Assembly (NCBI GenBank): GCA_009377605.1
Contig: WHTT01000022.1
Coordinates: 1-64,000, forward strand
Length of the DNA: 64,000 bases
Reading direction: 5' to 3'
DNA from: Luteitalea sp.
GTDB lineage: Bacteria; Acidobacteriota; Vicinamibacteria; Vicinamibacterales; Vicinamibacteraceae
Under the pieces are notes generated by a model. That model had not been told where the DNA came from and did not search any database. It saw only the letters and a list, made by a program, of their open reading frames with translations. The first letter of the stretch is position 1. Each line of letters begins with the position of its first letter. The translations under genes were made by a program, and so were the position numbers. Below are positions 1 through 64,000 of the stretch, piece by piece.

Positions 1-1671
1 CCAGTCATACGAGATACCGAATCCGCCGCGAATGGTCGTCTTCCCCTCGTCGCCGCCGGGCGTCCAGGCCACGCTCGCTCGCGGGCCGAAGTTGTTCCAG
101 TCGTCCAGGTGCGACTGGAACTCGTGCCGCAGCCCCAGACCGAGCTGCAGGTTCTCGCGTAAGCGAAGCTCGTTGTGGATGTACCAGCCCAATTCGTACC
201 GCGAGTACTCGATGAAGGGATTGCCCACGCGCTGGCTGAACTGAAGAGGCCGGCCAGCCTCGTAGTCTGCCAGGCTTGCAAACTCGAATGTGCCGTTGTT
301 GTTCTCCCATTCGTCGGTTCGTGACCAACCGACCTCCCCCTCGAACCCCACCCGCATCTTGTATCGATCGCTCAGCGCCAGCTCGAGGTCGTTCTCGATC
401 TCCAGCTCCCGCTCGCGTGACCCACCTCCCCGCTGCGCGCCGCCAGACGTGAACGCATTCTGGACGTCGATCGTGACGGCGTCGCTGCCGGAGTGCACGT
501 CCTCCCCATCCCAGGAGTACTCGACGCGGAGCTCGTTGAACGCCTTCTTGCCGAACGTCCCCATCTCCGACACCCGCAGGATGTTTCGGAAGTCCTCGCT
601 CGTGTAAGCACGCTCCGGCAAGTCGAACTCGCCCACGCCGAGATTATTGCGGTCGCCGGTCCGTCGTTGATACTCGAAGCGCAGGGTGTGGGCATCGGTG
701 AGCCCATGCTCGAGGCGCAGACCGACGTCCAGACGACCGAACTCTTGACTCACGATGTCGCTCGCGTTGTCGTCTAGCCGCGTCGCAACGATGGTTTGCG
801 CGTCAGAGGCCGTCGTCCGCCGAACATCGAGCGCAATCGACATCTTGTCCTTGATGAGCGGGCCGCTCACGTTCCACCGCCACCTGCGGGTCTGCCCCAC
901 GCCGCGCTCCGACGCGAAGTAATTGCGTGCGTCCAGCGACTCGTCCCGAAACCCGAAGTCCACGCGATTTTCCCAGGTGCTCGAGCCTGGCTTGGTGATG
1001 ATCTCCACGCGCGGCCGCCCGGCGCCATGCACGTCCGGCGAGAATGGATCCGAACGAACGCGGATGGCTTGAATCTGCGACTTGGGCGGCAGCTCGCCAT
1101 CCTCGAACCCGTTGACACGCAGCTCGGCGTCCGGGCCAGCCAGCTCCTGGAGCAGGGTCGCCATCGCCTCCGGGTCGTCTGGAAGCTGCTCAATCTCCTC
1201 GTCGGACATCGTCTCCGTGAAGCTGTCCGTCAGGCGCCGCTCGGCTTCATCCTGGCCAACCACCACCTCCTCGGTGAAGCGACTGAGCGAGAGCTCCACC
1301 GCTTTCTGCGCGCGCCGCCCTGCCCGTATCTCGACGTCCTCCACCTCCCTCGCCTCGAAGCCTGGCATCTCCACACGGAGCCGATAGCGGCCGGGCGCCA
1401 AGCCGTCGAAGACAATCTCGCCTCGCCCCTTCGTCACGTCGAAGATGGTGGCCGTGCCGGGCAATGGACCAACAACGGTCACCGTCGCACCTGGCAGCAC
1501 CCCAGCCAGGACGTCGCTCACCTCCACCATCAGACTCCCCGTATCAGTCTGTTGCGTCGTCGATACTGCGGCGGCTCCGGGGCCACCCGTGCTAGCGCGG
1601 CCGTCGGCCGGCCACAGCAGCACCAGGATTCCAAGGCAGACGACTCTCGACCAGCGGATGGTGATGATCAT
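1..1671 (-). CDS. Oar-like TonB-dependent receptor, 3' end outside window
   Basis: The reverse strand is open from ATG at 1671 to the left edge, about 557 residues without a stop. Residues 1-30 form a signal peptide. A carboxypeptidase-regulatory-like (CarbopepD_reg_2) beta-sandwich follows at about 45-110 (ATVTVVG, then LAPGRYRLRVEMPGFE), then a plug-like section (RVNGFEDGELPPKSQIQAIR, RVEIITKPGS) and the start of a beta-barrel ending at the edge with TTIRGGFGISYDW. This is the order seen in Oar/SusC-like outer-membrane receptors of Acidobacteriota, which import ligands or contribute to the surface using TonB energy. The ligand is not inferable. The gene diverges from the 1750 gene, with a 78-base gap holding both promoters. 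The upstream frame offers no better in-frame ATG. The opposite strand carries long spurious frames caused by high GC. Confidence 0.85.
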   Translation of the reverse strand, partial: MIITIRWSRVVCLGILVLLWPADGRASTGGPGAAAVSTTQQTDTGSLMVEVSDVLAGVLPGATVTVVGPLPGTATIFDVTKGRGEIVFDGLAPGRYRLRVEMPGFEAREVEDVEIRAGRRAQKAVELSLSRFTEEVVVGQDEAERRLTDSFTETMSDEEIEQLPDDPEAMATLLQELAGPDAELRVNGFEDGELPPKSQIQAIRVRSDPFSPDVHGAGRPRVEIITKPGSSTWENRVDFGFRDESLDARNYFASERGVGQTRRWRWNVSGPLIKDKMSIALDVRRTTASDAQTIVATRLDDNASDIVSQEFGRLDVGLRLEHGLTDAHTLRFEYQRRTGDRNNLGVGEFDLPERAYTSEDFRNILRVSEMGTFGKKAFNELRVEYSWDGEDVHSGSDAVTIDVQNAFTSGGAQRGGGSRERELEIENDLELALSDRYKMRVGFEGEVGWSRTDEWENNNGTFEFASLADYEAGRPLQFSQRVGNPFIEYSRYELGWYIHNELRLRENLQLGLGLRHEFQSHLDDWNNFGPRASVAWTPGGDEGKTTIRGGFGISYDW

Positions 1672-1749
1672 GATGAAAGCGATGCGCGCGTGGCAAAACC
1701 GCGTGCATGGCGTCTGTAGGAAGGCTACGATCTCTGACCTGAACCGACG

Positions 1750-2457
1750 ATGAAGACGGCTTTCACGCGTTCTTCAGGTTTCATGGCACAGACTGGTCAC
1801 ATGTGCGCCCGCGAAGCATGGGTATCCCTCTGCGCGTTTGCCGTCGTGCTCGCCGTCCTGCCTCTCCACTCGATTGCGGGCTCGGACGAAGAGACCGTCG
1901 TGACGTTCGATCAGGCGAAGAGCGGGACCCTGCCCGACTTGTTTCGCACGATGAGCTCGAGCGATGAAGAGGCGGGAACATGGACGGTGCAGCACATCGA
2001 TGGCCGGCCGGTCTTGAGTCAGACCACCATCGGCGACCGGGGCTACCGGCTGGCCGCATTGAAGGACATGCGAATCGAGCACTTTCGCGCCGGTGTTCGC
2101 CTGCGGGTTGGCAAGGGTGACGAGGCAGCCGGCCTGGCGTGGCGCGTGCAGGACGCGGAGAACTACTATGCCGTACGGCTCGACATCAACGATCACGAGC
2201 TCATCGTCTACAAGTTCGTCGGCGGCAACCGCGTCCGCCTGGAACGACTCGAGCGGCTTCGGCTGGAGCGGGACCAGTGGCACGAGATCCTTGTCGAGCA
2301 CGTCGGCGAACGGCTGCGGGTCTGGTTGAATGACATTCCTGTCGCCAGCGAGCGCGACAACAGTCTCCACTCACCAGGCGCGCTCGCCTTCTGGCTTCCC
2401 GGTGACTCGACGGCGCACTTCGAGCGGCTTTGGTACGAGCAGGTGGACCGGGACTGA
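1750..2457 (+). CDS. secreted LamG/DUF1080-like beta-sandwich protein
   Basis: A protein of 235 residues with an N-terminal hydrophobic export segment (about 25-45, ending near HSIAGSDEE) and one concanavalin-like domain. The pattern RLRVGKGDEAAGLAWRVQD, YYAVRLDIND, then WHEILVEHVGERLRVWLND and GALAFWLPGD is typical of 3-keto-disaccharide-hydrolase/LamG-type sandwiches that bind sugars or act as an accessory domain. No catalytic residues can be assigned. Start codons at 1783 and 1801 are also possible; 1801 places the methionine closest to the hydrophobic core. It ends 9 bases before the response regulator and probably shares its transcript. The same fold recurs at the C-terminus of the propeller protein at 4591-6930, which suggests a common theme of extracytoplasmic carbohydrate-related proteins. 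Function is otherwise unknown. Confidence 0.75.
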   Translation: MKTAFTRSSGFMAQTGHMCAREAWVSLCAFAVVLAVLPLHSIAGSDEETVVTFDQAKSGTLPDLFRTMSSSDEEAGTWTVQHIDGRPVLSQTTIGDRGYRLAALKDMRIEHFRAGVRLRVGKGDEAAGLAWRVQDAENYYAVRLDINDHELIVYKFVGGNRVRLERLERLRLERDQWHEILVEHVGERLRVWLNDIPVASERDNSLHSPGALAFWLPGDSTAHFERLWYEQVDRD

Positions 2458-2466
2458 TCGGGAATA

Positions 2467-3123
2467 ATGCGCGTGCTCATCGTTGAAGACGAAGAGGACC
2501 TCGCGTCGGCGGTGCAACGCTTGCTGGCCGACGCGGGGTTCTCGCCCGATGTGGCGTACGATGGCGAGGAGGGCTTGTATCTTGCGCTCGAAGCCCCCTA
2601 CGACCTCATCGTTCTCGACTTGATGCTGCCCCGGCTCCAGGGTGAGCGGCTCCTGGGGGAGCTCCGTGCCCGAGCCCAGCAGGTTCCCGTGCTCGTGCTG
2701 ACCGCGCGTGACGCCGTGACCGACCGGGTCAAACTGCTCGATAGCGGCGCCGACGACTACCTCATCAAGCCATTCGAGCCTGCGGAGCTGGTGTCACGCT
2801 GCCGCGCGCTCGTACGTCGCGCAGCGGGCCAAAGGGCGCCAATCCTGATGGTCGGCGACGTCGAGATCGACACACCGCGGCGGCGCGTTCGACGGACGGG
2901 AGTGGATGTGCCGCTGACACCACGGGAGTTCCGCCTAATCGAGTACCTGGCGTTACATCGTGGCCGCGTCGTCTCGCGGAGTGAGCTTCTCGATCATCTC
3001 TACGGCGATTCGGAAGAGACAATGTCCAACGTGCTGGAGGTGTTCGTCGCGGGTCTCCGGCGCAAGCTGGGCTCGGATGTGATCCAAACCGTCCGCGGCC
3101 ATGGCTACATCATCGAGAAGTAG
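2467..3123 (+). CDS. OmpR/PhoB-family response regulator
   Basis: A 218-residue two-domain regulator. The receiver domain (1-115) has the acidic pocket EDEED at 7-11, phospho-acceptor Asp51 in LIVLDLMLPR and Lys101 in YLIKPFEP. The C-terminal winged helix (about 125-218) carries LTPREFRLIEYLALHRGRVV and the recognition-helix/wing stretch SNVLEVFVAGLRRKLG. Phosphorylation by the kinase encoded next should drive DNA binding. Its 3' end overlaps the kinase gene by 23 bases, so the two are translationally coupled. The target genes are not evident; the LamG-like gene directly upstream and the propeller operon downstream are candidates by position only. Confidence 0.93.
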   Translation: MRVLIVEDEEDLASAVQRLLADAGFSPDVAYDGEEGLYLALEAPYDLIVLDLMLPRLQGERLLGELRARAQQVPVLVLTARDAVTDRVKLLDSGADDYLIKPFEPAELVSRCRALVRRAAGQRAPILMVGDVEIDTPRRRVRRTGVDVPLTPREFRLIEYLALHRGRVVSRSELLDHLYGDSEETMSNVLEVFVAGLRRKLGSDVIQTVRGHGYIIEK

Positions 3124-4462
3124 GTCGCTCGTTCGCTGGCTGTCGATTCGCGCCGCGCTGTGGGCGGCGCTGTTGGGGCTCACGCTCGGCACCGTCGCCT
3201 CCTGGCAGTACTGGCGTGTGTCGCTGCGGGCGGTCGACGTGCGGCTCGGCGACGAGGCGCGCTCGCTCGCCACGCAGGTCACGGTCGGCGAGGACACGCT
3301 GAACATCGATGTCCCGGACGAGGTGGTTCGGATCCTCGAGGCAGACGAAGGCTATTACGGGGTGTTCGATACCGAGGGCCGGCTGCTCGATGGCATGGCT
3401 CCCGCGGGACCGGCCTCAGGCGCGCGCCTCCCGCTGACGCGTGTGCGCCAAGGGCATCGCGAAGTGCTCGTCGACGGCCCACGCGGTGCCAGCGTCGTCG
3501 TCGGCCGTCCGCTCGCCCCTCTCTACGGTGATGTCCGCCGCCTCGCCGCCAGCTTGCTCGTCGCCAGTCTCGTCGTAGCGGTCTTCGCGTTGCCGATGGC
3601 CGTGTGGCTCCGGCAGCAGCTCGCACGTTCCATCGGTCAGATCGATCACACGGCGCGGTTGTTGGCGCCCGGCCAGCCGGCGCGAATCGATGCCGGCAGC
3701 GTGGATACGGAATTCGTGGGCGTGGCCACCGCCCTGAACGAGGCCTTCGACCGGCTCGGGCGCGCGCTCGCACGCGAGCGACAACTCACCTCGGACGCGA
3801 GCCACGAGCTGAGGACACCCGTCACCACGCTGGTGGCGGAGACGCAATGGGCGCTCGGCCGGTCAAGGACGCCAGACGAATACCGGCGCTCGCTCGAGGT
3901 GTGCGCTCGACAGGCGCGCCGGATGAAGGATCTCGCCGAGAGCCTCCTCACGCTCGCGCGGCTCGAGTCGGGCACGCTGGCGCCCACCTGCGAGCCGGTC
4001 GAGCTGCGCGACCTCGCCGACGAGACAGTGGCGGAGCTGCTACCACTGGCCGCCGAGCGAGGGATCACCGTCCAGGTCGATGGCACGGCAGCGCTCCAGG
4101 GCGACCCAGTCCAACTTCGGACGTTGGTGTCCAACCTCCTCTCCAACGCCGTGCGCTACAACTGGCCCCATGGTCAGGTGCACGTCCGCCTGTCGCAGGC
4201 GCCCGACAAGGTCGGGATGGAGGTCGCCAACACCGGGAGTGGCATCGATCCTGCCGAGACGATGCGTGTGTTCGATCGCTTCTGGCGTGCCGACACGGCG
4301 CGGGCGGCCCGCGATGGTGGCGCGGGCCTCGGCTTGGCCATCAGCCGGGCCATCGTCGACGCGCACGGCGGGACGATTACATGCCGGAGCGTCCTCAACG
4401 AGGGGACAACATTCAGCGTTGAGCTTCCGACCACGTCCAGAACACGTAGCGCAGGGCTTTAG
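3101..4462 (+). CDS. membrane sensor histidine kinase
   Basis: A 453-residue kinase with TM1 at about 15-35, a periplasmic sensor domain of roughly 110 residues, TM2 at about 150-170, HAMP, HisKA with His235 in SDASHELRTP, and HATPase_c with N box NLLSNAVRYN, G1 GSGIDP and G2 GAGLGLAIS. It is an EnvZ/QseC-type partner of the regulator at 2467. The start overlaps the regulator by 23 bases (ATGGCTACATCATCG); the charged N-terminus before TM1 supports it. The last residues (RSAGL) and the stop codon lie inside the REP palindrome at 4446-4468, so the natural C-terminus has been replaced or extended by REP sequence. The stimulus is unknown. Confidence 0.93.
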   Translation: MATSSRSRSLVRWLSIRAALWAALLGLTLGTVASWQYWRVSLRAVDVRLGDEARSLATQVTVGEDTLNIDVPDEVVRILEADEGYYGVFDTEGRLLDGMAPAGPASGARLPLTRVRQGHREVLVDGPRGASVVVGRPLAPLYGDVRRLAASLLVASLVVAVFALPMAVWLRQQLARSIGQIDHTARLLAPGQPARIDAGSVDTEFVGVATALNEAFDRLGRALARERQLTSDASHELRTPVTTLVAETQWALGRSRTPDEYRRSLEVCARQARRMKDLAESLLTLARLESGTLAPTCEPVELRDLADETVAELLPLAAERGITVQVDGTAALQGDPVQLRTLVSNLLSNAVRYNWPHGQVHVRLSQAPDKVGMEVANTGSGIDPAETMRVFDRFWRADTARAARDGGAGLGLAISRAIVDAHGGTITCRSVLNEGTTFSVELPTTSRTRSAGL

Positions 4463-4505
4463 CCCTGCCCAGGGCGGCGTTGGCAGGCCTCAAGGCCTGC
4501 GCTAC
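4446..4505. repeat. inverted REP pair, family A
   Basis: GTAGCGCAGGGCTTTAGCCC begins at 4446 and a matching inverted copy ends in GCGCTAC at 4505. Each arm is a palindrome headed by GTAG. The spacer contains GGCGGCGTTG, also present in the pair at 9524-9583. The first arm contains the stop codon of the kinase. The arrangement matches a bacterial interspersed mosaic element built from two REPs. Confidence 0.85.
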
Positions 4506-4590
4506 AGCAAAATGTCCTCTCGCGCTCTAAGATCCATGGTGAGAGAAGTCCACGCAACACTCGACGGGATGGCAGCGTAAGATCTACGGG

Positions 4591-6930
4591 ATGTCCTCAT
4601 CACGTGTGCAAGGATGGTCTGCTGTGACGAAACGACGAAGGTTTGGAAAGCGGCTCGTATGTGCCGCTGCTGGGCTGGCCGCCGGCGTGTGCCTCTCTGC
4701 CGCTGCCTCCTCGGCGCCTGCGGGCGATCAGGCCGCGACAGCTGGTGCCGAGGCCGAGGCGCAGCAGAGTAACGACTGGCCGGAGTGGCGTGGGCCGGCC
4801 CGCGATGGCCACTCGACGGAAACCGGCCTCCCCGAGCAGTGGTCGCCAGAGGGTGAGAACCTCGCCTGGCGCGTGCCGTATGGTGCCCGCTCGGCTCCGG
4901 TCATCCACGACAATCGGCTGTACCTCCAGAATGTCGCCGGCGATGCCAAGACAGCACAAGAGCGCGTCATGTGCCTGGACGCGGACACGGGTGAAGTACT
5001 CTGGGAGCAGAAGTTCAGCATTTACCTGAGCGATGTCCCGGAGCATCGTGCGGGTTGGGCGTCTCCGAGCGTGGACCCACAGACCGACAACGTCTACGTC
5101 CACACCGTTGCCGCACAGCTCGCCGCCCTGTCGCGTGACGGCAAGCTGCTCTGGTCACGCTCGCTGCCGGAAGAGTTCGGTGTCATTACGACCCACGGCG
5201 GGCGAACGGTGTCGCCGGTGATCGACGGAGATCTGGTCGTGGTCAGCGGGTTGAACGCAGGCTGGGGCGATCTCGCGGCCACGACCAATCGCTACTTCGC
5301 CTTCGACAAGGTAACGGGCGCGACGACCTGGGTCAGCGCACCGCAGAAGTGGCATTACGACACCAATTACTCGACGTCGGTGGTGGCCGAGATCGACGGA
5401 AATCGCTTGCTGATCGTGGGCGGAACGGATGGCGTTGTCCACGCATTGCGGGTCGGTACCGGCGAGCCAGTGTGGCAGTGGCACGTCACCAAGCGTGCCC
5501 TCAACAACAGTGTGCTGGTCGACGGCACGACGGTCTATATGACCCACAGCGAGGAGAATACGGGTACCACCGAGATGGGGATGGTGGCCGCCATCGACGG
5601 CGCGGCGCAGGGCGAAATCGGCAAGCAGCAGATCAAGTGGGTGACGCACGGCTCTGCCGGCGGCTTTCCCTCGCCGGTGATGGATAGCGAGCGTCTCTAC
5701 CAGATGGACAACAGCGCAGTGCTCGGCGCTTTCGACCGGGCGACCGGGAAGGCGCTCTGGAGGCATACGCTGGGTACCATCCAGAAGGGCTCACCGGTGC
5801 TGGCCGACGGCAAGCTGTACGTCGGCACGGAGAACGGGCGATTCTACATTCTCAGGCCGCGGGCCGATGGTGTCGATGTGCTCGACGAGGATTGGCTGGG
5901 CAAACCGGACAATCCCGAGGCCATCATCGGATCGCCAGCCGTGTCGAACGGGCGGGTCTACGTAGCCTCGATGGAGGCGACCTATGCGATCGGCCCACGC
6001 GATGCGCCACGCCAGACGGCAGCGCCAGCGCCTCCAGAGCCTGTAGGATCGGACAGCGAGACCGCCGCCACGGGAGAGCCGGCCACGCTTCTCGTGGTGC
6101 CGTACGAAGCGCGTGTTGCACCGGGCGAGACCGAGACGTTCCGCGCGCAGGTCTACGATGCAAATGGTCGATTGCTCGGCGAGCAGAAGCCAACGTGGGC
6201 TGTCGAGGGGGGCGGGGGTATCGATGCCGACGGCACGTATAAGGCGCCGGCGGATGGGCCACATGCACTCACGGTGAAGGCCACGCTCGGGTCGGTTTCC
6301 GGCGTTGGTCGGGTGCGGGTCATTCCACCACTGCCCTGGTCGATCGACTTCGACTCGCAGCAAGCACCGGAGCCCCCGTCGCACTGGATCAACGCGAGTG
6401 GGAAGTTCCGGTTCATCGTCCGTGACGTCGCCGGCACGAGGGCGCTGTTCCGCGAGGCGAACGACGTGGTTGCCCGTCGCGTGCGTGCGTATCTGGGACC
6501 GCCGGACTGGTCCGATTACACGGTGGAAGCCGATGTGCAGGCGTCGGAACAGCGGCGCCGGATGGGGGATGCCGGGGTCATCGCGCAGCGTTACGTGCTG
6601 GTGCTGTTCGGAAACAACCAGCGCATCGAGCTGCATCCGTGGCAGGCCGCGGACGAGATGACGGTCCGCGCCCCGTTCGCGTGGAAGCCGGACACTTGGT
6701 ATCGCGTGAAGCTGCGCGTCGAGAACCTCGAAAATGGCGTGACGCGCGTGCAAGGAAAGGCCTGGCCAACGGGTGAGCCGGAGCCGACCGAGTGGCTGGT
6801 CGAAAAGATGGATCCAATCGGACACCGCGAGGGCAGCCCTGGGTTGTATTCCGACGCGCTGTCCGACATGGCGTTCGACAATATCAACGTGTATAGGAAC
6901 AATGATGCGCCTCAGAAGAGCTCTCACTAG
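4591..6930 (+). CDS. exported PQQ-like beta-propeller protein with LamG-like C-terminus
   Basis: A 779-residue exported protein. A signal peptide covers about 1-50. Residues 55-470 form a PQQ_2/BamB-like propeller beginning with WPEWRGPARDGHSTETGLPE, the usual opening of these acidobacterial and planctomycete proteins, with repeated GKLLWS, GEPVWQW, GKALWRH blades. An Ig-like module follows (about 510-590, VAPGETETFRAQVYD), then a LamG-like sandwich (about 590-765). The annotated family is called PQQ-binding-like, but no quinoprotein active-site Asp/Ca2+ motif or disulfide CC pair was found, so enzyme activity should not be assumed. It heads a three-gene run of propellers: the next gene starts inside its 3' end (29-base overlap) and the third follows after 5 bases. 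A scaffold or carbohydrate-linked periplasmic role is inference. Confidence 0.88.
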   Translation: MSSSRVQGWSAVTKRRRFGKRLVCAAAGLAAGVCLSAAASSAPAGDQAATAGAEAEAQQSNDWPEWRGPARDGHSTETGLPEQWSPEGENLAWRVPYGARSAPVIHDNRLYLQNVAGDAKTAQERVMCLDADTGEVLWEQKFSIYLSDVPEHRAGWASPSVDPQTDNVYVHTVAAQLAALSRDGKLLWSRSLPEEFGVITTHGGRTVSPVIDGDLVVVSGLNAGWGDLAATTNRYFAFDKVTGATTWVSAPQKWHYDTNYSTSVVAEIDGNRLLIVGGTDGVVHALRVGTGEPVWQWHVTKRALNNSVLVDGTTVYMTHSEENTGTTEMGMVAAIDGAAQGEIGKQQIKWVTHGSAGGFPSPVMDSERLYQMDNSAVLGAFDRATGKALWRHTLGTIQKGSPVLADGKLYVGTENGRFYILRPRADGVDVLDEDWLGKPDNPEAIIGSPAVSNGRVYVASMEATYAIGPRDAPRQTAAPAPPEPVGSDSETAATGEPATLLVVPYEARVAPGETETFRAQVYDANGRLLGEQKPTWAVEGGGGIDADGTYKAPADGPHALTVKATLGSVSGVGRVRVIPPLPWSIDFDSQQAPEPPSHWINASGKFRFIVRDVAGTRALFREANDVVARRVRAYLGPPDWSDYTVEADVQASEQRRRMGDAGVIAQRYVLVLFGNNQRIELHPWQAADEMTVRAPFAWKPDTWYRVKLRVENLENGVTRVQGKAWPTGEPEPTEWLVEKMDPIGHREGSPGLYSDALSDMAFDNINVYRNNDAPQKSSH

Positions 6931-8359
6931 CGGAACACTCATCCTCCTCGGCACTGGCACGTTTCTCAGCGCTTCCGATCCAGGCACCGGCGACTGGCCG
7001 ATGTGGGGCGGCACGCCGGATCGCAACATGGTGTCGAAGATGACCGGCGTCCCGACCGAGTGGGACGTCCAGACCAAAGAGAACGTGAAGTGGATGGCGG
7101 AGCTGGGATCGCAGACCTACGGCAACCCGGTGGTCGCCGACGGTGTCGTGCTCGTCGGGACGAACAACGAGGCCCTGAAGGATCCGAAACAGGACGGCGA
7201 CCGGGGCGTGCTGATGGCCTTTCGCGAGGAGGATGGGGAGCTCTTGTGGCAAATCACCCACGAGAAGCTGTCTTCGGGCCGCGCGAACGACTGGCCGTAT
7301 CAAGGGGTGTGCTCTTCCCCACTGGTGGAGAACGGCGTGGCCTACTACGTCTCGAATCGCGGCGTGGTCATGGCGGTCGATCTCGACGGCTTCCATGATG
7401 GGAACAACGACGGTCCCGTCACCGACGAGAAGCTCACGAGCGAGCAGGATGGCGACATCCTCTGGGAATTCGACATGATGGAGGAAGTCGGCTCGTTCCC
7501 CCACAACATGTCGAACTCGTCGCCCGTGTCTCACGGTGATCTGATCTACGTGAGCACGTCGAACGGGCAGGACGAGAGCCACGTCAACATCCCCTCACCG
7601 AAGGCGCCTGCGATCATCGCGCTCAACAAGAAGACCGGCGAGCTGGTGTGGGAGGACAATCCCGTCGAGGATCGCATTCTGCATGGGCAGTGGTCGGCAG
7701 CGGCGGTGGCGGAGATCGGCGAGACCGTCCAGGTGATCATGGGTCAGGGCGACGGCTGGGTCCGCGCCAACGACGCGGTCACGGGCGAGCGGCTGTGGGA
7801 GTTCGACACGAATCCGAAGGATGCCGTGTGGCCGAAGACCCGCAACAACGTGATTAGCACGGCGGTCGTCGCCGACGGGATCGTCTACGTCGCCAATGGC
7901 CAGGATCCAGAGCACGGCGAAGGCGTGGGGCATCTGTACGCGATCGATCCGACCAAGCGAGGCGACATTACCAAGAGCGGGCTCGTCTGGCACTACGAGA
8001 AGATCCGCCGGTCGATCTCGACAGCCGCCGTGCACGATGGTCTCGTCTATTACGCGGACTTCAGCGGGTTCTTGCATTGCCTCGACGCAAAGACCGGCAA
8101 GCCGTACTGGGTGCACGACATGTTCGCCGCCGTGTGGGGCTCACCGATCGTGCTCGACGGGAAGGTCTATCTCGGTGACGAGGATGGCGACGTCACCGTG
8201 CTGCAAGCGGGCAAGGAGCTGAAGGTGATCAGCGAGAGCAACATGGGCAGCTCGGTTTACTCGACGCCCGTGCCAGCCAACAACGTGCTGTTCATCAACA
8301 ACCGCAACCAGTTGTTCGCGCTCAGCGGCAAGGGAGCCCCGCGTACGGCGGGTCCGTAG
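6902..8359 (+). CDS. exported PQQ-like beta-propeller protein (second of three)
   Basis: A 485-residue propeller. ATG at 6902 (or 6905) directly precedes a clear signal peptide, RRALTSGTLILLGTGTFLSA, and lies within the end of the preceding gene, so translation is coupled; longer upstream reading in this frame is only the shadow of the neighbour. The mature part opens with DWPMWGGTPDRNMVSKMTGV and contains blades GELLWQITHEK, GELVWEDNP, GERLWEFDTNPKDAVWP and GKPYWVHDMFAAVWGSPIV. This subtype is common beside outer-membrane receptors in Acidobacteriota and Planctomycetota. No cofactor ligands could be identified. Together with its neighbours it probably forms an envelope assembly whose substrate is unknown. 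Confidence 0.9.
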   Translation: MMRLRRALTSGTLILLGTGTFLSASDPGTGDWPMWGGTPDRNMVSKMTGVPTEWDVQTKENVKWMAELGSQTYGNPVVADGVVLVGTNNEALKDPKQDGDRGVLMAFREEDGELLWQITHEKLSSGRANDWPYQGVCSSPLVENGVAYYVSNRGVVMAVDLDGFHDGNNDGPVTDEKLTSEQDGDILWEFDMMEEVGSFPHNMSNSSPVSHGDLIYVSTSNGQDESHVNIPSPKAPAIIALNKKTGELVWEDNPVEDRILHGQWSAAAVAEIGETVQVIMGQGDGWVRANDAVTGERLWEFDTNPKDAVWPKTRNNVISTAVVADGIVYVANGQDPEHGEGVGHLYAIDPTKRGDITKSGLVWHYEKIRRSISTAAVHDGLVYYADFSGFLHCLDAKTGKPYWVHDMFAAVWGSPIVLDGKVYLGDEDGDVTVLQAGKELKVISESNMGSSVYSTPVPANNVLFINNRNQLFALSGKGAPRTAGP

Positions 8360-8364
8360 GAGCA

Positions 8365-9507
8365 ATGAGAAAACAGGCAGTCGTGAGCGCCCTCGTCTTA
8401 TCGTGCTGGACCTGGGCCGACGCCGCTCAGCCGCAGCAGGCACGCGGAGACGACTGGGCGCAGTTCCGCGGGAGTCCCGAGCTCACCGGAACGGCCAGCG
8501 AGCTGCCGCCGGCGCTCGAGCTCCTGTGGACGACCGACGTTGGCGAGTCGGTCGAGTCATCTGCGGCGATCGTGGACGGCACGGTCTACGTCGGTGCCCA
8601 GCCAGGGGTGCTCGTGGCGCTCGACTTGGCGAGCGGCAAGGTCAAGTGGACCTACAAGGCCTCGGACCTCGGTCTGGGTGAGTCGTCACCGGCGGTGAGT
8701 CGTGGTGTTGTGTACGTCGGCGATCTCGACGGCGTGTTGCACGCCGTCGACGCCGCCACCGGCAAGGCGCGCTGGACCTTCAAGACGGAGGGCGAGATCA
8801 AGTCCTCGCCGGTCGCCGTCAACGACCGCGTGCTCATCGGATCGTACGACGGACATCTCTATGGCCTCGGCTTGGACGGACAGCTGGCCTGGAAGGTGAG
8901 AACGGACGGGCCTGTACATGCCACGGCGGCTCTACGTGACGGCGTCGCCCACATTGCGGGCTGCGACGAGTTCCTCCGCGCCATTCGCGTGGCGGACGGC
9001 AAGGAGCTGTTCACGGTCTCGTCCGGCGCGTACACCGGCGCCTCTGCGGCGTTGGAGGGGTCGCGCGCGTTCTATGGAACGTTCGAGAGTGAGGTGTTGG
9101 CCGTCGACCTCGAGACGCATCGGATTCTCTGGCGTTATCGCCATCCTGATCGCAGCTTTCCCTTCTATTCGTCGGCGGCTGTCGAGGGAACAACGGTCTA
9201 CGTGGGCGGCCGGGACAAGATGCTGCACGCGATCGACGCCGAGACCGGCAAAGCACGCTGGACATTCACGACGCGCGCACGCATCGACTCGTCACCCGCC
9301 GTGACGAAGGAGCGCGTGTACGTCGGCTCGAACGACGGGCGGTTGTATGTGGTGGACGCCGCGAGCGGCAAGAAGGTCTGGGACTTCGAGGCGGGAGCGC
9401 CAATTACGGCGTCGCCCGCCATTGCCGCGGGCCGGCTGGTCATCGGCGCGCAAGATGGGCGGCTCTACTGCTTAGGGGCGAAAGAAGGCGACAAAGCGAC
9501 GCGGTGA
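8365..9507 (+). CDS. exported PQQ-like beta-propeller protein (third of three)
   Basis: A 380-residue propeller with signal peptide (1-21, ending WADAAQPQ) and very regular blades: GKVKWTYKASD, GKARWTFKTEGEIKSSPVAV, GQLAWKVRTDGPVHATAALR, GKARWTFTTRARIDSSPAVT, GKKVWDFEAGAPITASPAIA. Each blade has the AxDxxTGxxxW type signature of BamB-like repeats, giving about seven blades and little else. The Shine-Dalgarno AGGAG overlaps the previous gene's stop (TAGGAGCAATG), supporting an operon. The protein lacks the extra Ig and LamG modules of the first member. Function is unknown beyond an extracytoplasmic propeller. Confidence 0.9.
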   Translation: MRKQAVVSALVLSCWTWADAAQPQQARGDDWAQFRGSPELTGTASELPPALELLWTTDVGESVESSAAIVDGTVYVGAQPGVLVALDLASGKVKWTYKASDLGLGESSPAVSRGVVYVGDLDGVLHAVDAATGKARWTFKTEGEIKSSPVAVNDRVLIGSYDGHLYGLGLDGQLAWKVRTDGPVHATAALRDGVAHIAGCDEFLRAIRVADGKELFTVSSGAYTGASAALEGSRAFYGTFESEVLAVDLETHRILWRYRHPDRSFPFYSSAAVEGTTVYVGGRDKMLHAIDAETGKARWTFTTRARIDSSPAVTKERVYVGSNDGRLYVVDAASGKKVWDFEAGAPITASPAIAAGRLVIGAQDGRLYCLGAKEGDKATR

Positions 9508-9523
9508 CCGCTTGTCTCCACAC

Positions 9524-9583
9524 GTAGCGCAGGCCTTTAGGCCTGCTCATTGCGGCGTTGGCAGGCCTAAAGGCCTGCGCTAC
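9524..9583. repeat. inverted REP pair, family A
   Basis: GTAGCGCAGGCCTTTAGGCC starts at 9524; the mirrored copy ends GGCCTGCGCTAC at 9583. Same GTAG head, same order and the same GCGGCGTTG spacer as 4446-4505. It lies 16 bases past the stop of the propeller operon and may act as its terminator or 3' stabiliser. Confidence 0.85.
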
Positions 9584-9716
9584 AAGCAATTTCGCCGGGA
9601 CTTGCGTTTCACGGTGCACTCTAGTTGAATAAGAACGTTCCTGCAGTGTCTCGTCGGCTTCGCCGTGCACCGCGGTGTGGTGGGGAAACGGTTCACACCG
9701 AAGAGAAGGTGATTTC

Positions 9717-10214
9717 ATGGCTTTCACACTCAAGGTCAATGGAAAGTCCACGTCGGTGGATGTCCCCGCCGACATCCCGCTGTTGTGGGTGCTGCGCGAT
9801 GTCCTCGATCTCAAGGGGACGAAGTACGGTTGCGGGATCTCCCAGTGCGGCGCCTGCACGGTGCATCTCGCCGGGAAGGCCGTGCGCTCCTGTCAGGTCC
9901 CGGTCTCATCGGTCGGCGACGCCGAGGTCACGACGATCGAAGGCCTCTCGACCGACGGCTCCCATCCGCTGCAGCGCGCCTGGCAAGCCGTGGACGTGCC
10001 GCAATGCGGCTACTGCCAAGCCGGGCAGATCATGTCGGCCGCAGCGCTGCTGGCGCAAACACCGAAGCCAACGAATGGCGATATCGATCGCGCGATGAGC
10101 GGCAACCTGTGTCGCTGCGCGACGTATCTGCGTATCCGCGAGGCGATTCACAAAGCGGCCGGCAACGTCGTGACGCAAACGGCCAGTGCCAATCAACCGT
10201 CCGCCAACAAATAA
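9717..10214 (+). CDS. iorA: [2Fe-2S] subunit of molybdenum hydroxylase (IorA-like)
   Basis: A 165-residue ferredoxin subunit. The N-terminal plant-type [2Fe-2S] domain has [12 protein letters not shown] and a later Cys in VRSCQVP; the C-terminal all-helical [2Fe-2S] domain has [12 protein letters not shown] and GNLCRCATY. It would pass electrons from the molybdopterin site of the next gene's product to an external acceptor. The start at 9717 ([10 protein letters not shown]) is preceded by AGAAGGTG at a proper distance and matches the family start; an upstream in-frame ATG at 9675 would add 14 unlikely residues. The catalytic subunit begins 9 bases after the stop. The closest named family is isoquinoline 1-oxidoreductase alpha subunit, but the true substrate (N-heterocycle or aldehyde) cannot be told. 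Confidence 0.93.
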
Positions 10215-10223
10215 GGAGGCGTC

Positions 10224-12422
10224 ATGACCAGTCTGCTTGTTGATCGTCGCTGCTTCCTTCGCGTGACCGCGCTCGCGGGTGGCGGTGTGTTGCTCGGCTC
10301 CTGCGTCGAGCGCGTCAGTGAGGGCGTTGCCGCGGTAAGCGATGCCAGCGGGGCGTTCACGCCCAACGCGTTCATCCGTATCACGCCCGACGGCGCGGTC
10401 ACCCTGATGGCCAAGAACCCCGAGCTCGGCCAGGGCGTGAAGACGATGCTCCCGATGCTCATCGCCGAGGAGCTGGAGGTCGACTGGAAGGACGTCCAGA
10501 TCGAACAGGCGCTGAGCGATGAGAAGAAGTACGGCCGCCAGGTCGCCGGTGGCAGCACGTCCACGCCGAACAACTGGGACGAGCTGCGCCAGGTTGGCGC
10601 AGCGGGCCGACAGATGCTCGTTGCAGCCGCGGCGCAGACCTGGGGCGTCCCAGAGTCGGAGTGCTACGCCGCCTCCGCCGTGGTGCACCATCGCCCGACC
10701 GGACGCACACTGGGGTACGGCGAGCTCGCCTCGAAGGCGGCAACCATCGCGCCACCGGACCTCGAGACCGTCTCGCTCAAGAATCCCAAGGACTACAAGA
10801 TCATCGGCACGGCGGTCCCCGGTGTCGACAATCCCGCGATCGTCACGGGCAAGCCTCTGTTCGGCATCGACGTCACGGTGCCCGATATGCTCCACGCCGT
10901 ATTCGAGAAGTGCCCGGTGTTCGGCGGCAAGGCCGTGAGCGCCAATCTCGACGAGGTAAAGGCGTTGCCGGGCGTGCGCCAGGCCTTCATGGTGGAAGGG
11001 GGCGACGACCTCGAGGGCCTGCTCAGCGGCGTGGCCATCGTCGCGGACACCTGGTGGGCGGCCCGGACGGCGCGAGAGAAGCTGCAGGTGAAGTGGGACG
11101 AGGGAGAAACGGCGTCGCAGAGCAGCGATGGCTTTGCCCGCCGCGCGGCCGAGCTCGCGAAGCAACCGCCGGCGAGGAGCCTGCGTCGAGACGGTGACGT
11201 CGACGCGGCGTTGCAGACGGCCAAAGTGGTGGAAGCCTCCTACGTCTATCCCTTCATCTCTCACGCCACGCTCGAGCCGCAGAACTGCACCGCGCACTTC
11301 CAGGACGGCAAAGTCGAGATCTGGGCGCCATCGCAGACCCCACAGTCGGGCCGCGAGTTGGTGGCGAAGACGCTCGGCATTCCCGAGAGCGCCGTCACCA
11401 TCAACTTGACGCGCATCGGCGGTGGATTCGGCCGGCGCTTGAAGAACGACTACATGGTCGAGGCTGCGTGGATCTCGAAGGCCGCCGGCGCGCCCGTGAA
11501 GCTGTTGTGGACGCGCGAAGACGACATGCGTCACGGCTTCTACCGTCCCGCAGGCTTTCACTTCTTCAAGGGCGGCGTCGACGACTCGGGGAAGCTGGTC
11601 GCCTGGCGCGATCATTTCGTCACCTTCGGCGAAGGGGAAGAGTTTGCGCCCAGCGCGGGAATTCAGCCCCACGAGTTTCCGGCCCGCTTCATCGAGAACT
11701 TCGCGCTCGAGAGCTCCGTCATGCCGCTGGGTGTGCCGACCGGGCCCCTACGCGCTCCCGGCAGCAACGCGCTCGCGTGGGTGATGCAGTCGTTCATCGA
11801 CGAGCTTGCACACGCGGCCGCCAAGGACCCGGTACAGTTTCGGCTAGATTTGCTCGGTGAACCGCGCTTCGTGGGCGATCCCGAAGGACGCGACGGCTAC
11901 GATGCCGCCAGGATGCGCGGCGTGCTCGAGCTCGTGGCCGAGAAGTCCGGCTGGGGCAAGCGCACGCTCCCCAAGGGCACGGGGATGGGCGTGGCCTTCC
12001 ACTTCAGCCATCGCGGTTACTTCGCCGAGGTGGCAGAGGTCACGGCGGACAGTGGCAAGAAGCTCAAGGTCAATAAATTCTGGGTGGCCGGCGATGTCGG
12101 TCGGCAGATAGTCAACACCAGCAATGCCGTAAACCAGGTACAGGGGTGTGTGCTCGACGGTCTGGGAGCGCTGCTCGGCCAGGAGATTACAATCGAGGGC
12201 GGCAGGACGGTGCAGAGCAACTTCAACGACTTCCCGCTGCTGCGCCACACGCAAGTGCCACCGGTGGAGGTGCACTTCCTGCGGAGCGATCATCCACCGA
12301 CCGGCCTCGGCGAGCCTGGGCTGCCGCCAGCGCCGCCCGCCGTGTGCAACGCCATTTTCGCGGCAACCGGTGAGCGCATCCGGTCGCTACCCCTCTCGAA
12401 GAGTGGATGGCAGTGGGCATAG
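10224..12422 (+). CDS. iorB: molybdopterin-binding catalytic subunit (IorB-like)
   Basis: A 732-residue molybdenum hydroxylase large subunit of the two-subunit IorAB type. The N-terminus has a twin-arginine signal, [14 protein letters not shown], followed by LLGSC, a plausible lipobox, so it may be a Tat-exported lipoprotein on the periplasmic side. Family landmarks are [12 protein letters not shown] (cofactor-binding glycine-rich loop), [16 protein letters not shown] and the C-terminal [20 protein letters not shown], which holds the conserved Glu region of this superfamily. Shine-Dalgarno AAGGAGG precedes the ATG. The [2Fe-2S] subunit lies immediately upstream. No cytochrome c subunit, XdhC-like maturation factor or cofactor gene is adjacent, so the electron acceptor and insertion chaperone must be elsewhere. 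Confidence 0.93.
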
Positions 12423-12462
12423 CCGCGCCGCAGCCCGACCACCACGAAGAACCGAAGGGTTA

Positions 12463-12493
12463 ACCACGAAGGGCACTTCGTGTCCTTCGTGGT
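12463..12493. repeat. inverted repeat with ACCACGAAGG arms
   Basis: ACCACGAAGG at 12463 is matched by CCTTCGTGGT ending at 12493, with 11 bases between, and the inner bases also pair partly (CACTTCGTG). It lies 40 bases after the IorB stop and could be a terminator, or a copy of a dispersed CCACGAAGG-type repeat. It lacks the GTAG head of the other palindromes here. Confidence 0.55.
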
Positions 12494-12611
12494 GAAGCTC
12501 TTCGCCCCTCCGCACGAGATTTTTAAAGCATTTTGATATAGCATGACGTCGCGCGGGCGTTACAGGGCCCGTTGCATCCCTGCCCTCGATTGATGCAGAG
12601 TTCGCGGAGCC

Positions 12612-15600
12612 ATGAATAGACGAATTGCGCTTGCTTTGACGCTCTTCTTTTTGCCGGCGCCAGCCGCCGCACAGCTTGCAACCACGACCTCATTGGTAGG
12701 CACGGTCACCGACGACAGCGGTGCGGGGATCGTTGGAGCCCAGATCACGGCGGTCAACGAGGCGACCACGGACACGTACTCCGCCGCGACGAACGCTCAA
12801 GGCTCGTACACGCTCCCGTTCGTGAGGATCGGCACGTACACGATCACAGTCGAGATGGCGGGCTTCGATCCGACCGCCAGTTCTGGCGTGCTGGTCGAGA
12901 CCAACCAGACCGTCCGCACCAACTTCACGCTGCAGGTCGGCGGGGTCGCGCAAGAGGTCACCGTCACCGGGACCCAACCGCTCCTTACCACCGATGAGCC
13001 CAGCGTCAGTGAGGTGCTCACCACGCGAGATATCGCGACGCTGCCGCTCACCGGGCGTGACGTCTTGAAGCTGGCGACGACGACGGCCGGCGTCAGACTG
13101 AACGGAGACAGCCCCAACGGGGTGCCTCCCGGCGAGACGTTCACGGGCGCCGGCGTGCGCAACATCCAGAACGACGTGTCGCTGGACGGCATCAGTGTCA
13201 TGAACAACCTGATCACGACGGTGAACTTCCGCCCGTCGGCGGAAGCGGTGTCCGAGATGCACGTCCAGACGGGGACCTACGCGGCCCAGTACGGCAACTA
13301 TCTGGGCGTGCACATGAACGTCGTCACCAAGAGCGGCACCAACCAGATGCACGGGGCGCTGTTCGAGTACTTTCGCAACGATGCCTTGGAGGCGCGCGAC
13401 TACTTCGACGATCCGGAGAGCCCCAAGAATCCGCTACGCCAGAACCAATTCGGCGTCGAGGTCGATGGGCCAGTGGTTATTCCAGGCGTGTACAACGGAA
13501 GGAACAAGACCTTCTTCATGGGCTCTTATGAGGGCCTGCGTCTGCGCAGCGAATCCACCGCCATTCAGAGCGTTCTCACGCCCAAGATGCGACAGGGCGA
13601 TTTCTCCGAGGTCGCGACGCCCCTCGCGGATCCAACCCGGCCCGGCACGCTGTTTCCGGGCAACGTCATCCCAGAGGACAGGTTGTCGCCACAGGCATTA
13701 CGGCTGCTCGAGTTCATGCCGCTGCCCAACGCCGCAGGCACGGTGGACAACTTCATCAATATCGACTCGACACAAAATTACTGGGATCAGCTCATCACCC
13801 GCGTTGACGAGAACGTGTCGGACGATGTTCGCCTGTCCTTCCGGTATTCGTACCTGAATGGCCGGCCCAGCTCGACGTCGCTCGATCCCTACAGCGGCGC
13901 GTTCACCCCCAACACGCAAACGAATTTTCTGGTCGGCTATACGCATATCCTGACGCCATCGATGGTGAACGATTTCCGCTTCGGGCGTAACTCCGTCCAG
14001 ACCGACACCGTCAACATCTTTTTCGAGCGTCCCGAGCTACAGCAGGAGATCACGGACATCGGCATCCCGGGCTTTGGCTTCACACGGGCCGACGATCCCG
14101 GGCTGGCCAACTTCAACCTCTCGCAGTACAACGACATTGGAGGCGGCACCAACTGGTTCCAGAGCGATGAGACGTGGCAGTTCAGCAACAACCTGAGTCT
14201 GACCAAGGGTGCCCACACATTCATGATGGGCATGGAGTTCGCCCGCCTCCGTACGGATCGAACGGCGGCCAACGATGCCCGTGGGCGATTCAACTTCACC
14301 GGTGAGCTCACCAGCTTCGGTGAGCTCAGCGGCTTCGATGCCGCAGACTTTCTCCTCGGGATGCCGCGAAGCAGCGTCACGGGCGCGCCGCAACTCGCCT
14401 CCGCGGGTCAACAGTGGCGTGGCGCCTTCTTCTTCCAGGACAAGTGGGACCTGACCCGCAACTTGACATTGAATCTCGGCCTCCGTTACGAGATCCCAAC
14501 CGTTCCAACCACACCCACGGGCAACGCGACGATCCTCAACGCGGAGCAGACCGAGCTGATTCCGGCGGACGCACCGCAACCTGGGTTCGAGTTCACCGAT
14601 CCGGATCACAACAACTGGGCGCCCCGAATTGGCTTTGCCTACCGCATGGGCGAGAACTGGGTGGCTCGCGGCGGCTTCGGCCTGTACTACAACGCGAACC
14701 AGACGAACAGCTACACGCTGCTGTCCCTCAATCCTCCGTTCTCGAACTTCTTCACCTTCGACTCGGACCCAACGAACCCAACGGTGACGCTGGCGAATCC
14801 GACCCCATCGGGAGCAGAGACGGATACACCAGCGGCGGATGTCATCACCGTCGGTCCCGACTGGCCAACCGCCATGATGCGCCAGTGGAGCCTCGACCTG
14901 CAGCGCGCGTTGTGGTCGGGCGCCGCGCTGGATCTGCAGTATCTCGGCTCCTCGTCTCGCAACCTGGACACCAGCTTCTACAACAACACTCCCCTGCCGG
15001 GACCCGGCAGCGTCCAATCGCGTCGCCCCAACCCACGGTGGGGCAATATCCGCTGGATTTTCAACGAGGCAATCTCGAACTACAACGCGCTGAACGTCAT
15101 CCTGCGCCAGCGGTTGAACAATGGCGTCAGCTTCCTGGCGTCGTACACCTGGGCCCATACGCTCGATCAGGCCAACAACTCCAACGCCGGCGGCCGCCCG
15201 ATGAACCCGTACGACTGGGACGCCGACTACGGCAACGCGAATTGGGACCTGCGTCACCGCTTTGTCATCAGCTATTCCTATGACCTGCCCTTCTTCGGGG
15301 AGGCTGACAGCGCGTTCGTGCGAGCCATCGCAGGGGGATGGCAAGCCAGCGGCGTGACGACGCTCGAGAGCGGCCTGCCGTTCAACGTGACGATTGCCGG
15401 AGATATCGCCAACACCGGCTCACCGAACCAGCGGCCCGATCTCGTCGGGACGGCCACCGCCGATTGTGGCGCCGACCGTCTGACGAACTGCATCACCGCA
15501 TCCGCATTCGCGGAGCCGGAGCAATACACCTACGGCAACGCAGGTCGGAACATCCTACGCGGCCCCGGTATGGTCGTGACGGACTTTGCGTTCCGTAAGA

Positions 15601-15776
15601 ACTTTACGCTCAATCAGGGACTGAACGTCTTGCTCGGCATCGAGGTGTTCAACCTGTTCAACACACCGACGTTCAGTAACCCGCGGTCCGTCTTTGGCGA
15701 CGAGACATTTGGACGCATCAACTCGACACGCAGTACGCCACGGCAAATGCAGCTCGCAGCGAAGTTTTGGTTTTAG
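12612..15776 (+). CDS. Oar-like TonB-dependent receptor
   Basis: A 1054-residue outer-membrane receptor. Signal peptide 1-20 (ALTLFFLPAPAAAQ), carboxypeptidase-regulatory domain about 25-110 (GTVTDDSGAGIVGAQITAVN, RIGTYTITVEMAGF), plug about 120-250 (PLTGRDVLKLATTTAGV, VHMNVVTKSGTNQMHGALFE) and a large barrel whose final strand ends QLAAKFWF, with the aromatic C-terminal residue expected for BAM recognition. The modular order and KSGTNxxHG motif are characteristic of Oar-type receptors that are hugely expanded in Acidobacteriota. Ligand unknown. The stop TAG is followed with no gap by the REP at 15777, and the gene is convergent with the MFS gene. Nothing suggests truncation. Confidence 0.93.
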   Translation: MNRRIALALTLFFLPAPAAAQLATTTSLVGTVTDDSGAGIVGAQITAVNEATTDTYSAATNAQGSYTLPFVRIGTYTITVEMAGFDPTASSGVLVETNQTVRTNFTLQVGGVAQEVTVTGTQPLLTTDEPSVSEVLTTRDIATLPLTGRDVLKLATTTAGVRLNGDSPNGVPPGETFTGAGVRNIQNDVSLDGISVMNNLITTVNFRPSAEAVSEMHVQTGTYAAQYGNYLGVHMNVVTKSGTNQMHGALFEYFRNDALEARDYFDDPESPKNPLRQNQFGVEVDGPVVIPGVYNGRNKTFFMGSYEGLRLRSESTAIQSVLTPKMRQGDFSEVATPLADPTRPGTLFPGNVIPEDRLSPQALRLLEFMPLPNAAGTVDNFINIDSTQNYWDQLITRVDENVSDDVRLSFRYSYLNGRPSSTSLDPYSGAFTPNTQTNFLVGYTHILTPSMVNDFRFGRNSVQTDTVNIFFERPELQQEITDIGIPGFGFTRADDPGLANFNLSQYNDIGGGTNWFQSDETWQFSNNLSLTKGAHTFMMGMEFARLRTDRTAANDARGRFNFTGELTSFGELSGFDAADFLLGMPRSSVTGAPQLASAGQQWRGAFFFQDKWDLTRNLTLNLGLRYEIPTVPTTPTGNATILNAEQTELIPADAPQPGFEFTDPDHNNWAPRIGFAYRMGENWVARGGFGLYYNANQTNSYTLLSLNPPFSNFFTFDSDPTNPTVTLANPTPSGAETDTPAADVITVGPDWPTAMMRQWSLDLQRALWSGAALDLQYLGSSSRNLDTSFYNNTPLPGPGSVQSRRPNPRWGNIRWIFNEAISNYNALNVILRQRLNNGVSFLASYTWAHTLDQANNSNAGGRPMNPYDWDADYGNANWDLRHRFVISYSYDLPFFGEADSAFVRAIAGGWQASGVTTLESGLPFNVTIAGDIANTGSPNQRPDLVGTATADCGADRLTNCITASAFAEPEQYTYGNAGRNILRGPGMVVTDFAFRKNFTLNQGLNVLLGIEVFNLFNTPTFSNPRSVFGDETFGRINSTRSTPRQMQLAAKFWF

Positions 15777-15801
15777 GTAGGGCCGCCTCGCCGAGGCGGC
15801 C
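15777..15801 (+). repeat. REP palindrome, family B
   Basis: GTAGGGCCGCCTCGCCGAGG starting at 15777 is a GTAG-headed palindrome with arms CCGCCTCG/CGAGGCGG. It begins on the base after the receptor's stop codon. The same sequence occurs at 63509 and nearly so at 20528. Confidence 0.85.
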
Positions 15802-15839
15802 GATATCTCGGCGCGGCTTCCGGACGGCGTGTTCGGTGG

Positions 15840-15864
15840 GCGAGGGGTCAAAAAGACCCCTCGC
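15840..15864. terminator. bidirectional terminator-like hairpin
   Basis: GCGAGGGGTC at 15840 pairs perfectly with GACCCCTCGC ending at 15864 around a five-A loop. It sits between the convergent receptor and MFS genes. A T-rich stretch (CTTTATT) follows about 10 bases later on the plus strand, so rho-independent action is plausible but not ideal. Confidence 0.55.
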
Positions 15865-15884
15865 AACGCCCTTTATTGCAAGCC

Positions 15885-17210
15885 CTATTCCGGAAGCGCC
15901 TCCGACTTGGGCTCCGGCAGCCAAAAGCTGGCCGCAAAACCAATGCCATAGGTCAACAGCGCGACCGTGGCGGCGGCATACGCGAGCTGCTCGGAGGGCG
16001 TGTCGCCCGGCATGACGTTCGAGAGCTGTGCGGTAACGAGCGCCGCCGACGTTCCGACCATCCGCCCGCCCACGTTGGCGGCAAACCCTTCACCGGTGCC
16101 GCGCAGATGCACGGGATACACGCGTGGTAAGTAATTCCCCCAGAAGCTGAACTGCGCCACCGTGAAGAAGCCCGCTGCAAAGATGCCCCACTTCAGCAAC
16201 TCCAGGCCGCCGCCGCCAGCCGAGGCGAGGAAGACGAACGGGATGAGAATCAAGCCGGGCACTTGAAACATCCTGAGCAGCGGCCGGCGCGCCAAGATCC
16301 GCACGGCAAAGAACGCGAGCGCAAAGCGGCCAACCAGGCCGCCGGTCTCTTGGAACCCCTGCACGGCCGAGACCGTTTGCTGTTGTTGGACCTCGGAAAG
16401 GCCTTGCACTTCCGCGAGGCCGGGCACGATACGCGGCGCATGCTGGAGCGCTCCGAACGCCGCACCGTAACTGCACGCGAACATCAGCGCGGTCACCAGC
16501 GTGGTCGTGCGAAGACGCGGCCTGAAGAGCTCCGCGATGCTGGGCCGTTGAAGCGTCCCCGCAGCCTTCTTCTCCTGCCAGATCGGCGACTCCGGCAGAA
16601 ACGGACGCACAATGATGAGCGGCAGCGCCGGGATCACACCGGAGATGAGCGTGTATCGCCACGCGGCGTGGCCGCCGTGAATGGCCGGCAGCGAGTCGCC
16701 GTAGGTGACGGCCAGGTAGTAGGCCCCCGTCACAATGAGGCCGCCGATCGACGAAAACGCCTGCGTGTACCCGAGGACGGCTTCACGCCGCTTCGGCTCC
16801 GGAAACAGCTCCGCGAGCCAGGCGACGGCCGCGATGAACTCCACGCAGACGCCGATGAACGTCGTGCAGCGGAAGAAGAGCAGCCACTCGATGGAGGTCG
16901 TATAGCCTGCGGCGCACGCCGAGAACGCATAGAGCAGGATGCTCCACACGAGGACCCGGCGGCGGCCGAAGCGGTCGGTCAAGTAGCCGCCGATCAGGCC
17001 GAAGATGCCGCCCGCGATGGCCGGCAGCCAGAACAGCAGCCCGACCCAGTGGTTGAACGCCGCGGTGCCGGGGGTAGCCCCGGTCAGCTCCATCAGCGCT
17101 GGCCGCACGATGAGCGGCAGCATGAGAATCTCGTAGATGTCGAATGCGAAGCCGATGGCGGCAATCGCGCAAATCACCCATTCCACCGGCGTGAGACGTT
17201 GGCGAATCAT
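15885..17210 (-). CDS. MFS transporter
   Basis: A 441-residue, probably 12-helix major facilitator. Motif A is visible between TM2 and TM3 (GGYLTDRFGRRR), with TM1 beginning WVICAIAAIGFAFDIYEIL. The central loop is hydrophilic (LPESPIWQEKKAAGT). The start at 17210 (MIRQRLTPVEW) is chosen because AGGAG lies five bases upstream; an in-frame codon ten residues earlier lacks this. It diverges from the receptor at 17378 across about 170 bases, so the transporter and the receptor may be co-regulated and import the same nutrient across inner and outer membranes. The substrate is not inferable; the family resembles metabolite:proton symporters. The C-terminus LPEPKSEALPE is complete. Confidence 0.9.
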   Translation of the reverse strand: MIRQRLTPVEWVICAIAAIGFAFDIYEILMLPLIVRPALMELTGATPGTAAFNHWVGLLFWLPAIAGGIFGLIGGYLTDRFGRRRVLVWSILLYAFSACAAGYTTSIEWLLFFRCTTFIGVCVEFIAAVAWLAELFPEPKRREAVLGYTQAFSSIGGLIVTGAYYLAVTYGDSLPAIHGGHAAWRYTLISGVIPALPLIIVRPFLPESPIWQEKKAAGTLQRPSIAELFRPRLRTTTLVTALMFACSYGAAFGALQHAPRIVPGLAEVQGLSEVQQQQTVSAVQGFQETGGLVGRFALAFFAVRILARRPLLRMFQVPGLILIPFVFLASAGGGGLELLKWGIFAAGFFTVAQFSFWGNYLPRVYPVHLRGTGEGFAANVGGRMVGTSAALVTAQLSNVMPGDTPSEQLAYAAATVALLTYGIGFAASFWLPEPKSEALPE

Positions 17211-17377
17211 GCGTGCTCCTGAAACAGAACCAGGGGGCAAACCGTAATCTTATGTGCAAACATTGGAAAAGATGGCAAAAGATGCCTGTCATCTTTTTCA
17301 CATGTTTCACGAGAAGAGAGACGACAGGCATCTCGTCCGATCTGTCCCTCAGTCGCCATCCGGAGGACCTCCACAGC

Positions 17378-20300
17378 GTGCGACATCTCAGCATCGCTTT
17401 TCTGATGGCCCTTGTCAGCCTCGGCTCGTTCGCCACGCCCTTCCTCGCACGCGCGAGCGCCCAAGCCACCTTCAGCGCCATGACCGGCACGGTTCAGGAT
17501 GTGAACGGTGGCCGCCTGGCCGGCGTCACCGTCGTGGCCCGTCATCTGGACACCGGCACGACCCGCACTGCGGTTGCCGGCGCTGACGGACAATTCATTC
17601 TCGTGGGTCTTCCCGTGGGTCGCTATGAGGTCAGGGCGGAGCTCGCCGGCTTCAAGCCGCTCGTCCGTTCTGGCGTGGACCTCGTGGTTGGCGAGCCCGC
17701 GGTGCTCGCTCTCGTGCTCGAGGTGGGAGGCCTCGACGAGGCGGTCACTGTGAGCAGCGCCGCCTCGCCGGTCAACACGCGCACATCAGAGCTGAGCTAT
17801 CTCGTGTCACAGCAGACGATCGAGCAGCTCCCGCTGAACGGCCGCAACTACACCGATCTCGCGCTGCTGCAGCCTGGCGTCAACCCGTTCCCGCACCGGG
17901 ACGGCGGCTCCGTGGTGGCTCACGGTCTTGGCATGAGCGTGAACGGACAGGATCCGCGCTCGAACGTGTACTTGATCGATGGCACCCTGCAAAACGACTT
18001 CACGAACGGTCCGGCGGGCAGCGCCGCCGGCACGGCGCTCGGCATGGAGTCCATTCGTGAGTTCCGCGTCGAGACCAACGCCTATGCGGCCGAGTTCGGT
18101 CGGAACTCCGGCGGACAAATTCATGTGGTCACGAAGTCGGGTACGAACGACATCACGGGAAGCGCCTACGAATATCATCGCAACGACGCGCTCGATGCTC
18201 GCAACTTCTTCGACCGCGACGAGAAGCCCGCGTTTCGCCGCAATCAATACGGCACCGCAATCGGCGGGCCGCTGCAGCACAATCGCACGTTCTTCTTCGT
18301 GGGATACGAGGCGCTCCGGGAGCGGTTGGGACGAACCATCTCCACGGTCGTCCCGGACGACAACGCGAGGCGCGGCGTCCTCCCGGATCCCGCGACTCCC
18401 GGCCGGACGATCACCGTACCAATCGATCCAGGTGTTCAACCATACTTGGAAGCGTTTCCGGTCGCAAACGGGCCCTCGTTGGGAGGCGGGCTGGCGGATT
18501 ACACGTTCCCTTTCAATCAGACCATCGATCAGCACTTCGCGCAGGGCCGTGTCGATTATCACGTCGGAGACAATCATCACCTCTTCGCGCGCTACACGTT
18601 CGACGATGCCGACCAACAGCTTCCGACCGACTACCCACAGTTCCCGCGAGCGTTCGTCTCGCGCAACCAGTTCTTCACGGGCGAGTACCGGCAGGTCACA
18701 TCGGACCGGACGCTGAACACGTTCCGGATCGGCTTCAGCCGGACGCGCATCGGCCAAACGGTCCAGGCCAATCTGTCGCAGCCGCTGACGCCATTCGTGC
18801 CCGGCCAGTCCATCATTGGCGACGTCGACATCGGCGGCCTCCGCAGGTTCGGACCGCAGTCCTCCGCGAATCTCGGCCTCGTGCAGAACGTGTTCAGTCT
18901 CCAATACGATCTGATTCACACGCGCGGCCGGCACCTCCTGAAGGCGGGGGCGCTCATCGAGCGCTATCAAGACAACATGGTCAACCCGACCTTTAGTCTT
19001 GGTATCTTTCGATTCGCCAATCTGCAAACCTTCTTGGCCAACCAGCCACTGACCTTCATCGGCTTGATGCCCGAGGGGCAGATTGACCGCTATTGGCGCT
19101 TCACGCTCTTCGGCTTCTACGCGCAGGATGAGTTCCAGGTCACACCGCATCTCACGGTGAACGGCGGCTTGCGGTACGAGCTCACCACGATGCCGAAGGA
19201 CATCCACGGGCGCGACTCGACCATCATCGATCTGACCGATCAGGAGCCGACCGTTGGCCAGCTCTATCAAAATCCGACGCTCACCAACCTGTCGCCACGC
19301 GGCGGCTTCGCATGGGACATCGGCGGGAGCGGTCGCACGTCCCTCCGCGGCGGCTACGGCCTTTACTTCAACACGAACAACCAGCAGAACCTCATCGTCA
19401 CGGTGACGAATCCGCCCGCCACACCGCGCGTCATCATCTCCAACCCGACCTTCCCCGTGCCGCCGTTCGACCGCGCCGTGGGCAACTCGATTCGCCCCGT
19501 GCAATGGGACCTGGAGAATCCGCGCGTCCACGTCTGGAACGTCAGCCTTCAGCGCGCGCTCCCTTTGGAGATGGTCGCTACGGTCAGCTATGCGGGATCT
19601 CGGGGAGAACATCTCCTGCGCAGCAGCGACGCGAACGTGCCGACGCCGGAACAGCTCCCGGACGGCTCTCTTTTCATCCCGCCCGGCACGCCGCGGCCGA
19701 ACTCGAGCTTCTCCACCATCGAGATCAAGAGCAGCGATGGCGACTCCTGGTACCGAGCGCTCGTCATCGACCTGCGGCGACGCTGGCGAGATGGGTTCAT
19801 GCTGCAGTCCTCCTACACGCTCTCGCGGAGCGAGGACACGACGCAGGCGTCGACCTTCTTCTCGGACGCGACCAACGGGACGACATCGGCGTTTCCGGAG
19901 TTCATCCCTGACTACAACAAGGGGCGATCCGATTTCGACGCGACACACAGCTGGGTGATGAGCGCGACATGGCAGCTGCCGTTCGCGCGCAATACAGGAG
20001 GCCTGGCGAGGGCGCTCGTCGACGGCTGGCAGCTCGCAGGCATCCTCACCATGCGGAGCGGTAATCCGCTCACGGTCTTCGTACAGCAGAACCGATCGCG
20101 CTCGCTCTGGACCCCCTCGCTCGGACCGGGTATCGGGCAGGATCGTGCCAGCTACGCTCCAGGACGCGACGCATCGAACGCGGTCCTCGGGCGCCCTGAC
20201 CAGTGGTTCGATCCCGCCGCGTTCGCGCTCCAGCCGGCTGGCACGTTTGGCAATACCGGCCGAGGCGACTTCACCGGCCCGGATCTCCGCACGTTGGACC

Positions 20301-20527
20301 TCTCACTCACGAAACAGGCTCGTCTCGGCGCGCTCGGCACGGGTGCGCGCCTCGAGCTGCGAATCGAGGCCTTCAACGTGCTCAATCACACGAACTTCGG
20401 CCCGCCGAGCCTCACGGCGTTCGCGGGCGCGGCAGACGACGAGGCGCCGCTCCCGACCTTCGGACGCATCACCTCGACGGTGACCTCGTCACGGCAGATC
20501 CAGCTCGGTGTGCGGCTGGTTTTCTAG
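17378..20527 (+). CDS. Oar-like TonB-dependent receptor
   Basis: A receptor of about 1049 residues. GTG at 17378 is preferred because CGGAGGA lies 11 bases upstream and the product then starts directly with a signal peptide (RHLSIAFLMALVSLGSFATP); the frame continues upstream to 17213 but that part is not signal-like and would enter the MFS promoter. Regulatory domain about 35-120 (GTVQDVNGGRLAGVTVVARH), plug about 125-270 (LPLNGRNYTDLALLQPGV, IHVVTKSGTNDITGSAYE), barrel to the C-terminal QLGVRLVF. It differs from the 12612 receptor in the SusC-like plug signature LNGRNYTDL. The stop TAG abuts a family-B REP. Paired head-to-head with an MFS transporter, suggesting shared uptake. Confidence 0.92.
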   Translation: MRHLSIAFLMALVSLGSFATPFLARASAQATFSAMTGTVQDVNGGRLAGVTVVARHLDTGTTRTAVAGADGQFILVGLPVGRYEVRAELAGFKPLVRSGVDLVVGEPAVLALVLEVGGLDEAVTVSSAASPVNTRTSELSYLVSQQTIEQLPLNGRNYTDLALLQPGVNPFPHRDGGSVVAHGLGMSVNGQDPRSNVYLIDGTLQNDFTNGPAGSAAGTALGMESIREFRVETNAYAAEFGRNSGGQIHVVTKSGTNDITGSAYEYHRNDALDARNFFDRDEKPAFRRNQYGTAIGGPLQHNRTFFFVGYEALRERLGRTISTVVPDDNARRGVLPDPATPGRTITVPIDPGVQPYLEAFPVANGPSLGGGLADYTFPFNQTIDQHFAQGRVDYHVGDNHHLFARYTFDDADQQLPTDYPQFPRAFVSRNQFFTGEYRQVTSDRTLNTFRIGFSRTRIGQTVQANLSQPLTPFVPGQSIIGDVDIGGLRRFGPQSSANLGLVQNVFSLQYDLIHTRGRHLLKAGALIERYQDNMVNPTFSLGIFRFANLQTFLANQPLTFIGLMPEGQIDRYWRFTLFGFYAQDEFQVTPHLTVNGGLRYELTTMPKDIHGRDSTIIDLTDQEPTVGQLYQNPTLTNLSPRGGFAWDIGGSGRTSLRGGYGLYFNTNNQQNLIVTVTNPPATPRVIISNPTFPVPPFDRAVGNSIRPVQWDLENPRVHVWNVSLQRALPLEMVATVSYAGSRGEHLLRSSDANVPTPEQLPDGSLFIPPGTPRPNSSFSTIEIKSSDGDSWYRALVIDLRRRWRDGFMLQSSYTLSRSEDTTQASTFFSDATNGTTSAFPEFIPDYNKGRSDFDATHSWVMSATWQLPFARNTGGLARALVDGWQLAGILTMRSGNPLTVFVQQNRSRSLWTPSLGPGIGQDRASYAPGRDASNAVLGRPDQWFDPAAFALQPAGTFGNTGRGDFTGPDLRTLDLSLTKQARLGALGTGARLELRIEAFNVLNHTNFGPPSLTAFAGAADDEAPLPTFGRITSTVTSSRQIQLGVRLVF

Positions 20528-20620
20528 GTAGGGCGGCCTCGCCGAGGCGGCCGTTCGCGAGCATGGCGCGTTCGGCGAACGCGCCCTACCATGGTAGAGA
20601 GACGCCTCGCCGAGGCGTCC
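20528..20620. repeat. cluster of three REP palindromes (families B and C)
   Basis: A family-B REP GTAGGGCGGCCTCGCCGAGG begins at 20528, directly after the receptor stop. An inverted family-C REP, GGCGCGTTCGGCGAACGCGC followed by CCTAC, runs 20565-20589. A third GTAG-headed element with core GACGCCTCGCCGAGGCGTC occupies 20594-20620. The B plus inverted-C order recurs at 63509-63562, so this is a composite unit, not chance. Confidence 0.85.
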
Positions 20621-20655
20621 GTATCCGTAAGGGATTGATAGACGCGGAGGAACAA

Positions 20656-21111
20656 ATGAGTTGGCTTTGGTTCGTTGGAGGTGCGGTTCTCTCGTGGGGA
20701 ACCTATGGTGTGCTGCTACACCAGGGACAGATTCGACTTGGCAATCCCCTGCGAGCGCTACTCTGCGTAGGGGTGGCGTACTTCTTGATCGGCGTGGTCG
20801 TGCCTCTGGCGGTCCTGAGCTACCAAGGCACTCTGGGTGCGCGGGACTTCAGCGCCGGCGGCGTAACGACGGCGCTGGTGGCTGGGGTGCTCGGCGCCAT
20901 TGGCGCGGTGTGCATCATCTATGCATTCCGCTCGGGCGGTCTCCCGTTCTACGTGATGCCGCTCGTCTTTGGTGGCGCGCCGCTCGTCAATGTTCTCGTG
21001 TCACTCGCCATCCATCCGCCGAAGACCGCACCCAACCCGATGCTGTACGTCGGGTTCCTGCTGGCGTCGATTGGAGCGGCGTTGGTCCTCTACTATCGTC
21101 CACAGGCTTGA
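20656..21111 (+). CDS. small four-helix EamA/DMT-like membrane protein
   Basis: A 151-residue integral membrane protein with about four helices: MSWLWFVGGAVLSWGTYGVL, a second at about 33-55 (LLCVGVAYFLIGVVVPLAVL), a third at about 72-92 (ALVAGVLGAIGAVCIIYAFR) and a C-terminal one ending LLASIGAALVLYYRPQA. This is half the size of ten-helix EamA transporters and matches the EmrE-like single-repeat class within the drug/metabolite superfamily. GGAGG lies six bases before the ATG. It follows the REP cluster and is convergent with the propeller gene at 21119 with 7 bases between stops. Such half-size proteins normally dimerise; no partner is adjacent. Substrate unknown. Confidence 0.8.
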   Translation: MSWLWFVGGAVLSWGTYGVLLHQGQIRLGNPLRALLCVGVAYFLIGVVVPLAVLSYQGTLGARDFSAGGVTTALVAGVLGAIGAVCIIYAFRSGGLPFYVMPLVFGGAPLVNVLVSLAIHPPKTAPNPMLYVGFLLASIGAALVLYYRPQA

Positions 21112-21118
21112 TTCAACG

Positions 21119-22378
<1,260 letters not shown>

Positions 22379-22418
22379 AGTTCCCTCCTTGATGCGCAAC
22401 GCTCCTGATTTCATCGCT

Positions 22419-22435
22419 TGTGATGGTATCTCACA
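22419..22435. promoter_or_regulatory. possible operator, TGTGA-N7-TCACA dyad
   Basis: TGTGATGGTATCTCACA has CRP/FNR-like half-sites, but a 7-base spacer instead of the canonical 6. It lies 41-57 bases upstream of the GTG start at 22378. Only the dyad is seen; the binding protein is unknown. Confidence 0.3.
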
Positions 22436-22494
22436 CGAGGGCTCGGCCCCCACTACGATACGCCCAGATACGCCCGGCCGTTTCGCGCCGAATC

Positions 22495-23235
22495 CTAACT
22501 GCTGCCTCCCAAGTCCAGCGCGACGATATTCTGCCGGTCACGAACGTACAGCCGGGTGCCAACGAGCGTCGGCGGTGTCCACGCGATCTTCGTCAGCACG
22601 TCCGCTCGGGTGTGCACCTTCAGCCCTTTCGGCGAGACCGTGGCAATGCCGAGCGCGCCGTCCTCGTCGAGGATGATGAGCTTGTCGTCCGCGTACACGA
22701 ACTGCGCGCGCGCGAAGGAGCGATCGCGCCAGGCGATCTCACCGGTCTTCACGTTGATAGCGGTGATGAACGAGGGGCCAAAGTCGCCGCTCGCTCCGTA
22801 GGCGTGGTCCCCGAGGCGGATCACCGTGCCGATGTGCACGCGCATCCGGTTGTTGAACCAGAGCTCCTTGACATTCGTCTTGCCGCCGCTTCGGGTGAGC
22901 TGCAGCACGCGGCTGCCGTTGTTGTACGCCGACGAAAGGAAGAGTAGATTGTCCCGTCCCCACACCGGTGTACTGATATTGAGGCCGTAGTCGGTCTTGT
23001 GCGGATGGCGCCAGAGCAGGTCGCCGTTCGCTGGGTCGATCCCTGCAACCTCGTCGCCGCTGAATGCCACCAGCTGCGGCTGGCCATCCACGTCGATGAG
23101 CACGGGCGATCCCGGTGCGAAGCTGAAGCTGTGTCTTTTCCACGCAACCGCGCCTGTCCGCTGCCGGACGGTTTCCACGCGCGGCGCAGACACAGCGCAG
23201 GCGTAGCGCAGGCCTTTAGGCCTGCCCACAGGCAC
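22495..23235 (-). pseudogene. 5'-truncated PQQ-like beta-propeller gene
   Basis: The frame codes for the C-terminal part of a propeller protein (SFSFAPGSPVLIDVDGQPQL, GDLLWRHPHKTDYGLNISTP, GEIAWRDRSFARAQFVYADD, stop after [14 protein letters not shown]). The usual signal peptide, the WxxWRGP opening and about half the blades are missing. The apparent N-terminus (VGRPKGLRYAC) is encoded by the REP at 23203-23225, so the first residues are not native. The RAYT gene starts 22 bases away and the missing 5' half does not reappear on the other side of it. I read this as a gene whose front was lost at a REP/RAYT junction. Without a signal peptide the remainder would stay in the cytoplasm, so it is probably non-functional. 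Confidence 0.75.
23203..23225 (+). repeat. REP palindrome, family A, 5' of the RAYT
   Basis: GTAGCGCAGGCCTTTAGGCC at 23203, identical to the first arm of 9524-9583. It lies 33 bases before the transposase start and overlaps the truncated propeller frame. Confidence 0.85.
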
Positions 23236-23257
23236 GGACCTTGCGCCTTCTCAACGC

Positions 23258-23731
23258 ATGCTGCCGCGTCGTCCTCGCCTGCGCGCGTTCGACTATCTCG
23301 GTTGCTACCGATATTTGCTGACCTGTTGCACCTGCAAGCGGCAGCGTTACTTCGAGGCTTCGGCAACGGTAGAGGAGACGGTGTCGCACTTACGGCAATC
23401 TGCCGCTCGTTTCTCAATGCAACTTTTGGCATGGTGCTTCATGCCTAACCACCTCCATGTCCTGGCCGAGGGAGCTCGTGACGCGTCGCATTGCCCGAGC
23501 TTCGTGAAGGACTTCAAGCAGCGGGCGGGATTCGCCTTCAAGAAACGCACCGGCGAGAGATTGTGGCAACCAAGCTACCACGATCGAATCCTTCGAGACG
23601 ATGAAGCGACCGAGAACGTCATCCGGTATATCCTCGGGAACCCCGTCCGGGCAGGACTGACGAAGGACCCTCTAAGCTATCCGTTCAGCGGATCAGAAGT
23701 TTATCGGATTGAGGAGATCCTCGCACCGTAG
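23258..23731 (+). CDS. REP-associated tyrosine transposase (RAYT, Y1/IS200-like)
   Basis: A 157-residue HUH-type single-strand transposase domain. The metal-binding HUH motif is HLH at 65-67 within WCFMPNHLHVLAEG and the catalytic tyrosine is probably Tyr107 in QPSYHDRILRDDE; the C-terminal NVIRYILGNPVRAGL is the typical RAYT helix. Known RAYTs are single-copy, domesticated relatives of TnpA of IS200/IS605 that recognise and cleave GTAG-headed REPs and are believed to spread them. The gene is flanked by one direct REP (23203) and three inverted ones (23771-23895), the standard REPtron layout. An N-terminal stretch is rich in Cys (CYRYLLTCCTC). It appears intact; length is typical of the compact RAYT group. 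Confidence 0.9.
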   Translation: MLPRRPRLRAFDYLGCYRYLLTCCTCKRQRYFEASATVEETVSHLRQSAARFSMQLLAWCFMPNHLHVLAEGARDASHCPSFVKDFKQRAGFAFKKRTGERLWQPSYHDRILRDDEATENVIRYILGNPVRAGLTKDPLSYPFSGSEVYRIEEILAP

Positions 23732-23770
23732 ATTCGATTCGTAAGTTCACGAAGACCTACGGATAGCCAT

Positions 23771-23895
23771 TCGCGCACGCAGGCAGGCCTGAAGGCCGGC
23801 GCTACGGCTGTCTCCATCGCGCACGCAGGCAGGCCTGAAGGCCTGCGCTACGGCGGTCTTCATCGCGAACACAGGCAGGTCTGAAGCTGCCGGTG
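23771..23895. repeat. tandem array of three inverted family-A REPs, 46-bp period
   Basis: The unit TCGCGCACGCAGGCAGGCCT begins at 23771 and 23817, and a diverged copy TCGCGAACACAGGCAGGTCT begins at 23863, exactly 46 bases apart. The first two contain the palindrome ending GGCGCTAC/TGCGCTAC (23783-23805, 23829-23851). The third is degenerate. They point opposite to the REP at 23203 and bracket the RAYT. Confidence 0.85.
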
Positions 23896-23906
23896 TTTCG
23901 TTACGT

Positions 23907-26900
23907 TCACTCGGAGCGCAGCGCCGCCAGAAGCGGTGCGCGGGCGGAGACCCTCGCCGCCGCAACGGAGGACAGCAGCCCGGCGGCAATGACCGCTAGC
24001 ACCAACGCTGTGAGCGAGAGCAGTGGCAGGCGCCCGCCGCGCTCGAGCGCGACTGGCGCGACCGCCACGAGCGCGGCCGCAACACCCGCCCCAAGTCCAA
24101 CGCCGAGCAGCATCGCATTCTCGGCGACAATCATCGTGGTGAGATCGCGCCGACGGTATCCGATCGCGCGCAAGAGCGCAAGCTCACGTCGCCGCTCGAG
24201 CACATTGCGCACGGCGACGGCTGCCAGACCAATCGTCCCAAGCAACAGTCCCAGTGCACCCAGCGCCTGGAACGTCGAGAGATACGTGTTCTCCACACGG
24301 TGGAACGCAGCGAGCCGCTCCGTCGTCGAGGAGACGTCGAAGCCAAAATCGTCGAGCCGGCCTTCGAGAAAGCTGGTCACCGCCGCCGCGCCCGCCGACG
24401 AGCCGGCAGGTGTCGACTCGACGTCGATCAGAAAGAAGCGATAGCCTTCCTCGTCGGGAAAGAGCTCGAGAAATCGCCGTTCGTCGATGATCAGCTCTCC
24501 TTGCAATGCGCTGTCCGCGAGCGCGGCAACAATGCGTAGACGGATGGGGTTTGTCCCTTCATCGATGACCAGCTCGTCACCGACGCTGGCGTGCAACACG
24601 TATTGAAGCGACGTGGCGTCCGCAATCGCCGGCACTGCCCCCCCGGCATCACGCCGACGGAGCAACACCCAAGGGTTGCGCCGTTCTTCATCGGTCGACG
24701 CCGTCGTGGCACCGAAGGCGAACCGGCCGCTGTCGATGAACGCGGCAGGCGCACCGACCACACGCGGGCGTTGAGGGCGATACAAATTGACACAACTTGC
24801 ATCGTCTCCAGAGCGCAGGCGCAAACGCGTCAGAGAAAACGAGGCATGAGGATCGGAGCTCGAATCCGGTATCAGGTTCAGGGCGTCGCGCCCTTCGGGG
24901 GCTTCCGGATCGTGAAAGAGCGGCAGCAGCGACTCGGCAATCAGCGCATACCCGCCGGTACCAGAGCGTTTGTCGGCGGCGTCTGCAGTGCCCTCACGCC
25001 GGAATGCCTCCACGGAGACGATGAGGAACACTGCTGAGGCAATCAACGCGGCGGAGAGCACACTCCGGCCACGCCGCCATCCTGCGTACCCGATGCCCAA
25101 CCGAGGCACGGAATAGGGAGCGAAAACGGGGACTGTCCCCGTTTTCGGCCCGATGCGTTCGTCAACGGCCCACGCGGTTTCGCTCCCTTTTCCGCGGGCG
25201 AGGTAGGCGCTGAAGGCGGACAGCGCCGCCGCGAGCAGGAGTGTTCCCGCACCGAAGAAGCCAGCGGTCTCGCCAATCAAACCGGCCGCCGAAGCGGCGG
25301 CTAGTGCCACCGCCCCAACACCAAGGGCACCCGCGGCGAGTCGGAGGCGACCTGAAGAGCGAGGCGATCGTCCGCCGAACGCGGACGCGACATCCCCCGT
25401 AAGCAGCGCACGCGGCGCTGTTCGTCGCAGTGAGCGGAGCGTCCACCAAATAACCGCCACACCAATCAGCAGTCCGCCGAGAGCGCCGGCACCCAGCGTC
25501 AAGAGAGAGGGATGGAGCTCGAGAAGCGTCGTGCCGACAGCGCCCACCCACCAGGTGCGCAGGCCGAACATGATGAGCCAGGCGTAGGCGAGCGCACCGA
25601 ACATGCCGAGGACACCACCCGCGAGCGCGAGGCCGACCGACTCCAGAAGAAAGAGCCGACGGACGGCAGCGGATGAATAGCCGACGGCTCGGAGCACCCC
25701 AACCTGCTGGATCCGTTGCTCGATCCCGAGGCGAAAGAACAGCGCCGCGAGCAGCAACGCGGCCACGACAAGGAAGAAGCTGAAATAGGTGAAGTACTCG
25801 CCGAAGTCGGTCGCACCGACGGACGCGCGCAGCGCCTGCTCCCGAACAGGAAGCACGACGAGCCCAGAGGCGAGCGGATCGAGCTTCGCGCGCAGCGCTC
25901 GTTGGAACTGCTCGCGTGCCGCTTGCACGTTCGCTCCCGCCGCTAGCTGCACGCGCACCGCGGTGAGCTGCCCGTACCGAGATCCCCAGAGCTGCTGGCC
26001 GGCTTCGAGCGGGACGAACGCCTTTGGCGTTGTCCGGTAGCGCTCCCAGTACTCCTCGTCTGCCGGCCGAATCTTCCCGAGATCCACGGGGAACGGGGGC
26101 TCCCACTCCGCCACGCTCGTGGCGTCGCTGATTCCTTCATAGTTGGGGGCGAAGTCACGATCCGCCGCCGTGATCGGCACCACGGCGGCCACGCGGAAGT
26201 CTGCGGCACGGGTATCGAGCCGTCCCGAGCCCTCCCACACGTAGTACTCGAGCGCGACGCGCTCCCCTCCACTGACGCCGAGTGCCCGCGCAGCCCACGT
26301 GTTCACGACGATGTCTGGAACAGCGCCTGTCGCGACGTCGCTCGAAAGCAGGGGCGGCCTCCGCAGCCGGCTCTCGCTCGCTTCAGCTGCCCGAAAAATA
26401 TCCCTTTCGTCGAGCGCGGTCACGAGCGAGTACGGTACTTCGCGATCGCCGTAGCGAATGGCGTTGGCGACGTACGTCAACAGGGGTGATGCATGGTGGC
26501 CGCTCGCGGAGGCGCTCTCGGTTGCCGCCCGGGCAACACGCTCGGCGAGAAGGCCAGATCGACTCTCCAGTGACAGAGCGGTGCCGCTCGCAACCGGCCG
26601 CACGACGAGCCCGAGATCTTCCAGCGTCGCATGTTGGCGAACGGGACGCGCGCAGTCCGCCGAGCTCTCGCTCGGCTCGGGGCAGTTGATCAAGATCGCA
26701 TTCACACGTCCCTGTTGCTCGAGGTCCCGCTGCAGACGTTCCAGCGGAAGGAACACCGCTCGCACATCATCCTGCTGCGGCTTCAGGCTGAACTCGCCGA
26801 GCTGTGCGCGCTCCAGTATCCCAGCAGCGCGCATTCTCATCGTCCGACCGACCTCGTCTCGGCGGCCGTGCAGGAACTCTCCAGGAATGGCTGACGGCTT

Positions 26901-27356
26901 CCGCGTGCGGATGAGCAGCGGATCATCTTGCACCAGGGCCAGCTCGCGCGCGAGGCCTGGGCTCACCCACGCATCCGAGGCGTCGAGGGCGGGCGCCTCG
27001 ACCCCGTGGAAACGCCAGAATCGCCGGTCGACACCAAAGACCTCCACGCGAGAGGAACGCTGCTCACTCCGCTCGTCGCTAACGAGCCCATCTACAACCA
27101 CCACGGGCACCGCAACCGCGCCCTGTGGATCGACGTCGGTCGCCAACTGCTCCCGAAAGAAGCGCTCGGAGGTGACCAGGAGATCTGTTTGGCCAAGTCG
27201 CCCCACGGACAGCTCGCGCAGGCTCTCCCGCACCGACTCGCCGACCAGCAACGCGCCAGATAGCACGGCAACCGCACACGCCATCCCGAGCACGACCGCT
27301 GCGTTGGTCTGCCGGTAGTAGACGAAGGCGCGCCGTGCGAGGGTGCTGAACGTCAT
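23907..27356 (-). CDS. FtsX/MacB-type ABC transporter permease, double-length
   Basis: A permease of about 1149 residues: an N-terminal TM (NAAVVLGMACAVAVLSGALL), a long periplasmic domain, a first FtsX core (about 560-700, YFTYFSFFLVVAALLLAALF), further TMs, a second periplasmic domain and a second FtsX core near the C-terminus (LGLLLGTIGLAAVAVRNVLE, RRRELALLRAIGYRRRDLTT). This duplicated layout matches large exporters of the LolCE/YbbP/MacB group that extract lipoproteins, lipids or peptides. ATG at 27356 follows GGTGAGG; an alternative ATG at 27368 overlaps the ATPase stop. It is co-transcribed with the ATPase at 27361. A 27-base palindrome (25121-25147) is inserted in frame and codes for KTGTVPVFA in the middle of the protein. 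Confidence 0.9.
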   Translation of the reverse strand: MTFSTLARRAFVYYRQTNAAVVLGMACAVAVLSGALLVGESVRESLRELSVGRLGQTDLLVTSERFFREQLATDVDPQGAVAVPVVVVDGLVSDERSEQRSSRVEVFGVDRRFWRFHGVEAPALDASDAWVSPGLARELALVQDDPLLIRTRKPSAIPGEFLHGRRDEVGRTMRMRAAGILERAQLGEFSLKPQQDDVRAVFLPLERLQRDLEQQGRVNAILINCPEPSESSADCARPVRQHATLEDLGLVVRPVASGTALSLESRSGLLAERVARAATESASASGHHASPLLTYVANAIRYGDREVPYSLVTALDERDIFRAAEASESRLRRPPLLSSDVATGAVPDIVVNTWAARALGVSGGERVALEYYVWEGSGRLDTRAADFRVAAVVPITAADRDFAPNYEGISDATSVAEWEPPFPVDLGKIRPADEEYWERYRTTPKAFVPLEAGQQLWGSRYGQLTAVRVQLAAGANVQAAREQFQRALRAKLDPLASGLVVLPVREQALRASVGATDFGEYFTYFSFFLVVAALLLAALFFRLGIEQRIQQVGVLRAVGYSSAAVRRLFLLESVGLALAGGVLGMFGALAYAWLIMFGLRTWWVGAVGTTLLELHPSLLTLGAGALGGLLIGVAVIWWTLRSLRRTAPRALLTGDVASAFGGRSPRSSGRLRLAAGALGVGAVALAAASAAGLIGETAGFFGAGTLLLAAALSAFSAYLARGKGSETAWAVDERIGPKTGTVPVFAPYSVPRLGIGYAGWRRGRSVLSAALIASAVFLIVSVEAFRREGTADAADKRSGTGGYALIAESLLPLFHDPEAPEGRDALNLIPDSSSDPHASFSLTRLRLRSGDDASCVNLYRPQRPRVVGAPAAFIDSGRFAFGATTASTDEERRNPWVLLRRRDAGGAVPAIADATSLQYVLHASVGDELVIDEGTNPIRLRIVAALADSALQGELIIDERRFLELFPDEEGYRFFLIDVESTPAGSSAGAAAVTSFLEGRLDDFGFDVSSTTERLAAFHRVENTYLSTFQALGALGLLLGTIGLAAVAVRNVLERRRELALLRAIGYRRRDLTTMIVAENAMLLGVGLGAGVAAALVAVAPVALERGGRLPLLSLTALVLAVIAAGLLSSVAAARVSARAPLLAALRSE
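25121..25147. repeat. palindromic element inside the permease gene
   Basis: CGAAAACGGGGACTGTCCCC continues to GTTTTCG at 25147, a near-perfect 27-base palindrome. It sits within coding sequence, keeps the frame and adds a peptide that looks foreign to the surrounding hydrophobic sequence. It is not GTAG-headed, so it belongs to a different repeat class from the REPs. Confidence 0.6.
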
Positions 27357-27360
27357 CGCC

Positions 27361-28047
27361 TCACCCATGCTCGCGGCGCACCAAACGCCGCTCGACCAGG
27401 TCGAATCGCACGGGAACACGCTCGGCGACGGCCGTGCTGTGCGTCACGAGAATGAGGATGACCTGCTCGCGCTGGTGCAGCTCCACGAGCAACGAGACCA
27501 CCGCCTCTGCCGCCGCACGATCCAGATTACCCGTGGGCTCGTCGCACAACACGACGCGCGGACGGCGAATCAGCGCGCGCGCAAGGGCGGCACGTTGTCG
27601 CTCCCCACCCGACAGCTCGGCTGGCCGATGCTCGATTCGGTCGATCAACCCCACCTGCTCGAGCAACGACAGCGCACGCGCGCGGTCTGCCACCGCGTCA
27701 CGACCGCGGTCGACGAGTGTCGGCGCCAGAACGTTCTCGAGCACCGAGCAATGCGGGAGCAAGAGATGGTCCTGAAACACGAACCCGATCTTCTGGTTAC
27801 GAAACCGTGCAAGGGCGGGCTCTGGAAGCCCGTAGGGATCTTCCCCGTCGAGGGTCACCTGTCCAGAAGAGGGTGACTCGAGCGCACCAAGGATGTACAG
27901 CAGCGTGCTCTTACCGCTGCCCGACGGCCCCATGATTGCCGCGGCCTCTCCCGGAGCAAGCGTCAACGAAACTCCCGAGAGCACCTCGAGGTCACCACGC
28001 GGCGTGGGATAGCTCTTGCTGACGTCAGCAGCCTGCAGTCCAGACAT
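27361..28047 (-). CDS. LolD/MacB-type ABC transporter ATPase
   Basis: A 228-residue ATPase with Walker [10 protein letters not shown] (about 40-48), Q-loop in KIGFVFQDHLLLPHCS, signature LSGGERQR, Walker B VVLCDEPTG and H-loop LVTHS. The Q-loop-adjacent sequence and short length put it in the MacB/LolD/FtsE group that powers FtsX-fold permeases. It is translated just upstream of its permease: its stop at 27361 is followed five bases later by the permease ATG. No periplasmic adaptor gene is adjacent, so this may be a two-component exporter in the style of YbbAP. Confidence 0.93.
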   Translation of the reverse strand: MSGLQAADVSKSYPTPRGDLEVLSGVSLTLAPGEAAAIMGPSGSGKSTLLYILGALESPSSGQVTLDGEDPYGLPEPALARFRNQKIGFVFQDHLLLPHCSVLENVLAPTLVDRGRDAVADRARALSLLEQVGLIDRIEHRPAELSGGERQRAALARALIRRPRVVLCDEPTGNLDRAAAEAVVSLLVELHQREQVILILVTHSTAVAERVPVRFDLVERRLVRREHG

Positions 28048-28088
28048 ACCTCATTTGTAGCGGATTCTGCATTGGTCCCGCCGAGCAT

Positions 28089-28160
28089 GCCCGACCTAAA
28101 GGTCGGGCCTACACCTCACTCCAGGGACGATGCCATGTAGGCCCGACCTTCAGGTCGGGC
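28089..28160. repeat. inverted REP pair, family D, overlapping a gene end
   Basis: GCCCGACCTAAAGGTCGGGC followed by CTAC occupies 28089-28112 and GTAGGCCCGACCTTCAGGTC starts at 28137, ending at 28160. The arms carry a different palindrome from family A but keep the GTAG head. The 28137-28160 arm encodes residues of the glycosyltransferase C-terminus. Confidence 0.85.
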
Positions 28161-29459
28161 GTCTGATCTACGGCCGATGACGGCGGTGTACGCCTCGAGC
28201 GCACGATCTGCCATCCGCGCCGTACTGTAGTGATCGCGCACACCGGCGTAACCTGCCGCGCCCAGACGCTCAGCTAGAGAGGGATCGCCCAGGACGCGGC
28301 GAAGCCCCTCGGCGAGCGCGTCCACGTCTTCCGGATCGACCAAGAGACCGCCGCCGGTCTTCTCGATGATCTCCGACAACGCTCCCCTGCGCGGTTGCAC
28401 GACCGGCACACCGCTCGCCATGGCTTCGAGCACGGAGAATGCCTTCGGCTCATCGTAGGTCGCCGGCATGGAGAAGACATCGAGACTCTGCAAGAACTCG
28501 ACCTTCCCCGCGCGATCCAGCTCCCCGAGATACCGGAACTCCGCGGCGAGTCCTGCTTCCCGCATCTGGCGCTCGATGCCGGCCAGATAACCGCGTTGCT
28601 CCGGGCCAAGGTAGCCAGCCGCCTCGAGGCGCATTGTCGGCAGGCCGTGGGAGCGCGCACGTAGCCGCTGATATGCCTCGCAGAGGACGTGCAAGCCCTT
28701 TTCCGGCGCGATGCGGGCCAGGAAGCCGATGCGGACCAGGTCGCGGCCGCGCGCGCCACGCCGCTGAAAGTCGTCGGCGTTGATACCGAGCGGCACGATG
28801 TGCATCTTCTCCGCCGGGATGGCGAGAAGCCGCGCCATGTGCGGCGCGTAGAGCTCGCTGACGGCGAAGAACGCGTCGACCGTGTCCACCTGCTGCCTGA
28901 TCAGATCGAGCGCCTGGGCCCGATGCGGCTCGCGCAAGCCGTCGAGGAAGAGATCCTCTCCCTGCAACGTGATGCCAACGGGCCGCCTCGTCGCGCGGGC
29001 AATCGGCCCTGCGAGCGCAATCAGCAACGAGTTCGGCAAGATGGTCAAGTCCGGCTGCACCTGATCGCGCAACCAGTCGAGGAGCTTGGCGATCTGTTTC
29101 CGGTGGGGACCATGCTCGCCTCGGAGCATCGACACGGTCATTTCACCCAGCGTCGCGGGGTCAGTGCTCACCGCCCTCCGCGTCGCGGCACGGATCACCC
29201 CTGGAGCATCCCAGAGCCGGTCCAGCACCTTCGGTGTGTATCGAAACAGCGGAATCTTCTCTTCGAGATAGACGCTGATGCCGCCGAGCAACACCTCATG
29301 GCGGCTGACGTTCCGCTCATCGGTCCGCGTGGGGGTGTACACCGACACGAGGACCACGTCGTGGCCGCGCGCGAGGAGCTCGGCCGCCAGGGCGTTGTCG
29401 CGCAGGCAGCTCCCGCAATACATCGCGCCCGCGCCCGCGGTGATTGCGAGAATCTGCAC
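28116..29459 (-). CDS. GT4-like glycosyltransferase
   Basis: A 447-residue GT-B fold glycosyltransferase. N-terminal domain with GAGAMYCGSCLRDNALAAEL (acceptor side), C-terminal nucleotide-sugar domain with IGFLARIAPEKGLHVLCEAY, PTYDEPKAFSVLEAMASGVP and GGLLVDPEDVDALAEGL, the E-x7-E type region of GT4 enzymes. The start is GTG at 29459, one base after the aldehyde dehydrogenase stop (TGAcGTG), hence strong coupling. The final residues ARPEGRAY come from the family-D REP, so the native end has been extended by about 14 residues. It closes a three-gene operon with LuxC-like and LuxE-like genes; glycosylation of a lipid or secondary metabolite made by them is a guess. Confidence 0.9.
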   Translation of the reverse strand: MQILAITAGAGAMYCGSCLRDNALAAELLARGHDVVLVSVYTPTRTDERNVSRHEVLLGGISVYLEEKIPLFRYTPKVLDRLWDAPGVIRAATRRAVSTDPATLGEMTVSMLRGEHGPHRKQIAKLLDWLRDQVQPDLTILPNSLLIALAGPIARATRRPVGITLQGEDLFLDGLREPHRAQALDLIRQQVDTVDAFFAVSELYAPHMARLLAIPAEKMHIVPLGINADDFQRRGARGRDLVRIGFLARIAPEKGLHVLCEAYQRLRARSHGLPTMRLEAAGYLGPEQRGYLAGIERQMREAGLAAEFRYLGELDRAGKVEFLQSLDVFSMPATYDEPKAFSVLEAMASGVPVVQPRRGALSEIIEKTGGGLLVDPEDVDALAEGLRRVLGDPSLAERLGAAGYAGVRDHYSTARMADRALEAYTAVIGRRSDARPEGRAYMASSLE

Positions 29460-29460
29460 G

Positions 29461-30918
29461 TCAGGCGGCGCTCCCGATCGTGGACGCGGCCTGCTGAAAC
29501 GCGCGACGCGCGTACAGATGCTCGAAGAGGTTGCCCTCGTGCGGCTGGTCCCAGGCGATCCGGTTGGTGGGGATGGCCCCCAGGTTCAAGCGATCGACGA
29601 GCGGCGACGCGATGAGGCGTGAGGTCAGGGCTTGGTCCGATGTCAGGGCGGTGGCCACCAGCGTGGGTCCCATGGCCTCCGGCAAGGACGCCATCTCGTC
29701 GGGCGAGAGCTCCACCACACTCGCGAAGGGGAAGAGAAACTCTCGATTCGCTAGCGGGTGTGCGGGGCTGTCGCAATAGACAATCGTCGGCAGCATGTAC
29801 GTGCATCCATCCTGCTCAACGCAGCGTGGCCCCTGACGGCGGCCAGCCGTGACGTCGATGGCACCTGGCTCGCGTAATCCCGCTTCGATCTGTTGGTCGA
29901 CCCATTTGGCCACGCGGGGATCGGTGAACGGCGCGATCAGAGCCGCCGGATCCTCCGCCGGGCGCGGCTCGATCGCCGCAAGGCGAGCGGCGAGCGTCTC
30001 GGCGACCTCGCGGCCCCGCGCGGGAACCCACACGCCGGAGGCGTTCACGCACGAGCGGCCGCCGTTGTCGGCGATGGACGACACGAGCAGATCGAGGTGG
30101 TCCGTCCAGCGATCGATCTGGTCCGGCCCGATGAGCGCCTTCGAGTACCCAGGACCGTGCAGCTCCACACGCGGGTCTCCGCTGAAGATGCCCACAGAGG
30201 CGGCATCACCAAAAAACATGGAACGGCCCGTTTGGCGAACGATCTCGCCAGCGCCGGCGTGATCCGACGGGTAGTAGCTGAAGGCCTCTGGCGGGCAGCC
30301 CGACGCGATGAAGGCCTGCGCGAGCCGGAACGGCGTCCATACCTCGGCACTGCCAGGCTTCAAGACGAGCGGCACCTTCAGCGGCACCGCCGGAGTCCAC
30401 AAGGCGTGCACGCCAGGTGAATTACTCGGCAGAACGACCCCAAGCGCCTGCGTGCGGGCCACGAAGCTCAAGACCGCTCCCGCTGTTTCGCCGACGCCGA
30501 CATCGAGGACACGCAGGTCGAGCCGACGTGTCAGGCCATCGATGACGCGCGGCATCTCGGTGAGCACGTCGGCTATCCGGCCCATGTTTCGCTGTGCCAG
30601 CGCATACGGCAGCCCGGTGGTCGCCGACACCTGCTCGACGTAGTCCTGCGGCGCTTGACGGTCGTCGCCAAGCGGCAGCGTCCCATGGAGGAACCGATCG
30701 GCTGCTTCCCGGCAGATCCCAAGGAGACGCTCGACCGAGAGCGCGGCGAGCCGCTGCCGGGCGGCCGCTTGTCCTGCCGGCAACAGGTCGCGGCGGATGA
30801 GCCCCACGTTCGCCTGGCTCACGGCCACAAACGGCTGTGCCGTGCGATGGTGCGGCACGAGAACTTCGTCCAAGCTCTTGTACGGAGTGCCGTGTCTCAA
30901 TAAGGGAATGTGCAGCAT
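29461..30918 (-). CDS. aldehyde dehydrogenase-superfamily / LuxC-like acyl reductase
   Basis: A 485-residue enzyme with the aldehyde dehydrogenase fold: nucleotide-binding part TQALGVVLPSNSPGVHALW and VPLVLKPGSAEVWTPFRLAQ, and a catalytic Cys in ADNGGRSCVNASGVW. The N-terminal part (LLGICREAADRFL, YVEQVSATTGLPYALAQRNM) and total length resemble LuxC-type acyl-CoA/acyl-protein reductases more than ordinary aldehyde dehydrogenases. A reductive role is supported by the upstream adenylate-forming gene, since LuxE-type enzymes activate the acyl group that LuxC reduces to an aldehyde with NADPH. The assignment between acyl reductase and aldehyde oxidation is inference from context. The downstream glycosyltransferase starts one base after the stop. 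Confidence 0.82.
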   Translation of the reverse strand: MLHIPLLRHGTPYKSLDEVLVPHHRTAQPFVAVSQANVGLIRRDLLPAGQAAARQRLAALSVERLLGICREAADRFLHGTLPLGDDRQAPQDYVEQVSATTGLPYALAQRNMGRIADVLTEMPRVIDGLTRRLDLRVLDVGVGETAGAVLSFVARTQALGVVLPSNSPGVHALWTPAVPLKVPLVLKPGSAEVWTPFRLAQAFIASGCPPEAFSYYPSDHAGAGEIVRQTGRSMFFGDAASVGIFSGDPRVELHGPGYSKALIGPDQIDRWTDHLDLLVSSIADNGGRSCVNASGVWVPARGREVAETLAARLAAIEPRPAEDPAALIAPFTDPRVAKWVDQQIEAGLREPGAIDVTAGRRQGPRCVEQDGCTYMLPTIVYCDSPAHPLANREFLFPFASVVELSPDEMASLPEAMGPTLVATALTSDQALTSRLIASPLVDRLNLGAIPTNRIAWDQPHEGNLFEHLYARRAFQQAASTIGSAA

Positions 30919-30998
30919 CGATCAGCTCGCTTCGCTCGCTTTCTTCTAGGGATAAAGGGGTCAAGGAGCCAAGGGGCCAAGGGATAAAACCTCGACCC

Positions 30999-31030
30999 CT
31001 AGATCCCTAGATCCCTAGATCCCTAGATCC
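30999..31030. repeat. four tandem copies of CTAGATCC
   Basis: An 8-base unit CTAGATCC is repeated exactly at 30999, 31007, 31015 and 31023, between the LuxE-like stop and the aldehyde dehydrogenase start. Nearby are AGGGATAAA and CCAAGGGG near-repeats. It may be a slippage-prone spacer within the operon. Confidence 0.8.
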
Positions 31031-31037
31031 CTTCCCA

Positions 31038-32126
31038 CTAGTAAACCCCCTCAACCACTGACCCCTCAAAACGCGAGAAGGGCCGCACGTTGCGCACGCC
31101 ATCCCAGGGATAGGGCTCGCATGGCGGCTCGCGCTCCGCCTCGTCACGCTCCAGCAATCGTGGCATGAAGAATTCCTTGGTGAGCGTGGAGAGGCGCACG
31201 CGCCCAGTCTCGCCGTATGCGACGAGCCGATCGGGCTGGTCCGGCTCGACCACCTCGAGCATCGCTCGGGGCGCGGGGGGATAGTAAATCACCGCGTAGT
31301 TGTCTTCCGGCACGAAGGGCTTGTGCACGGCGAGCCCCATCATGGTGTTGCCATAGGTGGGCGCAAAGTAGACGCCGTCGAGGAGCTCCTCGACGGCAAA
31401 GCGATGGAACTGTGGCGTCATCTCCGTCCCGCCGCAGAAGACGCCAACGATGCCCATCTTGCGGAGCGACACCTTCTCACACAACGCTTCGAGCAGCTTG
31501 GGCGTCGTGAAGAGGCACCGGATGGTGTCATGCGCGCGGAGCAGGGTGAGCGCCTGATCGATGACGTGCTGTTTGTAGCGCTCCGCCTCTTCGAAGGCGC
31601 GTCTCTTGATCAGCTTGATGACCCAGCGTGGGTCGAGGTCCACCATGAAGCAGATGCCACCTCGATGTTGGGCCAGATGCTCGACCGCGAGCCGCAGACG
31701 ACGTGGCCCGGTTGGGCCGATGGCGAGCCAATCGCTGCCCGGAGGAAAGCCGCTGTCGGGCAAGGTGTCGCTGAACTGCTCGTAGTCGATGCGGAAATCT
31801 TCGATGTTGATCCGCGATTTCGGGACGCCTGTGCTGCCGCCGGTCTCGAAGAGCGACACGGGTCGTCCGACGTAGGCGTGCGGCACCCAGCGGCGCACCG
31901 GTCCGCCGCGCAGCCAGTCATCCTGAAAGGCACCGAACTTCGACAAATCCTCGTAGGAGCGGATCTCAACGCGCGGATCCCAATCGAGGCGCGCCGCGTA
32001 CTCCAGCCAAAACGGTGTTCCCGTGGCCGGATCGAAGTGCCATTGCACGATCTCGCGCGTCCAGCGATCGAGCGCCTCGCGCTGAGCGGTGACAGCGTCC
32101 GTGGAAACAGGCATCGGAGAAGGCAT
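31038..32126 (-). CDS. LuxE/PaaK-like adenylate-forming enzyme
   Basis: A 362-residue adenylate-forming enzyme with the P-loop-like motif FETGGSTGVPKSRI (about 130), a substrate-side segment CLFTTPKLLEALCEKVSLRK, GVFCGGTEMTPQFHRFAVEE and FAPTYGNTMMGLAVHKPFV, ending with a small C-terminal lid (GETGRVRLSTLTKEFFMPRL). Motif order and length fit acyl-protein synthetase/phenylacetate-CoA ligase relatives. ATG at 32126 (MPSPMPVSTD) is used since the upstream frame runs into a REP and non-conserved sequence. First gene of the operon that continues with the LuxC-like reductase and a glycosyltransferase. The acyl substrate is unknown; no luciferase genes are present. Confidence 0.82.
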   Translation of the reverse strand: MPSPMPVSTDAVTAQREALDRWTREIVQWHFDPATGTPFWLEYAARLDWDPRVEIRSYEDLSKFGAFQDDWLRGGPVRRWVPHAYVGRPVSLFETGGSTGVPKSRINIEDFRIDYEQFSDTLPDSGFPPGSDWLAIGPTGPRRLRLAVEHLAQHRGGICFMVDLDPRWVIKLIKRRAFEEAERYKQHVIDQALTLLRAHDTIRCLFTTPKLLEALCEKVSLRKMGIVGVFCGGTEMTPQFHRFAVEELLDGVYFAPTYGNTMMGLAVHKPFVPEDNYAVIYYPPAPRAMLEVVEPDQPDRLVAYGETGRVRLSTLTKEFFMPRLLERDEAEREPPCEPYPWDGVRNVRPFSRFEGSVVEGVY

Positions 32127-32156
32127 CTTACCATTCGTAAAACCGCATACAGGCAA

Positions 32157-32179
32157 GGCGATCGTCCGATCGCCCCTAC
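32157..32179 (-). repeat. REP palindrome, family E
   Basis: GGCGATCGTCCGATCGCCCC ends with TAC at 32179; read on the minus strand it is GTAG-headed (GTAGGGGCGATCGG). This is another arm sequence with the same head. It lies 31 bases upstream of the LuxE-like start. Confidence 0.75.
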
Positions 32180-32547
32180 GCTCGTATACGACGGCCACTG
32201 CAGGTCGCATAACCAGGCAAGCGGCTCTGCCTCCCGTCATGTCCGGTGACGGAGATGGTATACGAGCAATAACATACTCGGCAGTAGCATGTATAAGATC
32301 GTTTAACACGGCGGATCCGTCATCAATAGTGATCTCTGGAATAGTATGTCAGTGCCCAACGATGGCGGGTCGATGCGGCTGGAAATGCTAGTGCGAATGA
32401 TCTCTATTATATGTCTGTATAATATGAGCTTATTGATATCGCTACCGTGTGCGCTTGCGCATCACTTCTCGCGTAGATTGAGACAGCCCTGAGCCGCATC
32501 TTCTCGAATTTACGCGCGCATCCGGCGCACTAGGGGGAATGACCCTA
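32180..32547. other. AT-rich intergenic region without a recognised gene
   Basis: This stretch is visibly richer in A+T than the rest of the window (for example CTCTATTATATGTCTGTATA at 32402). It contains CTCGTATAC at 32181 mirrored by GTATACGAG at 32258, and a perfect TATAAT hexamer at 32418-32423 without a convincing -35 box. I see no coding frame with a ribosome binding site. It probably holds control sequences for the divergent LuxE-like operon and the small-peptide genes, or is recently acquired DNA. Confidence 0.5.
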
Positions 32548-32576
32548 TTGACACTATACTCCGCCTGGGTTACCTT
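32548..32576 (+). promoter_or_regulatory. sigma70-like promoter for the small-peptide cluster
   Basis: A perfect TTGACA at 32548-32553 is followed after 17 bases by TACCTT at 32571-32576, matching the first, second and last bases of TATAAT. Transcription would start near 32583 and give a leader of about 180 bases before the first peptide start codon. Confidence 0.5.
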
Positions 32577-32676
32577 ACGCGCTGCTCATGCAGTGACGTG
32601 GTGTCGGATCCCCAAAACGCGCCAGATTTCGTCACGCCGGTGACTCGAGCAACTCCCCAGGCTCGGCGCTGGTGGC

Positions 32677-32751
32677 CACCCGCACGGCAGAGATGCCGAA
32701 CCTGAAGGATGGCGGGTGCATGAGCTCCAGGTAGCCCGCAGCAAAAGGAGG
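32677..32751 (+). promoter_or_regulatory. structured 5' leader with mutually exclusive stems
   Basis: CACCCGC (32677-32683) can pair with GCGGGTG (32712-32718), enclosing a hairpin CGGCA-GAGA-TGCCG (32685-32698) closed by a GNRA-type tetraloop. The same GCGGG (32712-32716) can pair instead with CCCGC (32735-32739), just before the Shine-Dalgarno AGGAGG (32746-32751). The two folds exclude each other, as in an attenuator or riboswitch. It fits no riboswitch consensus I know. Folding was judged by eye only. Confidence 0.35.
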
Positions 32752-32760
32752 TATGAACCC

Positions 32761-32868
32761 ATGGGACTCGACGTCGTTCTTGCTCTCGTCTTTGGCCTAT
32801 TGGAGCCCGTCCTGGGAATCGTCTCGGGTCTGCTCGGCGGCGCGCTCGGCGGCACGCTCCCGATCTAA
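32761..32868 (+). CDS. 35-residue hydrophobic glycine-rich peptide
   Basis: An ATG at 32761 follows AAAAGGAGG with 9 bases of spacing, one of the best Shine-Dalgarno sequences in the window. The 35-residue product is almost wholly hydrophobic (MGLDVVLALVFGLLEPVLGI) and ends in a glycine-zipper-like run (SGLLGGALGGTLPI). It has one acidic pair (Asp4, Glu15) and no Lys, Arg or Cys. It could be a membrane-inserted peptide, a leaderless bacteriocin-like peptide or a small regulatory membrane protein. It is too short for routine gene calling. The two secreted six-cysteine peptides follow on the same strand 263 bases downstream. The overlapping ATG at 32753 sits too close to the ribosome site to be used. 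Confidence 0.55.
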   Translation: MGLDVVLALVFGLLEPVLGIVSGLLGGALGGTLPI

Positions 32869-33131
32869 ACGCCTGGGATCGACCGATCCAAGGCCCGGCT
32901 CACTTGGGTGAGCCACCCAATGCTGTCCAGGTCCCGCGTCGTGCCGAGCGCGGCGCGAAGGATACCAGCGTTGGCTTCTCCACGGGCGTCGCAGTACGGG
33001 ACGAGGTCGTGCGTTCTGTTCTGCGTTCGCCTACACCGGGTCGCAGGCGCTGGACATGTCGAGGCGTGGTGTCTCGATCGTGCGATCCAGCGAGGTGTGA
33101 CTCGCGCCGGTAGCTCAACAGGAGGATGACA

Positions 33132-33362
33132 ATGACCAAAACGCTGTTGCTTCGTTTGGTAATGCTGGTCATGTTGGTCGGCGCGGTGTACACGGTGCCC
33201 GCGTACGCCCAATCGCGCGAACTGTGCTTCCAGGGTTGTATCCAGAAGTATCAGGTCGCTCTTTCGTTCTGTGCCCTGGGCAACTCCACCGGTCTCATGG
33301 GGATAGTCTGCTCGTGGCAGGCCTACAACCAGGAGATTCTGTGTGACGCATTCTGCTGGTAA
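33132..33362 (+). CDS. secreted six-cysteine peptide, copy 1
   Basis: A 76-residue precursor. The signal peptide (TLLLRLVMLVMLVGAVYTVP, cleavage after AYA) leaves a mature peptide of about 50 residues starting QSRELC. Its six cysteines follow C-x3-C-x10-C-x12-C-x10-C-x3-C, and the peptide ends on the last Cys plus Trp. ATG at 33132 is chosen because AGGAGG lies six bases upstream; an ATG at 33126 directly abuts that sequence. I do not recognise the family. The paired CxxxC ends suggest a disulfide-stapled helical hairpin of three disulfides. No CXXCH haem motif is present. The next gene encodes a paralogue with identical spacing, and a CxxC thioredoxin-like protein lies 0.5 kb downstream, a possible folding partner. 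Confidence 0.75.
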   Translation: MTKTLLLRLVMLVMLVGAVYTVPAYAQSRELCFQGCIQKYQVALSFCALGNSTGLMGIVCSWQAYNQEILCDAFCW

Positions 33363-33395
33363 GCCAAAGCACATGGGTCGTGATGGATCACGAGA

Positions 33396-33412
33396 GGCTC
33401 ATGATGAGCCTG
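33396..33412 (+). terminator. hairpin between the two peptide genes
   Basis: AGGCTCATGATGAGCCT is a 17-base perfect dyad in the 79-base gap between the peptide genes. There is no U-tract, so it may be an attenuator or mRNA-stabilising stem that sets the ratio of the two peptides. Confidence 0.35.
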
Positions 33413-33441
33413 TTATCACCGGTTAAACCCGGGGGTGGACA

Positions 33442-33690
33442 ATGATCAAAGCGAGAATCAATGGGCTAGTGTTTCGGATGCTCGTGTTGGCTGGGTTGAT
33501 GGGCGCGTTCTTTGCCGCTCCGGTGTTCGCCCAACAGCCAATTTGCCGTGCGCAGTGTCTCGAGGCGATGGTCATCGAGGCGCAGTACTGCTTGCTCACG
33601 AATCCCGGCGGCATCGGCTCGCTGGTGTGCGGATTCGGAGCTGCCGTACTCTCGACGCTGTGCGGCGTTCTGTGCATCATCACCGGGTAA
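33442..33690 (+). CDS. secreted six-cysteine peptide, copy 2
   Basis: An 82-residue precursor with signal peptide (about 1-31: VFRMLVLAGLMGAFFAAPVF, cleavage after FAQ or VFA) and a mature part of about 51 residues. Cysteines repeat C-x3-C-x10-C-x12-C-x10-C-x3-C exactly as in copy 1, although outside the cysteines only a few positions match (for example the LxN...G...VC stretch). Copy 2 is more hydrophobic (GFGAAVLSTLC, GVLCIITG), so it may contact membranes. A purine-rich GGGGGTGG lies before the ATG. Conserved spacing with diverged sequence implies selection for the disulfide fold, not recent duplication. Function unknown; toxin, signal or surface peptide are all possible. Confidence 0.75.
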   Translation: MIKARINGLVFRMLVLAGLMGAFFAAPVFAQQPICRAQCLEAMVIEAQYCLLTNPGGIGSLVCGFGAAVLSTLCGVLCIITG

Positions 33691-33713
33691 TCGCGTACCG
33701 GTGAGAGCTGTGG

Positions 33714-33764
33714 GCATCGCTCAGGGCCCGACGAAGGGTTCTTTGTCAGCGCTCTGAGCGATGC
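33714..33764 (+). terminator. terminator-like stem after the peptide genes
   Basis: GCATCGCTCAG at 33714 and CTGAGCGATGC ending at 33764 form a perfect 11-bp stem around a 29-base loop. The downstream CTCGTTTG is only weakly U-rich. It marks the likely end of the peptide transcript, before the thioredoxin-like gene. Confidence 0.45.
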
Positions 33765-33773
33765 CTCGTTTGC

Positions 33774-33835
33774 GGATGCCTCGCCGAGGTGTCGGGATCC
33801 TCCGCGTCTCGTAGGCCGCGTTCGCCGAACGCTCC
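33774..33835. repeat. degenerate REP copies (families B and C)
   Basis: GGATGCCTCGCCGAGGTGTC at 33774 is a decayed family-B core and GTAGGCCGCGTTCGCCGAAC at 33811 a decayed family-C element with the GTAG head intact. The B plus C order matches the composite units at 20528 and 63509, here in eroded form. Confidence 0.6.
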
Positions 33836-33882
33836 TTGCTCGTGTTAGACTTACACACCTCAACAACTCCCAGGACGGACAT

Positions 33883-34386
33883 ATGGGTGGTTTCGCGAAG
33901 AAGATCGAGGTGGTGGCCAATGTCGCCATCGTCGTCGTGGCACTGTTCTTGGGCCTGATTCTGCTGCAGATGTTCGTGCTCAGTCCGCGAGGCGGCGGAC
34001 CGAGCGAGATCGAGGCGGGCACCAAAGTCTCGGTGGAACAGGTCGACTGGCAGAAGAGCAAGAAGACGCTCGTGCTCGCGCTCGCCGTCGGGTGTCGGTT
34101 CTGTTCAGAGAGCGCGCCCTTCTATCAGCAGCTCATCAAGGAAACACGCGCTCGGACCGACGTCCAGCTGATCGCCGTGCTCCCTCAAGAGGTCAGCGAA
34201 GGGCGCAAATATCTCGACTCCCTCAACGTGCCGCTCAAGGAGGTGAGGCAGCAGCCACTGGGCTCCCTCAACGTCGTTGGCACTCCCACCTTGATCCTGG
34301 TCAACGACAAGGGCGAGGTCACCGACTCCTGGATCGGCAAGTTGCCGGCCGATCAGGAAGCCGAAATCTTGGCACAGCTCCGTTGA
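33883..34386 (+). CDS. membrane-anchored thioredoxin-like protein
   Basis: A 167-residue protein with one N-terminal TM anchor (VANVAIVVVALFLGLILLQM) and a periplasmic thioredoxin fold. The active site is a CxxC, VGCRFCSES (about residue 68), and the cis-Pro loop is VVGTPTLILVNDKGE. It resembles TlpA/ResA-type thiol-disulfide oxidoreductases that reduce or isomerise disulfides outside the cytoplasm. The CRFC dipeptide differs from classical CGPC and CEPC. It lies downstream of two genes for six-cysteine secreted peptides and could handle their disulfides, though a stem-loop and decayed REPs separate them, so co-transcription is uncertain. The next gene, a probable lipoprotein, follows after 34 bases and is likely in the same unit. 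Confidence 0.85.
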   Translation: MGGFAKKIEVVANVAIVVVALFLGLILLQMFVLSPRGGGPSEIEAGTKVSVEQVDWQKSKKTLVLALAVGCRFCSESAPFYQQLIKETRARTDVQLIAVLPQEVSEGRKYLDSLNVPLKEVRQQPLGSLNVVGTPTLILVNDKGEVTDSWIGKLPADQEAEILAQLR

Positions 34387-34420
34387 AGCGCCCAGGCGCT
34401 CGTCTTCGCAGGAACGGGTC

Positions 34421-35164
34421 ATGAGATTGTCCGTTGATCTGAGGGGGAGAGCCACCGCGCTCTTCTTGACGACAGGCCTGCTGTGGTGGTCCGCCTGCAG
34501 CCAGGAGCCGCGCGAGAACCGCGCGGAAACGGTCCGATCTGCGGCGAGAGCCGCGCAGGCGGCATCGGCTGGCGTCAGCGCAACCAGTGAGGCCGAGGCG
34601 CGCGCCGCGGCCGCCGAGCCGACCCACAAGGCGCTCGTCCGCGCGTTCGACAAGCTGCAGACGGCCTACCCTTACCGGTTCACGGACAGATCGACTGTCA
34701 CCACGAACATTGGGCTCAGTATTCAGCCGATGGTGCGCATCTCCGAGCACGCCGCACCGGATCGGGCGCGGGTGGCGTGGAAGCGCGGCGAGTTCTCGGG
34801 CGAGATCATTGCGGTTGGGAACAAGACGTACATGCAGGCCAACGGCCGATGGCAGGCCGGTAAGCGCACCTCCGCACCAAAGCCCTCCGCCGACCTCACA
34901 CAGATGCTTTCCGGCGGGATCACCGACGTCGAGCTGACGGGCACCGAGACGCTGGCGGGCGCCCCCTCGTCCACTTACACATTCCGATTTCGGTGGAAGG
35001 CGCTCGGCTTGATCTTCGACGGTACGGGCAAGGCCTGGGTTCGGACGGAAGACGGCCTCCCCCAACGCGCCGAGATGGAGACGCGCACCGGCCTCTTCGA
35101 CATGAAGTCACAGGTCGCCTACGAATACGACGTGCCGATTGAGATCGAGCCTCCAGCGCTCTGA
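34421..35164 (+). CDS. probable lipoprotein of unknown function
   Basis: A 247-residue exported protein. The N-terminus (TALFLTTGLLWWSACSQEPR) looks like a lipoprotein signal, but the residue three before the Cys is Trp, so lipidation is not certain. An Ala/Arg/Glu-rich linker (about 35-70) is followed by a beta-rich domain with RVAWKRGEFSGEIIAVGNKT, LSGGITDVELTGTETLAGAP and TYTFRFRWKALGLIFDGTGK, reminiscent of LolA/LppX-type curved-sheet lipid carriers. I could not match it to a named family. It follows the thioredoxin-like gene closely and is probably co-expressed. The stop lies next to a family-C REP. Confidence 0.7.
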   Translation: MRLSVDLRGRATALFLTTGLLWWSACSQEPRENRAETVRSAARAAQAASAGVSATSEAEARAAAAEPTHKALVRAFDKLQTAYPYRFTDRSTVTTNIGLSIQPMVRISEHAAPDRARVAWKRGEFSGEIIAVGNKTYMQANGRWQAGKRTSAPKPSADLTQMLSGGITDVELTGTETLAGAPSSTYTFRFRWKALGLIFDGTGKAWVRTEDGLPQRAEMETRTGLFDMKSQVAYEYDVPIEIEPPAL

Positions 35165-35167
35165 GCC

Positions 35168-35189
35168 GGGCGCGTGCGCCGAACGCGCC
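35168..35189. repeat. REP-like palindrome, family C, headless
   Basis: GGGCGCGTGCGCCGAACGCG starts at 35168, four bases after the preceding stop. It retains the family-C arms but lacks the GTAG head. Confidence 0.55.
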
Positions 35190-35393
35190 GCGACGGACAC
35201 CTCGACCAGTCACTCGCCACTCACTTTTCGCCCCCCGGGCTCCCTTTCGGTCTGAGCCGCAATGATGTACACTTCCAAGAGCTGCGGATTCAGCCCGCAC
35301 GCTCCGCCTCACATCGGGGTCGATTGAGCCAGCCTCGGCGTCACGGGCTAGGCCCTGCCGGTCGGAGATCCGCTTTCCGCACAAAGGAGTTCT

Positions 35394-35639
35394 ATGCGAC
35401 TGTATGCCAAGGGCGACCGCGTCACGCAGGCCAACTATGGGCCCGGTACCGTCACCGACGCCAATGTGCGCCACACCGTCATTGACTTCGATCAGCACGG
35501 CCTCCGCACCTTCGTGACAAGTCTCGTCGTGCTCGAGCCAACCGACGAGCCGGCGCCGCCACCTCGGAGCAAGGCAGCCAAGCGCAAGCGGGCCACGCCC
35601 AAGAGTACCGGGCAGCCGTTGGCCGGAGCACGTGACTAG
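35394..35639 (+). CDS. small SH3/Tudor-like protein with basic tail
   Basis: An 81-residue protein. Residues 1-50 look like the small beta-barrel found at the C-terminus of UvrD/Rep helicases and in stand-alone Tudor-like domains (KGDRVTQANYGPGTVTDANV, then TVIDFDQHGLRTFVTSLVVL). The tail is proline- then Lys/Arg-rich (RSKAAKRKRATPKSTG), suggesting nucleic-acid contact. AAAGGAG precedes the ATG, so the gene is real despite its size. It probably shares a transcript with the small basic protein 24 bases downstream. Role unknown; transcription or RNA-binding accessory function is inference. Confidence 0.75.
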   Translation: MRLYAKGDRVTQANYGPGTVTDANVRHTVIDFDQHGLRTFVTSLVVLEPTDEPAPPPRSKAAKRKRATPKSTGQPLAGARD

Positions 35640-35663
35640 CCTGCCCCCGAGGAGGACACCTGG

Positions 35664-35867
35664 ATGGCTCGGTCGAGACCCACTCAGCTCAAACGTGAAC
35701 GAGAACGCGCGCGGATGGACCGACAACGGCAGAAAGCCGCGCGGCGACAGGCCACGAAGGTGCGCCGGTCAGAGGCGCCTGCCCGCGAGGGAGACGAAGA
35801 TCCGGACATTGCGGGCATTCGTCCCGGCCCGCAACCGCTGCCCTGGGCCGATGAAGAGATGGAGTGA
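35664..35867 (+). CDS. small highly basic protein
   Basis: A 67-residue protein whose N-terminal half is an Arg/Lys/Gln-rich helix (TQLKRERERARMDRQRQKAA) and whose C-terminal half is acidic and Pro-rich (EDPDIAGIRPGPQPLPWADE). AGGAGG lies 10 bases upstream. The charge-split arrangement recalls small ribosome- or RNA-associated proteins annotated only as hypothetical in several deep-branching phyla. It follows the SH3-like gene closely. No catalytic motif. Confidence 0.7.
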   Translation: MARSRPTQLKRERERARMDRQRQKAARRQATKVRRSEAPAREGDEDPDIAGIRPGPQPLPWADEEME

Positions 35868-35879
35868 CCTCGACACGTA

Positions 35880-36029
35880 ACCGTGGTCGAGCAGCTCACC
35901 TACCGAACATCGGCCACCGGAGCCCCGCCTGGAAGTCGGGACCATCGTAGGTAGGGCGCGTTCGCCGAACGCGCCGTCCAACACCTCGGCAAGTGTCTCG
36001 ACCACGGTAGGCGTATTCGCCAACGCGCC
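35880..36029. repeat. 12-bp inverted repeats bracketing REP elements
   Basis: ACCGTGGTCGAG at 35880 and CTCGACCACGGT ending at 36008 are perfect inverted copies bounding 105 bases. Inside is a family-C REP (GTAGGGCGCGTTCGCCGAAC at 35951); another diverged family-C copy (GTAGGCGTATTCGCCAACGC) overlaps the right end at 36007-36029. The whole could fold as one long stem or be a miniature mobile element. The remaining bases up to 36192 hold an imperfect dyad GCGTATCCGAATACAC (36099-36114) that may be an operator for the next operon. Confidence 0.6.
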
Positions 36030-36192
36030 GCCAAATGACGACCTTCTCGTATCGCCCCCGTTTCGTATATCATATGCACATCCTGCAGTCGTAATTGTGC
36101 GTATCCGAATACACGACCTGTCGTCGTCGCTTTGGCGCCTGGCAGACGAGGGTATTCACGGGTAACTGAGCCCGAGTAGCTGTGGAGGGCCT

Positions 36193-37503
36193 GTGCATCT
36201 GACTCCTGAGCAGCAAGCTGTTGGCCGTCGCAATTTTCTCAAGGCAATTGCCGGCGTCCCGGCCCTGGCCGGTCTCGGAACCGCCGCAGCCCTCAAAGGA
36301 CCGGTCCCGGGCGGCCCCGTACGCGTGGGCTTCATCGGCCTGGGCGGCGAGGGACGGGTGCTTCTGGGCCAAACCGATCAGGCGTTTGGCGATGTGCGCG
36401 CGATCTGCGATATCAACCCTGCCCAGCTCGCGGCGGCTGATGAGGTCCTGGCCAAGACGAACCGGCCGCGTGCCCGCCATTACATCGAATGGCGCGACAT
36501 GCTCGAGCACGAAGGGCTCGAAGCCGTTGTCATAGCCACCCCTTTGTGGACACACGCCGACATCGCTGTCGGCGCGCTGGAAGCGGGAAAGCATGTCCTC
36601 TGCGAGAAGATGATGGCCTGGGATGTCGCCGGCTGTGAGCGCATGCAGGCGGCTGCGGCTCGGCAACGGCGCGTGCTCGAGGTTGGATATCAGCGCTATT
36701 ACAACTCCATTTACCAAGCGGCTTACGAGGGGATCGTCCGTGCGGGTGTGCTCGGCGACGTGTATCACGCAAGAACGGCGTGGCACCGCAACGGCAACTG
36801 GCGGCGGAAAGGCGAGCCTCCGTCAGCCGACTACGATCCCTCGAAGTGGGGGTACCCGACCTTCGAGCACTTACTCAATTGGCGCCTCTACAAGCGCTAC
36901 TCGAGGGGGCTGCTCGCCGAGCTCGGCAGTCATCAAGTGGCGGTCGTGAACTGGTTCTTCGACGCGGCGCCCGAAACGGTCTTTGCGTCAGGCGGCGTGT
37001 ACCGCTTCCGCGATGGCCGCGAAGTCGCCGATCACATTTACGCGACGTTCGAGTATCCGGACGGCCGAACGGCCGTCTTTTCCAGCATCGAGTCCAACGC
37101 ATTCGACCACTACTACGAGACCTTCTTCGGCACCAGGGGCACGTTGATCCTGCGCGGCGAGGCAGAAGCCTATCTGTTCGACGAGGCGGGAGGTCGCGAG
37201 GCCACGGGTATCGAGGTCACACAAAAGGGAACCGGCCCGGTGCTGGAGGCTTCTGAGAGTCGTCGGGCTGATGCCGCCGCCGGGAGACCGTCGCAACGCG
37301 GCGGCTCCTCTCAGCAGGTCGATCGGCTGGCAGCGTACCGTGCCGAGATCTCCGGGTTCTGCGCAGCGATCCGGGTCCAAAAGCCGCTGGCCTGCGGGCC
37401 GCAGCGAGCGCTCCGCTCTGCCGCGTCCTGCCTCGCCGCAGATGCAGCGGCCGAACAAGGCAGACCTGTACGCGTCGCGGGAAAGACAGCGTCGAACACG
37501 TAG
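36193..37503 (+). CDS. Tat-exported Gfo/Idh/MocA-family oxidoreductase
   Basis: A 436-residue NAD(P)-dependent oxidoreductase with a twin-arginine signal (GRRNFLKAIAGVPALAGLG), Rossmann motif RVGFIGLGGEGRVLL, and family motifs EAVVIATPLWTHADIAVGAL and GKHVLCEKMMAWDVAGCERM, the EK(P) catalytic lysine region. The substrate-binding half ends with a mobile loop rich in Ala and Arg (about 355-375). GTG start at 36193, with GGAGG eight bases upstream. Exported Gfo/Idh/MocA proteins are abundant in Acidobacteriota and Planctomycetota and are linked to sugar or sugar-acid turnover. The GntR regulator begins 50 bases later and probably controls the pair. Substrate unknown. Confidence 0.92.
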   Translation: MHLTPEQQAVGRRNFLKAIAGVPALAGLGTAAALKGPVPGGPVRVGFIGLGGEGRVLLGQTDQAFGDVRAICDINPAQLAAADEVLAKTNRPRARHYIEWRDMLEHEGLEAVVIATPLWTHADIAVGALEAGKHVLCEKMMAWDVAGCERMQAAAARQRRVLEVGYQRYYNSIYQAAYEGIVRAGVLGDVYHARTAWHRNGNWRRKGEPPSADYDPSKWGYPTFEHLLNWRLYKRYSRGLLAELGSHQVAVVNWFFDAAPETVFASGGVYRFRDGREVADHIYATFEYPDGRTAVFSSIESNAFDHYYETFFGTRGTLILRGEAEAYLFDEAGGREATGIEVTQKGTGPVLEASESRRADAAAGRPSQRGGSSQQVDRLAAYRAEISGFCAAIRVQKPLACGPQRALRSAASCLAADAAAEQGRPVRVAGKTASNT

Positions 37504-37553
37504 CGCCAGACGTTCGCACGCAGTACGCTGACGCGGACCCTCTGATCCTATCT

Positions 37554-38225
37554 ATGCCGCTGGCGCTTCCCAAGGACACGAGGCATCGCACCAAGCAGGA
37601 GTTCGTGTACCTGACGCTGCGCGACGCCATCATGACGTGTGAGCTGCGACCTGGCGAGCGGCTCGTGATCGATGACCTCGCCCGCCGTCTCAAGGTCAGC
37701 ACCATCCCGATTCGCGAAGCGCTCCACATGCTGCAGTCGGAGGGACTCGTCGTGAACGTCCCGCACGTCGGGACCACGGTCGCGCCCGTGTCGCGTGAGT
37801 CCATCCAAGACGTCTTCACGGTGCTCGAGGGACTCGAGACGGTCGCGACAAAGCTCGTGGCCGAGCGGGCCACCGCCGAGGATCTCGAGTCGTTGGCTGC
37901 GCTCGTCGATCGAATGGACGAAGCGGTGGTGGCAGGACACTACGAGCAGTGGGCCGACTTGAACACACGGTTTCACCAGACCATCAGCGCCATCCCAAAG
38001 CTCGCGCTGCTCCAAGAGATGAGCGAGCGTGTGCTGGCGCGCTGGGGGCGGGTCCGCCGTTTCTATTTCCAGGGTGTGCTCGTGCATCGCGTGGCACAGG
38101 CGCAGCAGGAGCATCGGGCGATCCTGGCCGCCCTGCGGGCCCGCAACGTCGCCGCGGTTCAAGACTTCGTCCGCCAGCACAATCAGGCGGCACTCGAAGC
38201 GTATCTGGGGTATCTCAAAGAGTAG
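37554..38225 (+). CDS. GntR-family (FadR/FCD type) transcriptional regulator
   Basis: A 223-residue regulator with an N-terminal winged helix (ERLVIDDLARRLKVSTIPIR, EALHMLQSEGLVVNVPHVGT) and a C-terminal FCD helical ligand domain whose metal-binding Asp and His are plausible in EQWADLNTRFHQTI. FCD regulators commonly respond to sugar acids or other carboxylates, consistent with control of the sugar-type oxidoreductase just upstream. The imperfect dyad at 36099-36114 is a candidate site. The gene is convergent with the DUF1501 gene, 13 bases apart. Confidence 0.93.
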   Translation: MPLALPKDTRHRTKQEFVYLTLRDAIMTCELRPGERLVIDDLARRLKVSTIPIREALHMLQSEGLVVNVPHVGTTVAPVSRESIQDVFTVLEGLETVATKLVAERATAEDLESLAALVDRMDEAVVAGHYEQWADLNTRFHQTISAIPKLALLQEMSERVLARWGRVRRFYFQGVLVHRVAQAQQEHRAILAALRARNVAAVQDFVRQHNQAALEAYLGYLKE

Positions 38226-38238
38226 CGGCGGCAGTGCC

Positions 38239-39720
38239 CTACGCAAGGATGGGTCGGACCACCTTCCCTTCTACGTCCGTCAACCGGAACGGCCGGCCGA
38301 GATAATCGTAGGTCAGCTTCGTGTGATCGAACCCGAGGCGATCGAGCATGGTCGCCTGGAGGTCGTGGACGTGCACGGGATCTCGTACGACTGTGTACCC
38401 GAGCTCGTCGGTCTCGCCATAGCTGATTCCCGGCTTGATGCCGCCGCCCGCCAGAAAGATCGTGAACGCTTCGGGATGGTGATCGCGGCCGACGAACTTG
38501 TTGATCACGCCGCCACGATTCTCCTGCATCGGCGTCCGGCCGAACTCCCCTCCCCACACGACGAGGGTGTCCTGCAGCAAGCCGCGCTGTTTGAGGTCGG
38601 CGATGAGCGCACCAACCGCTTTGTTCATCACGCGGCACTGCCGCACGAAGCCGCTGTTGAGCGCCTCAGCCTCGGAGGCGCCGTGTGAATCCCAGCCCCA
38701 GTCGAAGAGCTGCACGAAGCGCACGCCGCGCTCGACGAGGCGTCTGGCGAGCAGACAATTGTTCGCCAACGACTCGGCACCGGGCTCACTTCCGTACATC
38801 TCGTGGATGTAAGCCGGCTCCTTCGTGATGTCCATCACATCTGGCACGCTGATCTGCATGCGGAACGCCAGCTCGTACTGTGCGATACGTGCCAGCGTCT
38901 CAGGGTCGCCCACCTCTGCGAGCTGCTTGCGGTTCAGGGCGTTCAGCACGTCGAGCGCCTTTCGCCGCTCCTCGCGCGACAGCCCGTCTGGGTTCTTCAC
39001 GTAGAGAATTGGATCGCCATCGCTGCGGCACTGCACCCCCTGATACACAGAGGGAAGGAAGCCGCTCCCCCACACGCTCTTGCCGGCATCCGGGGCGTGT
39101 CCACCCGACACGAGGACGATGAACCCCGGCAGGTTCTGGTTCTCGGAGCCGAGACCGTACACGACCCACGATCCGAAGCTCGGACGCCCGAGACGCGGCG
39201 CGCCCGTGTGCACGAAGAGCTGCGCCGGCGCGTGGTTGATCTCGCCGGTGTACATCGACTTGATGAAGCACACATCGTCGACCACGCTCGCGAAGTCCGG
39301 TAGCAGCTCGGAGACCCACGCGCCGCTCTGGCCATACTGCTTCATCTCGTACTGCGGCCCGAGCATTGTCGGCACACCGCGAATGAAGGCGAATTTCCGT
39401 CCCGCGAGCAATGAGTCCGGACAGCGCTGGCCATCGAGCTCTCTGAGCTTGGGCTTGTGATCGAACATCTCCAGCTGCGAGGGCGCACCAGCCATGTGCA
39501 GGTAGATGATGCGCTTCGCCTTGCCGGCAAACTGCGGTGGCCGTGGCGAGAGAGGATTGGTGAGATCGATGTCGGCGGGCCCGGAGGCACCCCACGCCTG
39601 TTCACCAAGGCCCGCCAAATAGATCCCGCCAAGGCCGAGGCCGCAGCGGCGCAGGAAGTGCCGCCGCGTCGTCAGCCGCGCCTCTTCGAGCCGTGCCTCT
39701 GTCAGAAGATCGAGTCGCAT
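38239..39720 (-). CDS. DUF1501 (sulfatase-like fold) protein
   Basis: A 493-residue DUF1501 protein, a family related to alkaline phosphatase/sulfatase folds. It has a Tat-like start TTRRHFLRRCGLGLGGIYLA, then RIIYLHMAGAPSQLEMFDHK, and conserved segments LFDWGWDSHGASEAEALNSG, LVVWGGEFGRTPMQENRGG and GRDHHPEAFTIFLAGGGIKP, which hold likely metal ligands (Asp, His). In Planctomycetota and Acidobacteriota these proteins are encoded next to DUF1549/DUF1553 cytochromes, as here: the partner gene ends 18 bases upstream. A role in envelope degradation of complex substrates is proposed for the pair, but no activity is established. Confidence 0.92.
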   Translation of the reverse strand: MRLDLLTEARLEEARLTTRRHFLRRCGLGLGGIYLAGLGEQAWGASGPADIDLTNPLSPRPPQFAGKAKRIIYLHMAGAPSQLEMFDHKPKLRELDGQRCPDSLLAGRKFAFIRGVPTMLGPQYEMKQYGQSGAWVSELLPDFASVVDDVCFIKSMYTGEINHAPAQLFVHTGAPRLGRPSFGSWVVYGLGSENQNLPGFIVLVSGGHAPDAGKSVWGSGFLPSVYQGVQCRSDGDPILYVKNPDGLSREERRKALDVLNALNRKQLAEVGDPETLARIAQYELAFRMQISVPDVMDITKEPAYIHEMYGSEPGAESLANNCLLARRLVERGVRFVQLFDWGWDSHGASEAEALNSGFVRQCRVMNKAVGALIADLKQRGLLQDTLVVWGGEFGRTPMQENRGGVINKFVGRDHHPEAFTIFLAGGGIKPGISYGETDELGYTVVRDPVHVHDLQATMLDRLGFDHTKLTYDYLGRPFRLTDVEGKVVRPILA

Positions 39721-39738
39721 GGTACTTCTCCGCGCCGC

Positions 39739-42138
39739 CTATTTCGTGAGCGCCTCGTCGAGGTTCAGCATCACGCTCGCCGTGGCCACGTATGCGGCGA
39801 GCTCGGCGTCGCCGTTGGCCAACGCATCGGCCTGCTCCGGCTGCGCTGTGTATCGCGCTTTGGCCCCGTTGAAATAGTCGACGAGCAGGGCAAGCTCGTC
39901 CGGCTTCGGCTCGCGCGCCGTCAACCGCTTGAACGCGCGTGCCAAGTGTCTCGACGAATCGGCGTCCCACGAGCGCATCTCCTCCGCAAGCGCGATCGCG
40001 CACTCGAGATATACCGGATCGTTCAATGTCACGAGCGCCTGCAACGGAGTATTGGTCGTCTCCCGCTGGCTCACGCAGTACTCACGCGACGGCGCGTCGA
40101 ACGCCATGAACGAGGGATACGGCGCAGATCGCTTCCAAAACGTGTACAACCCACGCCGATACTGGTCCTCACCGGGCGACGTCTCCCAGGTGAGATCGTT
40201 GTACGGCGATCGCCAGACACCTTCCGGCTGCGGCGGCATGACCGCCGGTCCGAACATCTTCGCGCTGAGCAAGCCTGATGCCGCGAGTGCCTGATCCCTG
40301 ACCATCTCCGCGCTCAGGCGATCGCGCGGTCCTCGCGCCAACAGCTGATTCTGCGGATCGCGATCCGCCACGTCCTGGCGCGGTCTGTTGTCTTGTCGAT
40401 AGGTCGCCGACGTCACCATCAACCGCAGCAGGCGCTTCACGTCCCATTTCAGGTCGTCGCGAAAGTGCACCGCGAGCCAATCGAGCAGCTCCGGATGGCT
40501 CGGCGTCTCGCTCTGGGAGCCAAGATCAGCAACGGTCTGGACGAGACCGGTATCGAAAATCTGATCCCACAAGCGATTGACGATGACCCGTGCGGTGAGC
40601 GGGTTATCGGGGCCGACGAGCCATCGAGCCAGCCCTAACCGGTTCGCCGGGGCGCCGCGCGGGAGCGCTGGCAGTGAGACAGGGACGCCAGGGGTGACGA
40701 GCGCGCCTGGCGCTGTCCAATTGCCGCGCTCGAAGATGTGCGTCTCACGACGCGCCGAGGCCGGCAGCTCTTCCATCACCGGCAGCGCCGCCTTGCTCAG
40801 CGGCTCGAGCTGCTTCTCCAGGCGCTTCAGTTGCGTGCCCAAGCGATCGTACTCGCGCTTTGGAGCGCCCGTGAGCATGCGCGGCGGGTCGGTCGGATGC
40901 TCCGGCTCGACCATCGCCTCACGCTGCAAGGTCAGCTCACGGATGCGGTGCTCGAGCGGCCTGCCGGTGGCGCGATCGCTCTCGGTCTCGTAGATGCCGA
41001 GGGTCGGCAGCTCGTCTTCGCGATCGTCGTCTGCCGTATTGTTGAAGAACGCCATCGAGCGATAGAAGTCCTCCTGTCGGATCGCATCGTACGGGTGGTT
41101 ATGACACTGGGCACATCCCATCGTCATACCCTGCCAGACTTCGTAGGTCGTGTTGACGCGATCGAGCACCGCCGCAATACGGAACTCCTCGTCATCGGTC
41201 CCACCTTCGTCATTGGTCATCGTCATGCGGTGGAAGGCGGTCGCCAGTCGATTGTCGTCCGTCGCATCGGGCAGCAGGTCGCCCGCGAGCTGCTCGATCG
41301 TGAAGCGATCGAACGGCATGTTGTCATTGAACGCACGCACCACCCAATCGCGGTAGGGCCATGCGTCGTGCGGCATGTCCTTTTCGTACCCCTTGGTATC
41401 GGCGTACCGTGCGAGATCCAACCACCACAGCGCCCATCGCTCGCCGAACCGCGGCGAGGCGAGAAGACGATCCACGTGGCGCTCATAGGCACCCGGCGAT
41501 TTGTCCGCGACGAAGGCGGCGAGCTCGGATTCGGTCGGCGGCAAGCCGGTGAGGTCGAGGCTGACGCGACGCAACAGCTTGCGTCGCGCTTCCTCGGACG
41601 CAGGGCGGACTTCTTCCTGTTCGAGGCGCGCGAGCACAAAGCGATCGATCGGGGTCTTCGGCCACGCCGCCTCTTCGAGCGCGGGCAGCGCAGGACGGTC
41701 GGGCGCCACGAAGGCCCAGTGGGGCTCGAAGGTCGCACCTTCCGCGATCCATTTCCGCAGCAGGTCGATTTGCTCCGGCGCGAGCGCTGGATGATCGAGC
41801 GGCATCCGCTCGGAGGGATCGGTCGCCTCGACCCGCTTCACGAGGAGACTCTCATCAGGATCGCCTGGGACGATCGGAGGCTTGCCAGACTTGGTGGGCT
41901 TCAGTGCCTCCTCCGGAAAGAGCAGGCTGAACTCTGCGGCCTTCTTGACGCCGCCGTGGCAGGTCGTGCAGTTCTGGTTGAGGATGGGCTTGATGTCTCG
42001 ACTGAAGTCGACCTCCTGGCGGGGCCGCAACAAATCGGTGCCGAACCAGAGGCCGCCGCCGAGCGCAACGGCTGTCGCGCTCAGCACGCCAACCCGAAGG
42101 CTCCGGCCTGCAAACGAAAGGCTCCGCGCTCCCAGCAT
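39739..42138 (-). CDS. planctomycete-type cytochrome with DUF1549 and DUF1553
   Basis: A 799-residue secreted or anchored protein. A hydrophobic N-terminus (LRVGVLSATAVALGGGLWFG) is followed by a PSCyt1 c-type cytochrome domain with haem motif CTTCH (about 55-60), then DUF1549 (HWAFVAPDRPALPALEEAAW, WALWWLDLARYADTKGYEKD) and DUF1553 (NPLTARVIVNRLWDQIFDTG, DWLAVHFRDDLKWDVKRLLR), ending in an all-helical part. The second motif GCAQCHNHPYDAI (about 340) is the conserved CxxCH of DUF1549. It heads a two-gene operon with DUF1501. The set is thought to be periplasmic and redox-active, but substrate and partner are unknown. Confidence 0.93.
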   Translation of the reverse strand: MLGARSLSFAGRSLRVGVLSATAVALGGGLWFGTDLLRPRQEVDFSRDIKPILNQNCTTCHGGVKKAAEFSLLFPEEALKPTKSGKPPIVPGDPDESLLVKRVEATDPSERMPLDHPALAPEQIDLLRKWIAEGATFEPHWAFVAPDRPALPALEEAAWPKTPIDRFVLARLEQEEVRPASEEARRKLLRRVSLDLTGLPPTESELAAFVADKSPGAYERHVDRLLASPRFGERWALWWLDLARYADTKGYEKDMPHDAWPYRDWVVRAFNDNMPFDRFTIEQLAGDLLPDATDDNRLATAFHRMTMTNDEGGTDDEEFRIAAVLDRVNTTYEVWQGMTMGCAQCHNHPYDAIRQEDFYRSMAFFNNTADDDREDELPTLGIYETESDRATGRPLEHRIRELTLQREAMVEPEHPTDPPRMLTGAPKREYDRLGTQLKRLEKQLEPLSKAALPVMEELPASARRETHIFERGNWTAPGALVTPGVPVSLPALPRGAPANRLGLARWLVGPDNPLTARVIVNRLWDQIFDTGLVQTVADLGSQSETPSHPELLDWLAVHFRDDLKWDVKRLLRLMVTSATYRQDNRPRQDVADRDPQNQLLARGPRDRLSAEMVRDQALAASGLLSAKMFGPAVMPPQPEGVWRSPYNDLTWETSPGEDQYRRGLYTFWKRSAPYPSFMAFDAPSREYCVSQRETTNTPLQALVTLNDPVYLECAIALAEEMRSWDADSSRHLARAFKRLTAREPKPDELALLVDYFNGAKARYTAQPEQADALANGDAELAAYVATASVMLNLDEALTK

Positions 42139-42235
42139 TGATCAAGCGATCGATAGTAGCAGCCCCCCGGCGCAAGGGGTTCAGACTGCGTTAATTAGCT
42201 AATGATATCCTCGGGAGCATCGCCGGTCCAACCAA

Positions 42236-43735
42236 ATGCGCGCTCAACGTTGGCTCATCGTTGCGGCCCTGCTCATCGCGTTGATGCCCCCCCTCTTGCC
42301 GCTCTTCGTGCCCCCTTCGGGCGACGCGGCGGGCGGTTGGCTGGCATTCCTGGGCCGCTTCCACCCCCTCCTCGTCCATTTCCCAGTCGTCTTGGTGCCG
42401 CTGGCGTTTGCGCTCGACCTCGTGGCCGCTCGGCCCGCGCGTACGCGCTCGCTCGAGGTCGCCGTGCCTCTCCTCCTCGTGCTCGGGGCGGTGAGCGCGC
42501 TGGTGGCGTTCACGCTCGGTGTGCTGCTCGCGCGGGGCGAAGGCACGACGGGAAGCATTCTGTCTCGCCATTACTGGGCCGCGAGTGGCGTCGTGTCCAC
42601 GATGCTCATTGCCGCGGCGCTACGCGTGATGGCGGCACACGCGTCCGGCCCGCGCATGCTCCAACGTTGGCTGGCCGGCTCGCGCGCGGCGCTCGCGCTG
42701 GCGCTTCTGCTCACGGTGTGGACCGGCCATCTGGGCGGTCAGCTCACGCACGGCGAAGCGTACCTTACCGAGCACGCACCCTGGCGCCGTGAGGAGCCGC
42801 CGCCGCCGATTGGGCCGGACAGCCGGATCTTCAACGCGCTCGTGCAGCCCGTTTTGCGCAAGAACTGCACGACCTGCCATGGCTCCAGCAAGGTCAAGGG
42901 CGAGCTTCGCTTGGACTCCTTCGCCCGATTGAAACAGGGTGGGGAGCACGGGCCCGTCGTCCGTGCCGGCGATGTCGACAACAGCGAGATTCTCCGCCGT
43001 GTCACGTTGCCGCCGGATCACGAAGAGGCGATGCCGGCGGAAGGGCGACCGCCGCTCAAGGAGGAGGAAGTAGCGATTCTGCGCTGGTGGATCGCGTCCG
43101 GCGCATCGGAGGCGGTGACGCTCGCTCAGGCCGAGAGCCCGCCTGGCGAAGTTGCGCGATTGCTCGATCGCGCCACCAGTACCGGACCCACTGGGCCACT
43201 ACCGCTGGAGGAGGCCGCCAGGCTTGCGCGAGCCACTGGGCTCGTCATTACGCCGGTCTCCAGCGATGCACGCGATGGTCTCCGCGTCAGCGCATTCAGC
43301 CTCACGAGCGGTGGCGTCGATAGGGCGCTGGCAACGCTCACGCCGCTCGCCGCGTTCGTACGCGAGGCTGACCTCTCGCACTCCGATGCCACCGATGCCT
43401 CAATTGCCACCTTGGCAGGCTGGACCAACCTGCGCACGTTGAACCTCGCGTTCACGGAGATCCGTGGCCGGGGTCTGGACCGACTCCGCGCGCTCACCCA
43501 GCTTCGCACGCTGAATCTCGCTGGCACGCCGCTGGATCCGGCGGTCGGGCACGCGCTGGCGAGGCTCGGCACCTTGAGACACCTCACCCTCTCCGGCACA
43601 CTGCTCGCCGAGGGGGACATCAAGACCGTCGCGTCGGCGATCCCGAACTGCACGATTGTGGCGGAAGGCGATTTCGTCAAAGGGTCGAAAGACCAAGAGA
43701 CCAAGAGCAACACCCCCGACGCCGCAGCGCGGTGA
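42236..43735 (+). CDS. membrane cytochrome c-domain protein with leucine-rich repeats
   Basis: A 499-residue protein combining an N-terminal DUF2231-like membrane section of about five helices (FHPLLVHFPVVLVPLAFALD, AVSALVAFTLGVLL), a planctomycete-type cytochrome domain with haem motif CTTCHG (about 217) followed by KVKGELRLDSFARLKQGGEH, and a C-terminal leucine-rich repeat (LRTLNLAFTEIRGRGLDRLR, LRTLNLAGTPLDPAVG). The domain mix resembles proteins encoded beside DUF1501/DUF1553 genes. It diverges from the DUF1553 gene with a 97-base gap. The cytochrome could accept electrons from the periplasm and the repeats mediate binding to a partner. A REP follows the stop at once. Confidence 0.9.
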   Translation: MRAQRWLIVAALLIALMPPLLPLFVPPSGDAAGGWLAFLGRFHPLLVHFPVVLVPLAFALDLVAARPARTRSLEVAVPLLLVLGAVSALVAFTLGVLLARGEGTTGSILSRHYWAASGVVSTMLIAAALRVMAAHASGPRMLQRWLAGSRAALALALLLTVWTGHLGGQLTHGEAYLTEHAPWRREEPPPPIGPDSRIFNALVQPVLRKNCTTCHGSSKVKGELRLDSFARLKQGGEHGPVVRAGDVDNSEILRRVTLPPDHEEAMPAEGRPPLKEEEVAILRWWIASGASEAVTLAQAESPPGEVARLLDRATSTGPTGPLPLEEAARLARATGLVITPVSSDARDGLRVSAFSLTSGGVDRALATLTPLAAFVREADLSHSDATDASIATLAGWTNLRTLNLAFTEIRGRGLDRLRALTQLRTLNLAGTPLDPAVGHALARLGTLRHLTLSGTLLAEGDIKTVASAIPNCTIVAEGDFVKGSKDQETKSNTPDAAAR

Positions 43736-43761
43736 GGTCGGGCGCGCTCGCCGAACGCGCC
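43736..43761. repeat. REP palindrome, family C, head mutated
   Basis: GGTCGGGCGCGCTCGCCGAA continues to CGCGCC at 43761. It has family-C arms and GGTC in place of GTAG, and begins on the base after the previous stop codon. Confidence 0.6.
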
Positions 43762-43771
43762 GTGCCAGAAT

Positions 43772-43800
43772 TAGACCGATCGGTTCGACCGCTCGGTCTA
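43772..43800. promoter_or_regulatory. TetR-type operator palindrome
   Basis: TAGACCGATCGGTTCGACCG continues to CTCGGTCTA at 43800. Outer arms TAGACCG/CGGTCTA and inner arms GGT/ACC make a 29-base dyad, close to operators of many TetR-family autoregulators. It lies 31 bases before the regulator's start. Confidence 0.7.
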
Positions 43801-43830
43801 CCAGCAGTCGGGCTGATCTCGAGGTCCGCC

Positions 43831-44466
43831 GTGCCGCGTCCCCGCTTTCTCAATCTCGATCAACCTCGTCGCGACCGCTTGCTCGAAGCCGCTGCCGAGG
43901 AGTTCGCCGCTCACGGATACGACCGGGCGTCGCTGAACAAGGTCATCGAGCGGCTGGGCCTGAGCAAGGGACAGTTCTATTACTACTTCGACGACAAGGC
44001 TGATCTCTTTCGCACGGTCCTCGATTGGGCGTGGCAACGCGTCCTGCCCGACACGCTCTTCGACTTCAACCGCCTCGAGGCGGATACCTTTTGGCCATCC
44101 TTGGAGGAGATGGGTGAACAATCGCGTGAGTTGATCCGTTCGATGCCTTGGTGGGTCGGTCTCTGGCGCCATCTCTACCATGCGCCCGACGATCCCGCGG
44201 TTCGTCAGATCGTCGCCGACAAGTTCGAGCTCGTCCAACAGCTCCAGCTCTCGCTCGTCCAGCGCGGTCAGGAGATCGGTTGTGTGCGTCGCGACATCCC
44301 GACTGATCTGCTGTTGGCCCTGGTCTTTGCCTTCAAGACGACGTCGGACCGTTGGTGCGTCGACAATTGGGACGCGCTGACGGGCGAGCAGCGCGACACG
44401 CTGCCGCATCTGCTGTCCCGTGTAGCGCGTCGCATGCTCGAGCCGGCGACTCAGGAGGTCGAGTGA
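43831..44466 (+). CDS. TetR/AcrR-family transcriptional regulator
   Basis: A 211-residue TetR regulator with [43 protein letters not shown] and a long helical ligand domain. GTG at 43831 is chosen: it puts the HTH at the expected distance and lies downstream of the 29-base operator; an earlier start near 43732 would run through the operator and a REP. The stop TGA overlaps the ATG of the ABC ATPase (TGATG), so the repressor and the exporter are in one autoregulated operon: TetR, ATPase, permease remnant, HlyD adaptor. The likely inducer is the exported compound. Confidence 0.9.
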
Positions 44467-45203
44467 TGCCGTCCGATGGCAGCAACGTCGCGACTGCACG
44501 GTCCCCCGTCTTCGACATCCAAGGCCTGACGAAGGTCTACGTGATGGGCGAGGTCGAGGTGCAGGCGCTGCGCCAGGTCGACCTGCAGCTCAACGAAGGC
44601 GAGTTCGTCGTTCTGCTGGGCCCGTCCGGATCTGGCAAGTCGACGCTGCTCAACATCCTGGGCGGTCTGGACGTGCCCACGAGCGGCCGTGTGACCTATC
44701 GGGGCCAAGATCTCACGGCGGCAGACGAGGCGGCATTGACGCAGTATCGCAGGCAATACGTGGGCTTCGTGTTCCAGTTCTACAATCTGATCCCGAGCTT
44801 GACCGCGCGGGAAAACGTCGCACTGGTGACCGAGATCGTCGAGCAACCGCTCACGCCTGAAGAAGCCCTCGGCCTGGTCGACCTCGAGCACCGTCTGGAC
44901 CACTTTCCCTCGCAGCTCTCGGGCGGCGAGCAGCAGCGCGTCGCCATTGCTCGTGCGATTGCCAAGCGCCCCACCGCACTGCTCTGCGACGAGCCGACCG
45001 GCGCGCTCGACGTCACTACCGGCATCATCGTCCTCGAGGCCCTCGCCCGAGTGAACGCCGAGCTGGGCACGACCACTGTCGTCATCACACACAACGCCGC
45101 CATCGCGAGCATGGCCGATTCCGTCGTCCGGCTCGCCGATGGACATGTGGCCTCTGTCGAGCGCAACGCACGCAAGCTCTCGCCGCGCGACGTGTCTTGG
45201 TAA
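44466..45203 (+). CDS. ABC exporter ATPase (DevA/MacB-like)
   Basis: A 245-residue ATPase with Walker [11 protein letters not shown]-loop [20 protein letters not shown], signature LSGGEQQR, Walker [12 protein letters not shown] and H-loop VITHN. It matches DevA/MacB/LolD ATPases. The ATG shares a base with the TetR stop; a longer frame upstream is only read-through in the TetR gene. Its permease has suffered a large internal deletion, so this ATPase may now lack a working partner unless one is encoded elsewhere. Confidence 0.93.
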
Positions 45204-45214
45204 CGGACCAGACC

Positions 45215-45725
45215 ATGCGACTCTCGGCACTCAACCGTAAGCTGCTCCGCGACCTGCTCGCGATGAAGGGTCAGGCGACGGCGATCGGGCTGGTGATCGC
45301 AGCCGGTATGACGATGTTCGTGACCTATCTCTCGAACTTCGACTCGCTCCGGCGTACGCAGCAGGCGTACTACGAGCGGCAGCGGTTCGCTGACGTGTTT
45401 GCCTCGCTCAAGCGCGCGCCAGAGCAGTTGAGGGAGCGCATTGCCGCGATACCAGGCGTGGCGCAGGTCGAGACTCGAGTGGTCTCGAATGTCGTCTTGG
45501 ACGCTGCTGGCGCTGCCGCTGGGCGCCCTGCTCGGCTACGGCCTGATGGCGCTCATTGCGCAATCGATCGAAGCCGAGCTGTTCCGCCTTCCGCTCACCG
45601 TCACGCCGCAAGTCATGGCGTGGACGGCGCTGACCATCATCATTGCGTCGTCCGTCTCCGGATTGGTCGTGCGTCGTCAGCTCGATCGGCTCGATCTCGT
45701 GGGCGTGTTGAAGACTCGGGAGTAA
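45215..45725 (+). pseudogene. DevC/MacB-type ABC permease with large internal deletion and frameshift
   Basis: Normal permeases of this type have about 390-800 residues. Here an N-terminal piece (LNRKLLRDLLAMKGQATAIG, first TM, then RRTQQAYYERQRFADVFASL and IAAIPGVAQVETRVVSNVVL) runs from ATG 45215 to about 45500, and a C-terminal piece (LLALPLGALLGYGLMALIAQ, VMAWTALTIIIASSVSGLVV, stop after VGVLKTRE at 45725) continues in a different frame. The junction lies near 45497-45505. Everything between the periplasmic domain start and the last two helices is absent. The remaining codons on both sides are well preserved, so the loss is recent or an assembly collapse. The flanking ATPase and adaptor are intact. 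Confidence 0.85.
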
Positions 45726-45729
45726 TGCG

Positions 45730-46965
45730 ATGTTGCAAATCGCGGTAGCGCGGCCCTTTCGGGGCGCCGTGGGACTCTTGAAGAATCGTCGGGTGCTGCT
45801 GGCGGCGTTGGTCATTGCGGTCTTGCTCACGATCGCACTGTGGCCGCGGCCCATGGAGGTTGATCTCACGACGGTGACGAAGGGCCCGCTCCTGGTCACG
45901 ATCGACGAGGAGGGTGAGACGCGGGTGCGGCAGCGATTCGAGGTCACCTCGCCGGTGGCGGGCGAGGTGCTGCGGATCAATCTCGAGCCGGGCGATCCGG
46001 TAACCGGCGGCAAGACGGTGCTAGCGACCGTGCGACCGTCGGCGCCGACGCCGCTCGACGCGCGGTCGCGCGCCGAGGCCCAAGCCGCCGTGCAGGCGGC
46101 CGAAGCCACGCTTGGGCGGGCTCAGGCAGAACGGGATCGCGCCGCGACGGTGCTCGCGCGGTCCAAGCAGCAACTCGAGCGTGCAAGCAATCTGATCGAA
46201 GGCGGCGCCATCTCCCGCGACGAGTTCGATGCGCGCGAGACGGACGCCCGTACGGCGGAGGAAGCACTGCGGGCCGCCGACTTCGTGGTCACGCAGGCAC
46301 AGCGCGATGTGGACGTGGCCCGCGCGCGTCTGGTGCAGAGCAGCGGCAACAGCCTGGGCACGGGCGACATCCCGCTCCTGGCCCCCGTCGACGGCGTCAT
46401 CCTGAGACGTCTTCGTCAGAGTCAGACCGTCGTACCCGCAGGTGAGCCGTTGTTGGAGGTGGGAGATGCGAACGGCCTCGAAATCGTCGCCGATCTCCTC
46501 TCATCCGACGCCGTGAGGATCAACACCGGCGACCGTGTGCTGATCGAGCAGTGGGGCGGCGGCAAAACACTCGGCGGCCGCGTTCGCCGGGTCGAGCCGT
46601 CCGGCTTCATGAAGGTCTCGGCCCTCGGCGTCGAGGAGCAGCGGGTGAACGTGATCATTGACTTCGAGGATCCAGAGCTGGCGTCGCGCGCGCTTGGCGA
46701 CGGCTATCGCGTCGAGGTTCGCGTGGTCATCTGGCAGGAGGACAACGTCCTCAAAGTGCCAACCGGCACGCTCTTTCGACGCGGGGACCAGTGGGCGCTG
46801 TTTGTCGTCGAGGATGGACGCGCGCGTTTACGAACGATCGAGATCGGTCAGCGCAACGGCGCGGAAGCTCAGGTGCTCGACGGTCTCCGCGAGCGCGAGC
46901 AAATCGTGCTGTACCCGCCGGACACGCTGGCCGATGGCGGCCGGGTGGCCCAGCGGGCCGTGTGA
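45730..46965 (+). CDS. HlyD/DevB-family periplasmic adaptor
   Basis: A 411-residue membrane-fusion protein. One N-terminal TM (VLLAALVIAVLLTIALW), a barrel/lipoyl half (LVTIDEEGETRVRQRFEVTS, then the mirrored VDGVILRRLRQSQTVVPAGE), a coiled-coil hairpin (about 115-200, QAAVQAAEATLGRAQAERDR) and a C-terminal beta-barrel/MP domain (VPTGTLFRRGDQWALFVVED). It would link an inner-membrane exporter to an outer-membrane channel. The gene begins five bases after the permease remnant, in the DevBCA-like order ATPase, permease, adaptor. A TolC-like gene is not in the window. Confidence 0.92.
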   Translation: MLQIAVARPFRGAVGLLKNRRVLLAALVIAVLLTIALWPRPMEVDLTTVTKGPLLVTIDEEGETRVRQRFEVTSPVAGEVLRINLEPGDPVTGGKTVLATVRPSAPTPLDARSRAEAQAAVQAAEATLGRAQAERDRAATVLARSKQQLERASNLIEGGAISRDEFDARETDARTAEEALRAADFVVTQAQRDVDVARARLVQSSGNSLGTGDIPLLAPVDGVILRRLRQSQTVVPAGEPLLEVGDANGLEIVADLLSSDAVRINTGDRVLIEQWGGGKTLGGRVRRVEPSGFMKVSALGVEEQRVNVIIDFEDPELASRALGDGYRVEVRVVIWQEDNVLKVPTGTLFRRGDQWALFVVEDGRARLRTIEIGQRNGAEAQVLDGLREREQIVLYPPDTLADGGRVAQRAV

Positions 46966-47055
46966 GCATTTGTCCAACAGGCTGAACGGCAGCGTCGCCC
47001 CAGCGACATCGCGCGTTGACTTGCGTGGAGCACACCGCGAGAATTTCGACCAGGC

Positions 47056-47805
47056 ATGGGCAGGCTCGCGCACAAGGTGGCGGTGGTGACAGGAGGCGCA
47101 CACGGCATCGGCCGTGCAATCGGCGAGGTCTTTGCCGAGGAGAGCGCCACGGTCTTGATCGTCGACATCGACGAAGCGGCAGGCAATCACGTGGCGGAGC
47201 AAATCCGGGAGCGGGGCGGTGACGCCACATTCCATCGCGCGGATGTCTCCGTGAAGGAAGAGGCGGCGCGTGCCATCCGACTGGCGGCCGAGCGGTCTGG
47301 GCGCCTTGACGTTCTCTGCAACAACGCCGCCTTCATCGGTGACTTCCACGACGTCATGCAGGCAACCGAGGACGAGTGGCAGGGGTCGATTGGCGTCACG
47401 CTGATGGGAACCCATCATTGCACACGCGAGGCGCTCACCTGGATGCTGCCGCAGCAGCACGGATCGATTATCAACATCGTCTCTGTCCAGGCGATGGTGG
47501 GTTGCCCTACGTCTGTCGCCTACACGACGGTCAAGGCCGGCCTGCTGGGATACACGCGCAGCGCCGCCTATGACTACGGCCGACAGAACGTTCGGGTGAA
47601 CGCGATCTGTCCAGGGCCCATTCAGACGCGCATCTCACCTGCGCCAGGCGAGCCGCTCTACGAGTACCAACTTCGCAATACGATGCTCGGACGGGTCGGC
47701 CAGCCGCGCGAGGTCGCCCACGCTGCCGCGTTTCTGGCTTCCGACGAGGCGTCCTTCATCACCGGCGTCGTCTTACCGGTGGATGGCGGCTGGACAGCTA
47801 TCTAG
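47056..47805 (+). CDS. short-chain dehydrogenase/reductase
   Basis: A 249-residue classical SDR: cofactor motif TGGAHGIG (12-19), NNAA (89-92), catalytic Ser143, Tyr156 and Lys160 (SVAYTTVKAG), and C-terminal GVVLPVDGGWTAI. An Asp after the second strand (IVDIDE) points to NAD(H) preference. The substrate is not inferable. It is separated from the exporter operon by 90 bases and convergent with the orphan permease gene, 16 bases apart, with a small decayed REP (GGTCGGGCTCGCCG) between. Confidence 0.92.
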   Translation: MGRLAHKVAVVTGGAHGIGRAIGEVFAEESATVLIVDIDEAAGNHVAEQIRERGGDATFHRADVSVKEEAARAIRLAAERSGRLDVLCNNAAFIGDFHDVMQATEDEWQGSIGVTLMGTHHCTREALTWMLPQQHGSIINIVSVQAMVGCPTSVAYTTVKAGLLGYTRSAAYDYGRQNVRVNAICPGPIQTRISPAPGEPLYEYQLRNTMLGRVGQPREVAHAAAFLASDEASFITGVVLPVDGGWTAI

Positions 47806-47821
47806 GTCGGGCTCGCCGCGG

Positions 47822-50038
47822 TCATTCCACCCTGAGCACGCCCATTGGCTGGACGCGCATTGCTTTTCGCGCGGGCAGGTAGCAGGCGGCAGCGCCGACC
47901 AGAAGCAGCGCCGCGGCCACGACGACATAGCTGACCGGATCCGATGTGCTGACGCCGTAGAGCAGGCTGCCGAGCGCGCGCGTAGCGCCGAGCGCCAAGA
48001 GCACGCCGAGTCCAACGCCCACGCTCGCAAGCGTCATTCCTTGGCGCACGACCAGCCATAGAAGACTCCGCGGCGTTGCACCGAGCGCCAGCCGGATGCC
48101 GAGCTCTGGGCGGCGGATCGCAACCGCGTACGACAGTACGCCGTACGTGCCGATCATCGCGAGCGTGAGCGCCAGGAGACCGAAAAACCCGAGCAACTGT
48201 ACGTTGAAGCGACGCGGCGCGAGATAGTCGCTCAGAAGCGCGTCGAATGAGTCCACGCTCGCGGCCGCGAGGGTCGGGTCGACACGACTGACCGCGGCGC
48301 GCAGCGCTTCGGCGCTCACCGCGCGGCCCGATCCGCGCACGACCATCCCAACAAATGGGAGCGGCGACTGCGCTGCTGGCATGTAGAGCCACGGCTCTGG
48401 CTCCTGATCGAGGGCCAACGGGCGCACGTCCCCCACAACGCCGACGATCGTCGCCCAATACGGTTGACCGTCCTCCGGCCCTTCGAGGTCGATGCGCCGA
48501 CCGATCGGATCGACCCCTGGGAAGTGCTCGTCTGCCAGCGTGCGGCTGACGATCACCACAGCGGGCGCGGCCGCCGTATCGGCGTCCCTGAAGTCACGCC
48601 CGGCGACACGAGGGATTCGCAGGGCCGTGAAATATCTCGGGCTGACAAAGGCGATGCCAACCGATGGCTCCTGGCCTGGCTCAGTGGACTTTCCCTCGAT
48701 CTTGAAGCTCCTCTTACCACTACTGCCTCCGTACGGTAGCGGGAATCCCGACGAGACGGCGTCGGCGCCAGGCAGGCTTCTGATTTCGTCGCGCAACCGG
48801 TTCACGAATGCCGCACGCGACGCGTCGGTTCGGTATCGCGCCTCAGGCAGGGCAATCTGCATCGTCATGACGCCGTGTGGATCGAAGCCGGGGGACACAC
48901 GTGTCAAGCGCACGAGACTTTGCACCAGGAGCGTCGCGCTCACGACCAAGACGACGGCGAGGGCAAGCTCCGCCACGACAATCGCATGCCGGAAAAGCCG
49001 ATGGCCGCGATGACCGATGGTTCGCCCGCCGCCTGCCTTCAGCGCCTCGTACACCGACAACCGGCCCGCGAAGAGCGCGGGTGTCAAGCCGAAGAGAAGA
49101 CCGGCACCAACTGAGACCGCGAGCGTGAATATGAGCACGGCGTAATCCAACCGGATCTCGCCGAGCCGAGGGAGATCCTCGGGAAGCAGGCCGACCAACA
49201 GCTCGAATCCCCACAGCAACAAGACGAGACCGGCGAGGCCGCCGGCCACGCCGAGCGCCACACTCTCGACGAGCAGCTGGCGCGTGAGCCGCGTGCGGCT
49301 CGCGCCCAGCGAAAGGCGGACCGCCATCTCGCGCTGTCGTGCTGCGGATCGCGCGAGTAGGAGATTCGCGACGTTCGCACAAGCAATCAACAAGACAATG
49401 CCAACGGCTGCCAAGAGCACCCACAACGCAGGACGGATGTTTCCAACCAGATCCTCGTGGAGCGACACGACCTCCGGACGAAATCTCGCGTGGTCGTCTG
49501 GAAATTGGCGTTTCAGGTCAGCTTCGATTGCGTCGAGATCCGCTTGAGCGGCGGCAATCGACATGTCCGGCTTCAGCCGGCCGATCATCTCCAAGTAGCG
49601 CGCACCCCGAAACTTTCGCATGCTGTCGATGTTGCCGAACGACAGATCCGGCACCTCCTCAGCCGCGGTCACCCAGATCTCGCAGTCACGAGGCAATTCG
49701 AAATCGGGCGGCATGATCCCCACGACTACGAACGGCTCGTCGTTCAGCGTGAGCGACCTACCCACGATGCCGGCGGCGCCGCCGAAGCGTCGCTGCCAGA
49801 CGCCGTGTCCCAGAACGGCAAGCCGGCCGCCGTGCTCGCTCGCCATCCTTGTCGTGAAGCCCTGGCCCACTGCGGCGGAAACGCCCACCACATCGAAGAA
49901 ATCCCATGAGACTTGGATACCACGCACCCGCTCTGGCGCGGCGCCGCCTGACAGGTTGAACGAATCGAAGCGGTAGACGGCAGCCGCATCGAACGAGCGG
50001 GCGTCGTCTCGATAGTCCAGGAAGTCTGGAGCGGACAT
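47822..50038 (-). CDS. acidobacterial-type orphan FtsX/MacB permease, N-terminally short
   Basis: A 738-residue permease with two MacB_PCD/FtsX units. The first periplasmic part begins PDFLDYRDDARSFDAAAVYR; FtsX cores are at about 235-400 (VLLAAVGIVLLIACANVANL, LLLARSAARQREMAVRLSLG) and at the C-terminus (GFFGLLALTLAMIGTYGVLS, RRPELGIRLALGATPRSLLW). Family members normally open with a cytoplasmic segment and a TM helix before PDFLDW, about 80-100 residues that are absent here. No in-frame continuation upstream restores them, so the gene is probably 5'-truncated and the first TM missing. These proteins lack a dedicated ATPase and often neighbour PadR genes; here PadR is divergent, not upstream. 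Confidence 0.85.
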   Translation of the reverse strand: MSAPDFLDYRDDARSFDAAAVYRFDSFNLSGGAAPERVRGIQVSWDFFDVVGVSAAVGQGFTTRMASEHGGRLAVLGHGVWQRRFGGAAGIVGRSLTLNDEPFVVVGIMPPDFELPRDCEIWVTAAEEVPDLSFGNIDSMRKFRGARYLEMIGRLKPDMSIAAAQADLDAIEADLKRQFPDDHARFRPEVVSLHEDLVGNIRPALWVLLAAVGIVLLIACANVANLLLARSAARQREMAVRLSLGASRTRLTRQLLVESVALGVAGGLAGLVLLLWGFELLVGLLPEDLPRLGEIRLDYAVLIFTLAVSVGAGLLFGLTPALFAGRLSVYEALKAGGGRTIGHRGHRLFRHAIVVAELALAVVLVVSATLLVQSLVRLTRVSPGFDPHGVMTMQIALPEARYRTDASRAAFVNRLRDEIRSLPGADAVSSGFPLPYGGSSGKRSFKIEGKSTEPGQEPSVGIAFVSPRYFTALRIPRVAGRDFRDADTAAAPAVVIVSRTLADEHFPGVDPIGRRIDLEGPEDGQPYWATIVGVVGDVRPLALDQEPEPWLYMPAAQSPLPFVGMVVRGSGRAVSAEALRAAVSRVDPTLAAASVDSFDALLSDYLAPRRFNVQLLGFFGLLALTLAMIGTYGVLSYAVAIRRPELGIRLALGATPRSLLWLVVRQGMTLASVGVGLGVLLALGATRALGSLLYGVSTSDPVSYVVVAAALLLVGAAACYLPARKAMRVQPMGVLRVE

Positions 50039-50297
50039 GGCAACATAACGATTGCCTCACCTTCTCTCGCGCCGCGCCACAGACCTCCGAAAAGGGTCCA
50101 GGAGCGCGGGCCCTCAACAGCGGCCGTCCGTTGCTTGCCGCGTGTCGCCTCGCACTGGTCGAGGCCTCGCCACGCCGACGGGTCGAACCGGCACCTTCTT
50201 CGAGGCGCGGGCGCACGATACGACTCGAACGAGACGCATTCCCCTTGATTACCGACAGGTCCGATGATAGCCTCTTGTTGATAACCAAGGGAACCAG

Positions 50298-50627
50298 ATG
50301 AGCAAACCGACGAATCTCGTACAAGGGACGCTCGACCTCCTCATTCTCCGGGTCATCGCGCTGGAGCCGATGCATGGGTGGGCCATCGCGCAACGCATCC
50401 GCCAGATGTCCAACGACGAGCTGAAGGTGGGGCAGGGCTCGCTCTACCCAGCGCTGCACAAGCTCGAGCAACAGGCCTGGATCGAGGCGGAGTGGCGCCC
50501 GAGCGAGAACAATCGCCGCGCGAAGTACTACAGGTTGACGCGCGCTGGCCGAAAGACGCTAGCCAAAGAGACGGCGCAGTGGGAACGGCTGTCGGCCGCG
50601 ATCTCCCTCGTCGTACGACCGACGTAA
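50298..50627 (+). CDS. PadR-family transcriptional regulator
   Basis: A 109-residue regulator of the short PadR class: LVQGTLDLLILRVIALEPMH, then GWAIAQRIRQMSNDELKVGQ and GSLYPALHKLEQQAWIEAEW, with the C-terminal dimerisation helix (TRAGRKTLAKETAQWERLSA). In Acidobacteriota such PadR proteins are typically paired with orphan FtsX permeases. Here it diverges from one at 50038. CCCTTGATTAC (50242) and ATAACCAAGGG (50281) form an imperfect inverted pair around the promoter that may be its operator. The ligand is unknown. Confidence 0.9.
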   Translation: MSKPTNLVQGTLDLLILRVIALEPMHGWAIAQRIRQMSNDELKVGQGSLYPALHKLEQQAWIEAEWRPSENNRRAKYYRLTRAGRKTLAKETAQWERLSAAISLVVRPT

Positions 50628-50693
50628 CGAGCCGATGGGAGGAGAGAAGGTTCAGCCTGGTCGAATGCTCTCGACAGGACAGCTCGGGCTGCT

Positions 50694-51257
50694 TCACAGA
50701 TCTGTGAACAGGCGGGCCAACTCGTACTGAAACCCTGCCAGGAGATCGCCGCCCTCGAGCGTCTGATCCGCGCTGAGCACACGCGCATGGCCATCGGGAG
50801 TGTAGACCGTGAGCGTGCGACGCGCTGGGTCCACGACCCAGACAGCGCGCGCGCCGTGCGCGAGCCAGTCGTGCACCTTGCGACGCACATGGCCAGGCCG
50901 GTCGTTGGGTGACAAGACTTCGATGGCGAGGTCTGGCGCGCCCTGGATATACCCTCGAGGCAGCGTCGTCGATCCAATACGCTCACGCGAGACGAACGAG
51001 ACATCCGGCGCACGGACGGTGTCCGGATCACTCTCCAACTTGAACCCAACTTCCTGCGTCACGAAGCCTAGCCCACGTGCCTCGACGAAGGTGAGAAGCG
51101 CCGCCAACAGCCGGGCAGCGTACACTCCGTGCGAAAAACCTGGCTGCGTCATCTTGACTACCGCGCCCCTGATGAGCTCGTAACGGAACCCATCGTCCGG
51201 CGGCATACGCAGCATCTCGTCGGCGGTGACCAACTGAGGCGAGATTCCCACGGCCAT
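50694..51257 (-). CDS. Uma2-family restriction-endonuclease-like protein
   Basis: A 187-residue Uma2/DUF820 protein. Core PD-(D/E)XK-like elements are TVRAPDVSFVSRERI, GAPDLAIEVLSPNDRPGHVR and RKVHDWLAHGARAVWVVDPA, with ELIRGAVVKM at the N-terminus. Members have the nuclease fold but the substrate and role of most are unknown; they are expanded in cyanobacteria, chloroflexi and acidobacteria. Not linked to a toxin-antitoxin or restriction gene here. It lies alone between PadR and the TonB receptor. Confidence 0.92.
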   Translation of the reverse strand: MAVGISPQLVTADEMLRMPPDDGFRYELIRGAVVKMTQPGFSHGVYAARLLAALLTFVEARGLGFVTQEVGFKLESDPDTVRAPDVSFVSRERIGSTTLPRGYIQGAPDLAIEVLSPNDRPGHVRRKVHDWLAHGARAVWVVDPARRTLTVYTPDGHARVLSADQTLEGGDLLAGFQYELARLFTDL

Positions 51258-51408
51258 AGACTACCTCTCTCCACGTCCAGGCGTAGTGCGAAACGCATGC
51301 CGGAAATCGAGCGGTCGATTTCCCCGCAATTCGACACTCACACGAAACTGGCGTGGCGAATTCTGCGACTGAAGACGATGATACATCGTCAATTTCTGCA
51401 AGGCTCGC

Positions 51409-53739
51409 TCAATGGGGCCACGCAACGCTAAGGCCGACATGCGCGCTGCGCGGCAATCCTGGAGCGAGCTCTTCGCCTCTCGAGAGCGTATATGAAGCCG
51501 TCTCCGCGTAGCGCGCATCGGTAGCGTTGAGGAGGCTGGCATACAGACGCACCCTCGTAGCAAGTGCGATCTCGCCTCGCATGTTCAGCAGGGTGTGTCC
51601 TTCGTAGCGGTGCGTATTGGCAGCATCCATCCAATATGAACCCACGCGCGATACATCGACACCGAGCGTCATCCGCGCACGCGGCCGGACGGTAACCGCA
51701 GCGTGCCAAAGCCCGCGCGGCGCGCTCTCCATCTCCCCGCCGCTGTAGTCGAGACCTTCGGCTGGGTCTACGCGCCAGGTCACATAACGATGCCGCGCAT
51801 GGCTATAGGCCACTGAGGCGTCGAGCCAGTGTCCGTGTCTCCATTCCGCGCCGATCTCCACGCCGCGATGGCGCGTACGCCCGGCATTGGTGGCCTCCGT
51901 CGTCCCATCCACTGGATCGCGAAACGAGAGGATATCGTCACGCTTCACGAGATCGTACCAACTCACTTCGGCCGAAAGGCCGCCGCGTAGCCTGAAGCGC
52001 GCCCCAACCTCACGGTTCGTTGCACGGACGGGACGCAGGTCGACCGTGTCGAGGGCGGTGCCTTGACGAAAGAGCTGACCCTCCGATGGCACACGGAACG
52101 CGGCACGGTGCGATGCGAACAGGCTCACGTTGTCACTGACACGCACGGTCGCGCCGATCTTGGGCGTCACGCGGTCGTAGTCGCGCGTCGTGCTCGGCGG
52201 TCGTTGATAGCGCGGCAGCGGCGGTGTCGTGAGTTGGTCCCGATAGCGGTACGCTGCGTGGTCGTACCGCACGCCGGTTTCGAGGCGCACGCGATCGATT
52301 GGGGATGCCGCGACGGCAGCATACGGCGCCACCTGTCGGAAGGTGACGTCGTAGTCATAGACGAGCGCCTGTTCGCCGTAGCCAGTAAACACCCTCTGGC
52401 CTTCGGGAAGCGTGCTCGTCTGCACGGAGAGCAGCCGCTCGGTGCGACCACCTGGACTGACCTCGGCGTCGAGCCCGGCGGCAATCTCCGTCCGCCACAC
52501 CGGCAGGTCGCGCCGCACGCGCGCCAACAGGCCGTAAGACTGATTGTCGGTGTCGTACACGGTCGGGTCGTAGGTCAGGCTCCAGTTCGGCAGCAACGCC
52601 ATCCGGTTGTTCCTGTAGTACGCGATCACATTGATCAGCGTGCTGCCCTGCACATGCCGCAGGTCCGTCGAGGCGCGAAGCGCCTCCACCTCACGAAACG
52701 AGATCGGCGTGAGATTCAGACGCGGATTCTCGATGTAGTCGTCTCGTGACAAGGTCGAGGAGCCGGCGGTCTGCTGATCGATGCGACCGTACGACACGAG
52801 CGATTTCAGAAACGTCGCGCTCCCAAGCGCGCGATCCCATCTCACCGATGCGCCACGCCGATCGTAACCGGTGGCATCGCGCCAGCCGTCGGTGTGCGTG
52901 AGATTGACATCGACGCGCACGCCATCGGCGCCCCGGCTCGCGTTGCCGCCCGCGAGCACTCGCCGCCAGCCGAACGGCCCACCCTCGAGCGACGCCTCGA
53001 GAGCGGCTGGCCCGAGCGCCGGACGCGTGGTGACGTTGACGATCCCTCCGATGGCATCGCTCCCGTAGAGCACCGATCCGGGGCCTTTGGTGACCTCAAT
53101 ACGCTCGGCTGCAGGCAGGTTCGCCTCGTACAGCGCGTTGTGATTGAAGAACCCGGTCGAGCGCATTGGAACACCGTCTTCGAGATACAAGTAGACCGGG
53201 CTCGTGGTGAGCGGCTGCCGGATGGCCGTCATGTGGCCTTCGCCACCTGTCGTGTTCACCCACACTCCCGGTACCGTACCCAGGAGCTGGCTTGGATGTG
53301 TGGGCTTCACGTCGGCGATCCGCGTGCGCGAGAGCACGCCCACCGAGACAGGCGTCTCGCTCTTCAGTCGCTCCTCACGGCTATCGGTTACCGTCACCTG
53401 CTCGGTCAGGCCAAGGGCGAGCTGCACGTCGATGGGCGCCACGTGTGCAGGGCCAACCGACACACGCCGCGGTTCGGCCACTTCTCGCTCGCCGATCTCG
53501 AACGTCACATCGTAGGCGGCTGGAACCGCCGACACCTGCACGGAAAAGCGTCCGGTATCGTCGGTGACAGCCACGATCCGCCGCGCGGTTACAGCGTCGC
53601 GGAGGGTAATCTTCACGCCGGCAACACCCACGCCGTGCGCGTCGATCACACGCCCCTCCACGACCGCGCTGGGTTGGGCGAATACAGGTGTCACGAACAG
53701 CAGAAGGAGGAACCCGACCAGGGCCGTTACGCGGTCCAC
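51409..53739 (-). CDS. TonB-dependent receptor with carboxypeptidase-regulatory domain
   Basis: A 776-residue outer-membrane receptor of the smaller, classical type. Signal peptide 1-22 (LVGFLLLLFVTPVFAQ), regulatory domain about 25-105 (GRVIDAHGVGVAGVKITLRD), plug about 115-260 (RTRIADVKPTHPSQLLGTVP, then AERIEVTKGPGSVLYGSDAI), and a barrel ending HVGLSVAWPH. The plug resembles siderophore, haem or vitamin receptors more than SusC/Oar types; the ligand is unknown. It diverges from RegB/RegA (start 53863), so redox control of its expression is a reasonable inference. The terminal His is less usual than Phe. Confidence 0.92.
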   Translation of the reverse strand: MDRVTALVGFLLLLFVTPVFAQPSAVVEGRVIDAHGVGVAGVKITLRDAVTARRIVAVTDDTGRFSVQVSAVPAAYDVTFEIGEREVAEPRRVSVGPAHVAPIDVQLALGLTEQVTVTDSREERLKSETPVSVGVLSRTRIADVKPTHPSQLLGTVPGVWVNTTGGEGHMTAIRQPLTTSPVYLYLEDGVPMRSTGFFNHNALYEANLPAAERIEVTKGPGSVLYGSDAIGGIVNVTTRPALGPAALEASLEGGPFGWRRVLAGGNASRGADGVRVDVNLTHTDGWRDATGYDRRGASVRWDRALGSATFLKSLVSYGRIDQQTAGSSTLSRDDYIENPRLNLTPISFREVEALRASTDLRHVQGSTLINVIAYYRNNRMALLPNWSLTYDPTVYDTDNQSYGLLARVRRDLPVWRTEIAAGLDAEVSPGGRTERLLSVQTSTLPEGQRVFTGYGEQALVYDYDVTFRQVAPYAAVAASPIDRVRLETGVRYDHAAYRYRDQLTTPPLPRYQRPPSTTRDYDRVTPKIGATVRVSDNVSLFASHRAAFRVPSEGQLFRQGTALDTVDLRPVRATNREVGARFRLRGGLSAEVSWYDLVKRDDILSFRDPVDGTTEATNAGRTRHRGVEIGAEWRHGHWLDASVAYSHARHRYVTWRVDPAEGLDYSGGEMESAPRGLWHAAVTVRPRARMTLGVDVSRVGSYWMDAANTHRYEGHTLLNMRGEIALATRVRLYASLLNATDARYAETASYTLSRGEELAPGLPRSAHVGLSVAWPH

Positions 53740-53862
53740 CGCGCCACTCTACCAACGCCCTACAGCCGGCCGCGTGCGGCATGTTGTCGCAGGCTTGCGA
53801 TCGCACCCGGTCACTGCAACCTTCTGAAGTACGATCGACGCTTGGGCAAGGCCACTCGCGCC

Positions 53863-55161
53863 ATGACTCGTTCAATGGACACGCTGCCTCTCGAGGTCAC
53901 GGAATCGGCCGGAGCGTCGCGCGCGTATGTCAGCCTGGCGTGGCTGCTGAAGGTTCGTTGGGGCGCGGTTCTCGGACAGGCGGCCACCATCCTCATCGCG
54001 CACGCGTTTCTCAGCTTCGGGCTGCCTCTGGCGCTCCTGTTCTCGCTGCTCGGGATCGAGGCGCTTTCAAATGCGCTCGCGGGACGCTATCTCTCACGGG
54101 GTGGCGTGCCATGGCCCCGCGTGGCAGGCGTGCTGCTGGCGCTCGATTGCTTGCTGTTGACGGTGATGCTCGCCTGGGCGGGTGGCGCGCTCAACCCGTT
54201 CAGCATCTTTTATCTCGTCTACATCACGCTGGCGGCCGTCGTCCTCGACGCCCGCTGGACATGGACGATCACCGCGCTCGCGGCGCTCGGCTATGGCTCG
54301 CTCTTCCTACAAGCGCTGCAGGCGCCACAGCAGTGGCACATGGCGCTCAGGCTGTCGTCGCACCTCCAGGGGATGTGGTGGGCATTCCTGCTCGCAGCGT
54401 CGCTCACCGCTTACTTCGTGCTCCGCCTCTCTCGCCTCCTCGAGTCACGCGAGCGTGACGCCGCGCGTGCCCAGGCGCGCTCGGCACGCCATGCCCGTCT
54501 GGCGGCGCTCACCACGCTGGCGGCTGGCGCGGCGCACGAGCTCAGCACGCCGCTGGCGACGATTGCCGTCGCCGCTCACGAGCTGGAGCAGAGCATCGCC
54601 CAACTTCCCCACCCGGCGCGCGAGGCGCTGGCTTCGGACGCACGGCTCATTGAAGGCGAACTGCAGCGGTGCCGTGCGATCCTCGATCGGATGGCCGTGC
54701 AGGCCGGCGAGCCGACCGGCGAGGCACCTACAGCACTACCGTTGGACGCGCTGCTCGACGAGGCGCTCGCCACGCTCTCACGAGAGGACGCCGCACGCAT
54801 CCACGTCCTCTCGCCTCCCGCACCGGCCATCGTCCGGGTACCGAGTCGCAGCCTGGTGACGGCGCTCGTGAGCCTGCTCAGGAATGCTTTGGAAGCGAGC
54901 CCGCCTTCGTCACACGTGACGCTGGCAGTCACGAGTGCCAATGGCCGGCTGCACCTGCGCGTGGAGGACCGCGGTGCCGGCATGGCACCGGACGTGCTCG
55001 CTCGCGCGGGCGAGCCGTTCTTCACCACGAAGCCACCGGGTGCCGGTCTCGGACTCGGGCTCTTCTTGACGCGCGCCCTGGCAGAGCAGCTCGGTGGCGC
55101 CCTGCGCCTCGAATCCGCGGCCGGCTCGGGAACGACCGCCACGCTCGATCTGCCGCTCTGA
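53863..55161 (+). CDS. regB: RegB/PrrB-like redox sensor histidine kinase
   Basis: A 432-residue kinase with six N-terminal helices and the quinone-binding motif GGALNPF (107-113, consensus GGxxNPF), H box with His225 in GAAHELSTPLATIA, and HATPase landmarks LLRNALEAS, DRGAGMAPDV, GAGLGLGLFL. Both the heptad and the H box are specific to RegB/PrrB/ActS, a sensor of quinone redox state and oxygen. The usual redox-active Cys near the H box is not obvious; a Cys at about 96 and another in QRCRAILDRM are candidates. The start is ATG 53863 (or 53875); sequence upstream in this frame is antisense to the TonB gene. RegA follows after 22 bases. Confidence 0.9.
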   Translation: MTRSMDTLPLEVTESAGASRAYVSLAWLLKVRWGAVLGQAATILIAHAFLSFGLPLALLFSLLGIEALSNALAGRYLSRGGVPWPRVAGVLLALDCLLLTVMLAWAGGALNPFSIFYLVYITLAAVVLDARWTWTITALAALGYGSLFLQALQAPQQWHMALRLSSHLQGMWWAFLLAASLTAYFVLRLSRLLESRERDAARAQARSARHARLAALTTLAAGAAHELSTPLATIAVAAHELEQSIAQLPHPAREALASDARLIEGELQRCRAILDRMAVQAGEPTGEAPTALPLDALLDEALATLSREDAARIHVLSPPAPAIVRVPSRSLVTALVSLLRNALEASPPSSHVTLAVTSANGRLHLRVEDRGAGMAPDVLARAGEPFFTTKPPGAGLGLGLFLTRALAEQLGGALRLESAAGSGTTATLDLPL

Positions 55162-55183
55162 CAGTTGGCGCGAACCCTTCCTC

Positions 55184-55735
55184 ATGACACACGCTGCCGA
55201 CCTCGCCCGCACAATCTTGGTCGTTGATGACGACGCGCGGTTTCGGGAGCGCGTGGTGCGCGCGCTGGGCGCTCGAGGGCTGGAGGTGCGAGAAGCGCGC
55301 GACTACGACAGCGCGCTTGCCGCGGCACAGGAAGAGTCACCGGAGCTCGTGCTCGTCGACCTACGCATGCCGGGCCGCTCAGGCCTCGATGTCGTGCGCG
55401 ACATCAGGCAGCTGGACGTATCCACACGAATTGTCGTGCTCACCGGTTACGGCAGCATTGCCACGGCGCTCGACGCGATGCGGCTTGGCGCCCATTCCTA
55501 CCTCACGAAGCCGGCGGACGTGGACGCCATCCTCGCGGCATTCGATGAGCATGCGAACGACCCGTCGAGAGACCGGAGGCCGGTGGACACGCCCACACTC
55601 GCCCGCGTGGAGTGGGAACACATCAACCGCGTGCTCACGGATTGTGGCGGCAACGTCTCCGAGGCTGCCAGGCGCCTTGGTATCCACCGGCGCTCGTTGC
55701 AACGAAAGCTCGGCAAGTATCCGACCGCGCGCTAG
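55184..55735 (+). CDS. regA: RegA/PrrA-like response regulator
   Basis: A 183-residue regulator: receiver with Asp59 (ELVLVDLRMPGRSGLDVV), Lys109 (SYLTKPADVD), a Pro-rich linker, and a Fis-type HTH (WEHINRVLTDCGGNVSEAAR, RLGIHRRSLQRKLGKYP) as in RegA/PrrA/ActR. It controls energy and carbon genes in proteobacteria in response to redox; the target set here is unknown. The start at 55184 gives the family length; the frame extends upstream but overlaps RegB. Encoded right after its kinase. Confidence 0.93.
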   Translation: MTHAADLARTILVVDDDARFRERVVRALGARGLEVREARDYDSALAAAQEESPELVLVDLRMPGRSGLDVVRDIRQLDVSTRIVVLTGYGSIATALDAMRLGAHSYLTKPADVDAILAAFDEHANDPSRDRRPVDTPTLARVEWEHINRVLTDCGGNVSEAARRLGIHRRSLQRKLGKYPTAR

Positions 55736-55748
55736 TGTCCCTGCGGGG

Positions 55749-57653
55749 CTAGAGCACACCCACGCTGACCAATGACGGCAGCGCCTTCGAACGATAGACA
55801 CGCTGCGTGGCTTTCTGGAAATCTGCCTCTCGGGCTTGAAAGATGTTCATGAACTTCTGCGGGTTGATGTCGATGAGGGGAAACCATGTGCTCTGGATTT
55901 GAATCATGATGCGGTGTCCCCGCCGAAAAGTGTGGAACGTGTCGGACACCGTGAACTCCACCTTTGTCGGCTTGCCGGGCTCGAATGGCTGTGGCTTGTC
56001 GAAGCTATTGCGAAACTTGCCTCGGATGACCTCGCCACGCACAAGCTGCTGATAAGCCCCCATCGTGTTGTCCACCTCCCCGTCCCCGTCTGGGTAGCGG
56101 TCTGGATACACGTCGACGAGCTTCACGATCCAATCCGCATCCGTGCCGCTGGTTGACAAGTGGAGGCTCGGAATCAACGGGCCGGCGATGGTCACATCCG
56201 TCTCGAGCGGCTCCGTCTCGTAGACGAGGACGTCGGGACGACGAGCAGCGAAGCGCTGGTCGTCGACCATGTAATGCTGCGCCATCCCAGGCGCGATACC
56301 TGGGATGAACGGCACGGGCTTGTCTGGATCGCTTACGTACTCGTCGAAGGCGTCCGCGGTGGCTTCGGCCGGAGGATCGAACGACAAGCGACCGTCCGCC
56401 TGCAGGTAGAGCGCTCGCGTCACCGCCTCCATGGGCGGCCAAGCATCGAAGCGACGCCACCGGTTCGTGCCTGTCTCGAAGACGTACGCTTCTGGTAGCC
56501 CGTCCTTGCCGTCTCCCTTCAGCATGGCATTGAAGAACGGGAGCTCGATGTGCTCTTGATAGAACTTCGAGGTGGACGAATCGAAGCGAACATCGCCCAA
56601 CTCGTCTCCCTCGCCGCGAGCCCATCCGCCGTGCACCCACGGGCCCATGACGAGGATGTTCTGGGTGCTGGGGCTCTGCGTCTCCACGGCTCGATACACT
56701 TCGAGCGCCCCGAACAGGTTTTCCGCGTCGAACCACCCGCCCACGGTCATCACCGCCGGCTTGATGTCCTTCAGGTGGGGACGGATGTTACGCGCCTTCC
56801 AGAACTCGTTGCGCGCGTCGTTCGTCATGATCTCGTTCCAGAAGGGAATCTTGTCCTGAAAGAACCGCGCGGTCAGGTTGCGCACCGTGCCATGACGCAG
56901 GAAGAACTCGTACCCGTCCTCGAGCCCCTGCTCGAAGGGCGGCCCGGGGTACTCCTTCGTCGGCTTCGTGAACGGCCATCCTGCTCCTGAGAACCACCCA
57001 AAGGCGTGCGCGAGCAGGAAGGCGCCATTGTGGTGCCAGTCGTCCGCCGCGAACCAATCGGCCACCGGCGCCTGCGGCGACGCCGCCTTCAACGCGGGGT
57101 GTGCGTCGATCATCCCCGCCGCGGCGTAGAAGCCCGGATACGAGATGCCCCACATCCCCACGCGGTCGTTGTGATTCGGTACGTGCTTGATCAGCCAGTC
57201 GATGGTGTCGTACGTATCAGTGCTCTCGTCGATGTCGCGCGGTCCCTTCTTCACGTCCTTGTGTGGCCGCAGATGATCGAAGGAACCTTCCGACATCCAG
57301 CGTCCGCGCACGTCCTGGTACACGAAGATGTACCCTTCCTTCGCAATGAGCGGAGACGGACCGATCTCCGTGCGGTACCGATCAGCGCCGTAGGGCCTCA
57401 CGCTGTACGGCGTGCGACTGAGAAGTATGGGATAACGCTCTGACCGATCCTTCGGGGCGTAGACGACAGTGAACAGGCGAACGCCATCGCGCATCCGGAC
57501 GTAGTACTCATGCTTCGTGTAGTCGGTCTTGACCTCCTCCAGCCCCTGGGCGGCCAGCGCTGGGCGCTGCCCATGATGGGCGGCAAATCCACCGCCGAGC
57601 ACCAACGCGATAATCGAAGCGATCCACAGACGATGCAGTCGCCGGATGGTCAT
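55749..57653 (-). CDS. CocE/NonD-family exported serine hydrolase (X-Pro dipeptidyl-peptidase-like)
   Basis: A 634-residue exported hydrolase. Signal peptide 1-35 (WIASIIALVLGGGFAAHHGQ), an alpha/beta-hydrolase core with nucleophile Ser171 (GMWGISYPGFYAAAG) and the oxyanion-region YQDVRGRW, and a C-terminal jelly-roll domain (SGTDADWIVKLVDVYPDRYP, FTVSDTFHTFRRGHRIMIQI). Asp and His in LVMGPWVHGGW are likely triad members. The family cleaves X-Pro peptides, cocaine-like esters or beta-lactam acyl groups. ATG at 57653 is chosen for AGGAGG five bases upstream; longer forms lack it. Convergent with RegA. Confidence 0.9.
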   Translation of the reverse strand: MTIRRLHRLWIASIIALVLGGGFAAHHGQRPALAAQGLEEVKTDYTKHEYYVRMRDGVRLFTVVYAPKDRSERYPILLSRTPYSVRPYGADRYRTEIGPSPLIAKEGYIFVYQDVRGRWMSEGSFDHLRPHKDVKKGPRDIDESTDTYDTIDWLIKHVPNHNDRVGMWGISYPGFYAAAGMIDAHPALKAASPQAPVADWFAADDWHHNGAFLLAHAFGWFSGAGWPFTKPTKEYPGPPFEQGLEDGYEFFLRHGTVRNLTARFFQDKIPFWNEIMTNDARNEFWKARNIRPHLKDIKPAVMTVGGWFDAENLFGALEVYRAVETQSPSTQNILVMGPWVHGGWARGEGDELGDVRFDSSTSKFYQEHIELPFFNAMLKGDGKDGLPEAYVFETGTNRWRRFDAWPPMEAVTRALYLQADGRLSFDPPAEATADAFDEYVSDPDKPVPFIPGIAPGMAQHYMVDDQRFAARRPDVLVYETEPLETDVTIAGPLIPSLHLSTSGTDADWIVKLVDVYPDRYPDGDGEVDNTMGAYQQLVRGEVIRGKFRNSFDKPQPFEPGKPTKVEFTVSDTFHTFRRGHRIMIQIQSTWFPLIDINPQKFMNIFQAREADFQKATQRVYRSKALPSLVSVGVL

Positions 57654-57788
57654 CCAGTCCTCCTGATGGATGATGATACCTGTGCCCGCTGGTTTTCGGT
57701 GGTAGGCAGTGGTCTTCACAACGGAAAGGCTCTGCGATACGGTAGAAGGGTCTAGAGTCCCCGCTCCGCTCATCTGAAGAGAGTCATC

Positions 57789-58778
57789 ATGAAAACACGC
57801 ACATTGGGTCCGCTGAATGTCTCCGCGCTCGGCCTTGGCTGCATGGGCATGTCGTACGCCTACGGTCCGGCCGATGAAGCCGAATCGCTCCGTGTCCTCC
57901 ACCGCTACGTAGAGCTCGGTGGCAACTTCCTCGATACGGCTGAGATCTACGGCCCCTACGCGAACGAGGAGCTGCTTGGCCGCTTCCTGCGCCAGGTGCC
58001 GCGTGAGCAGATCGTCGTCGCCACGAAGTTCGGCTTTCGATTGGACCAGGCGACGCAGAAGATCGCCGGCGTCGACGGCTCACCGGCGAATGTCCGGAAG
58101 GTATGCGACGAGAGCTTGGGCCGGCTCGGCATCGACACCATCGACCTGTTCTACCAACATCGCATCGACCCAAACGTACCGACCGAAGAGACCGTGGGCG
58201 CGATGGCAGAGCTGGTCAGGGCGGGCAAAGTGCGCGCGCTTGGACTATCGGAAGCGGCGCCGGAGACGCTGCGCCGCGCGGCTGCCGTTCATCCCATTGC
58301 TGCGCTGCAGAGCGAGTACTCGCTCTGGTCGCGCGATGTGGAGCTGAACGGTGTCGTCGCCGCATGCCGGGAGCTCGGCGTTGGATTCGTGCCCTACAGC
58401 CCGCTTGGACGCGGTTTCCTGACCGGCACGATTCAAAAGGCGTCGGATATGTCACCTGACGATTGGCGCCACACGAATCCGCGGTTTCAAGGCGCCGCCC
58501 TGGAGAAGAACATCCAGCTCGCCGCGCACGTCAGGAATCTTGCCGAGCGCAAGGCGTGCACGCCGGCGCAGCTCGCACTGGCGTGGGTGCTGGCGCAAGG
58601 CGAGGATATCGTGCCCATTCCTGGTACCAAGCGCGTCAAGTACCTCGAAGACAACCTCGGAGCCCTCGACGTCACGCTGACCTCCGACGAGCTCGGTGAG
58701 ATTGACCGCTTCTTCCCGCCGGGGGCCGCCGAGGGCGAGCGGTATGCCGAGGACATGCTGGCGCTGGTCGATCGTTAG
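57789..58778 (+). CDS. aldo/keto reductase
   Basis: A 329-residue aldo/keto reductase of the Tas/YdbC group: [20 protein letters not shown], catalytic Asp49, Tyr54 ([14 protein letters not shown]), Lys80 (VVATKFGF) and His in [20 protein letters not shown]-binding [20 protein letters not shown] near the C-terminus. A typical soluble single-domain enzyme reducing aldehydes or ketones. ATG lies downstream of GAAGAGAG. Divergent from the CocE-like gene, followed by a membrane protein gene after 23 bases. Confidence 0.93.
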
Positions 58779-58801
58779 CCTCCGGTGGGCAGATCGCACT
58801 G

Positions 58802-59320
58802 ATGACTGGCCTTGCTGCAGCGATCGGTGGTGCGGTGGCCATAGCCGCCGTGAGCACGTTCGGTGACTTCATCTGGGCCAGTGCGATCCCAAGTCATCGC
58901 CCTCTCTACGGGCTCATTCACGGGACCTTGCTGCTTCTCTGCGTTGGTCTCTACCTCGGCACGTGCTCGGGAAAGGCCCTGCTGGGCGGCTGGGTGGGGG
59001 CATTGATTGGCCTCCTAGCCGCCGCCAGCTTCTACGTTCTGCAGCCCACGGCGGGATACTCGGCAATGTTTGCGAGCTGGATTGGCCTATGGGTGGCGCT
59101 CGGCTGGCTCAGCGGCCGCGTGCTCCGGAACCAGGCGAGTGTCGCCAAGGCACTGGCGCGCGGTCTGGTGGCCGCGGTGGTCTCGGGAATCGCCTTCTAC
59201 GCGATATCCGGCATTTGGCTTCCCTTCCGGCCCCGGGGTTGGGATTATCTGGCGCACTTCGGCGCCTGGACGCTTGCGTATCTCCCTGGATTTGCGGCGC
59301 TCCTTGTGACGCGCCGCTGA
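58802..59320 (+). CDS. multi-helix membrane protein of unknown function
   Basis: A 172-residue, very hydrophobic protein with about five helices: AAIGGAVAIAAVSTFGDFIW, LIHGTLLLLCVGLYLG, WVGALIGLLAAASFYVL, FASWIGLWVALGWLSG and GLVAAVVSGIAFYAISGIW, ending with a short basic tail. I do not recognise a family. It may be co-transcribed with the aldo/keto reductase. Convergent with the glucoamylase-family gene. No conserved charged residues within helices other than Asp in FGDF. Confidence 0.75.
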   Translation: MTGLAAAIGGAVAIAAVSTFGDFIWASAIPSHRPLYGLIHGTLLLLCVGLYLGTCSGKALLGGWVGALIGLLAAASFYVLQPTAGYSAMFASWIGLWVALGWLSGRVLRNQASVAKALARGLVAAVVSGIAFYAISGIWLPFRPRGWDYLAHFGAWTLAYLPGFAALLVTRR

Positions 59321-59360
59321 CTGGCTACGCTTTCCCCAAGAAGGTAATCCGCTCCATCCT

Positions 59361-60722
59361 TCACTGGGGATGAACCGGGACGTTCACCATCCCGGCTCGA
59401 CGCAGTCCTGTCTGGATCTCCTCGTTCTCCATGAACCACGACCACACCCGACCCGTACGGAGGTTCTCTGCGCTCAGTAACGTGATCCCGACGTCGATGC
59501 CAATGACGTCCGGGTTGACCCATCCGTCGGTCGGGTGGAACGCGTCGGCAAACCCATAGCGCCCATAGATGCGATCCCCAAAGCGGCGATGCATCTCGCG
59601 GAGCGCCGGCAGCGCGACCTCGGGCGTGAACATCAGCGAGCCCGCAGGGGCGCATGGCACGACCGTGCCATCGATCTCCTTGGGGCGCGGCGGTGCGCCC
59701 CAGCCGCGGTACCCTTTCTTGCTGTCGGAGGATGTCAAGCCCCAGATGTTCTCACTGTAGCCTGGAAACTCTTTGGAGACATCCATCATGAACTGCCGCT
59801 GCGCATAGGTTGCCACCTGAGAGTTCGCGAACCAGTTCGGCTGCGGTCGCACCTGGTCTCGCCAGGCGCGAAAGTCAATCCATGCGTGCGAGTACTGGTG
59901 GACGAAGAGCGCTGGCGCCCGATGCACGTAGGTGTACGGCCCATAGGTGAACAGCGGACGCTCCCACGCTGCCCAGGACTCTGATGGCAGCGGATTGGAG
60001 CGGGCGCCCAAGCCGAGAATGTACAGGATCATCAACTCACAGTAGTGATCCCAGCGGGCCTTGACGAAGCCGCGCTCCGGCCTGTAGCCCATCGACAGCA
60101 AGGTCGGATGGCCGGCGAGCATCCACTCGAAATCGAGGCGGTTGTAAATCGTGTCGACGTGTCGCGCGACCTCCGCATCCTCTTTGAAGCACTGCTTCGC
60201 CGTGAGCGCTCCGGCAAGCAGCAACGCGGTGTCGATAGAGGAGGCCTCGCACTGCCACACGCGCTTGCCGTCCCTCATGTCGACGAAGTGATAGAACCAG
60301 CCGTGCTCGTGCGCCAGTTCTTCGGCAAAGTAGCGCACCGTCGTGCGCGCGCGGGTGAGGAGCTCGTCGCGCGGCCGCCAACCTCGGTCTGCCGCGATGC
60401 ACAAACCGGTCAGACCGAAGCCAACCGACGCGATGCTGGCTACGTGCTGGGCCCGCGGATGCGCCGAGCCATCGGTGCGCGCGCGGTCGCGGATGAGGCC
60501 GTTCTCGGTAGTGGCCTCCTCCCAGAAGAAGAGAAAGGCCCGCTTCGAAAGGTCCTCGAGAAACGTCTGGTCATCTTTCGTGAGCGTGTAGGAAACGTCG
60601 GGCGGTGGCGTCGGCTTCGCGGCACGTTGTGATGTCTGCGTCGCATTGACGATGCTGCGTGCACCGCCACCGACGGCGAGCAGCGTCGCCGCGCGCCACA
60701 GGAAGGTTCGCCTCGTAGTCAT
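59361..60722 (-). CDS. Tat-exported glucoamylase-family protein (PF10091-like)
   Basis: A 453-residue (alpha/alpha)6-type protein with a Tat signal (TTRRTFLWRAATLLAVGGGA). Motifs include LSKRAFLFFWEEATTENGLI, VGFGLTGLCIAADRGWRPRD, DTALLLAGALTAKQCF, YTYVHRAPALFVHQYSHAWI and WVNPDVIGIDVGITLLSAEN. These are characteristic of the putative glucoamylase family that acts on beta-glucans or related oligosaccharides; the acidic catalytic residues are probably in RAFLFFWEEA and the WVNPDV region. The ATG overlaps the stop of the upstream fusion gene (ATGA), so the two are translated together under the LacI-type control region at 61784. Confidence 0.88.
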   Translation of the reverse strand: MTTRRTFLWRAATLLAVGGGARSIVNATQTSQRAAKPTPPPDVSYTLTKDDQTFLEDLSKRAFLFFWEEATTENGLIRDRARTDGSAHPRAQHVASIASVGFGLTGLCIAADRGWRPRDELLTRARTTVRYFAEELAHEHGWFYHFVDMRDGKRVWQCEASSIDTALLLAGALTAKQCFKEDAEVARHVDTIYNRLDFEWMLAGHPTLLSMGYRPERGFVKARWDHYCELMILYILGLGARSNPLPSESWAAWERPLFTYGPYTYVHRAPALFVHQYSHAWIDFRAWRDQVRPQPNWFANSQVATYAQRQFMMDVSKEFPGYSENIWGLTSSDSKKGYRGWGAPPRPKEIDGTVVPCAPAGSLMFTPEVALPALREMHRRFGDRIYGRYGFADAFHPTDGWVNPDVIGIDVGITLLSAENLRTGRVWSWFMENEEIQTGLRRAGMVNVPVHPQ

Positions 60723-61612
60723 CGTACCTCGAAGCTCCGGGTCAGCCCACCCTCTGAGCTGCTACTCACGCGGATGCGGAACTCACCCGGTTCGACGACC
60801 CACCGCATCTGCTGGTCGTAAAGGCCCAGGTCGTCTGGGCCGATGGTAAAGCTCACGCGCTCGGTGGCGCCCGGCGCCACGGTAACCCGCTGAAAGTCAC
60901 GCAGAAGCTGTGCTGGCGGTGCCACGCTCGCCACGAGATCCTGCACATAGAGCTGCACGACCTCGTCTCCGGGTCGATGCCCCAGATTGGCAACCTCGAC
61001 GGAAACCGTCAGGGTGCCATCCGATGAGATGATGCTGTCGCTGCCCGTACCGCCAGGACCAGCGTTGCCCGGCAAGTTCGAAGAGCCGCCACCGGCGGCA
61101 CGCGCATTGTTCCCGAACGAGCCGGGAGTGAGCTGCGCCAGGCGGAGCGGGTCGCGGCCGTACGACGGCAACGACTCCACCTCTCGGGTCGTCAGCGTGC
61201 CACCAATCGTGCCGCCTGCCGTGTTGATGGTCGGGACCGCTTCCGCTGACACCGTCACCGTGTCCTGCGCCCCACCCACTTCGAGCTCCACGTTGACCGA
61301 CTGCATCTGCTCGGCGCTGATGCCGACATTCTCGAGAACCTCTGACGCGAAGCCCTCCTTTTCAATGGTGATGAGGTAAGGCCCTGGGACAAGACCCGTA
61401 AGGGAGAACCCCCCGGTGTCGGATGTCGTGGTCGTCCGTGTCAGACTCGTTTCCTGATTCACAATCGTCACGGTCGCCTCGGGAACGCGCGCCCCAGACT
61501 GATCCGTCACGATGCCCTGGATGCCTGCCCGGTACTGCGCACTGGCGATGGCAGCCGGCATCCACGCCAGCAAGGCGAGAACCGCAATCCTCTTGCCAAC
61601 CAAGGTTTTCAT
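60719..61612 (-). CDS. in-frame fusion of TonB-receptor N-terminus to GH3 FnIII-like C-terminus
   Basis: A 297-residue chimera. Residues 1-25 are a signal peptide (VLALLAWMPAAIASAQYRAG), 26-105 a carboxypeptidase-regulatory domain (DQSGARVPEATVTIVNQETS), and to about 190 the plug start of an Oar receptor (LPSYGRDPLRLAQLTPGSFG). At about position 61030 (near GTGSDSIISSDGTLTVSVEV) it switches, without frameshift, to the fibronectin-III-like C-terminal domain of GH3 beta-glucosidases (NLGHRPGDEVVQLYVQD, ERVSFTIGPDDLGLYD). The rest of the receptor and the GH3 catalytic part are missing. ATG at 61612 follows GGGGAGGTGG. A deletion of several kb, or assembly collapse, explains it. The product is unlikely to keep either function. 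Confidence 0.85.
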   Translation of the reverse strand: MKTLVGKRIAVLALLAWMPAAIASAQYRAGIQGIVTDQSGARVPEATVTIVNQETSLTRTTTTSDTGGFSLTGLVPGPYLITIEKEGFASEVLENVGISAEQMQSVNVELEVGGAQDTVTVSAEAVPTINTAGGTIGGTLTTREVESLPSYGRDPLRLAQLTPGSFGNNARAAGGGSSNLPGNAGPGGTGSDSIISSDGTLTVSVEVANLGHRPGDEVVQLYVQDLVASVAPPAQLLRDFQRVTVAPGATERVSFTIGPDDLGLYDQQMRWVVEPGEFRIRVSSSSEGGLTRSFEVR

Positions 61613-61783
61613 CGTCCACCTCCCCTTCCGACTCCTTCCAGAACGGCCGACGCTCGGGTGCCGCGCAACCGCGGGGACACACCCTCCGGGCAACCGAGCG
61701 CAACAGTCGCCCGGGTCGGGCCCGCCAGCGTCGAGACGCCGTGGGTCGAGCCACGTTTATGTCATGACAAGGCAGAATCCTAC

Positions 61784-61796
61784 TAAAACGTTTAAC
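61784..61796. promoter_or_regulatory. LacI-type operator
   Basis: TAAAACGTTTAAC contains the palindromic core AAACGTTT (61786-61793) with the central CG that LacI/PurR/CcpA-type repressors recognise. It lies between the divergent fusion gene and the LacI-family gene and could control both. Confidence 0.65.
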
Positions 61797-61800
61797 TGAT

Positions 61801-62901
61801 GTGAAGAGGGTGTATCATCCCCCCCGGTCTGTCAAATCGGAGACTCCCTTGACCTCGCGCGCTCGCCCTTCCGCCTCGTCTCACGCCGGTCGCGTCACGC
61901 TTCGCGTGCTGGCCGACCACCTCGGCTTGTCGCCGGCGTCGATCTCCATCGTGTTGAACAACGCGCCGGCCGCCGCCGCCATCCCGCGCGCGACGCAGGA
62001 GCGCATCCGCCGCGCCGCGGCGCGGTTCGACTACCGCCCCAACACGCTCGCGAAGTCGCTGCGCCGGCAGCGCAGCTTCACGATTGGCGTGGTGTTGCCG
62101 GAGATCAGCGAGGGCTACGCGTCACTCGTCATGAGCGGTATCGAAGACGAGTTGTTGCAGGAGGGCTATCTCTACTTCGTGGCCAGCCATCGTCACCGCA
62201 CGGATCTCATCGACGAGTATCCCAAGCTCCTGCTCGCGCGATCGATCGAAGGGTTGATTGCCGTAGACACGCCCTGCGGCCAGCCGTTGCCCGTGCCCGT
62301 GGTTGCTGTCTCCGGTCATCGTCACACACCAGGTGTGACCAACATCGTCGTCAACCACGAGCGTGCCGCCGCGCTCGCGCTCGAGCATCTCTGTGCGCTC
62401 AAACACCGCCGCATCGCGGTCATCAAGGGACAGGCGTTCAGCTCGGACACTGCCGTACGCTGGCGCGCCATCCGGCTGGCGGCACGGCGGCTCGGCCTCG
62501 AGCTGGATCCGTCGCTCACGGCGCAGCTCGAAGGCGATAGCCCGTTCCCGGAGCTCGGCTACGAGGTCACGCGCCGGCTGGTCGGGAGTGGCCACAAGTT
62601 CACGGCGCTCTTCGCCTTCAACGACGTGTACGCCATTGGCGCGGTCCGCGCGCTTCGTGAGGCGGGGCTTCGTGTCCCTGAAGACGTCTCGGTGGTCGGC
62701 TTCGATGACATCCCAAGCGCCGCCTACCAGCACCCCGGCCTCACAACGGTCCGCCAGCCTCTCCGAGAGATGGGAAGGCTCGCGGCACAGGTTATGTTGA
62801 AGCGGATCGAGTCAACGAGCGGGGCCGATTATCCACGCCTCGTGAGCGTGGACCCCGAGCTCATCGTCCGAGGCACGACGACGCAGCTCGCGCGGAGGTG
62901 A
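61801..62901 (+). CDS. LacI-family transcriptional regulator
   Basis: A 366-residue LacI regulator: HTH TLRVLADHLGLSPASISIVL and hinge RFDYRPNTLAKSLRRQRS, then a periplasmic-binding-protein-like sensor (IGVVLPEISEGYASLVMSGI, CALKHRRIAVIKGQAF, FAFNDVYAIGAVRALREAGL, EDVSVVGFDDIPSAAYQHPG). The GTG at 61801 has no ribosome site; a TTG at 61849 preceded by GGAG six bases upstream is an attractive alternative start that still keeps the HTH. It faces the fusion/glucoamylase operon, so it is the probable sugar-responsive repressor or activator of that locus. Confidence 0.92.
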   Translation: MKRVYHPPRSVKSETPLTSRARPSASSHAGRVTLRVLADHLGLSPASISIVLNNAPAAAAIPRATQERIRRAAARFDYRPNTLAKSLRRQRSFTIGVVLPEISEGYASLVMSGIEDELLQEGYLYFVASHRHRTDLIDEYPKLLLARSIEGLIAVDTPCGQPLPVPVVAVSGHRHTPGVTNIVVNHERAAALALEHLCALKHRRIAVIKGQAFSSDTAVRWRAIRLAARRLGLELDPSLTAQLEGDSPFPELGYEVTRRLVGSGHKFTALFAFNDVYAIGAVRALREAGLRVPEDVSVVGFDDIPSAAYQHPGLTTVRQPLREMGRLAAQVMLKRIESTSGADYPRLVSVDPELIVRGTTTQLARR

Positions 62902-62929
62902 GAAGGAACCGGGGATCAATCACGTGGAG

Positions 62930-62946
62930 ATAACACGGCGTGTTAT
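62930..62946. promoter_or_regulatory. perfect palindrome before the phosphatase gene
   Basis: ATAACACGGCGTGTTAT is a perfect 17-base dyad (arms ATAACACG/CGTGTTAT, central G), 12 bases upstream of the ATG at 62958 and 29 bases past the LacI stop. It could be an operator for an unidentified regulator. Confidence 0.5.
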
Positions 62947-62957
62947 GCTTCACCGAT

Positions 62958-63512
62958 ATGGAAACGGGGACTTCGCGGAGGCGTGCGGTGACGTTGGCAG
63001 TGGTCCTGCTCGCATCGGCGGGACTCCTACATGCCGTCGCTGTCGACAGGCAAGCGGAGCAAAAGGAAACTCTTCCTGGCGCGCAGAACTACACGCGCGT
63101 CGATGCGACCGTCGCGTGCGGCGGCGCGACGAGCGCCGAGGCCTTCCCGGAGCTGAAGCGGCAAGGGTTCGCATCGGTCATCAACCTGCGACAATCCTCC
63201 GAGCCGGGCGTCGCCGAGGAGGCAGCGCTCGTGGAAACCGCTGGGCTGGAGTACATTCATTTGCCTTTGGACGCGGGCGCGCCAGACCCGGCGGTGGTCG
63301 ACAAGTTCCTCTCGGCAGTGGCCGACGAAAGCAACCAGCCCGTGTACATCCACTGCGCCTCGGCCAACCGTGTCGGTGCCGTGTGGGCCATCAAACGGGT
63401 GCTGCAGGACGACTGGGCGCTCGACAAGGCGTTGGCTGAAGCTGACGCCATCGGCCTTCGCAGCCCACAGCTTCGGGAGTTCGCCACCGAGTACATCAAG
63501 ACACACCGGTAG
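62958..63512 (+). CDS. exported dual-specificity/tyrosine-phosphatase-like protein
   Basis: A 184-residue protein with N-terminal hydrophobic export or anchor segment (AVTLAVVLLASAGLLHAV) and a cysteine phosphatase domain similar to the PF04273/DSP group. The P-loop is VYIHCASANRVGAVW with nucleophile Cys133 and Arg138 (HCx5R); the general acid is probably Asp105 in LPLDAGAPDP. ATG at 62958 gives a compact signal; an ATG at 62940 is inside the palindrome. The stop TAG is part of the GTAG head of the REP at 63509. Phospho-substrate unknown; periplasmic location is unusual. Confidence 0.82.
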   Translation: METGTSRRRAVTLAVVLLASAGLLHAVAVDRQAEQKETLPGAQNYTRVDATVACGGATSAEAFPELKRQGFASVINLRQSSEPGVAEEAALVETAGLEYIHLPLDAGAPDPAVVDKFLSAVADESNQPVYIHCASANRVGAVWAIKRVLQDDWALDKALAEADAIGLRSPQLREFATEYIKTHR

Positions 63513-63562
63513 GGCCGCCTCGCCGAGGCGGCCGGATGGCGCGTTCGGCGAACGCGCCCTAC
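63509..63562. repeat. composite REP unit: family B plus inverted family C
   Basis: GTAGGGCCGCCTCGCCGAGG starts at 63509 and an inverted family-C element, GGCGCGTTCGGCGAACGCGC followed by CCTAC, ends at 63562. Same order and nearly same spacing as 20528-20589. The first TAG is the phosphatase stop codon. It separates two convergent genes. Confidence 0.85.
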
Positions 63563-63580
63563 CATCGCGACGCTTCACGC

Positions 63581-64000
63581 TCATTCCGGCGCCACGCGCT
63601 CGATGGCGACCCCCTCGATTGTGATGTCCTTGACGGGACGATCGCGACGATCCGTCGCTGCTGCACCAATCTGCTTGATGACGTCGAGGCCGGAGACGAC
63701 CTCACCGAACACGGAGTGCCGGTTGTCGAGATGCGGTGTGGGTGCGAGCGTGATGAAGAACTGGCTCCCATTGGTGTTGGGACCCGCGTTCGCCATGGAG
63801 AGGATGCCTAGCTTGTCGTGGCGAAGGCTGGCATGGAACTCGTCGCCAAACTCATAGCCAGGGCCGCCCGTGCCATCGCCTCTCGGATCACCACCTTGAA
63901 TCATGAAGCTGTCGATGATGCGATGAAAGATCAGGCCATCGTAAAACGGCCGCGTCACTCCGGCACCGTTGGCGAGGTCGGTCCACTGCTTCGTGCCTTC
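63581..64000 (-). CDS. cyclophilin-type peptidyl-prolyl isomerase, 5' end outside window
   Basis: At least 140 residues, open to the right edge. Cyclophilin core: [20 protein letters not shown] (catalytic Arg in FHRI), [40 protein letters not shown] and [20 protein letters not shown], finishing with [14 protein letters not shown]. The start lies beyond 64000 and any signal peptide cannot be seen. It assists protein folding by cis-trans isomerisation of prolyl bonds, in the cytoplasm or periplasm. Convergent with the phosphatase across a composite REP. Confidence 0.93.

Follow-up and report, generated by a model that had tools for sequence, protein, structure and literature searches.

Within the window analysed here, a 64,000-nt stretch of the draft genome of a soil-type acidobacterium (Luteitalea sp.), a single open frame joins the start of a TonB-dependent receptor gene to the end of a GH3 gene, and lies between a divergent LacI-family regulator and an intact putative glycoamylase gene (Table 1). 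All 297 residues of the encoded product are accounted for, with residues 1 to 194 resembling receptors and residues 195 to 297 the C termini of GH3 enzymes. The receptor-derived part comprises a signal peptide (by inspection, a hydrophobic N terminus ending in ASAQ), a CarboxypepD_reg domain (residues 31 to 111; E 1.2e-20) and the first part of the plug region. The GH3-derived part carries an Fn3-like domain (residues 217 to 286; E 1.7e-24) that covers the full Pfam profile, positions 1 to 71 of 71. The Pfam models for the plug, the barrel and the GH3 catalytic domains gave no match in this frame. The initial annotation had described an Oar-type regulatory and plug region at the N terminus, an FnIII-like GH3 domain from about 61030 and a reading frame unbroken across the join; we observe the same arrangement, with the plug region represented only by its beginning.

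Table 1. Features of the fusion locus (window coordinates; G001 and G038 are related genomes described in the text)
Feature	Position	Strand	Basis
Receptor/GH3 fusion ORF	60719-61612	-	One open frame, 297 codons, 61612 -> 60719
Receptor-derived half (residues 1-194)	61031..61612	-	PF13620; 73-75% aa identity to 1155-aa receptor of G001
Junction of the probable deletion, codons 194/195 (ATC/ATC)	61028..61034	-	Codon-level comparison with receptor and GH3 of G001 (L160)
GH3-derived half, last 103 residues and stop	60719..61030	-	PF14310; 75-77% identity to G001, 62% to G038
ATGA stop/start overlap, fusion ORF/glycoamylase	60719..60722	-	ATG 60722-60720, TGA 60721-60719
Intact putative glycoamylase (PF10091), 453 aa	59361..60722	-	E 6e-65, profile 3-220/221
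Sigma-70-like promoter TTCACA-17-TAGGAT, palindrome AAACGTTT in spacer	61777..61805	-	Promoter scan, consensus match only
Divergent LacI-family regulator	61801..62901	+	Pfam LacI/Peripla_BP_3; 86% aa identity to syntenic G001 gene

The likeness to Oar-type TonB-dependent receptors (CarboxypepD_reg, plug, barrel) is limited to the N-terminal 194 residues, whereas the rest of the plug region and the barrel, about 930 residues, are lost. Likewise, the last 103 residues resemble GH3 beta-glucosidase-family enzymes with a C-terminal Fn3-like domain, but both catalytic domains of these enzymes (barrel and alpha/beta sandwich) are absent. A structure prediction of low confidence (mean pLDDT 47.5) shows only beta-rich structure at the two ends, with disorder between them. 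Without barrel and catalytic domain, the predicted product cannot work as a receptor or a glucosidase, and the ORF should be annotated as neither.

The start codon of the fusion has GGGGAGGTGG just upstream. The palindrome in the promoter spacer, located between the -35 and -10 boxes, is presumably a LacI-type operator; it lies at 61786 and is the sole copy in the window. The downstream glycoamylase has a twin-arginine-like N terminus, MTTRRTFLWRAA (read by eye). Its ATGA overlap with the fusion, already pointed out in the initial annotation, is evident from both the sequence and the ORF coordinates. Among overlaps between adjacent prokaryotic genes on one strand, the ATGA type is the most frequent, and it has been linked to translational coupling (PMC10666635). 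The LacI neighbour, the operator motif in the promoter and the overlapping glycoamylase gene are all present at the locus, the regulation being putative, and intact receptor and GH3 genes are absent from it. Most simply, a two-gene unit would remain under the control of LacI and yield a non-enzymatic first product followed by the glycoamylase.

The locus in a congener and in more distant relatives

An intact locus in a relative, proposed as a check in the initial annotation, is present in G001, the one other genome of the genus compared (locus L160, contig C11), where a LacI gene, a 1155-aa receptor gene and an 806-aa GH3 gene stand side by side in synteny with the window. Fusion residues 1 to 204 align with this receptor at 73% identity and residues 192 to 297 with the GH3 enzyme at 75%. 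Homology to the intact receptor ends at fusion residue 194, and the GH3 enzyme is represented only from about residue 704 of 806 onward. At the codon level, the receptor reads to GGC AGC GAC AGC ATC and the GH3 gene begins at the next ATC, which places the junction between 61031 and 61030. When the DNA of the two loci is compared, synteny extends over both flanks, reaching the histidine kinase region and an aldo-keto reductase in one direction and LacI in the other, and is broken by a single jump at window positions 61028-61031. The codon-level comparison leaves 4,904 bp of G001, at L160:7364-12267, without a counterpart in the window, in line with the loss of "several kb" that had been proposed.

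An 11-bp repeat, CAGGTGAGCGC, is found near both breakpoints in G001 and in the same codon phase. It was rejected as the deletion site, being off the junction, where a join would leave 13 more codons, and could at most have contributed to a deletion in two steps.

Unlike the window, the G001 locus has no glycoamylase, and about 100 bp separate the end of its GH3 gene from the conserved gene that follows. An S15-type peptidase of the window (55749-57902) is likewise absent from the G001 locus, and a small gene at 58802-59320 is inverted there (window 57711-59316 versus L160 5351-6957).

In G038, a member of another family of the same order, LacI, a 981-aa receptor, a 748-aa GH3 enzyme and a glycoamylase 65% identical to that of the window are encoded in that sequence. 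G023 displays LacI, receptor, glycoamylase, an intervening stretch and GH3, and in G066, G067 and G082 receptor and glycoamylase are found with no GH3 in between. The gene orders in these five genomes and G001 indicate that receptor, GH3 and glycoamylase are a recurrent, variable gene group, of which the window holds the two ends. The LacI gene also adjoins the operon in G038 and G023. G001 shares the motif around AAACGTTT, which is conserved in part in these two genomes as well. Among the LacI-linked receptor/GH3/PF10091 loci of this bacterial order, the window shares with G038 the regulator, the operator motif and the order of the gene ends, but differs in the absent middle 4.9 kb and in the class of receptor. 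The 981-aa receptor of G038 was considered as an orthologue of the fusion N terminus and rejected in favor of the G001 receptor, which matches at 73%; the fusion gave no match to the 981-aa type in G038 at E 1e-6, and about 30% in a related G082 receptor.

The initial annotation held that the ends of a receptor-GH3-glucoamylase operon had been joined after loss of its middle. Since the full LacI-receptor-GH3-glycoamylase order exists in G038, this operon was correctly inferred, and the synteny in G001 agrees with it. We propose that in the ancestor an Oar-type TonB receptor, a GH3 enzyme and a glycoamylase were encoded in one operon for carbohydrate use under LacI control. A single deletion of ~4.9 kb, or several in the same stretch, would then have removed everything from receptor codon 194 (fusion numbering) to a point about 103 codons short of the GH3 stop, leaving the two ends in frame. 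Since the promoter and its LacI operator, the ribosome-binding site and the ATGA overlap are all retained, the intact glycoamylase can probably still be expressed under LacI control, and the fusion ORF is likely to serve as a translated, non-enzymatic leader cistron that keeps it expressed. We consider it likely that the fusion ORF is a deletion remnant of this LacI-controlled operon and a case of ordinary gene decay. Operon decay by deletion between neighbouring genes shows the same in-frame joining of ends and differs only in the genes involved. Read together with its intact congener, the locus would illustrate operon decay from the middle, in which the last enzyme gene keeps its link to promoter and regulator.

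Selection on the two halves and a possible function

In pairwise comparison with G001, dN/dS is 0.157 for the receptor half, 0.165 for the GH3 half and 0.145 for LacI. Relative rates are about even between the window and G001 branches in the receptor half, and in the GH3 half 8 changes fall on the window branch versus 3 on the G001 branch (p 0.23). At conserved GH3 columns the fusion departs in 4 of 31, and 17 of 81 other GH3s show as many departures or more. These comparisons reveal no sign in either half that selection has been relaxed for long; the deletion is therefore recent, or the frame is still constrained, or the join is an artefact.

That the in-frame fusion is under selection, as a secreted two-domain protein or as a coupling leader for the glycoamylase, seems to us quite improbable; if the frame were kept for coupling, the finding would matter more. 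The first of these roles, a functional new secreted protein of regulatory beta-sandwich and Fn3-like domain that might, e.g., bind glycans or provide a scaffold as a partner of the glycoamylase, would fit the retention of open frame, signal peptide and ribosome-binding site, the dN/dS of about 0.16 in both halves and the conserved GH3-tail positions, which are within the normal range. However, the low dN/dS mainly records evolution that preceded the deletion, the stretch of plug region left behind is predicted to be unstructured in the same low-confidence model, and the combination occurs in one genome only, searches of the genus and of the genomes of 85,000 species having returned receptors or GH3s. 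We regard such a protein as very improbable. Literature searches found nothing specific to this fusion.

Deletion weighed against misassembly

The initial annotation had left open whether the join is a real deletion or a misassembly; the evidence leans toward deletion, with misassembly as the main rival. In the latter case the organism would still carry an intact 4.9-kb segment, the contig would have been misjoined (by a chimeric read or a bad gap fill) and the missing piece would have remained unbinned. The source assembly is a draft of 382 contigs, which leaves room for such an error, as do a receptor on its contig C11 that contains, next to an N gap, what seems to be a piece of a transporter, internal losses in other genes (a receptor on C58, GH3 genes on C6 and C57) and the fact that neither half of the fusion shows relaxed selection. 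Assembly programs make wrong joins where repeats reach k-mer length. Against an error at this junction, contig C22 is free of Ns both inside the window and beyond it, the 140 bp surrounding the junction are found a single time in the genome, and the longest exact word common to both G001 breakpoint regions is 11 bp (within 100 bp), much shorter than the k-mers used in assembly. Nor does any other contig of the assembly, which is rated 97.5% complete, carry the missing segment: the nearest homologue of the missing receptor part, beyond the junction, reaches 48%, and that of the missing GH3 part 43% or less. With neither Ns nor a repeat of assembler length at the junction, the balance favors a real deletion over a misassembly, and an artefact is in our view unlikely. 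The in-frame join itself does not discriminate, having a one-in-three chance under an error and an unselected deletion alike.

We conclude that the deletion probably lies in the organism rather than in the assembly. The receptor family is very large, with about 145 matches in the organism's own genome, where the next-best receptor match to the N-terminal part of the fusion is 47% (contig C1) and the C-terminal part matches GH3 enzymes. Receptors broken by frameshift or internal loss are also seen in G001, and G002, a single-contig genome, has frameshifted receptors too; decay of this large receptor family is thus natural in these bacteria.

Other damaged genes

At C11:64672-65295 of the source assembly (L164, C11:59000-66000), a receptor is interrupted by an apparent short MFS-like transporter fragment beside a 10-N scaffold gap and continues past the gap, which is likely an assembly error. 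The damaged genes on C58, C6 and C57 were found through their short frames and give no rate. On C58 (12326-12796 and downstream; L070/L201), a 275-aa receptor has its N terminus fused in frame to an apparent last barrel strand; its closest G001 homologue is intact (1159 aa, 79% over the N terminus) and lies at a locus that is not syntenic. In a 460-aa GH3 at C6:88321-89472 (L066), the catalytic barrel runs in frame straight into the Fn3-like domain, and the alpha/beta sandwich domain is missing. Finally, the GH3 at C57:16558-18041 (L187), about 70% identical to an intact neighbour at C57:23109, is missing about 185 residues, and its frame changes at the gap.
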